From Clostridia bacterium DTU084 (GTDB taxonomy: Bacteria > Bacillota > DTU084), in contig LFTB01000135.1 of the NCBI GenBank assembly GCA_001512905.1, positions 1 to 33,677 of the forward strand: a stretch of 33,677 nt of DNA, read 5' to 3'. Positions within the stretch are counted from its first letter, which is position 1. Every line of letters starts with the position of its first letter. Below are positions 1 through 33,677 of this stretch, one piece after another. The notes under the pieces are model-generated. The model was not told where the DNA came from. It was given only the letters and a program-made list of their open reading frames with translations, and ran no database searches. Both the position numbers and the translations under genes were made by a program.

Positions 1-617
1 ATATCCTCCTTTGGAAGCTTTGAGATGTCCAAATACCTGCCGGCTACTGACGCAGCTATGGCCAGCTGCGCATCACGCTTTTCCGGATCTGCCTCCAGCT
101 TTTTGATTAATGCCTTCGTTTCCCTGTACACGTCCAAACTTTTTTCCTCTGTGAGCAGCATGAGGACGGGCGCAAGGCCAGGCAGCTCGCCCTTTCTTAT
201 TCTGGCCAGGTGTTCCCACAAGTGAACCACAGTATAGTTGAATGTATTGGTGAGGTTGAAATGTGTTTTATGGTATGAAGCGGGCGGAGGAAGCCGCCTC
301 TTCCTTTCCAGATATATGACCACTGAATAAGTCGGCAGCTTCAGCGAGGATTCGATCAGGGCGTTGTAAAGGAACATACGCTGAGGGAGGTCCTTTCTGT
401 GTTCCAGCTGAAATTCAAAGTGAAGAGCAAATTTCTTCGTCCCCTGCTCAACTATATATATGTTGTCAGCTCGAAGCTGTGGAATATTCAACTCCTTGTC
501 TTCGTGGTGAATTTTCAGAGGTTCTGAAGTGTTCAAGACAAGCTTCACGAAATCTTCGGAGTAATTCCGAGCAAGATACTTAAAATTCAAATCCAAAGAT
601 GCTTTCTCTGCGGACAT
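1..617 (-). CDS. Rpn/YhgA-like PD-(D/E)XK nuclease family protein, truncated by the window edge
   Basis: The reading frame is open for 205 codons from ATG at 617 to the left edge, so the C-terminus is missing. A GGAGG lies 9 bases before the ATG. The visible protein begins MSAEKASLDLNFKYLARNYS. Near residue 55 it has RADNIYIVEQG, and about 15 residues later FEFQLEHRKDLPQRM followed by FLYNALIE. An Asp, a later E-x-Q and an R..LY helix are the layout of the PD-(D/E)XK core in Rpn/YhgA-like proteins (PDDEXK family transposase/recombination-promoting nuclease). Members are DNA endonucleases that promote RecA-independent recombination and often occur in variable copies. A decayed relative lies just upstream at 1015-1345. 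Family assignment is by motif and by the general look of the sequence; activity cannot be judged without the C-terminus. Confidence 0.7.
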   Translation of the reverse strand, partial: MSAEKASLDLNFKYLARNYSEDFVKLVLNTSEPLKIHHEDKELNIPQLRADNIYIVEQGTKKFALHFEFQLEHRKDLPQRMFLYNALIESSLKLPTYSVVIYLERKRRLPPPASYHKTHFNLTNTFNYTVVHLWEHLARIRKGELPGLAPVLMLLTEEKSLDVYRETKALIKKLEADPEKRDAQLAIAASVAGRYLDISKLPKED

Positions 618-1609
618 GAGAAACCACCTCCGTCACTCGCAGAATAAACCCGGTAGGTGGCCTCATATGATTTATATACTACGTGGATAAGCCAAATCCT
701 TCCGCTATCTGAAAGTTTACCCGAAACCTGTCTTTTCAGACAACTAAAGGAGCACAGCTCACTTGTCCGCAGCTGGGCTAAGCCTTGAAATTAGCCCATG
801 TAATTGTAATATTATTCATTTTAATCAGCAGGCTCGCTGCTACCGCAAGCATGTACTTACAAACGCTCGGCCTGCAGTTCTCTCAGTGCTTTCTTGAATG
901 ATCACGCCTAAACCTCTGCGAGTTTCTCTTCTGAGCCCTCAACATCCTTTTATCGCCTCAGCGCAATAGATGAGGCAGCCGCCGCAATAAACATGGCCAG
1001 TTTTGCGGTCCTCACTAACCCCTAAAAATAATCCCATGCTTATATGAAACCAGCTTTCTAAACTCAGCTATGTTATCGACCTCAAAAAGTCTCCGCAAAT
1101 AGGCGCTGAGATAATTTTCGTCCCGAACCCTCGACACCCGCGCCTAAATACCTCTGTTCATCCTGGTACCAAAACGTTCCTGCAGTGCTTCCATAATCAA
1201 CTCCTGTCTGAAGACTATTATTCTTGCATGGAATTTGGCCTAATTGCCTGCGCTTCTGCATTCTCTTTCGATACGCTTCTATTATTCTCGTTTCCTCATT
1301 ATTCAGCAGATACTTAACGACAGAATTGTTTTCATCGAGTATTTGGTGTAGTATTTAAAGATTTTTTTCCTTCTTTGAAGATGACATTCTAAAATGAAAA
1401 CCTGCTGCTGCTTGTCCCCTCGAATCGTGCCCTATCTCTGTTTCAATGAGAGCTCGAAACAAAGTAATCCCTGTTCTCTTCCACCACCGTCTCTTTCTAT
1501 TCTGCATCGCTCAGCTGAATTATGTTGCACAAATAGAAGAAATTGAACCATTAAGACCGTTCTGTCCACTTAACACATTTCCTGCCTTCAGTAAATACTA
1601 TATATTAGT
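618..1609. other. About 1 kb without an intact gene
   Basis: Apart from the remnant at 1015-1345 no credible gene, tRNA or structured RNA was found. Frames on both strands are short and lack ribosome binding sites. An AGCAG/CTGCT hairpin occurs near 823-842. An AT-rich stretch with TATATATT at about 1599-1606 probably carries the -10 region for the following plus-strand gene, but no convincing -35 was found. The interval reads as eroded accessory DNA. Confidence 0.5.
1015..1345 (-). pseudogene. Decayed C-terminal remnant of an Rpn/YhgA-like gene
   Basis: On the minus strand, one frame from 1239 to 1015 reads RQELIMEALQERFG, then an in-frame TAG at 1144-1146, then RDENYLSAYLRRLFEVDNI and AEFRKL before a final stop at 1015-1017. 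A MEALQERFG helix followed by an 'IRD...L..LLR...V.S...F' type tail is typical of the C-terminus of Rpn/YhgA-like proteins. A neighbouring frame, about 1345 to 1268, reads ENNSVVKYLLNNEETRIIEA, which would fit the segment just before it if a frameshift lies near 1240. No catalytic domain or start is visible. This is most likely a broken second copy of the gene type at 1-617. The call rests on pattern memory of the family and needs a profile search. Confidence 0.45.
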
Positions 1610-1633
1610 ATGCTTAAGGGGGGGGGAAATGTT

Positions 1634-2533
1634 TTGCTGTCAAAGGAAGAATTCATTAGAATTTCCCTGGAAGTCAATCTCTTCTTTCAGAGAATCATGA
1701 AAGAACACTTGTTTTTCATAGAAACCGCTCTGCATCCTCCGGCAAACAACCATATTGCAGAAGCCAAAACGTTAAAAGAGAGTTTCGAAGACCTCCTTAT
1801 GGAGGCGGTAAGCTATGCAAACGGAGTTATATCTGAAACGGCCATTGGATCCCACGAGCTTGTTACGCCCTTCACTTTAAGGGCAGAACAATTGACCTCC
1901 ACGCTGACTGGAGCAGGTCTCGACACTCAAATCACCATAGCTGAATACCAATTAGTGGGTGCTGCAGATTTTCATTCTAACCGTTGGCTAGAGGATGCAG
2001 TCACTGATCTAAACCGCAGGTCTTACAACTTGCTGGAGCTAGTAATCGCCTTTCAAAAGAGAATAATCGCAGAATCGGCAGAATGCAAAATATTTATCAG
2101 CTTATATCCAGAATTATTGGAACACGTTACTCGGGAAGCAGAACTCTACCTGGACATACTGAGATCTCTTCAACAGCGGCGGCTTCCAGAAAAACCGCTG
2201 TGTGCAGAACTAAACTTCTGGAACAATATAATGGCAGAACACGCAGAATTTATAGATGGTTTTTTAGATCCTACAGAGAAGATGCTTAAGGAAGCTGCAG
2301 AAAATTTCGCAGACAGGTTCGACAAATTAGTGAAGTATTGCATGAGGGCAACTGAAAGGCAAATTATAAGAGCAAGCATGGAGGCAGCGCAAGAGATCAG
2401 AGAATTTAAGCGCGCAGCCACAGAGGGACTTTTGAACTGCAGCATAAAATCCATTATCCCACCGCTGTTGGGAGATCACGTCTTAAGGGAAGCTAACCAT
2501 TTTCTGCGGCTATTGCAGCTGCTCAGAAGGTAG
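1634..2533 (+). CDS. DUF2935 family protein
   Basis: Function is unknown. The roughly 299-residue protein matches the DUF2935 family of Bacilli and Clostridia, all-helical proteins thought to be ferritin-like bundles with two similar halves. The first half shows SLEVNLFFQRIMKEHLFFIE. The second shows ELNFWNNIMAEHAEFIDGF and ends PLLGDHVLREANHFLRLL. The repeated pattern of E/H on helices (KEH, AEH, DH..RE..H) is what suggests metal binding. I prefer TTG 1634 as the start: the A2G9 run at 1616-1626 can act as a ribosome binding site 7 bases upstream, and the resulting MLSKEEF N-terminus is what the family usually has. ATG 1610 would add eight residues encoded by the G-run itself. The gene is monocistronic and ends before a bidirectional terminator. 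Confidence 0.85.
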   Translation: MLSKEEFIRISLEVNLFFQRIMKEHLFFIETALHPPANNHIAEAKTLKESFEDLLMEAVSYANGVISETAIGSHELVTPFTLRAEQLTSTLTGAGLDTQITIAEYQLVGAADFHSNRWLEDAVTDLNRRSYNLLELVIAFQKRIIAESAECKIFISLYPELLEHVTREAELYLDILRSLQQRRLPEKPLCAELNFWNNIMAEHAEFIDGFLDPTEKMLKEAAENFADRFDKLVKYCMRATERQIIRASMEAAQEIREFKRAATEGLLNCSIKSIIPPLLGDHVLREANHFLRLLQLLRR

Positions 2534-2663
2534 CCTTTAATTGCTTCTCGTCAAAGCAGCTGGCATTTGGAGCTGTCTTGTCTGCTCAACACTTTTTTGA
2601 AAATAACTTTGTATGTGAAGTTACCATTCTAAACAGCGCAAGCCAAAAAGCTTTCGGTTGACA

Positions 2664-2702
2664 AAAAAAGAATAAGCTCTCAGATGAGCTTATTCTTTTT
2701 TC
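2664..2702. terminator. Bidirectional rho-independent terminator
   Basis: AAGAATAAGCTC (2668-2679) pairs perfectly with GAGCTTATTCTT (2686-2697) around a 6-base loop. It is flanked by an A-run on the left and a T-run on the right, so it can stop transcription of the DUF2935 gene on plus and of the nucleoside phosphorylase gene on minus. Confidence 0.9.
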
Positions 2703-2723
2703 GCTTAAAGATAGGTGTTATAG

Positions 2724-3437
2724 TCAGCGGCTGCTTAATTTCTCCAGGGTTTTCTGCAGGAGCTTCTGTACAGTCTGCTGCATTTCTACAACCTGCCTTG
2801 CTACCTCCTCATGGGAGAGCGGCTCTTTGCTCAGGCCTGCACCTAGGTTTGTCACCATGGCTAAAGCTCCATATTCGATACCTATTTCTTTGGCCAGGAC
2901 AACTTCCGGCACTCCTGTCATCCCCACCACATCACCGCCTAAAGCAGCAAACATCCGCACCTCAGATAGGGTTTCATAGCGGGGGCCGTCTGTGCATACA
3001 TAGCAGCCCCTGGCTTCCAGCATTATTCCTAAATCCTCTCCTGCTGCCAAAAGCTCTTCCCGCACCAGGTGGCTGTACGGCTGGGTCATGTCTGTATGCT
3101 GCACTTTGTCGTCGAAAAAAGTTTTCGGCCGTGCAGTCGTGAAGTCCAGAAAATCGTCCAGCACCACAAGCGTACCCACTGGCAAACTCTGTCTGAGGCT
3201 CCCCACAGCGAAGGTAGCGATGGCAGCCTGCACGCCAACCTCGCGCAGGGCCCAGATATTGGCCCGGTAGTTGATTTTGTGGGGCGGAAGCTTATGTCCC
3301 CTGCCATGGCGGCTTAGAAAATACAGATCTCCCTGTTCGATCAGGAAAGCGGAGCCAAAGGGGGTGGCCACTTCTGTGAACTCCCCATCGAGCAAATCTC
3401 CCATCCCTGTACCGCCAATTAGGGCTACACGCAACAT
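2724..3437 (-). CDS. MTAP/PNP-family nucleoside phosphorylase, probably 6-oxopurine or methylthioinosine type
   Basis: This 237-residue protein belongs to the methylthioadenosine phosphorylase family of trimeric purine nucleoside phosphorylases, which split a (methylthio)nucleoside with phosphate into base and sugar-1-phosphate. The N-terminus has LIGGTGMGDLL; SRHGRGHKLPPHKINYRANI (42-61) is the phosphate and ribose-binding region, followed by CTDGPRYET and GMTGVPE near residues 148-178. The base-contacting loop reads VTNLGAGLS with Asn197. True MTAPs have Asp here, while 6-oxopurine PNPs and methylthioinosine phosphorylases have Asn, so inosine, guanosine or methylthioinosine is the likelier substrate than methylthioadenosine (inference). 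The start overlaps the aminotransferase stop in TAATG, indicating translational coupling. Confidence 0.88.
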   Translation of the reverse strand: MLRVALIGGTGMGDLLDGEFTEVATPFGSAFLIEQGDLYFLSRHGRGHKLPPHKINYRANIWALREVGVQAAIATFAVGSLRQSLPVGTLVVLDDFLDFTTARPKTFFDDKVQHTDMTQPYSHLVREELLAAGEDLGIMLEARGCYVCTDGPRYETLSEVRMFAALGGDVVGMTGVPEVVLAKEIGIEYGALAMVTNLGAGLSKEPLSHEEVARQVVEMQQTVQKLLQKTLEKLSSR

Positions 3438-4609
3438 TATACCTCCAGTTTGTTCACAAACTCTTTTATTCTAGAAAGGCCTTTTTGAATCTGCTCTCTG
3501 CTGGTTGCATATGAAAGCCGCAGGCAGTTGGGCATCCCAAAACCGCTTCCCGGCACCAGTGCAACTGCCGCCTGCTCCAGCAGGAGGGATGCAAAAGTAT
3601 CTCCGCTGTCAATGGTGGTGCCTTGATATCTTTTGCCAAGGAGAGCTGAAATATCCACAAAGAGATAAAACGCACCCTGGGGCCTGTAATAGCTGAGGCC
3701 GGGGATCTGGTCTGCGAGGCTGCAGATCAGATCCCGGCGGGCTTCAAATTCCCGGCGCATTTCCTCAACTGCATCTTGGCTTCCCTCTAAAGCAGCAAGA
3801 GCACCCCATTGGGCGAAACTTGTGGGGTTGGAAGTACTGTGGCTCTGCAGGCTTCCCATGGCCTTGGCAACCTCCGAAGGCGCAACCGCCCAGCCGATCC
3901 TCCAGCCAGTCATTGCGTATTTTTTGCTTACCCCATCGATAACAATCGTCCTGTCCCGCAGCTGAGGCAGCAGCGTAATTAAGCTTTGTGCCTTAAGGCC
4001 GTCGTAGGTGAGGGACTGATAAATCTCATCGCTGATGATGAACAGATCGTGCTTTTCGGCAAACTCACCGATAGCAGCCAGCTGTTCGGCGCTGTAGACT
4101 GCACCTGTGGGGTTAGAGGGGCTGTTCAACACCAAGCCCTTGGTTTTTGGTGTAACTGCCTTCTCAAGGCTTTCAGGCGTGACCAGCAGATCCTCCCCTG
4201 GCTCGACAAACACACTCTTCCCACCGGCAAGAGCTACCTGCTCTGGATAGCTCACCCAATAAGGAATCGGAATTAAAACTTCGTCCCCAGGATCCAGCAG
4301 GACCTGGAAAGTGTTGTAGAGGGAGTGCTTAGCGCCGCAGCTGACAACAACCTGATTCGGCTCCACCGCTAAAGAGGCAGCCACAGCTTCCCGCAATTTC
4401 GGGATGCCGCTTACAGGTGTATAGCGGGTTTCCCCCTTCGCTGCTGCCTTACAGGCAGCCTCCACTATATGTTCAGGTGTGGGAAAGTCAGGTTCCCCAG
4501 CACCAAAACTCACAACATCCACTCCTTGGCTTTTCAGCTCTTTAGCCCTGCTTGTGATGGCTAAAGTGGACGATGGTTGAATTTCCAACGCTCTTCTGCT
4601 TAACTGCAT
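3437..4609 (-). CDS. Class I/II aminotransferase, aspartate aminotransferase type (AAT I-gamma)
   Basis: The 390-residue PLP enzyme moves an amino group between an amino acid, probably aspartate, and 2-oxoglutarate in the cytoplasm. It has the fold I landmarks in order: GAGEPDFPTP (36-45), NSPSNPTGA with Asn166, SDEIY with Asp194 (pyridine nitrogen), and SKKYAMTGWRIG where Lys229 should form the Schiff base. SYATS near the C-terminus precedes the final helix. Length and motifs fit the Thermus/Bacillus AspB group, but substrate range in this group is broad (Asp, aromatic, ketomethylthiobutyrate) and cannot be read from sequence. It is the first gene of a pair with the phosphorylase downstream. 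That pairing would suit methionine or purine salvage, but is not proof of it. Confidence 0.9.
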   Translation of the reverse strand: MQLSRRALEIQPSSTLAITSRAKELKSQGVDVVSFGAGEPDFPTPEHIVEAACKAAAKGETRYTPVSGIPKLREAVAASLAVEPNQVVVSCGAKHSLYNTFQVLLDPGDEVLIPIPYWVSYPEQVALAGGKSVFVEPGEDLLVTPESLEKAVTPKTKGLVLNSPSNPTGAVYSAEQLAAIGEFAEKHDLFIISDEIYQSLTYDGLKAQSLITLLPQLRDRTIVIDGVSKKYAMTGWRIGWAVAPSEVAKAMGSLQSHSTSNPTSFAQWGALAALEGSQDAVEEMRREFEARRDLICSLADQIPGLSYYRPQGAFYLFVDISALLGKRYQGTTIDSGDTFASLLLEQAAVALVPGSGFGMPNCLRLSYATSREQIQKGLSRIKEFVNKLEV

Positions 4610-4984
4610 TTCTATTCCTCCTGAAAGAACTTGCTTTCAAGATTATTCTGCATATGACCAATAGTTCCTCCTCCAGGCCAACAAGTATTTTGTATACTCA
4701 AAGGAAAAACCTTGATTTTTTTTCGTAATCCTAGTATATTAAGTTAAAAAGCATTTTCAACTAGTGAACACTGCTGTTTGCAGAATGAAACACCCTTCAT
4801 TTTTTTACAATTTATCATGAAAATTCTCTGCAGGTGCAGCCGGGTTTTCAGTCAGTGCAAAAAAAGGGCAGTAGATTTCACTTGTTGAAAAACGTCTGCA
4901 AGCTGCTGGAACAATTTAAAGCAGCTGGCGGAAAACCTTTTCCAAGTCTTGATCTATTCTATACTTATACAGGAGGCATCATCA
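4610..4984. other. Divergent intergenic region between the aminotransferase and glutamate dehydrogenase genes
   Basis: This 375-base AT-rich region must hold the promoters for both neighbours. A plus-strand sigma-A-like promoter is visible at 4712-4740. It would leave a leader of roughly 240 bases before the glutamate dehydrogenase ATG, in which I see no recognisable riboswitch or terminator. No good minus-strand promoter was found by eye. Confidence 0.5.
4712..4740 (+). promoter_or_regulatory. Putative sigma-A promoter for glutamate dehydrogenase
   Basis: TTGATT (4712-4717) and TATATT (4735-4740) are separated by 17 bases. The match is good but the long distance to the gene leaves room for another promoter nearer the start. 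Confidence 0.4.
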
Positions 4985-6205
4985 ATGGTTCTAAACTTTG
5001 ACGCTCTTGAAAAAATAATTGACATTCCGGCTGAAGTAAGGAAAGTTCTGGAGCGGCCCGAAAAAGAAACTCGCTTCAACATTAATGTAGTGGATGAAGC
5101 GGGCAAGCTGCACTCCTTTGACGCTTATGTGGTCTACCACAGCCTCAGCCGCGGCCCTGCCAAAGGCGGAATTCGCCTCTCGACCACAGTAACGTTAGAG
5201 GAAACACAGGTTTTAGCAGAACTTATGACCTACAAAACAGCTTTGGTAAAGCTGCCTTTTGGCGGCGGGAAAAGCGGCATCTGCTTCGACCCCACAAAAT
5301 ACAGCAGAGTGGTCAAAGAAAACGTCATCAGAGAATATGTGAAGTATGTGCAAAAAGATTTGGCCGCAGACCTTTACGTGCCCGCTCCTGATATGGGATC
5401 CGGCCCGAAGGAAATGGCTGTAATCTACAGAGAAATGAACAACAGGCCCGAGGTTGTCACAGGCAAGCCTGTCAGCATCGGCGGGCTGCCTGGCAGAACA
5501 GAGGCCACAGGCTTCGGCGTTGCCACTGCGACAAGGGAAGGAATCAAAAACATCCTCAAGCGCGAGGTTGCCGGCACTACCGTAGCTGTACAAGGCTTCG
5601 GCAATGTGGGAAGTTGGACTGCTCGCTTCCTGGCAGAGATGGGCGCAAAAGTTGTTGCTGTTGCAGACATTTCCGGCGGCTACTACTCTTCTGCGGGACT
5701 CGACGTCCTCGCCATGCAAGAAGCTTGCCTGGCAAAGGGCGGCTGCCTCCTCAAAGAGCTTGAGGGACATGGTTTTGGCCAGCCCCTTACCAACGACGAT
5801 CTCCTTACCATGGATGTGGATGTTCTGATCCCTGCTGCCTGCGAAAACGTGATCACAGGCGACAATGCAGAAGACGTAAAAGCAAAATTGATTGTTGAGG
5901 CTGCCAACGGCCCTGTGACTCCAAGTGCAGATGCAATCCTTGCCCGCAAGGGAATTCATGTGATCCCAGATATTCTCGCCAACAGCGGCGGGGTAATCGG
6001 ATCTTATGTAGAGTGGAGAAAGGGCAAGACCGGCGGCATAGTGGAGGCCCACCAGACCCTCTCCACCATCGAACGCCTGATTACAGGCAGCATGGAAGAC
6101 GTAATAACATTGGCAACAGAAAAAAACACCAGCCTCCGCTTAGCAGCTCAAGGCATCGCTTTGAAAGAAGTTATTCAGGCCACAAAAGAACGGTTCGGCA
6201 TTTAA
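4985..6205 (+). CDS. Glu/Leu/Phe/Val dehydrogenase, probably glutamate dehydrogenase
   Basis: The enzyme interconverts glutamate with 2-oxoglutarate and ammonia using NAD(P). ATG 4985 is chosen because AGGAGG sits at 4971-4976; the longer frame from 4949 has no such site. This gives 406 residues, the usual length for hexameric small GDH. Visible motifs are KLPFGGGKSGI with Lys96 (family usually KGG), PAPDMGSGP with the catalytic Asp136, and the Rossmann loop GFGNVGSWTARFL. Later come PAACENVITGDNA and ANGPVTPSAD, and VIPDILANSGGVIGSYVEW near the C-terminus. The Gly to Ser change next to Lys96 is mild. Substrate (Glu versus branched-chain or aromatic amino acids) is inferred from overall similarity, not proven. 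It is monocistronic with its own terminator. Confidence 0.92.
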   Translation: MVLNFDALEKIIDIPAEVRKVLERPEKETRFNINVVDEAGKLHSFDAYVVYHSLSRGPAKGGIRLSTTVTLEETQVLAELMTYKTALVKLPFGGGKSGICFDPTKYSRVVKENVIREYVKYVQKDLAADLYVPAPDMGSGPKEMAVIYREMNNRPEVVTGKPVSIGGLPGRTEATGFGVATATREGIKNILKREVAGTTVAVQGFGNVGSWTARFLAEMGAKVVAVADISGGYYSSAGLDVLAMQEACLAKGGCLLKELEGHGFGQPLTNDDLLTMDVDVLIPAACENVITGDNAEDVKAKLIVEAANGPVTPSADAILARKGIHVIPDILANSGGVIGSYVEWRKGKTGGIVEAHQTLSTIERLITGSMEDVITLATEKNTSLRLAAQGIALKEVIQATKERFGI

Positions 6206-6207
6206 CG

Positions 6208-6235
6208 AAAAGCTCCCTTTTGGGAGCTTTTTTTA
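6208..6235 (+). terminator. Rho-independent terminator of glutamate dehydrogenase
   Basis: AAAAGCTCCC (6208-6217), a TTTT loop and GGGAGCTTTT are followed by more T residues, starting 2 bases after the stop codon. Confidence 0.92.
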
Positions 6236-6622
6236 TTCGCCTATTGTACAACTGCACCTCTGTCCTGCTTGCACCGCAACAGAACCCCGCAAACCTCCTC
6301 TGCGCCCAATTCCCTGCTATTTTTTTATGAAAACATTTGTTAAAATTTGGAATCTAGTGTATGGTATGATCAAACAAGTGCACTGGAGAGCAAGGTCTTT
6401 TCAGGGAAAACAAAAAGAAGATTTCAGAGTCGTGGTAATACCCTGGATAATATGTTGAAAAATGGTAATTTACAGAAATGTACATAGGTTCCAGGAAAAT
6501 GCCCCCTAAAACAGATAATTCTGATGGGAATTCTCCATTAACTCCCAGACTGCATCTGCCGAGTTTCTTTTCAGCAAATCTTTTAAAACTTGCCCTATCA
6601 TCTTTTGTAGGGAGGGAGAAAG
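6236..6622. other. Intergenic region upstream of the cyclic-di-GMP genes
   Basis: The interval holds about 390 bases with no gene. I looked for a GEMM (cyclic-di-GMP) riboswitch because of the downstream genes and did not find its conserved core. A possible promoter lies at 6337-6365, leaving a leader of about 250 bases with no obvious terminator hairpin. Confidence 0.45.
6337..6365 (+). promoter_or_regulatory. Possible sigma-A promoter for the cyclic-di-GMP operon
   Basis: TTGTTA (6337-6342) and TATGGT (6360-6365) have a 17-base spacer. TATGAT at 6365-6370 is a better -10 box but its spacing from the same -35 is 22 bases. Moderate evidence only. Confidence 0.35.
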
Positions 6623-9070
6623 ATGAAGAAAGTATTGGTTGTTGAGGGGACAACAGGTCAAGGCCCGACTGCCGGGCAGCTCATCCAGCAGGAAAAAGTT
6701 CTAACTGCTTCCAGCGCCGCCAGTGCAATTGACGCCATCAAGCAGAATCCAAACCTGGGCATAGTGATCCTGGATCTGAGCCTGCCCCGTTCAGAATGTG
6801 AAGCGGTTCTATACTTTCTGCAGACTGAGCAGCTTGATCAAAAACTGCGCACCATTATCCTGACAACAGAAGACGATCCGGCAAGCGAATTGAAAGGCCT
6901 CCAGTTAGGCGCCCAAGACTACCTCCGCAAACCTGTCACAAGTGAAATCCTCCAAGCACGCCTGAAACTGCATTTGGAGCTGATAGAAAAGGAGCAGCAA
7001 ATCAACATCAGTTCAATCTGCCAGACCCTCTTTCAGCAAGCACCTATCGGCATCTCCATTTCTCCTTTTGACCCAGACAAAGAGCACCTGTTCCACATTA
7101 ATCCCATGTGCGAACAAATTACAGGAAGAACTGTGGAGGAATTTATAGAAAAAGGTTGGGCATCCTTTACCCATCCAGATGATCTGGAAGAAGACCTGAA
7201 CAATCTAAAAAAACTCCGAGCGGGAGAAATCAAAAGTTATAAAATGGAGAAGCGCTATATAAAACCAGATGGGTCTATTGTCTGGGTGGAGATGGTTGTG
7301 GCTGCACTTGAGCATCCGAACAGCGAAAAATACTACCTATGCCTCCTCCAAGATATCACAAAACGGAAAGAAGCAGAGGCTGCACTTTTAGAGAGCGAAC
7401 GCAGCAAATCTGTACTCCTCTCCCACCTTCCAGGCCTGGCTTACAGATGCAATTACGACCGCGACTGGACAATGCAGTATGTTTCTGCCGGCTGCCTGGA
7501 GCTGACCGGTTACCCGCCAGAAGATTTGCTCTACAACAAAACCCTGTCTTTCAACGAACTCATCGCACCTGAGTATCGGGATTTGCTCCACGCTGAATGG
7601 GCTCGGATCTTGCCAAAAAGAATTCCTTTTAAATTTGAATATGAAATTATCACAGCCTCAGGAGAGCGAAAATGGGTCATGGAAATGGGACAGGGCATAT
7701 ACAACCAGGATGGAGAAGTGGAAGCCCTGGAGGGAATTGTCCTTGATATCTCTGACCGGAAGAAAATCGAGGATTCCATAGTCTACAATCTCAACCACGA
7801 CAGGTGGACAGGCCTGTATAACCGCAACTTTCTGGAAACCCTTTTGACCCGCGATGCTGAAAAGCAAATCGCCCAGAAAAGAGCGGTGGTGAGCGTTAAC
7901 TTAAGCGACATCCAGCAGCTCATCATGACTTACGGCTTCCACTATGCACAGGATTTAATCAAAAATGTGGCAGACTCCCTCAATACATATACCAGCGACA
8001 ACTGCCTGCTCTTCCGTGCCTATGAAAACCTTTTTGTCTTCTACCTGAAAAACTACCAAGACCAAAATCAATTAGTGGAGTTCTGCAGAGACGTTGCCGA
8101 TACATTAGAGTCCCTTCTGGGCATTGAAAGAGTGGGCGGCGGACTTGGGATAGTGGAACTTGAGGCGGGCGATTCAGATACAGACGAGATCTTGAAAAAT
8201 CTGCTGATTGCTTCTGAAAAAGCCATGGATCTTTATGACGGCAGCTTTGGTTTTCGCTTTTACGATGGCAACCTTGAGGCGCAAATCCTCAAAGAAGACG
8301 AAATCACCCGCACACTGACCAAAGTTACAGCAGCAGATAACAGGCTGTATGTGGAGTATCAGCCCATCCTGGACTTGAAGCTCAATCGAATCACAGGTTT
8401 CGAAGCTTTATCCAGATTGAACTGCGACAAACACGGCCGGGTGCTGCCGGAAGAGTTTATTCCCATTGCAGAGAAAACAAAGCTGATCATTCCCATTGGC
8501 CAGGAAGTCTTCCGCCAAGCGTTTCAATTTCAAAATAAATTGAAAGCAAAAGCTTATGACGGTATTAACATATCCATCAACGTTTCAGCCATCCAGCTTT
8601 TGCGAAAGGATTTCACCACCAATCTCTTTGGGCTGATGGAGAGCATGAAGATCAATCCCCAGACCATAACCCTTGAAATCACTGAGTCTGTATTTGCTTC
8701 CAATTACGAAGACATAAACCGCATTTTAGGTTTACTGAAGGCTGCAGGCATTAGGATCGCTATTGACGATTTTGGGACAGGCTATTCCTCCTTCGCCAGG
8801 AGCAGAGAATTAAACGTTGACTGCCTGAAAATAGATAAACACTTCATCGACAAGCTCACAGTAATCCAGCCGGAACTGGCAACAACCAGCGATATCATCT
8901 CCATGACCCATAAGTTAGGCTACGTTGCCATTGCCGAGGGAGTAGAGCACGAAATGCAAAAACAACATCTGCACCGCTTCGGCTGCGACCAAATCCAGGG
9001 CTACCTGATCAGTCCGCCTTTAAATGAGGTGGCAGCAATTGATCTCCTTAAAAGAAGCACTTGCTGCTAG
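6623..9070 (+). CDS. REC-PAS-PAS-degenerate GGDEF-EAL protein, cyclic-di-GMP phosphodiesterase
   Basis: This 815-residue cytoplasmic signalling protein probably hydrolyses cyclic-di-GMP. Residues 1-115 form a receiver domain with phospho-acceptor Asp51 (VILDLSLP) and Lys103, but the usual acidic pair near residues 8-9 is VEG, so Mg binding may be weakened. Two PAS domains follow, about 130-250 and 255-380. The GGDEF-like domain (about 385-550) has AYENL where GG(D/E)EF should be and so is unlikely to make cyclic-di-GMP; it may bind GTP as a regulatory unit. The EAL domain keeps its catalytic set: FEALSRL, NVSAIQLL, LEITESV, IDDFGTGYSS, CLKIDKHFI, AEGVEHEMQ and QGYLISPP. A GGGAGGGAG site precedes the ATG. 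The next gene starts 15 bases downstream, so both are probably co-transcribed. Confidence 0.92.
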   Translation: MKKVLVVEGTTGQGPTAGQLIQQEKVLTASSAASAIDAIKQNPNLGIVILDLSLPRSECEAVLYFLQTEQLDQKLRTIILTTEDDPASELKGLQLGAQDYLRKPVTSEILQARLKLHLELIEKEQQINISSICQTLFQQAPIGISISPFDPDKEHLFHINPMCEQITGRTVEEFIEKGWASFTHPDDLEEDLNNLKKLRAGEIKSYKMEKRYIKPDGSIVWVEMVVAALEHPNSEKYYLCLLQDITKRKEAEAALLESERSKSVLLSHLPGLAYRCNYDRDWTMQYVSAGCLELTGYPPEDLLYNKTLSFNELIAPEYRDLLHAEWARILPKRIPFKFEYEIITASGERKWVMEMGQGIYNQDGEVEALEGIVLDISDRKKIEDSIVYNLNHDRWTGLYNRNFLETLLTRDAEKQIAQKRAVVSVNLSDIQQLIMTYGFHYAQDLIKNVADSLNTYTSDNCLLFRAYENLFVFYLKNYQDQNQLVEFCRDVADTLESLLGIERVGGGLGIVELEAGDSDTDEILKNLLIASEKAMDLYDGSFGFRFYDGNLEAQILKEDEITRTLTKVTAADNRLYVEYQPILDLKLNRITGFEALSRLNCDKHGRVLPEEFIPIAEKTKLIIPIGQEVFRQAFQFQNKLKAKAYDGINISINVSAIQLLRKDFTTNLFGLMESMKINPQTITLEITESVFASNYEDINRILGLLKAAGIRIAIDDFGTGYSSFARSRELNVDCLKIDKHFIDKLTVIQPELATTSDIISMTHKLGYVAIAEGVEHEMQKQHLHRFGCDQIQGYLISPPLNEVAAIDLLKRSTCC

Positions 9071-9085
9071 AAAGGAGGATCGCTT

Positions 9086-11737
9086 TTGAAGAAAGCCATT
9101 TCCATCAAATGGATCATTACACTTGTTTTCGTGCTAGCAATGCTGCTCACAACTGTTGGCATAGGCTTCCTCCTGCTCACAAGCTGGTTATCCTCAGCTG
9201 AAGAGACAGCAGAAAGGATTACAGCTGATCTCGGCGAGAACATTTATCAGCAAATATCGTCTTTTCTCCACCTCCCCGACCAAATAAACGCAGCAAATCA
9301 AAAAATCATTGAAAGCGGCATTCTGAATCTGAACGATGAAAAAGAGCTGGACAGGTTTTTTGTTGGCGTTTTAAGCTCGCTAAACGAAGAAATCTACAGC
9401 TTCAGCCTGGGCACAGTAAGGGGCGAATATTACGGCGCCCGGAGAAATGAAAAGGGCGTCATTGAAGTCATGAGGAGCAACCAAAGGACAGGAGGCAACT
9501 CATGGTATTATTCTGTAAACGAAGATTTAACAGCAGGCAGCCTTGTTATGAAGGCAGGTCTTTTTGACCCCCGCACTAGGCCCTGGTATCAGGAAGCTGT
9601 TAAAGCAGGGGGCCCTACCTTCTCCCCTGTCTACAAGCATTTCATCATGGACGATTTGACCGTCTCCTGCTCCAAGCCAATCTACATAAGAGGAGAACTG
9701 CAGGGGGTGCTGGGAATCCATCTGCTCCTCTCGAGAATCGGTACTTATCTTGAAGAAACCATCCGCAATTACAATGGCTACGCCCTGATTATCGAAAAAG
9801 ACACAGGGGCCCTTATTGCCAACTCTTTAGGCCTTGCCAACTACAGCTCGCGAGAAGGGAGCTTGAAAAGAACTCTAATTTCCGAGATCGACATCCAGTC
9901 AATCAGCGGCATCTACGAGCAGTATAGCGGAAATCCCCAGCCGCACTTTATCTATAAGAGCACAGAAGAGCTCCACGTCAATGTCCAGGAGATTAAGCTC
10001 GCAGGACTGGACTGGCTTATAATCTCAGCGATCCCCAGAAGCCTCTACCTTGCCCGGGTTCATAAAAGCATGCGGAACATCAGCCTCTTCGCGCTCCTGG
10101 CCTTGGCTCTCTCTCTTTTCAGCTACTACCTCATCACCAGAAGGCTCCTCAGGCCAATGAAGCAGCTTTACGATGTTTCTGCAGCACTGTCTGCAGGCGA
10201 CCTAGACCGAAGGGCGACTGTGTATAGAGAGGACGAGCTTGGCGGGATCTCCAGGTGTTTGAACATGGTCGCTGATAAAATGCAATTTCTCGTAGACAAT
10301 CTCGAAGCAAATGTCCGGGCCAGGACAGAAGAATTAGTAGCAAATAAAAACCAGCTGCAGCTGATCCTGGACTCTACAGCTGAGGCGATCTACGGTATAG
10401 ATCTAAATGGAAACTGCACCTTCTGCAACCGCAGCTGTCTAAAGCTCCTGGGCTACAACTCTCAAGAAGATTTGCTTGGGAAAAACATGCACCACCAGAT
10501 CCACCACAGCAGAAGGGACGGGACGCCCTTTCCAATTGATGAGTGCAGGATTCTCCGCTCCCTGAAGGAAGGACATGGCTTTACCGCAGAGGATGAAGTG
10601 TTCTGGCGGGCAGGTGGAACCTATTTCGAGGTGGAATACAACGCACACCCGCAGGTGTGCGATGGCCAAGTTGTAGGGGCAGTGATCACATTCATGGACA
10701 TCACTGACCGCAAAAGACGAGAGGAAAAAATCAAATACTTAAGCTACCACGACCAGCTGACAGGCCTCTACAACCGAAGATCTCTGGAGGAAAAAGGGGC
10801 AGAACTTGAGGCTCGGCTCCCCCTCTCCATCATTTTCGCTGACATCAACGGCCTGAAAATGACCAACGATATTTTCGGCCACGCTGCAGGAGACCAGTTG
10901 ATCAGAAAATCTGCCGAGATCCTCCTCAACGCCTGCAGAGAGGAAGATTTCGTCGCCCGGGTAGGCGGCGACGAGTTCGTGATCCTGCTCCCGGAAACAG
11001 ACAGGGAAATGGCAGAAGAAATCATCGCCAGGATCCGGGATGGCTTTGCAAACGCCCGGGTTGCGGCCATAAAATGCAGCATTTCCCTGGGCAGCGATAC
11101 AAAAGTGGACGCTACACAGTCCCTGGAAGAGATCATGACCAACGCAGAAAACGCCATGTATAAAGATAAAACCATGAACCGCAGATCCATCAACACAGAG
11201 ATCATCGACAGCATTATCGAAACCCTGCACGCAAGAAATCTCAAAGAAAAGCGCCATTCCTCTGCTGTCAGGGATTTGAGCGGCAAATTAGGGGCAGCTC
11301 TCAGCCTTTCTGAACCTGAAATAAGTACCTTGATGCGGGCAGGGTATCTCCACGATATCGGCAAGATCACCCTTGACGAAAGCCTCCTGACTAAAGAATC
11401 CTTAACTTCTGAGGAACTGGAAAAGGTCCGGCAGCACTCTGTTATCGGCTACAGGATCCTGAATCTATTCGACGACACCCTAGACTTGGCAGAGTATGTC
11501 TACAGCCATCACGAAAAGTGGGACGGCACAGGCTACCCAAGAGGGTTGAAGGGCCAGCAAATTCCCCTGATCTCGAGGATCATCTCAGTTGTTGAAACCT
11601 ACGATCGGGTTTTCAGCAGAGGAGAGCAGCCAGAAGCAGAAAGAAAAGAAGCTGCCCTTGCGGTAATCAGAGAGGGCAGCGGCAAGCAATTCGATCCGGA
11701 GATTGCAGCGGCTTTTCTTGAAATGATGAGCACCTGA
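9086..11737 (+). CDS. Cache-HAMP-PAS-GGDEF-HD-GYP membrane sensor for cyclic-di-GMP turnover
   Basis: This 883-residue protein is membrane-anchored by segments at about 9-31 and 331-350. The part between is an extracytoplasmic double-Cache sensor containing DPRTRPWYQEA (161-171). A HAMP linker follows (about 351-405), then a PAS domain (about 425-545). The GGDEF domain has the canonical VGGDEF (627-631 for GGDEF), and an RxxD inhibitory site (Arg618-Asp621) lies exactly five residues before it, so an active, product-inhibited diguanylate cyclase is expected. The C-terminal HD-GYP domain has HDIGK (756-760), HHEKWDGTGYP (808-818) and a final QFDP, so cyclic-di-GMP hydrolysis is also expected. 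Its late metal-ligand region reads VETYD where many relatives have DAYD. GGAGG precedes a TTG start. Both opposing activities in one protein imply ligand-controlled switching. Confidence 0.92.
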   Translation: MKKAISIKWIITLVFVLAMLLTTVGIGFLLLTSWLSSAEETAERITADLGENIYQQISSFLHLPDQINAANQKIIESGILNLNDEKELDRFFVGVLSSLNEEIYSFSLGTVRGEYYGARRNEKGVIEVMRSNQRTGGNSWYYSVNEDLTAGSLVMKAGLFDPRTRPWYQEAVKAGGPTFSPVYKHFIMDDLTVSCSKPIYIRGELQGVLGIHLLLSRIGTYLEETIRNYNGYALIIEKDTGALIANSLGLANYSSREGSLKRTLISEIDIQSISGIYEQYSGNPQPHFIYKSTEELHVNVQEIKLAGLDWLIISAIPRSLYLARVHKSMRNISLFALLALALSLFSYYLITRRLLRPMKQLYDVSAALSAGDLDRRATVYREDELGGISRCLNMVADKMQFLVDNLEANVRARTEELVANKNQLQLILDSTAEAIYGIDLNGNCTFCNRSCLKLLGYNSQEDLLGKNMHHQIHHSRRDGTPFPIDECRILRSLKEGHGFTAEDEVFWRAGGTYFEVEYNAHPQVCDGQVVGAVITFMDITDRKRREEKIKYLSYHDQLTGLYNRRSLEEKGAELEARLPLSIIFADINGLKMTNDIFGHAAGDQLIRKSAEILLNACREEDFVARVGGDEFVILLPETDREMAEEIIARIRDGFANARVAAIKCSISLGSDTKVDATQSLEEIMTNAENAMYKDKTMNRRSINTEIIDSIIETLHARNLKEKRHSSAVRDLSGKLGAALSLSEPEISTLMRAGYLHDIGKITLDESLLTKESLTSEELEKVRQHSVIGYRILNLFDDTLDLAEYVYSHHEKWDGTGYPRGLKGQQIPLISRIISVVETYDRVFSRGEQPEAERKEAALAVIREGSGKQFDPEIAAAFLEMMST

Positions 11738-11752
11738 GCTGCGAGCCGTACA

Positions 11753-11787
11753 CGAGACAAGCTCCCCGAAGGGAGCTTGTCTTGTGT
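11753..11787. terminator. Hairpin between convergent operons
   Basis: AGACAAGCTCCC (11755-11766) pairs perfectly with GGGAGCTTGTCT (11771-11782) around a 4-base loop. T-runs are weak on both strands, so termination strength is uncertain. It lies between the HD-GYP gene (plus) and the end of the purine operon (minus). Confidence 0.75.
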
Positions 11788-11789
11788 CT

Positions 11790-13034
11790 TCAGCTCAGTG
11801 CCCGCCAGCCGATGTCTGAGCGGTAGTAAGCGCCTGTAAATGATATTTTCTCCACCAGCCTGTATGCTGCAGCCTGGGCGCTGGCGAGGGTGTCGCCCAT
11901 GCCCACTGCTGTAATCACCCTGCCTCCAGCAGTGACGATCCTGCCATCTGCAAGGCCCGTTCCGTTGTGAAAGAGCAGGCCCTCTGTATCGAGGCCTTCG
12001 ATGGGAAAGCCGCTTTTGAACTCCCCTGGATAGCCTTTTGAGGCAATCACAACCCCCAAAGCTGCCCTGCTGTCCCAGGTCAGTTCAATTTCTTCCAGCC
12101 TCCCCTCCACTGTGGCCTGGCAGATGCTTACAAGATCAGTGACGAGGCGGGGAAGGATCACTTGGGCTTCTGGATCGCCAAAGCGGCAGTTGAACTCCAC
12201 AACCTTCGGCTGGTTGTCCTTGATCATCAAGCCTGCGTAAATTACTCCTTTGTAGTCTATGCCCTCCTTCTGCAGCCCCTCAAGGAGAGGAAGGAAGATC
12301 TCGTTGTAGGTGCGCTGGTACACTTCGTAATTGACAACCGGCACTGGCGAGTAGGCGCCCATCCCGCCTGTATTTGGGCCTGTATCGCCTTCACCGATCC
12401 TTTTGTGATCTTGGGCGGGCACCATGGGAAGGATGGTTTTGCCGTCTGTAAAAGCCAAAATCGTTGCCTCTTCCCCTGGCAGAAACTCTTCCAGCACGAC
12501 CCTGCTCCCTGCTTTGCCGAAGCGGCCGCCGAAAATCTCAGCGAGGGCTCCTTTGGCTTCCTCGTGACTTTGGGCCACTAATACCCCCTTGCCGGCAGCC
12601 AGCCCATCTGCTTTCACCACTGGCGGCTCAGGGAACCTCTCAAGAGCCGCAACCCCTTCTTCGTAGCTTTCCACCACTACGTAATCTGCAGTGGGAATGC
12701 CGTATTTGCGGCAGATCCTTTTGGCAAAGCTTTTGCTGCTCTCAAGCTGCGCAGCTTCTTTTGTGGGTCCGAAAAGGGGAAGGCCAGCCTGGGCGAAAAG
12801 GTCGCCGATCCCTGCTGCAAGGTAGCATTCGGGTCCCACTACTGTCAGATCTATGGACTTCTCTTTGGCGAAAGCGAGGATCTGGCGGGGATCTTTCAAA
12901 GGAACACACTGGGCAAGCTTTGCCATCCCCGGGTTGCCAGGCGCTGCGTACAATTCAGCCACCTGACTGCTCTGGGCCAGCTTCCAGGCAAGAGCATGTT
13001 CCCTGCCTCCTCCACCAACCACCAAGACCTTCAT
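11790..13034 (-). CDS. purD: Phosphoribosylamine-glycine ligase (GAR synthetase)
   Basis: PurD joins glycine to 5-phosphoribosylamine with ATP, the second step of IMP synthesis. The 414-residue ATP-grasp protein begins MKVLVVGGGGREHALAWKL and has AAPGNPGMA, GPECYLAAGI, VVKADGLAAGKGV (ATP-grasp loop) and FNCRFGDPEAQ (metal ligands), all as in the family and at normal spacing. A GGAGG lies 9 bases before the ATG. It is the last gene of the operon, 13 bases after purH, which is also its place in Bacillus subtilis. A hairpin follows the stop codon. Confidence 0.97.
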   Translation of the reverse strand: MKVLVVGGGGREHALAWKLAQSSQVAELYAAPGNPGMAKLAQCVPLKDPRQILAFAKEKSIDLTVVGPECYLAAGIGDLFAQAGLPLFGPTKEAAQLESSKSFAKRICRKYGIPTADYVVVESYEEGVAALERFPEPPVVKADGLAAGKGVLVAQSHEEAKGALAEIFGGRFGKAGSRVVLEEFLPGEEATILAFTDGKTILPMVPAQDHKRIGEGDTGPNTGGMGAYSPVPVVNYEVYQRTYNEIFLPLLEGLQKEGIDYKGVIYAGLMIKDNQPKVVEFNCRFGDPEAQVILPRLVTDLVSICQATVEGRLEEIELTWDSRAALGVVIASKGYPGEFKSGFPIEGLDTEGLLFHNGTGLADGRIVTAGGRVITAVGMGDTLASAQAAAYRLVEKISFTGAYYRSDIGWRALS

Positions 13035-13047
13035 GACAAACTACCTC

Positions 13048-14607
13048 CTAATGCTTGAAATGGCGGATTCCTGTAAAGACCATGGCAATGCCGCGCTCGT
13101 CTGCAAGCTTGATGGACTCTTCATCCCGGATGGAGCCCCCTGGCTGAATGATGGCTGAGATGCCTGCGCGGCTTGCCTCCTCCACCACATCAGGAAAGGG
13201 GAAGAAGGCATCAGATGCGAGGACTGAACCCTCTGCCTTCTCCCCTGCTGCAGCGATGGCAATGCGGGCTGCATCGATCCTGTTCATCTGCCCTGCCCCA
13301 ACTCCCACAGTTGCCAAATCCTTTGCCAGGACGATGGCGTTGGATTTGACGTGCTTCACCACTTTCCAGGCAAAGCGCAGCTCTTCCCACTCTGCGTCTG
13401 TGGGAGCCTTTTTTGTAACTACCTGCAGCTTGTCCTCTACCAGATCTATGGTGTCCTGCTCCTGCAGCAGCAGCCCCCCTGCCACCTTCTTCAAATCTGA
13501 GCTGTAAATACTGAAATCCTGCTTCTCGTTCCCAGCCAAAGCCGGCAGTGCAAGAAGCCGTAAGTTTTTCTTCTTGGTAAGGATGGCCATGGCCTCAGGC
13601 GAGAATTCCGGTGCGATCACAATCTCCAAAAAGATCTTGCTGAGCTCCTCTGCTGTGGCTGCATCCACAGGCCTGTTGAGGGCAACTATGCCGCCGAAAA
13701 TGGAAACAGGATCTGCGTTATAAGCTGCAAGGTAAGCTTCATAGATGTTTTTGCCTGCGGCAACGCCGCAAGGGTTGGTGTGCTTAACAGCCACAGCTGT
13801 AGGCTCTGCGAACTCTGCAAGGAGTGAGATGGCCCCATTGGCATCGTTGATGTTGTTGAAGGAAAGCTCTTTGCCGTGGAGCTGCTGGGCTTGGGCCAAG
13901 GACAGGGGTTCTGGATTTGTTTCTCTGTAAAAAGCTGCCTGTTGGTGGGGGTTCTCTCCGTAGCGCAGGTCGCAGACCTTCTCATACTCCAAGAAGAGCT
14001 TCTGCGGATACTGCACAGAGGGAGCTGCCTGTTTTGCCAAATAGCCTGCAATGAGCATATCGTAGCTTGCTGTGTGGCTAAAGGCTTCCTGGGCCAGGGC
14101 AAGGGTAAGGTCCTCGTCGAGGGAGCCTTTCTCCAGCTTCGCCAGGATCTCGGGGTAGCGGGCGGGATTGACAACCACAGCCACGTGGCGCCAGTTTTTC
14201 GCTGCTGCCCGAACCATAGTGGGGCCGCCGATGTCGATCTGCTCGCAGGCCTCATCTATGGTCACGCCGCTTTTGGCGATGGTCTGGGCGAAGGGATAGA
14301 GATTGACAGCCACAAGGTCTATGGGCAGAATTCCATGTTCTGCCAGCTGCGCCAGGTCCTCAGGCACGTTTCGCCTCGCCAAAATCCCTCCGGCAACTTT
14401 TGGGTGCAGGGTTTTCACTCTGCCTGCAAGAATTTCCGGAAAGCCTGTCAGCTGGGAAACAGATTTCACCGGCACGCCAGCTTCTTCCAGAGCTTTCTGG
14501 GTGCCGCCTGTGGAATAGAGCTCAACTCCAAGCCTCGCAAGGCCCTGTGCAAACTCCACGATGCCAGTTTTATCCGAAACGCTTAGCAAAGCCCGCCTAA
14601 CCTTCAT
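13048..14607 (-). CDS. purH: Bifunctional AICAR transformylase/IMP cyclohydrolase
   Basis: PurH carries out the last two steps to IMP: formyl transfer from 10-formyl-THF to AICAR and ring closure. The 519-residue protein has the N-terminal cyclohydrolase domain ([53 protein letters not shown]) and the C-terminal transformylase domain ([17 protein letters not shown] with the catalytic Lys-His, [21 protein letters not shown]). Length and order are normal. The ATG overlaps the purN stop by four bases (ATGA). Confidence 0.97.
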
Positions 14608-15224
14608 TTATCTCCCTCCTTGATGATCACCCTTCTCCCCTCTATGGAGAGCCTGCCCTCTGCGTACAGAGCAATGGCTTTGGGATAAAGCTTGTGTTCT
14701 TGTTCCAAAATCCGCTCTGCCAGGTCTTCTTCGGTGTCTGTGGGCAGCACGGGCACCACAGCCTGCAGGATAATTGGGCCTGTGTCCATGCCCTGATCTA
14801 CGAAATGCACAGTGCAGCCAGAATACCTCACTCCATAGTCCAGAGCCTGCTTTTGGGCAGCAAGGCCAGGAAAGCTGGGCAGAAGGGATGGGTGGATGTT
14901 CATAATCCTGCCTGGAAATTGTTCGATGAAATACGGCGAAAGGAGGCGCATGAAACCTGCCAGGACCACCAGCTCTACCCCTCTTTCCTTCAGGGCTCGA
15001 ATCAGTGCAGTTTCAAATTCCCGCTTGGTCTTGAACTGGTCCCGGGAAACAGCCTCAGCTGGGATCCCGGCCTCTTTTGCGCGCTGGAGGGCCTGGGCCT
15101 TGGGATTGTCTGAGAGCACGATCTCGATTTTGCCTTGGATGGTGCCGTCTTCGACTGCCTTGATGATGGAGGCCAGGTTGCTGCCTCTGCCAGAGGCCAG
15201 GACCCCGATGGACAGCTTAGACAA
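14604..15224 (-). CDS. purN: Phosphoribosylglycinamide formyltransferase (10-formyl-THF dependent)
   Basis: PurN transfers a formyl group from 10-formyltetrahydrofolate to GAR. Family motifs are present: [12 protein letters not shown] (phosphate loop), VLAGFMRLL, and [12 protein letters not shown] with the catalytic Asn-His, followed by [15 protein letters not shown] with the catalytic Asp. I choose TTG 15224, which has GAGG 8 bases upstream and overlaps the purM stop by 8 bases, giving 206 residues beginning [14 protein letters not shown]. The longer frame from GTG 15251 would add nine residues and overlap purM by 35 bases. No purT is seen, so this appears to be the only GAR transformylase in the window. 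Confidence 0.95.
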
Positions 15225-16248
15225 AATCAACGCCTCGCTCTCCTGCAACACACTCGCCGATCACATAAGCCCGCTGTCCGAGAGCAGTCAGAGTGCTGCA
15301 GACAGCTTCTGCCTCCTCTGCCGGCACTATCACAGCCATGGCGATCCCCATGTTGAAGGTGTTGTACATTTCTTCCTCAGAGATCTTCCCGAGCTCTGCC
15401 ACAACGTCGAAGATGGGCAGCACCGGCCAGGAGCCCAGCTTAATCCGGGCCCTGGTGCCTTCGGCCATGGCCCGGGGAAGGTTTTCCGGCAGGCCCCCGC
15501 CTGAGATATTTGCCACACCATGGAGGTTGAATTTGCGCTTCAGTTCCATAATCTCCCTTGCGTAGATGCCTGTTGGCTCCAAAAGCTCCTGGTAGAGTGG
15601 ACGGCCAAGTCTGGGATCTACGTGATCAATGTCCCAGCCTGCCAGCTTGAAAAAGACGTGCCGGACCAGAGAATAACCGCTTGACTGCAGGCCTGTGGAG
15701 CCGATGCCGATGATCTTGTCTCCTGGCTGAACTCTGCTGCCGTCGATGATCTCGTCCCGCTCTACAACCCCAACAGTAAAGCCTGCAAGGTCGTATTCGT
15801 CTTCAGGGTAGAAACCGGGCATCTCTGCAGTCTCGCCGCCGATTAAAGCGCAGCCTGCCTGCCTGCATCCTTGGGCGATCCCCTCCACGATCTGAGCAGC
15901 TCTTTTCGGATCCAGCTTCCCTACTGCCAGGTAGTCCAGAAAGAACAGGGGCTCTGCCCCCTGGCAGATAATGTCGTTGACGCAGTAGGCAACGAGATCC
16001 AGGCCTACTGTATCGTGTTTGTCTGCCATAAAAGCGATTTTCAGCTTAGTCCCCACCCCGTCAGTTCCTGAGACCAGCACAGGTTCTCTATATTTGCCCA
16101 AAGCGAACAATGCGCCAAAGCTGCCTAGATCTCCCAGCACTTCCGGGCGGTAAGTGCTTCTGGCAGCGTTTTTGATCCTTTTCACCAGTTCGTAGCCAGC
16201 GTGAATATCCACCCCAGCCTCTTTGTAGGTGGCACCATTATTGTCCAT
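15217..16248 (-). CDS. purM: Phosphoribosylformylglycinamidine cyclo-ligase (AIR synthetase)
   Basis: PurM closes the imidazole ring of AIR from FGAM with ATP. ATG 16248 gives 343 residues, the normal length, with the N-terminus MDNNGATYKEAGVDIHAG; a GGGAGGG site lies just upstream. The frame extends further upstream but would read deep into purF. Motifs: KEAGVDIHAGYELV, SGTDGVGTKLK, DLVAYCVNDI, GGETAEMPGFY, GIGSTGLQSSGYSLVR and ISGGGLPENL. It overlaps the end of purF by 11 bases. Confidence 0.96.
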   Translation of the reverse strand: MDNNGATYKEAGVDIHAGYELVKRIKNAARSTYRPEVLGDLGSFGALFALGKYREPVLVSGTDGVGTKLKIAFMADKHDTVGLDLVAYCVNDIICQGAEPLFFLDYLAVGKLDPKRAAQIVEGIAQGCRQAGCALIGGETAEMPGFYPEDEYDLAGFTVGVVERDEIIDGSRVQPGDKIIGIGSTGLQSSGYSLVRHVFFKLAGWDIDHVDPRLGRPLYQELLEPTGIYAREIMELKRKFNLHGVANISGGGLPENLPRAMAEGTRARIKLGSWPVLPIFDVVAELGKISEEEMYNTFNMGIAMAVIVPAEEAEAVCSTLTALGQRAYVIGECVAGERGVDFV

Positions 16249-17641
16249 TCTCTGCACCCTCCCCTTTTTCGCAATCACAGCAAGCCCCAACCAGGGGGTA
16301 GTCGCCGTTGAAGCACGCAAGGCACAGCCGCTCTTTGGGCAGGCCAATGGCCCCAACCAAACCTTCCACACTGAGGAAGCGAAGGGTATCAGCGCCGATC
16401 AGGCGCCTGATCTCCTCAAGATCGTATTTTGCTGCAACCAGATCCTCCTTGGAAGTATCGATTCCGTAGCAGCAGGGATAGCGGTAGGGGGGACATGCTG
16501 CGTACATGTGCACCTCTTTTGCTCCAGTCTCCTTCAGGAGGCGGACGATTTTGGCGCTGGTCGTGCCCCGGACTATGGAATCGTCGATGATCACGATCCT
16601 CTGGTCTTTAATCACAGCTTCAATTGGGTTGAGCTTGATCCGCACTCCCAGCTCCCGCAGCTCCCTGCTCGGCCCGCTGAAGGTTCTGCCGATGTAGCGA
16701 TTTTTCAAGAGGCCAATTTCAAAGGGCAGTCCTGAGGCCTCGGCAAAGCCCATGGCAGCCGGTGTCCCTGAATCCGGCGCTGCGATCACAATATCTGCAT
16801 CCACAGGCGCCTCATGCCAGAGGGCAGCGCCGATGCGCTTGCGCACCTGGTGGACGTTCTGTCCCAGAAGATTGCTGTCTGGACGGGCAAAATAGACGTA
16901 CTCAAAGGCGCAGAAAGCTTCCCGCTTTTCTTCTGCGTAGCGGCGGAAGCGCACTCCTCCCTGCTCGATGATCACCATCTCGCCTGGTTCGATCTCCCGA
17001 ATAACTTCCGCGCCGAGGTTAGTCAGGGCGCAGCTTTCAGAGGCCAGAATGTAACCATCCAAGCGCGCACCTAACACCAGCGGCCTGAAGCCGAAGGGAT
17101 CCCGCACGCCGATTAATTTGTCTTTTGCCAGGACCACCAGGGCAAAGGCACCTGTGAGTTTTTGGGCTGTTTTCACCAGGGCATCTTCCAGGCTGCCGCC
17201 CTGTTGGGCCATGAGGTGGACGATGAGCTCAGTATCAGTTGTGGTATTGAAGACAGCACCGCTTCTGGCCAGCTGCTGCCGCAGTTCTGCAGAATTCACC
17301 AGGTTGCCGTTGTGGGCAAGGGCGACCTGCCCAAAAGCGCTGTCCACAGCCAGGGGCTGTGCGTTTTCCGGAAGGTTTGTGTCGCTTGTGCTGTAGCGGA
17401 CATGGCCGATGGCAGCATGTCCCTTGAGCTCCTCCAGTATTTCATCAGAAAAAACCTTAGGCACCAGATCCGAGCCTTTGTGCAGCCGCAGCTGGGTGCC
17501 GTCTGAAACTGCCATGCCGCTGCTTTCCTGGCCGCGGTGCTGGAGGGCAAATAAGCCCAGATAGGTCAGGGGAGCTACTGCCACATGATCCTGGCAGTAG
17601 ATCCCAAAAACTCCGCATTCCTCATTGAGCTTTCTTTTCAA
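16238..17641 (-). CDS. purF: Amidophosphoribosyltransferase (glutamine PRPP amidotransferase)
   Basis: PurF is the committed step, making phosphoribosylamine from PRPP and glutamine. The 467-residue protein starts with an eight-residue propeptide ending EE before Cys9 (ECGVFGI), so it should be processed to expose the N-terminal nucleophile. Glutaminase motifs include HRGQESSG and HNGNLVN; the PRPP loop is VIIDDSIVRGTTS. Cys residues in FCAFEYVYFARPDS, ACPPYRYPCCYGIDTS and LCLACF match the four ligands of the Bacillus 4Fe-4S cluster, so an oxygen-sensitive FeS enzyme is expected. It starts immediately after purL with one base between. PRPP is also the likely ligand of the operon riboswitch. 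Confidence 0.97.
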   Translation of the reverse strand: MKRKLNEECGVFGIYCQDHVAVAPLTYLGLFALQHRGQESSGMAVSDGTQLRLHKGSDLVPKVFSDEILEELKGHAAIGHVRYSTSDTNLPENAQPLAVDSAFGQVALAHNGNLVNSAELRQQLARSGAVFNTTTDTELIVHLMAQQGGSLEDALVKTAQKLTGAFALVVLAKDKLIGVRDPFGFRPLVLGARLDGYILASESCALTNLGAEVIREIEPGEMVIIEQGGVRFRRYAEEKREAFCAFEYVYFARPDSNLLGQNVHQVRKRIGAALWHEAPVDADIVIAAPDSGTPAAMGFAEASGLPFEIGLLKNRYIGRTFSGPSRELRELGVRIKLNPIEAVIKDQRIVIIDDSIVRGTTSAKIVRLLKETGAKEVHMYAACPPYRYPCCYGIDTSKEDLVAAKYDLEEIRRLIGADTLRFLSVEGLVGAIGLPKERLCLACFNGDYPLVGACCDCEKGEGAENGQ

Positions 17642-17642
17642 C

Positions 17643-19877
17643 CTACTCCTCCCCCAACAGTCGTTCTAAGCCAGAAGACCACAGATCCAGCATTTCACTG
17701 ACACGAGTTGAGATCACTTTCTCCTCGCCCAGCTCCACTGTGAATTCTTCTCCTTCAACCCGGCCGAGAAGGCTGATGCTGACTCCCTGCTTTTCAGCAA
17801 GTCCCCTGAGGGCGTCGTAATTTTCCTCAGGCAGAGACACAACGTACCTCGCCTGGGACTCGCCAAAGAGCAGGCTGTCCCTTCTTTCGGGGCAGTATAG
17901 TTTCACCCTTGCTCCCAGCTTTCCTGCCATGGCGCACTCTGCAAGGGCAATGGCAAGGCCTCCGTCGCTGATATCGTGGCAGGAGCTCACAAGGCCTTTT
18001 TCAATCAAGCTTCTGCAGAACTCGCCGTTGCGCTTTTCAAGCTCCAGATCCAGCTCAGGGCCGGGTCCTGCCACAAGCCCGTGCTGGACCGTGAGGAACT
18101 CGCTGCCGCTGAGCTCGTCCTTGTTCTCTCCCACCAAAAGAATGAGATCGCCTTTGTTCTTGAAGCCAATTGTGGCATGCTTCTCAGCATCTTCCAAAAG
18201 GCCCAGCATGCCGATAATTGGCGTGGGATAGATGGCCTCGCCGTCTGTTTCGTTATACAGGCTCACGTTGCCGCCTGTCACGGGTGTTCCAAGGGCCTCG
18301 CAGGCCTCTGCGATCCCCTGGACTGTTTCCTTCAGCTGCCAGTAGATCTCGGGCTTTTCCGGATTGCCGAGATTCAAGCCGTCTGTAATGGCAATTGGTT
18401 TGCCGCCGCTTGCGTAAATGTTGCGGGCAGCTTCTGCCACAGCCTGAGCTGCGCCAACTCTAGGATTTTGATAGCAGTAGCGGCCGTTGCAGTCAACTGT
18501 GATGGCAATGCCCCGCTTTGTGCCGGGGAGCCTGAGGACTGCCGCATCAGAACCGGGACCCACCAGAGTCCGCAATTGTGCGTGCTGGTCGAACTGCTCC
18601 CAAATCCACCTGCGGCTGACAATATTTGGAGAAGCCAAGAGCTTCCAGAAAGCGTCCTGGATCTCTTCTTGTTTCAGGTCTTCAAGCTGGTTGAAATCAA
18701 AGCTCCAGAGCTCGTCCAGGTACTCTGGCCTTTTCGCTTCAGGGACATAGGACGGTGCGCCGTCTGTGGAGAGGGATTTGGCAGGCACCTCTGCTGCCAC
18801 CTCTCCGTGGTGGAAGACCCTCAGCATGCCGTCATCTGTGACACGCCCAACCACAACAGCATGCAGGCCCCACTTTTCGAAAATTGCCTTCACCTGATCT
18901 TCCGCGCCTGCTTTGGGGACCACCAGCATCCGCTCCTGGGACTCTGAGAGCATGATCTCGTAGCTGCTCATCCCTTCATCCCTCTGGGGGACAACTGTCA
19001 GGTCCATTTCGATGCCGCTGCCGGCCTTGCTGGCCATCTCTGCAGAAGAGCTGGTGAGCCCTGCAGCTCCCATGTCCTGTATGCCGACGACAACCCCGCT
19101 TTCGATGAGCTCCAGGCAGGCTTCAATGAGGAGCGTTTCTGTGAACGGATCTCCAGCCTGGACAATGGGCAGCTCTCCCTCGTCCTCCTCGCTGAACTCT
19201 GCTGAAGCGAAAGTCGCACCGTGAATGCCGTCTCTGCCTGTGGTGGAGCCCACCACCATTACAGGATTGCCGACGCCGCTTGCAGTTGCTCGGGTTAAGA
19301 GCTCGTGGCGCACCAGGCCAACGCTCATGGCGTTGACGAGGCAATTGCCTCTGTAGCAGTCTGCAAAGGAGATCTCACCGCCCACAGTGGGCACGCCTGT
19401 GGCGTTGCCGTAGTCGCCGATTCCTGCCACAGCGCCCCGCACGAGCCTTCTGACGTTTTCATCTCTGGGATCGCCGAAGCGCAGGGAGTTTAGGCTTGCG
19501 ATTGGCCTGGCCCCCATGGTGAAGATATCCCTGAGAATCCCGCCTACGCCTGTTGCTGCACCCTGGTATGGTTCAATGGCTGAAGGGTGGTTGTGGCTTT
19601 CCACTTTCATCACTATGGCAAGGCCGTCGCCTATGTCTATGGCGCCTGCGTTTTCGCCAGGGCCGATGAGGACTCGCTCGCCCTTTGTGGGAAAGAGTTT
19701 GAACAGGTGCCGGGAATGTTTATATGAGCAGTGTTCGCTCCAAAGCACAGAATACATGCCCAGTTCCGTGTAGTTGGGTAGCCTGCCTAAAAACTCGCAA
19801 ATTCTCTCGTACTCCTGATCTTTCAGCCCCATGGAGCGCCAGGCTTGCTTTTCCTTGATTTCCTGAGGGGTCAACAT
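17643..19877 (-). CDS. purL: Phosphoribosylformylglycinamidine synthase subunit PurL
   Basis: PurL is the synthetase subunit of the FGAM synthase complex with PurS and PurQ, using ATP and ammonia, normally channelled from PurQ. At 744 residues it is the small, glutaminase-free form. Motifs include [49 protein letters not shown] and [16 protein letters not shown]. Later parts include [16 protein letters not shown] and [18 protein letters not shown]. The ATG overlaps the purQ stop in TAATG. Because PurQ here lacks its catalytic Cys, PurL may depend on free ammonia (inference). Confidence 0.97.
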
Positions 19878-20578
19878 TATGCCTTCACCCTTTCAGCTAA
19901 AAATTCGATGGCTGACTGAAAAAGGCCCAATCCCCCTGTGCTGCCCAAAGCAGCTTCGCAGCTGCGCTCAGGATGGGGCATCATCCCCAGCACATTGCCT
20001 CCCTGGTTGATAATGCCGGCGATGTTGTCCACAGAACCGTTGGGGTTGGCCTCTTCTGTGGCATTGCCAGCCTCGTCTGTATAGCGGAAGACGATTTGAT
20101 TGTTTTCCTGGAGCTTCTTAAGACTCGCAGGATCCAGATAATAGTTTCCTTGTCCGTGGGCGATGGGCATCTGAATGATCTGTCCCTGGGCATAGCAGCC
20201 CGTAAAGGGGGTGTTTGCGTTCTCAACTTTCAGTGTCTGCTGCCTGCAGACGAAGCGGAGGCTGCTGTTTGGCAGCATGGCCCCCGGCAGAAGTCCAGTC
20301 TCGAGGAGGATCTGAAAGCCGTTGCCGATTCCAAGCACGAGGCCCCCTTCTTTCGCAAACTCCCGCACCTTATCCATGATAGGTGAGAGGCTTGCCAAAG
20401 CCCCAGGGCGGAGGTAGTCGCCGTAGGAGGAACCCCCTGGCAGGATGACGCACTGTGCATCCTGAAGGGAAGTATCCCGGTGCGAGATGGAGGCAGCCTC
20501 CTGCTTTAGGACCTCCTTGAGCACGTATAGGTAGTCATCGCAGCTGGAGCCTGGGAAGGCCACCACAGCAAACTTCAT
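19877..20578 (-). CDS. purQ: FGAM synthase subunit PurQ with the catalytic Cys replaced by Gly
   Basis: PurQ is the class I glutaminase that feeds ammonia to PurL. The 233-residue protein aligns along its length with Bacillus Pur[14 protein letters not shown] at the start, [35 protein letters not shown] and GMMPHPER. The nucleophile elbow, normally G-x-C-N-G-F-Q, reads GIGNGFQ; residue 85 is Gly, encoded by GGC at 20326-20324. His202 and Glu204 of the triad remain. PGGFSYGDYLR(C/A)GA is also changed to [14 protein letters not shown]. There is no frameshift or stop. The protein may be a structural partner without glutaminase activity. A sequencing error (TGC to GGC) is possible but would not explain the other changes. 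The start abuts the purS stop, with GGAGG inside purS. Confidence 0.95.
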
Positions 20579-20830
20579 CTAGAGCACCTCCACAAGCTGG
20601 TAGGTGTACTCTTCCAGCACAGGATTAATCAGGACCTTCCGGCAGATTTCGTCCACCTGCCTGTCAGCTTCAGCCCGCTGTGGTGTGTTCACCACTAATT
20701 CCACGTATTTGCCGATTTGAACCTGTTCCACTTGAGAGTAGCCTAATTCCCCCAAAGTCTTTTCCACTGCTTTGCCCTGGGGATCCACTACCCCTTCTTT
20801 CAGCGTGATCCGAATCTCAGCTTTCCACAT
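20579..20830 (-). CDS. purS: Phosphoribosylformylglycinamidine synthase subunit PurS
   Basis: PurS is the small dimeric subunit that bridges PurQ and PurL. The 83-residue protein begins MWKAEIRITLKEGVVDPQGK and continues VEKTLGELGYSQVEQVQIGKY, which are the family's conserved stretches. A purine-rich GGGGGG site precedes the ATG; purC ends 15 bases upstream. Its presence confirms that this is the multi-subunit (PurS-PurQ-PurL) type of FGAM synthase. Confidence 0.96.
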   Translation of the reverse strand: MWKAEIRITLKEGVVDPQGKAVEKTLGELGYSQVEQVQIGKYVELVVNTPQRAEADRQVDEICRKVLINPVLEEYTYQLVEVL

Positions 20831-20845
20831 TTTTATGCGCCCCCC

Positions 20846-21556
20846 TTATTTTTCGCTCAATCTGCGGTATACTTCTTCGTAAGCCTCAGCTACGCCGCCC
20901 ATGTCCCTGCGAAAGCGGTCTTTGTCAAGCTTTTCCCTGCTCTGCCTGTCCCAAAAACGGCAGGTGTCTGGCGAGATCTCATCAGCAAGGAGAATCTCCC
21001 CATCCTTCGTTCTGCCAAACTCCAGTTTGAAGTCCACTAGAATGAGGTCTTTCTCTAGAAGGTGCGGCTCCAGGATGGAGTTCACAAGCAGGGCCTGCTC
21101 CTCGAGCTTGTCCATCTCCTCGCAGGAAGCTGCCCCTAAAACCAAAACGTGGTGCCTGTTCACCAAAGGATCCCCCAGGGAATCGTCTTTGTAGTAGAAT
21201 TCCACAACAGTCCGGGGAAGCTTTTCCCCTTCAGGAAAGCCCAGCCTTTTGGCAATGCTGCCTGCAGCAATGTTGCGGACCACAACCTCCAGGGGAATGA
21301 TTTCAACTTTTCTCACCAGCATTTCCCGGTCATTGAGGGTTTCGAGGTAATGGGTCTTGACGCCGTTTTCTGCTAAAAGTTCGAAAAAATAAGTGCTGAT
21401 TTTCAGGTTCAAGGGACCTTTGCCCTGGATCTGGGCGCGTTTGGCGCCATCTCCAGCTGTGGTATCGTCTTTGTAGTAGACGATGAGCTGGTCTTCATCA
21501 GGGGTGCTGTAGATGATCTTTGCTTTTCCTTCATGGAGCTCGGCAACTTTACGCAT
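20846..21556 (-). CDS. purC: SAICAR synthetase (phosphoribosylaminoimidazole-succinocarboxamide synthase)
   Basis: PurC joins aspartate to CAIR with ATP. The 236-residue protein has ELHEGKAKIIYSTPDED, DDTTAGDGAKR, NIAAGSIAKRLGF, VEFYYKDDSLGDPLVN, DFKLEFGRTKDGEILLADE and SPDTCRFWD, all standard. I choose ATG 21556: AGAGGTG lies 6 bases upstream and the start overlaps the purB stop by 8 bases. A GTG three codons earlier (21565) is possible but sits inside that ribosome binding site. Confidence 0.96.
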   Translation of the reverse strand: MRKVAELHEGKAKIIYSTPDEDQLIVYYKDDTTAGDGAKRAQIQGKGPLNLKISTYFFELLAENGVKTHYLETLNDREMLVRKVEIIPLEVVVRNIAAGSIAKRLGFPEGEKLPRTVVEFYYKDDSLGDPLVNRHHVLVLGAASCEEMDKLEEQALLVNSILEPHLLEKDLILVDFKLEFGRTKDGEILLADEISPDTCRFWDRQSREKLDKDRFRRDMGGVAEAYEEVYRRLSEK

Positions 21557-22958
21557 TTTCTTCACCTCTTTGATCTAAATATTGTTCCCACCTTTGACAG
21601 ATGGTTTCAACTTTTCTCACGCTAGCGCCCAGATATGTTTCAGGAGAGATCAGGATCTCCTTTTGCTGGGCTGTGAGTTTGGAAAGATACGGCTCAAGTT
21701 CCTCTGATGAGGCTACGAGCTCAGGCAGCTGTTTGCCTTCCTGCTCGGCCTTTAAGGTGAGCTTGCGCACGCATTCGTGTGCGTCTGGATGCCCTGCAGT
21801 AGCTAGAAGAATGTAGAGGGGCTCTGCGATCACCATTTGGCTCGTGCTCTCGAAGTTTTCCCGCATTCTCTTCCTGTCCACAGCTAGTTTCCCGAAGACC
21901 TTGGTAAGGCGCTTGGCAGCCAGGACAAGTCCAGCCACCATCTCCACCAAAAAGCGCTGGGAGGCCGAGTTTGTCAAGTCCCGCTGGTGCTCTGAGATCT
22001 GGTCCATGTACATGGTGATGATCCGCGGGGCGAACTCCTTCCAGAGGCTTTTGACGTGTTCGAAATTCCAAGGATTGCGTTTGTGAGGCATGGTGGACGA
22101 GCCTACCTGGTCTTTGGCAAAGTATTCTCCCACCTCGCTGATCTCTGTCCGCTGCAGGTGCCTGAAGTCGTCAGCCAAATTGGCCAGGACGCCAAAGGTT
22201 GAGGTTATTGCATGAATAAAATCTGTGAGGTATTCAGGCTGCACAACCTGTGTGGAGGTTTCTGAGGGCAGAAGTCCTACTTCTTCCAGGACTTCTTTTT
22301 CGAAAGTTTCCGGGTCGTCGAAAAACAGGGAGCTTGCGTTGTAGGCGCCGACTGCGCCGGCAAATTTTCCCCGCAGGTTTCTTGCGGTCTTTTCAACCAG
22401 CTTGATTCGCTCTCCCAGTCTGCTCACGTACTGGACTACAGCAAAGCCGAAGGTGATGGGCACTGCGTGCTGGCCGTGGGTCCTGCCCATCTGCAGGGTG
22501 TTTTTTTCTCTGCGTGCGATCTCGATCAGCAGCCTCTCCAGCTCCACTAGAGCCGGCAGCACCACCTTCTCTGTAGCCTCTCGAAACCGGATGCTGTTGG
22601 CAGTATCCACAATGTCCATGGAGGTGGCAGCCAGGTGGATGAAAGGCTTGACATCATCTGCCACCCGGGCTCTTATACAATTGACTAAAGCGCGAATGTT
22701 GTGTCTGGTCTTCTCTTCTTCAGCATACACTTCCTCTGGCGTGATCTGCTCAATAGCCTTTTGGACCTGTTCTGCTGCCTCCTCAGGGCACAAGCCCCGC
22801 CTCGCCAGTACCTTAACCAGCGCTGCTTCCACTTCCAGCTGGTAGCGGATAAGGGCACCTTCGGAAAGGTAGGTGCTCAGCTCCTCTGCCAGCTTCGGAT
22901 CAGAGAGGTAGTAGCGGTGATCCAAAGGACTGAGGTTGGCAAAAATGTCTCTCTGCAT
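21549..22958 (-). CDS. purB: Adenylosuccinate lyase
   Basis: PurB acts twice, releasing fumarate from SAICAR and from adenylosuccinate. The 469-residue protein belongs to the fumarase/aspartase superfamily: MGRTHGQHAVPITFG (157-171) carries the catalytic His, and the mobile signature loop GSSTMPHKRNP lies at 286-296 with the catalytic Ser. RHNIRALV and ATSMDIVDTAN are also present. At 469 residues it is longer than the 431-residue Bacillus subtilis enzyme. It is the first gene of the operon, 17 bases after the riboswitch terminator's T-run, with a GGAGG-like site before the ATG. Starting with purB means purE and purK, which precede it in B. subtilis, are missing here. Confidence 0.96.
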   Translation of the reverse strand: MQRDIFANLSPLDHRYYLSDPKLAEELSTYLSEGALIRYQLEVEAALVKVLARRGLCPEEAAEQVQKAIEQITPEEVYAEEEKTRHNIRALVNCIRARVADDVKPFIHLAATSMDIVDTANSIRFREATEKVVLPALVELERLLIEIARREKNTLQMGRTHGQHAVPITFGFAVVQYVSRLGERIKLVEKTARNLRGKFAGAVGAYNASSLFFDDPETFEKEVLEEVGLLPSETSTQVVQPEYLTDFIHAITSTFGVLANLADDFRHLQRTEISEVGEYFAKDQVGSSTMPHKRNPWNFEHVKSLWKEFAPRIITMYMDQISEHQRDLTNSASQRFLVEMVAGLVLAAKRLTKVFGKLAVDRKRMRENFESTSQMVIAEPLYILLATAGHPDAHECVRKLTLKAEQEGKQLPELVASSEELEPYLSKLTAQQKEILISPETYLGASVRKVETICQRWEQYLDQRGEENA

Positions 22959-22974
22959 TTTTCTCCCTCCAATT

Positions 22975-23008
22975 AAAAAAGGCGGGTAGGCATCGAAACC
23001 TACCCGCC
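22975..23008 (-). terminator. Riboswitch-controlled intrinsic terminator before purB
   Basis: On the minus strand GGCGGGTAGG (23008-22999) pairs perfectly with CCTACCCGCC (22990-22981) around an 8-base loop and runs straight into a TTTTTT tract, 17-20 bases before the purB ATG. Its 5' arm overlaps the 3' end of the aptamer core, the usual design for ligand-controlled attenuation. Confidence 0.92.
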
Positions 23009-23108
23009 CGGGCTTTTATCCCTCTACGGTGTAACATTCCTATATGGAATGCCTGTGCCACTTGGTCCAGACCTTCCCCAAGGAAGCGGAACCCTAGGCA
23101 CACTTTCA
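23005..23108 (-). ncRNA. ykkC-family riboswitch aptamer, probably PRPP type (subtype 2b)
   Basis: On the minus strand the leader has the ykkC landmarks in order: CTAGGGTTCCG (23097-23087), a small hairpin, GGTCTGGACC, a variable stem with ATTCC/GGAAT, then ACACCG and AGGGATAAAAGCCCGGG (23023-23007). ykkC RNAs sense guanidine, ppGpp, PRPP or nucleotide diphosphates by subtype. Those in front of purine synthesis operons are known to bind PRPP and switch genes on, which is the inference made here from context. No guanine aptamer is present in the leader, unlike the known PRPP-guanine tandem arrangement. Subtype needs a covariance-model check. Confidence 0.85.
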
Positions 23109-23116
23109 TCGTCTTT

Positions 23117-23145
23117 ATTTTACCAACGGAAAAAGCTCCTGTCAA
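23117..23145 (-). promoter_or_regulatory. Sigma-A promoter of the purine operon
   Basis: On the minus strand, TTGACA (23145-23140) and TAAAAT (23122-23117) have an ideal 17-base spacer. Transcription would start near 23110, just before the aptamer, so the riboswitch occupies essentially the whole leader. Confidence 0.88.
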
Positions 23146-23337
23146 CTGCACAGGAAAGATTATATTCGATATTTAGAAGCGAAAACCTTTCTATAGCATG
23201 AATTAACAAGTTTTTTTTGCTGTGGAATCGTGCTTTATTGAGGTTTCTTGTTTTTAAACTATTTGCTGGCAACAGTACTTTTTAACACTAACTCTGACTA
23301 TATATGTAGAGAGATTTTTGAATACGGAGGCAGGGTC
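23146..23337. other. Intergenic region between the purine promoter and the Cys-motif gene
   Basis: An AT-rich stretch that must contain the plus-strand promoter of the gene at 23338. TATATATG at 23301-23308 may be its -10 region, with no convincing -35. No structured RNA was recognised. Confidence 0.4.
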
Positions 23338-23766
23338 ATGGATAAGCAAGAATATCTCAAGACCATCAGGGAATCTCTGGAAAAGTTCTGGAAGCCCGGG
23401 CAGAAGTTGGCTGTCACAGGTCCCATTACTGCCACTGGAGACGAGGGAATTTGCTGCATGCTCTGCAATTGGCCGCTCACTGGCGAGGACCCGCAGGTGA
23501 AAGGGCTGAAGAACGTCTACATACTCACCAACACCACCACTGGAGAGAGCATTACTATCGGCTCGGTTTGCAGGAAAAAATACGAGAAAGTCCTTGAGGT
23601 GTTGAGCAAGCCGAAGCTGAAAGCGAAATCCATCAAAATACAGCGTGAACCTTACCCTTTTTACGATGACATCCCGGATGAAGAACTAGAAGAGAGAACT
23701 TTAACTGATGAAGAATATGTGTACTATTTCCTGGACGATGATTGGGCAGACATCCGCGACGAATGA
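23338..23766 (+). CDS. Small Cys-motif (zinc-finger-like) protein of unknown function
   Basis: A 142-residue soluble protein that I do not recognise as a named family. The start at ATG 23338 (MDKQEYLKTIRESLEKFW) has GGAGG upstream; the longer frame from 23248 has none. A central segment has CCMLC (39-43), TNTTTGE and GSVCRKKY with Cys78. A CxxC followed about 35 residues later by 'N..TGE...(I/V)GS.C' is a pattern seen in small zinc-binding domains of phage and DNA-associated proteins. The C-terminal third is strongly acidic. It stands alone between a riboswitch-controlled operon and a convergent sugar operon, with its own terminator, so context says little about function. Confidence 0.75.
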   Translation: MDKQEYLKTIRESLEKFWKPGQKLAVTGPITATGDEGICCMLCNWPLTGEDPQVKGLKNVYILTNTTTGESITIGSVCRKKYEKVLEVLSKPKLKAKSIKIQREPYPFYDDIPDEELEERTLTDEEYVYYFLDDDWADIRDE

Positions 23767-23798
23767 GAAGCCCCAAGGCCAGCCTTGGGGCTTCTTCA
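23767..23798 (+). terminator. Rho-independent terminator
   Basis: GAAGCCCCAAGGC (23767-23779) pairs perfectly with GCCTTGGGGCTTC (23782-23794), directly after the stop codon of the Cys-motif gene. The T-run is short. It may also help to stop the convergent epimerase transcript. Confidence 0.85.
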
Positions 23799-23844
23799 TT
23801 ACGTCAGTGCTCGAATAGAGAACGGATTTATGGGTGAACCAGCC

Positions 23845-24825
23845 TTAACAAAAAGGCCTGATTTCCATCCAATCTTCAAAAGGTTTGCCTCGCTCAAGGG
23901 CCACAACTCCTGTCTCTTCTATTGGCAGATCCAGGTTCGGCGCATTGGGAACTCCAGTGTAGGGCTCCAGGCAGACGAAATCGCTGCTCAAATCCTTGCC
24001 TGTATAAATAACCCAGAACTTGAAACTGGATCCTGCTGTGTATTCGATACCTGCTTGTGCATTGCGATCCTCGTAGCGGGCAATGCTCGTGCCGTCTTTC
24101 TGCTCTACTGTGTAGACATTATCCAACAGCAGCCCCTCTAGACTCTGGCCTTTGGAAAGATCAAACTTGCCTTCAACAGGCGAACGTCTGCCAGTTGGCA
24201 CTAATCCCTCCAGCTCCCAGTTCTCTGTTGTGGCAAGGCTTATTGAGCAGTCTGCCTTGGTGCTGGACGAGCTCAGAGGCACTCGGAAGTAGGGGTGAAA
24301 GCCGATCCAGAAAGGAAAAGGCTCGTCTGCATGGTTCTCAGCCCGAACCGCCATCTTAAGCTTTCCCTCTGCCAGGGTAAAGGTTAAGGTAAGGGTGAAG
24401 GGCTGAAAATGTTTGAGCTCAGGAAATTTTGTCGAATCGAACTGCAGCTGGCCAACAGCGCCATTTTCAGCTGAAGTTTCCACTACGTCCCAAGGCCGGC
24501 TGATCACGAGGCCGTGGATGTGGTTGAGGCCGCCTACTTCGTTTTTCTCAAAATGGTATTCTCTTCCTTGAAAAGTAAAGACGCCGCCTTTGATTCTCCC
24601 AGGGGGCATGAGGACAGGAGTGCCAAAACCGCTGGGGCGGTTTTTCAATTCCTCGAAACTGCTTGGCGTTTTAATAAAGGAGATCCCTTTAGCAGTGTTT
24701 TCCAGAGCGATGAGGTTGCTGCCGCAGCTTGGGAGAATTGTGGCCTCGAGAGCAGCTTCTTCATCCCGTAAAATAACGGTTTCCTTGCCGGAAAAGGTTC
24801 CTTTCTGCACAACGTATTTGCTCAT
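23845..24825 (-). CDS. Aldose 1-epimerase family protein (galactose mutarotase-like)
   Basis: The 326-residue protein belongs to the galactose mutarotase-like beta-sandwich family, which interconverts the alpha and beta anomers of sugars in the cytoplasm. Supporting motifs are PGRIKGGVFTFQGREY, NHIHGLVISRPW (first catalytic His region), FWIGFHPYFRVPL (second His) and CLEPYTGVPNAPNL (catalytic Glu region). AAGGAGG precedes the ATG. It lies 13 bases after the heptose kinase gene, so a hexose, heptose or their phosphates are possible substrates; which one cannot be read from sequence. Confidence 0.88.
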   Translation of the reverse strand: MSKYVVQKGTFSGKETVILRDEEAALEATILPSCGSNLIALENTAKGISFIKTPSSFEELKNRPSGFGTPVLMPPGRIKGGVFTFQGREYHFEKNEVGGLNHIHGLVISRPWDVVETSAENGAVGQLQFDSTKFPELKHFQPFTLTLTFTLAEGKLKMAVRAENHADEPFPFWIGFHPYFRVPLSSSSTKADCSISLATTENWELEGLVPTGRRSPVEGKFDLSKGQSLEGLLLDNVYTVEQKDGTSIARYEDRNAQAGIEYTAGSSFKFWVIYTGKDLSSDFVCLEPYTGVPNAPNLDLPIEETGVVALERGKPFEDWMEIRPFC

Positions 24826-24838
24826 AGACTGTTCCTCC

Positions 24839-25882
24839 TTATGTGCTTACTGATTTCAGCTCCGCTTGAGGTGGGAAACTTAAGTTGGCTAGCTCAGCCA
24901 AAGCAGCTTCTAATTCTTCGCTGCTGACTGTAGCTGTGCCCAGCTTCCGCACAACAAGTCCTGCTGCAAGGTTCGCTAAAACTGCTGCTTCAAAATAGCT
25001 GGCCCCAGCAGCAAGGGCTAAAGTTAAGGTGCCGATGACTGTATCCCCTGCGCCTGTGACGTCGAAGACCTGGGTGGGGTTGAGGGCTGGAAGGTGCCAG
25101 CTTTGGCCGTCTGCAAGCTTGAGGGTCATCCCGTCCTCGCCCCGGGTAATGATCACAGCCTCGCAGTTGAGCTTTGAGAGAAGCTGTCCTGCAGCTTCAA
25201 CGATCTCATCGTCCCCTGTGAGATCTCTGCCCAAAGCCCCTCTTGCCTCTTCAAGGTTCGGGGTGACTATGCTAGCACCCTTGTAGGTGAGGATCTGATG
25301 CCTCGAGTCCACAGCCACTGGCAGCTGGTATTGTCTAGCAAGAGCTAAAGCTTGGCGCTTGACCTGGTCTGTCATTACCCCTAAATTATAATCTGAGATG
25401 AGAAGGGCATCTGCCTCGGGCAGGAGCTTTGCCAATCGCCTTAAAATTTGAACCTCAATCTCTTTGGGTAAAGGATCTTGAGTGTATTTGTCGATCCGGA
25501 CCAGCTGCTGCTTTACATCCTGCCTTCCTCCTGCCAGGATCCTGGTCTTTACAGTCGTGGGCCTTGCCGGACAAACAAGGACATTGCCTTGGCCGATACC
25601 TCGCTTTTTGAGGGCAAAGCGCAGCTGCTTGCCTACCTCATCTTCCCCCACTACCCCAACAAGCTCCACTTTTCCTCCCAGGCTCACTATGTTGTTGGCA
25701 GTATTTGTGGCCCCTCCCAAAGCCACATAACGCTCTTGCCAGTTGAGGATCAAAACAGGGGCTTCCCGGGAAATGCGCTCTGGTTGGCCTAAAATATACT
25801 CATCAGCTACCAGATCTCCCAAAACTACAACCCGCCTGCCAGCAAAATGCGAAAGAAAACCCTGGCATCTTTTGATCAGCAT
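24839..25882 (-). CDS. rfaE1: D-glycero-beta-D-manno-heptose-7-phosphate kinase (PfkB family)
   Basis: The enzyme phosphorylates heptose 7-phosphate at C1 in the ADP-heptose pathway. The PfkB/ribokinase fold shows VVVLGDLVADEYILGQPERI followed by SREAPV, the form specific to HldE/RfaE kinase domains. Next come GGATNTANNI, SDYNLG and the C-terminal DVTGAGDTVIGTL with the catalytic Asp and anion hole. ATG 25882 gives 347 residues, overlaps the gmhB stop by one base (TAATG) and has GGAAGGGAG upstream; a 13-codon longer frame lacks support. This is the stand-alone kinase: no fused nucleotidyltransferase domain follows, so a separate one must exist elsewhere if the pathway is complete. Confidence 0.88.
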   Translation of the reverse strand: MLIKRCQGFLSHFAGRRVVVLGDLVADEYILGQPERISREAPVLILNWQERYVALGGATNTANNIVSLGGKVELVGVVGEDEVGKQLRFALKKRGIGQGNVLVCPARPTTVKTRILAGGRQDVKQQLVRIDKYTQDPLPKEIEVQILRRLAKLLPEADALLISDYNLGVMTDQVKRQALALARQYQLPVAVDSRHQILTYKGASIVTPNLEEARGALGRDLTGDDEIVEAAGQLLSKLNCEAVIITRGEDGMTLKLADGQSWHLPALNPTQVFDVTGAGDTVIGTLTLALAAGASYFEAAVLANLAAGLVVRKLGTATVSSEELEAALAELANLSFPPQAELKSVST

Positions 25883-26469
25883 TACGCTCCCTTCCTTTGC
25901 CGCCTTTGGGTTAAAATCCAATCCACTGCCCCATTGAGATCAGGGGCAATGAAGTCAGGCTGAGTTTGCCAGTTTTTGCGCTGATAGATATATTCGCCCT
26001 TGCCGTAGCCTGTGAGTACCAGGATTCCCTTTGCTCCCAGCCGCATGCCTGTTATGGGATCTGTGATTTTATCTCCCACCATGAAGCTCCTGGACAGATC
26101 TATACTGAACTTTTCAGCGGCTTCAAGGAGCATCCCGCCGGCAGGCTTGCGGCAATTGCAGCTTTTCCTGTAAGGGGGAGGGCCCACTTGCGGGTGGTGG
26201 GGGCAGTAGTAGATGGCGTCTAAATGCGCCCCCTCTTGTGCCAAAAGCTCTTCCAGCCGCCTATGTACCTGGCCCACCAGCTCCTCTGGGAAATACCCCC
26301 TGGCCACCCCTGCCTGGTTGGTTGCCAGAATCACTAAAATTCCTGCACGGTTCAGCCTGCTGATGGCGGAAGCCGCACCAGGTATGAGCTTCAAGCGATC
26401 CAGGTGGTTGACATATCCAACCTCTTCTGTTACTGTCCCGTCCCGGTCCAAAAACACTGCTTCTCTCAC
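25882..26469 (-). CDS. gmhB: D-glycero-D-manno-heptose 1,7-bisphosphate phosphatase, GmhB-like HAD hydrolase
   Basis: GmhB removes the 7-phosphate from heptose 1,7-bisphosphate, the step after the kinase encoded downstream. The 195-residue HAD enzyme has the catalytic FLDRDGTV near residue 6, ATNQAGVARGYF (motif II region), the zinc-binding set CPHH and CNCRKPAGG, and GDKITDP (motif IV). Start is GTG 26469 with GGAG 5 bases upstream; the N-terminus MREAVFLDRDG is right for the family. That GGAG overlaps one arm of the inverted-repeat element at 26477-26681, so translation may be controlled by RNA folding. Confidence 0.92.
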   Translation of the reverse strand: MREAVFLDRDGTVTEEVGYVNHLDRLKLIPGAASAISRLNRAGILVILATNQAGVARGYFPEELVGQVHRRLEELLAQEGAHLDAIYYCPHHPQVGPPPYRKSCNCRKPAGGMLLEAAEKFSIDLSRSFMVGDKITDPITGMRLGAKGILVLTGYGKGEYIYQRKNWQTQPDFIAPDLNGAVDWILTQRRQRKGA

Positions 26470-26476
26470 TTTTGCT

Positions 26477-26681
26477 CCGTTACAGAAAGCTCATCATACT
26501 CTGTAAAATCTTTAGAAAGCTTTATCTTGTTCTGCGTCCGCTTTCAGGATCTACCTGATTGCGGACTCTCAAAACTCCAAAGGCATATTGCCTGCTGAGC
26601 GATCCGGTTTTCGCTGAGGGAAGATGGCTGTATATCCTTGAACAAGAAATGCTGCCTTTGAGCTAGCGGTTTCTGTAACGG
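26477..26681 (-). ncRNA. Candidate structured leader RNA or MITE-like element upstream of gmhB
   Basis: The 205-base element is bounded by a perfect 12-base inverted repeat, CCGTTACAGAAA at 26477-26488 and its reverse complement at 26670-26681. Inside are further perfect stems: CAAAGGCA (26578-26585) with TGCCTTTG (26653-26660), AGCGA (26598-26602) with TCGCT (26611-26615), and GTCCGC (26536-26541) with GCGGAC (26561-26566) enclosing CAGG/CCTG. Two competing local hairpins exist: TTACAGA (26480-26486) with TCTGTAA (26500-26506), and AGGCA/TGCCT at 26581-26593. Closing the 12-base stem would pair two Gs of the gmhB ribosome binding site. I do not recognise the class; strand is assigned from the gmhB context. 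A repetitive element is the main alternative. No target-site duplication is obvious. Confidence 0.5.
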
Positions 26682-26751
26682 GGTTCACCTCTTTCCAGTT
26701 GGTTCTATTAGAAAATATCTCTGCAGCTCCCCCAGGCTTGTTTTAAACAGC

Positions 26752-26791
26752 AAAGGGATTTTGGTGGCTATCAGCTGCCAGAATCCCCTTT
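26752..26791 (-). terminator. Probable terminator hairpin after the UPF0104 gene
   Basis: AAAGGGATTTTGGTGGC (26752-26768) can pair, with small mismatches, with GCTGCCAGAATCCCCTTT (26774-26791). The hairpin includes the stop codon of the membrane protein gene. Its minus-strand T-run is poor, so some read-through into gmhB is possible. Confidence 0.5.
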
Positions 26792-27835
26792 GACGTCCCA
26801 ATCCCCTTCCAGTTTATGCCGCTCCAGCCAGCCGTTTTTCAGGGCATAAACTAAGGAAATCGCGCCTGAGATCAAGCTCAAGTAATACGTAATCAGCCGC
26901 CAGGACATTACGTAAATCCCCAAAATGCCGCCGGGAACAACCCCCCTGAAAAAATAGGCGAAACTCAGCTCAGCGCCGCCGCTGGCACCTGGGGTGGGGA
27001 AAAAGGGCTGGATAAAATTGAGGATGAGCTGTGCCACCATGGTCTGAACCAGGTCGAATTTAACATTCAGCCCCACGAGGAGAACAGGCGCGATGGCCAG
27101 GTACAGTCCCCAATAGGCGAAAGTGAAAAAAAAGGACCACCACAAAGCTGAACGCTGCTTTTTCGCAAGCAGGACCATGGCTTCGCGGTAGCGCTGTACT
27201 TCCTCAGTAACCCGCTTGGCCCACCTGTCCAGGCGCCTTCTGCGATCCAGAAAGCGCAAAATCCTGGTCTTCCCTAAATTAATCAACCACTTCCCCACAA
27301 ACTCGGGTTTGAGAATTAGATATAGAAGAAAGGTGCAGACTGCAAGGATGGCAAAACCTAGAATGCCCAAGGTCAGGGGTTGGATTTTCAGCCGACTGCG
27401 CCAAATAATCAAAAGCAGCGGCGCCACTATGATGTAAAAGAGAATGGTCAGAAAGGAGTCCACGACGCTTGCAGCCACTGTGTTGCCAAAATTGACCCCC
27501 TGCCGGTAGATCATGTAGATCTGAAGGGGCAGGCCTCCGCCTGTGGTTGGAGTGACCTGGGAGATAAAGCAGGAGGACAGGAAAATGTTCACAAGCCGCT
27601 TGAAGGGGACCCTCTCTCCCAAGGCGGCCAGCAGGATTTTCAGCCTCACTACCCTGGCAAACCAGGCACCCACCACCAGCAGCGCTGCCAACGTAAAATA
27701 GGAAGGGCGAATTAACTTGAGGCCCTCCCAATCCAACTCGTGTCTTGTCAGGGCAAGCACCAGCAAGACAGAAACAGCGCCCGAGAGCACGGAGATCAAA
27801 AGGCCGCGCTTTAAGGCTTTTGCAGACAGCTTCAT
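26771..27835 (-). CDS. UPF0104 / lysylphosphatidylglycerol-synthase-type membrane protein
   Basis: The 354-residue integral membrane protein has about eight hydrophobic segments, beginning at roughly residues 12-28 and 45-60. It carries the family stretch SQVTPTTGGGLPLQIYMIYR near residue 95, and PFFPTPGASGGAELSFAYFF in the C-terminal third. These glycine-rich 'P..GG' motifs define the YbhN/AglD/MprF-TM (flippase-like) family, implicated in moving lipids or lipid-linked sugars. It overlaps the glycosyltransferase gene before it by 4 bases (ATGA), which supports a role in handling a glycolipid made by that enzyme. The charged C-terminal tail is cytoplasmic by prediction. Confidence 0.85.
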   Translation of the reverse strand: MKLSAKALKRGLLISVLSGAVSVLLVLALTRHELDWEGLKLIRPSYFTLAALLVVGAWFARVVRLKILLAALGERVPFKRLVNIFLSSCFISQVTPTTGGGLPLQIYMIYRQGVNFGNTVAASVVDSFLTILFYIIVAPLLLIIWRSRLKIQPLTLGILGFAILAVCTFLLYLILKPEFVGKWLINLGKTRILRFLDRRRRLDRWAKRVTEEVQRYREAMVLLAKKQRSALWWSFFFTFAYWGLYLAIAPVLLVGLNVKFDLVQTMVAQLILNFIQPFFPTPGASGGAELSFAYFFRGVVPGGILGIYVMSWRLITYYLSLISGAISLVYALKNGWLERHKLEGDWDVKGDSGS

Positions 27836-28989
27836 TTCCCAGCGCCACTTTCCCTGAGGACTTCTTCATATAAAGCTGAAAGCTTCTTGGCCATGTTGGA
27901 GGTGGAATACCTTTCTGCTTTCAGCCGAGCGTTTTGAACCAGCTTATCCTTTAGTTCTGGGTTTGTCAAAAGTTCCACTATGGCAGAGCTGAACTTTTCC
28001 AGATCCAAATCTACTAAAATACCGTCTGTGTAGGATTCCACCATGTCCAGGACACCATTGGCCCCTACCGCCACTGGCGGCAGACCTGCAGCCATGGCTT
28101 CCAAAAGAACCAGACCCTGGGTCTCTGTGCAGGAAGCGAAGGTGAACAGGTCTGCACCTTTGTAGCAGTGGGCAACCTCCTTGGGAGGCAAAGGTCCTGT
28201 AAAGAGCACGTTATCGCAAAGCTCCAGCTCCACTGCCAACCGCTCCAGGTTCTCCCTTTCAGGGCCCCCTGCCACCAAGACCAATCTCAGTTTTTGGTCA
28301 GGCAGCTTTTTCTTCACCAGCCGCACAGCGTGCATTAAAAAGTCCAGGTTTTTCTCTTGCCCCAGCCTTCCCACATACAAGAGGACCTTCTCGTTCTGTC
28401 CGATTCCGTACCGCTCTCTGAGCCAGTTGGGGTCACCGCTTTTGAACAGCTGGTAATCTATTCCTGTAGGCAGGACAGAAATTGGCGTGGAAATCCCGTA
28501 ATTTTTGATCATCTTTGCCACCACTGTGGTGGGAGTGATGATCCTGTCTGCCCTGTTGCAGTAATTTGCTGTGTAGTGGACCACTGCCCAGCGGGCTACA
28601 GGTTCCACAACTGGCACATAGTGCACGTATTGATCGTAAAGGGTGTGATAGGTGAAAACCAGAGGGATGCCTGCGCGCCTTGCGCAGTGGGCACCAAGCC
28701 GTCCCATGATGAAAGGGGAATGGGTATGGATGAGGTCTAAATTCAACTTGCTGAGGGTGGTTCTCAGCTTGCTGGAGAAGGGAATTGCCAAGGTGAAATC
28801 ATTGTTTGCCAGCGGCCTCACTGAGTGAAACCGATACACGTAAGGTTCGTCAGGGGCTCCTTTGTATTTGGGGGCAAAAATGTATACATTATGCCCCATT
28901 TTGCGGAGTTCACTGGCAAAACTATCGATGGAGCGCACAACTCCGCTGATGTACGGTCTGTAACTGTCTGTAAAAATGCCTATATTCAT
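27832..28989 (-). CDS. Glycosyltransferase family 4 protein, diacylglycerol glucosyltransferase-like
   Basis: ATG 28989 gives 385 residues beginning MNIGIFTDSYRPYISGVVRS, the classical GT4 N-terminus; it overlaps the previous gene's stop by 4 bases. A longer frame upstream is inside that gene and rejected. The first Rossmann domain includes HTHSPFIMGRLGAHCARRAG and FTYHTLYDQYVHYVP, resembling glycosyltransferases that add glucose or galactose to diacylglycerol. The second has LLYVGRLGQEKNLDFLM and the E-x7-E motif in ETQGLVLLEAMAAGLPPVA for the nucleotide sugar. It probably acts at the inner membrane face. Acceptor and donor are not determined by sequence. Confidence 0.88.
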   Translation of the reverse strand: MNIGIFTDSYRPYISGVVRSIDSFASELRKMGHNVYIFAPKYKGAPDEPYVYRFHSVRPLANNDFTLAIPFSSKLRTTLSKLNLDLIHTHSPFIMGRLGAHCARRAGIPLVFTYHTLYDQYVHYVPVVEPVARWAVVHYTANYCNRADRIITPTTVVAKMIKNYGISTPISVLPTGIDYQLFKSGDPNWLRERYGIGQNEKVLLYVGRLGQEKNLDFLMHAVRLVKKKLPDQKLRLVLVAGGPERENLERLAVELELCDNVLFTGPLPPKEVAHCYKGADLFTFASCTETQGLVLLEAMAAGLPPVAVGANGVLDMVESYTDGILVDLDLEKFSSAIVELLTNPELKDKLVQNARLKAERYSTSNMAKKLSALYEEVLRESGAGK

Positions 28990-30032
28990 ACCTTCGTTCC
29001 TGTCCTTCCTATGAGCTCCTGCCACAGCTCGTCGATCTTGTCCACAACGTCTTGAGGGCTGATGGACTGCATGCATTCCCGCTGGCATGTCGGGTTATCC
29101 CATGTTGGAAAGTATTGCATCGGGCTGCCCAGCCAGTGAAAGCAGGGGCTGCAGCTCAGCTCACAGCGGACAATTCTATGAGGTACTCCCCAAGGATAAA
29201 AGTTATTTGGATCTGTGGGGCCGAACAAAGCCACAACAGGCGTTCCCACTGCTGCAGCCAGGTGCTGCGGCGCTGAGTCATTGCCCACGAACAGATCAGC
29301 CAGGGAAATGATGGCTGCAGTTTCTTTCAGGGAAGTGCGGCCTGCAGCCATAAGGGGCTGGTGCTTCATCTTCGCTGCTATTTCCAAGGCCAGCTCTTCA
29401 TCGTCCTTGCCCCCCACCAGCACCACCTTGGCCTTTAATGTGCCCATTAAATAATCTGCCACTTTGGCAAACCCGCCTGTACGCCACCTTTTCACAGGGA
29501 AAAACCTGCCTCCGGGATGAATGGCAACCACCGGATAGCCATGACTGTCACCTAAAAAGCTCTTTGCCGCATCGAGGTCCCGGTCTGTGTAGTAAAATTC
29601 CAGTTTGCACTGTCCCTGCGGCTCGATCCCCAAAGGCGCCAGCACATTCAGGCAGTATTCCACAGCGTGGATATTTCTCCGATCAGGCACGTCTTCTTGG
29701 TAGATCCATCCGAGATATTGTGAATTGAAGCCAACCTTTTTGGGAGCTCTGCTGAAAATCAAAAGAGCGCTGCCGCCGTGGGACAGGCCAACTGCCAAAT
29801 CCACCCTTTCCCTTTCCAGCTGGCGCAGTGCTCTGATGGCAGCCAGCGTGCTTTTAACGCTGACTATCCGATCAACAGCCTTGTTTCCTGCTAGCACCGC
29901 CTGGTTTGTTTTCCAGGTTATTGCCACCAGTTCCGCTTGTGGATAGTGTTCGCGCAAAGCTCTTATGGCAGGCGTACCGAAGAGGGTATCTCCAAGGGGA
30001 CATAGCTGCAGCGTTATAATCCGCTGTATCAA
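28986..30032 (-). CDS. Glycosyltransferase family 9 protein, heptosyltransferase-like
   Basis: The 348-residue protein resembles ADP-heptose:LPS heptosyltransferases (WaaC/WaaF/RfaQ). Motifs are CPLGDTLFGTPAIRALRE at the N-terminus, IHPGGRFFPVKRW mid-protein and VGNDSAPQHLAAAVGTPVVA with ALFGPTDP near the C-terminus, which form the donor site. The last 50 residues add several Cys (CELSCSPCFHW, CQREC). Such Cys-rich tails occur in many GT9 members. Start is TTG 30032 with GGGGGA about 11 bases upstream; no better start is seen. It is the first gene of the GT9-GT4-UPF0104 cluster, and the heptose genes lie just downstream, consistent with ADP-heptose as donor. Confidence 0.87.
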   Translation of the reverse strand: MIQRIITLQLCPLGDTLFGTPAIRALREHYPQAELVAITWKTNQAVLAGNKAVDRIVSVKSTLAAIRALRQLERERVDLAVGLSHGGSALLIFSRAPKKVGFNSQYLGWIYQEDVPDRRNIHAVEYCLNVLAPLGIEPQGQCKLEFYYTDRDLDAAKSFLGDSHGYPVVAIHPGGRFFPVKRWRTGGFAKVADYLMGTLKAKVVLVGGKDDEELALEIAAKMKHQPLMAAGRTSLKETAAIISLADLFVGNDSAPQHLAAAVGTPVVALFGPTDPNNFYPWGVPHRIVRCELSCSPCFHWLGSPMQYFPTWDNPTCQRECMQSISPQDVVDKIDELWQELIGRTGTKV

Positions 30033-30162
30033 TTCTGTCGGTATCCCCCTTTCGCCTAGATCCTTTTTAGTTTCTCATCTCTTAGTCTTTCTAATACAAG
30101 GTCGTCCACAAGGCTCCCACCATTATTTTTTCGCTAAAAGGGAGGAAATTCCTTCTCAATAT

Positions 30163-30192
30163 GGAAAAAGCGCCCTGGAGGGCGCTTTTTCC
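30163..30192 (-). terminator. Hairpin terminator after the zinc-ribbon gene
   Basis: A perfect 13-base stem, GGAAAAAGCGCCC (30163-30175) with GGGCGCTTTTTCC (30180-30192), around a TGGA loop lies 2 bases after the stop of the 763-residue gene. The U-run is partly inside the stem. Confidence 0.85.
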
Positions 30193-30194
30193 AT

Positions 30195-32486
30195 TTATTT
30201 GGCCACTGGCTCTTGGAAAGCTTCTTGCAGCAGGCACTCGTGGCGGAGCCTGACAAGGATTTCCCGGTCGAAGATGGCCAGGCGCTTGTTTCCGTAGCGG
30301 GCCACGAGTTTCAAGTTTTCCACCAACTCGTCGCTGAGATCTGTCCTGGTGACCACGCCGAAAACTTCGAAAGCATCTGATTTGTGGTCATCCAGCATCA
30401 GCGAGAGGAGCTTTGAGCCTTCTGTGCTTCTGGTGGTAAGGAGGCCGAACTCTCTTCTGCCTCTTCTGCCGTTTCTGCCGTAGCAGACAACTGTCACGTC
30501 TTCTCTTGCCAGCACTGCTTTGAAAGCCAAATCTCCCAGGCCCAACTCGTTGTGGTTGTAGAGGTGGGGGTGAGCTGTGTCGACGAGGAGGCGCTGGAGG
30601 CAGTTCTGTCTTGTCAAGGTCCGCTGACAGCCAATGCAGTCGTCCACTGTTTCGTAGAAGGGACATTTGCCCCTTGCGACTTTCAAGAAATGAAGTGTTT
30701 CGTCCAGTTCTTTCTTGTCTATTTCGTCGTAGGGCGTCAAATTGCGGAAGTGGTTCAGGGCTGTTGGGTCAACTTCGATCTCCAGCGGCACGCTCTTGCG
30801 CCACAGCTGGTTTTTGTAGACCCAGAAAAGCTCGCTTTGGTCGTAGCCGAGTCCGTGCTCAAGGGACTGCATGTGCTCAAACTGCTTCCAGAGATAATCG
30901 TAAGATTTCTCGTTGGGATAAAGCAGCAGCGCTTCGTTCACACTGCCCACAAGGGAAGTCTTGCCGCAGCTTTGGCATGGGTATTCCTGGATAATCTGAT
31001 CAGCCATGGGCTGATCGCAGTTCAGGCAGTAGATCACGCCGCCTTTGGCTTTGTAATCTGTGTTTCCGCATCTGGGACAGGGAATGAAGTCGCTCCTGCC
31101 GCAGTCGCAGGTTGCATACAGCCGCGGCGGGAAGAAAAAGCCCTTGCCCTTGCCTATAAGCTCCATGGAGTTGGTCTCCCGCAGGTATCCCTGCTGCTGG
31201 TTTTGGAAGACCAGGTTGAAGGCGTTTTTCACGAACTTGTTCATGATCTCCCGCCTGGTTTCCATGTGGATGGTGGCAGAGATGGGGTTGGTGTCCAGGT
31301 TTACGATCTCGGCAAAAGCTGCAAAGTTCCGATCGCGGATCTGGTTCAGCTCATCGCTCAGCCGCCTTAAGATGCCAACGCCCCAGCGGCGGATTAGCTT
31401 GTTTGAAAGGTGGTTGGGAAACCACAGTTTTCCTTTCCGGGCTGAAACACCAAGGCCGTATTCGCCGACTGATGTTTCTCCATCTCCCAGGGGAATCTTG
31501 TAGTAGCCTGAAACCAGTTCATAGTTTGCTCGCTGCAAGAGTTCATTGAACTGAGGCAGGTGCACCAGCCCTGGGTGGCTCATGGAAACATACACAGGGT
31601 CGTGGGCACTTGTGGGGTTGCTGCTGACGAGGTTAGCCCTTCTGATGTAGTCCATCTTCGCAATCCGCTCGATGAGACCTTCTGTAAAGCGAATGTCCTG
31701 AACCACCTGCTCCATGGCCTCTCGCAGCATTTGCTGCATGTCGCGGATGGCAGCTTCGTGCTTGGCGTTGATTACGCTCATGCCGCTTTCCAGATCCAGC
31801 CACAGAAAACTGTAAGCTAATCCATACACTGAAGCAGCGTCGCCGTTTTCCGGTTCTATATAGTCGATTCTGTACTGGTAGGTCATTCTGATTTCATGGA
31901 TCTCGGGGTATTCCTTTAAGTTCTCGATGCTGATAAATTTGTAGCCTTTAGTGTGGATACGATGCACATCATTTTTTTTCTTGTTAACTGCTTGACAAGC
32001 AGCACGAAAATTCTTGGCGAAATCAGCAGGCAATTCCTTGCCTGGCGAGCTGAACTTGAAAACCCTAAACGAGGGGCGATTGGAAAATTTGTACTCGTCG
32101 AACAGATCTTCAGTGTAGGAAGCTGGAATCTCATCGGCCAGAAGGATGATTTCAATCAGCTGATCCTTTACCAGGCGCCGGAGCATAGTCCGGGGTTTGG
32201 CCTTTTTAAGCCCCAGAGCCTCTTCCATATACATGCCCAGCTTGGCATCAGATTTTACAGTTTCATCGACCAGCTTGCACAGCTGAACCATGGGGATCAA
32301 AGATAACTTGTCCTGATACTCCTGCTTTTTTTCCTCTAAAAGTACTAGCATCTCTTCCAGTTGTCTGCGGGTAAAACCGGTTCCTTTTTTAAGCTCAGCG
32401 CGAGTTGTGTTGAAAAGCTGCTTTAAGAGCTTATCCCCAAAAGAGCATACCTGCTCTAGCAAGTCAGACTTACGCAGTTTTTCCAT
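30195..32486 (-). CDS. Large protein of unknown function with two zinc ribbons and a C-terminal Cys cluster
   Basis: The 763-residue protein is not recognised. The N-terminal 130 residues are helical and charged (LEEMLVLLEEKKQEYQDKL). Residues 135-450 include a mixed alpha/beta stretch without a known motif. Between 460 and 507 lie four Cys pairs: CDCG (460-463), CPRCG (470-474), CLNC (487-490) and CQSCG (504-508), which look like two zinc ribbons. A second cluster has Cys608, 617, 620 and 629 with C-x8-C-x2-C-x8-C spacing and could bind zinc or an iron-sulfur cluster. The C-terminal 110 residues alternate strands and helices (VTVVCYGRNG, VFGVVTRTDLS, KRLAIFDREILVRL), loosely like nuclease-fold or Rossmann domains. 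No signal peptide or transmembrane segment was seen. GGGAGGG precedes the ATG. It follows murB by 64 bases. Confidence 0.85.
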   Translation of the reverse strand: MEKLRKSDLLEQVCSFGDKLLKQLFNTTRAELKKGTGFTRRQLEEMLVLLEEKKQEYQDKLSLIPMVQLCKLVDETVKSDAKLGMYMEEALGLKKAKPRTMLRRLVKDQLIEIILLADEIPASYTEDLFDEYKFSNRPSFRVFKFSSPGKELPADFAKNFRAACQAVNKKKNDVHRIHTKGYKFISIENLKEYPEIHEIRMTYQYRIDYIEPENGDAASVYGLAYSFLWLDLESGMSVINAKHEAAIRDMQQMLREAMEQVVQDIRFTEGLIERIAKMDYIRRANLVSSNPTSAHDPVYVSMSHPGLVHLPQFNELLQRANYELVSGYYKIPLGDGETSVGEYGLGVSARKGKLWFPNHLSNKLIRRWGVGILRRLSDELNQIRDRNFAAFAEIVNLDTNPISATIHMETRREIMNKFVKNAFNLVFQNQQQGYLRETNSMELIGKGKGFFFPPRLYATCDCGRSDFIPCPRCGNTDYKAKGGVIYCLNCDQPMADQIIQEYPCQSCGKTSLVGSVNEALLLYPNEKSYDYLWKQFEHMQSLEHGLGYDQSELFWVYKNQLWRKSVPLEIEVDPTALNHFRNLTPYDEIDKKELDETLHFLKVARGKCPFYETVDDCIGCQRTLTRQNCLQRLLVDTAHPHLYNHNELGLGDLAFKAVLAREDVTVVCYGRNGRRGRREFGLLTTRSTEGSKLLSLMLDDHKSDAFEVFGVVTRTDLSDELVENLKLVARYGNKRLAIFDREILVRLRHECLLQEAFQEPVAK

Positions 32487-32550
32487 ATCCTACCCTCCCG
32501 AACAAAAATTTCCTTATTTAATTTAACCATTTTTCCAAAAGATATTCGCC

Positions 32551-33468
32551 TCAGTCTTCACCCACGACCTGCACCTCCATCTCGAGCCTTACACCGAATT
32601 TCGCTTCCACTTCTTCTACTACCGTTTGGGCTAAATCTAGGAAGTCTTTTGCAGTAGCACCGCCGCGGTTGACTAGAAAATTAGCGTGCAGAGTGGAAAC
32701 TTCAGCGCCACCTCTTTTTGTTCCTTGCAATCCTGCTTCTTGTATTAAACGGCCTGCATAATCTCCAGGCGGCCTTTTGAAAAAGCTGCCAGCGCTGGGC
32801 AGTTCCAGAGGCTGTTTGGCCTTGCGGAGAGCAAGGAGCCTTTTCATTTCCCCTTCAATTTCCTGAATCTTTCCCTTGTTGAGAGAAAATTCAGCCTCTA
32901 AAATTAAATGTTTCTCTTTGGCAAAAATGCTTGTGCGATATCCAAAGCCGCACTGGCTGGCGGTAAATTCCCTTACTGCCCCATGGGAGTCCAAACACCA
33001 AACCCGCCTGACAACCTGGGATATTTCTCCGCCATAGGCACCGGCATTCATGTAAATTGCCCCGCCAACTGTCCCTGGAATGCCTGCTGCAAATTCCAAG
33101 CCAGTGAACTCGCGCTTTGCTGCCTGGTGGGCTAAGGTGGTAAGGCGAAGACCAGCTCCTACCCGCACTGTTCCTTCGTCCCAAGTGATTTTATCTAATA
33201 AAAGGGTGCTCAGCACCATTCCTCTGTAGCCGCCATCTTTAACCAAAAGATTGCTGCCATTGCCTATGACTAAAACAGGTAGCTTGTATTCTTCTGCTAC
33301 TTTCATGGCTGCTTTAAACTCTTCGATTGTTGTGGGCTGGACGAAGATCTCTGCAGGTCCTCCTACACGCAAGGTGGTATGTTTACTCATGGGCTCACAG
33401 AATTTGACCCGCTCACAGGGAAGTGCGCAGGCCAAGGAAAGCTCTAGGTCCTTTCTGATAATCAGCAA
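32551..33468 (-). CDS. murB: UDP-N-acetylenolpyruvoylglucosamine reductase
   Basis: MurB is the FAD enzyme that reduces UDP-GlcNAc-enolpyruvate to UDP-MurNAc in peptidoglycan synthesis. The roughly 303-residue protein has HTTLRVGGPAEIFVQP (FAD), LVIGNGSNLLVKDGGYRG, GLEFAAGIPGTVGGAIYMNA and GFGYRTSIF. It also has SAGSFFKRPPGDYAGRLI with the catalytic Ser, and VSTLHANFLVN. This is the Gram-positive style (type II) MurB. The start is unclear. The frame's first recognised codon, TTG 33468, is directly against the GGAGG site with no spacer; ATT 33462 lies 6 bases from it and is better placed but non-standard. A strong promoter lies upstream. Confidence 0.95.
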   Translation of the reverse strand: MLIIRKDLELSLACALPCERVKFCEPMSKHTTLRVGGPAEIFVQPTTIEEFKAAMKVAEEYKLPVLVIGNGSNLLVKDGGYRGMVLSTLLLDKITWDEGTVRVGAGLRLTTLAHQAAKREFTGLEFAAGIPGTVGGAIYMNAGAYGGEISQVVRRVWCLDSHGAVREFTASQCGFGYRTSIFAKEKHLILEAEFSLNKGKIQEIEGEMKRLLALRKAKQPLELPSAGSFFKRPPGDYAGRLIQEAGLQGTKRGGAEVSTLHANFLVNRGGATAKDFLDLAQTVVEEVEAKFGVRLEMEVQVVGED

Positions 33469-33526
33469 CCTCCTTTACTTGCAGCCACAATACCCTGTTT
33501 GTTTATTGTATACTTATTCCATCATC

Positions 33527-33555
33527 ATTATACATATTTATCCTGCTAAATGCAA
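33527..33555 (-). promoter_or_regulatory. Sigma-A promoter of murB
   Basis: On the minus strand, TTGCAT (33555-33550) and a perfect TATAAT (33532-33527) are separated by 17 bases. Transcription would start near 33520, giving a leader of about 50 bases. Confidence 0.88.
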
Positions 33556-33677
33556 GGAACCGAAGTGACTTTTTACAAAAATTTCAACTCTTCCCTAAAA
33601 TACTCACTATTATTCTAATGATTCCACTGCACAAACCTAGATTTTGAGGCAGGTAAATTTGAACAATTGACCTAAAG

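Follow-up and report, generated by a model that had tools for sequence, protein, structure and literature searches.

MITEs and palindromic intergenic repeats of the ERIC, Correia and BOX types are short, gene-free sequences with terminal inverted repeats that fold on both strands. In T4 gene 60 and in byp-type bypassing, an insert is kept in the mRNA and is passed during elongation, inside the coding sequence. T4 genes 38 and 25 have split ribosome-binding sites, in which the Shine–Dalgarno sequence (SD) lies too far from the AUG and an intervening RNA stem reduces the spacing to a functional value, from 22 to 5 nt and from 27 to 11 nt, respectively (PMC3014915).

We analysed a 33,677 nt stretch of DNA from Clostridia bacterium DTU084 (hereafter, the window), in which a 205 nt insert precedes gmhB. 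We propose, at a probability of about 0.5, that this insert is one of two hairpin-ended copies lying between an SD and a start codon, where the stem gives a bridged, split ribosome-binding site; the other copy precedes hfq. The likeness to the T4 genes lies in the shortening stem and, for gene 25, in an arrangement confined to close relatives, as is the case for the gmhB and hfq inserts (PMC3014915). The T4 stems are short, whereas the two inserts have branched interiors, separate the SD from the start by 75 and 216 nt, and carry the same stem sequence at two unrelated genes. Split-site function was shown in T4, whereas for the gmhB and hfq inserts we infer it. Like MITEs, the inserts are short, have no gene inside, end in terminal inverted repeats, occupy unrelated sites and are missing in relatives; unlike MITEs, both sit in an SD–start gap, there are two copies with unlike interiors, and no target duplication or same-ended parent transposon was seen. 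The likeness to gene 60 and byp is that an insert retained in the mRNA would be passed over with the help of its fold, with the difference that the gmhB and hfq inserts would be passed at initiation.

The features of the gmhB locus are collected in Table 1. All of the pairings that the earlier note had described for the 205-base element are present. The outer stem is a perfect 12-bp inverted repeat (CCGTTACAGAAA/TTTCTGTAACGG), and two 8-bp stems lie within it (TCTTGTTC/GAACAAGA and CAAAGGCA/TGCCTTTG). These two stems cross, and must therefore form a pseudoknot or exclude one another; a local hairpin of 26578–26585 with 26589–26593 is favoured over the crossing pairing in the minimum free energy (MFE) structure. 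Local alternative pairings are TTACAGA/TCTGTAA (26480–26486/26500–26506) and AGGCA/TGCCT (26581–26593).

Table 1. Features of the insert and of the gmhB start region (window coordinates)
Feature	Position	Strand	Basis
Hairpin-ended insert, 205 nt	26477..26681	(-)	z-scores; missing in UBA5473 relative; ends same as hfq copy
Outer stem, 5' arm CCGTTACAGAAA	26670..26681	(-)	inverted-repeat listing; pairing probability
Outer stem, 3' arm TTTCTGTAACGG; supplies the GG that opens the local GGAG	26477..26488	(-)	sequence, pairing
Inner stem arm, partner 26640–26647	26525..26532	(-)	inverted-repeat listing
Inner stem arm, partner 26525–26532	26640..26647	(-)	inverted-repeat listing
Arm CAAAGGCA (+ strand letters); alternatives 26653–26660 or, partly, local 26589–26593	26578..26585	(-)	
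Partner of 26578–26585 in the crossing pairing	26653..26660	(-)	inverted-repeat listing
Apical hairpin, 6 + 5 bp with internal loop (GTCCGC..GCGGAC plus TCAGG/CCTGA)	26536..26566	(-)	MFE and centroid, both strands
gmhB, HAD-family heptose bisphosphate phosphatase	25882..26469	(-)	Pfam HAD-hydrolase matches; GmhB homologues
gmhB start GTG	26467..26469	(-)	sole standard in-frame start after preceding stop; N terminus agrees with UBA5473 homologue
Upstream SD of gmhB, AAAGAGGTGA, just upstream of the insert in the transcript	26685..26694	(-)	sequence; GAGGTGAAY common to hfq copy
Local GGAG, possible second SD, half inside the outer stem	26475..26478	(-)	sequence; unpaired probability

The order of elements at the gmhB start is AAAGAGGTGA-ACC-insert (205 nt)-AGCAAAA-GTG, so that GAGGTG and the start codon are 216 nt apart in the linear sequence and 11 nt apart with the stem folded out. 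A second candidate site, the local GGAG, lies 5 nt from the GTG, and its two Gs are paired once the stem forms. The earlier note had correctly seen that the GG of this GGAG (26478–26475, minus strand) falls within the outer stem, on its 3' arm, and had missed the upstream SD (26694–26685). As that SD is present, the stem need not switch gmhB off, and may place this upstream site 11 nt from the GTG. gmhB may possess two alternative SDs, one usable per fold, with neither fold clearly an off state. Because the local GGAG is usable, gmhB need not depend on the bridge.

GAGGTGA is found upstream of 3.9 % of scored genes and GAGGTGAA upstream of 1.7 %. Despite its rarity, GAGGTGAA precedes both inserts, and is either carried by the insert or preferred by it as a target. 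The nearest relative has AGAGGAGGAACA at the equivalent place before gmhB, which, in a sample of two, fits a native SD.

The sole other inverted pair of the 12-nt arms (at most one mismatch each) in the whole host assembly was found at C30:13284–13349, on a different contig. This second insert is 68 nt long with a full 15-bp stem (L110 2284–2351) and lies between intact miaA and hfq genes, in the order AAGGAGGTGA-AT-insert (68 nt)-CATC-ATG. The distance from GAGGTG to the start is 75 nt in the linear sequence and 7 nt with the stem folded out. The hfq ATG is the sole standard in-frame start after the preceding stop and agrees with homologous N termini; no other good SD was found near it (GGGCATCATG). 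The outer stem of the hfq insert has a pairing probability near 1, and the SD and the ATG are predicted to be partly paired to each other or to the flanks (unpaired probabilities of 0.24 and 0.36, respectively). Both inserts share GAGGTGAAYCCCGTTAYAGAAA at the left end and TTTCTGTAACGG at the right, and the extended SD GAGGTGAAY is common to the two loci. Between these ends, similarity was not significant whichever way the interiors were oriented (p 0.04–0.3). Since the arms of the two copies are identical, they point to common descent or recent spread, and not to covariation of a conserved RNA.

The nearest relative belongs to the UBA5473 lineage of the same family, and its GmhB is 77 % identical. 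There, the flippase gene lies directly against gmhB without an insert, with AGAGGAGG and the ATG 10 nt apart, and hfq has an ordinary start region with ordinary SD spacing, likewise without an insert. The gmhB and hfq sites are thus both empty in this one relative, at positions that have diverged from those of the host. At 26751–26792 of the window, an imperfect hairpin (CAAAGGGGATTCTGG...CCAAAATCCCTTTG) extends across the stop codon of the flippase gene; the length of the flippase–gmhB gap, which has no counterpart in the relative, is explained by this hairpin and the insert combined.

The same ends at two unrelated genes, combined with empty sites in the relative, indicate a mobile, MITE-like origin of the inserts, which we consider probable on these sequence comparisons. 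Copies at unrelated sites were what the earlier note had named as speaking against its reading, and the hfq locus supplies one, although there are only two copies and target duplications were not found: the flanks of the two inserts have no common direct repeat. Some transposon families leave no such duplication. A search of the 87 % complete assembly for arms with at most one mismatch revealed no autonomous parent with matching ends, and no transposase was found.

The insert folds strongly. With short flanks, its MFE z-score was -4.0 on the minus (gmhB) strand and -4.8 on the plus strand (200 dinucleotide shuffles), and among 270 stretches of 205 nt sampled across the window on both strands, the insert was the most extreme, with a z-score of -4.9 on each strand. 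When the 301-nt intergenic region was shuffled 1000 times, 4 shuffles contained a perfect inverted repeat of 12 nt or more, and 31 contained three perfect ones of 8 nt or more; the 8-bp stems by themselves are mildly unusual, not striking. The insert had no Rfam match at gathering score, and allowing E up to 10 gave a best chance hit of E 2.2; the hfq locus was also without a match. The description of a strongly folded, unclassified element directly before gmhB is therefore upheld (z about -4 to -4.9; no Rfam family). As the fold is about equally strong on both strands and under DNA parameters, fold strength alone does not distinguish functional RNA from a palindromic DNA sequence. No match to a sigma-70-type promoter was found at 26400–26900.

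The earlier note had read the competing stems as a switching RNA, and a ligand-sensing switch for gmhB-hldE-type genes would agree with the strong fold, with the crossing and alternative pairings, and with the place before a sugar-phosphate operon. However, the balance between states expected of a switch is not predicted. With 371 nt of sequence modelled, 10 of the 12 outer-stem pairs form with a probability of 0.97–1.0, the structure with the local TTACAGA/TCTGTAA hairpin imposed is 5.4 kcal/mol less stable, and the mean unpaired probability of CGGAGC is 0.37. The modelled pairings are mutually exclusive on paper, yet unbalanced by those 5.4 kcal/mol, a gap that a ligand could in principle shift. 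Moreover, the gmhB of the relative manages without the element, the same stem precedes hfq, no Rfam family matches and no homologues were found that would show a conserved aptamer. We consider a ligand switch improbable, and the insert resembles a bridged spacer more closely than it does a switch that senses a metabolite. The broader proposal of translational control of gmhB survives in a different form, as an influence of the insert on translation, while the ligand switch gained no support.

The split-site reading draws on the anatomy of the two loci, their common ends and the empty sites in the relative, together with the predicted stem. If, as we infer, the insert is transcribed, the stem, of 12 bp at gmhB and 15 bp at hfq, would fold it out within the mRNA. 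The start codon would then lie 11 nt (gmhB) or 7 nt (hfq) from the upstream SD (AAAGAGGUGA and AAGGAGGUGA, respectively). Ribosomes would initiate across the base of the stem, and the interior of the insert would be mostly a passenger.

The inserts could also be plain palindromic repeats or MITE remnants that came to lie near two start codons by chance, in which case gmhB would use its local GGAG, hfq would be translated more weakly, and the fold would have no role. Common ends at unrelated genes, the absence of both copies from the relative and the equal folding of the two strands all suit such an origin. Chance placement accords less well with the position of both copies in the same interval of a few nucleotides, with a strong SD on one side and the start on the other, in the SD-first orientation, or with the want of another good SD at hfq. 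Neither target-site duplications nor further copies were found. We regard this explanation as unlikely, though deserving of serious weight. Hfq autoregulation is known in other bacteria, and an RNA-binding protein, perhaps Hfq acting on its own mRNA, might recognize the SD and stem and repress or activate both gmhB and hfq. The SD and stem are exactly the conserved part of the inserts and the interiors differ, as this explanation would predict; on the other hand, a duplex stem offers little for sequence-specific recognition, no known operator was matched, and there are only two sites, both missing in the relative. Such protein control is doubtful. Least probable, and by our estimate very much so, is an artefact of assembly or binning, or a decayed coding sequence. 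The host assembly is metagenome-derived, in 144 contigs, and 44 nt of the insert weakly match coding DNA in the relative (E 0.002), but the second copy stands on another contig between intact genes, the short coding matches fall in unrelated genes, and no long open frame passes through the insert. A captured gene fragment was rejected, as none of the six frames holds a long open frame and a weak match to a gamma-lyase-like gene in the relative was judged to be chance.

Searches beyond the two loci yielded few candidates. A scan for an SD, a stem of at least 11 bp with at most one G–U pair and a start codon covered 1.38 of 1.86 Mb (74 % of the assembly) and recovered both inserts together with two other hits, a terminator-like hairpin (L262) and an arrangement lying within an open frame (L240); a control with the motif reversed gave no hits in the same 1.38 Mb. 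Another SD–stem hit (L251) was discarded as a further case as it sits inside a membrane-protein gene, and an inverted pair on contig C19 (CTGTTACAGACA) was likewise rejected as a copy since it sits inside a gene. Comparison of the insert DNA with its own genome and 60 relatives gave only short coding matches, in unrelated genes. Some long inverted repeat was present near the start in 4 of 79 other gmhB loci, none with the same arm. Among 399 genomes of the phylum, viral contigs, plasmids and phages, nothing resembled the insert except stretches of TnpB coding DNA, whose likeness is probably due to chance; genomes beyond the UBA5473 relative share only the phylum with the host, so missing homologues there say little. 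The motif matches with at most one mismatch in two of these genomes (G365 and G258) are TnpB coding DNA, which (L149, L150, L151) contains GAAGGAGGTGAAgCCCGTTAcAGAAAAAC, identical to the left end of the hfq insert at 27 of 29 nt. A search that had no positive control saw no kin of these TnpB genes in the host or in the UBA5473 relative, and the match, though unexplained, is probably chance.

An intergenic self-comparison of the same genome also revealed other, unrelated repeated stretches (L231 320–457/938–1197; L208 11250–11909 and L236 5495–6316), with 85–95 % identity over 56–96 nt. Elsewhere in the window, an Rfam Guanidine-I match of 74 bits at 23003–23108 (minus strand), followed by a terminator-like hairpin, lies directly upstream of a purine operon (purB, purC, purQ, purL, purF, purM, purN, purH, purD). 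This context suggests a PRPP-sensing relative of the aptamer (ykkC-type; PMC5912903) rather than one for guanidine.

A stronger version of the split-site reading leads us to speculate that a mobile element specifically enters the gap between SD and start, and is rendered harmless by its own terminal stem. We advance this idea of an initiation-bypassed element only tentatively, and think it unlikely; if true, the element would be as silent for translation as an intron is after splicing. Should the stem bridge the two halves of the site, ribosomes would initiate over folded inserts of 68 nt in a central regulator gene (hfq) and 205 nt in an outer-membrane sugar gene (gmhB), lengths well beyond those of the T4 cases. 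Bridging would show how inserted DNA survives at the point where a gene is most sensitive, and would serve as a warning to start-site prediction programs that a distant SD may be the real one.
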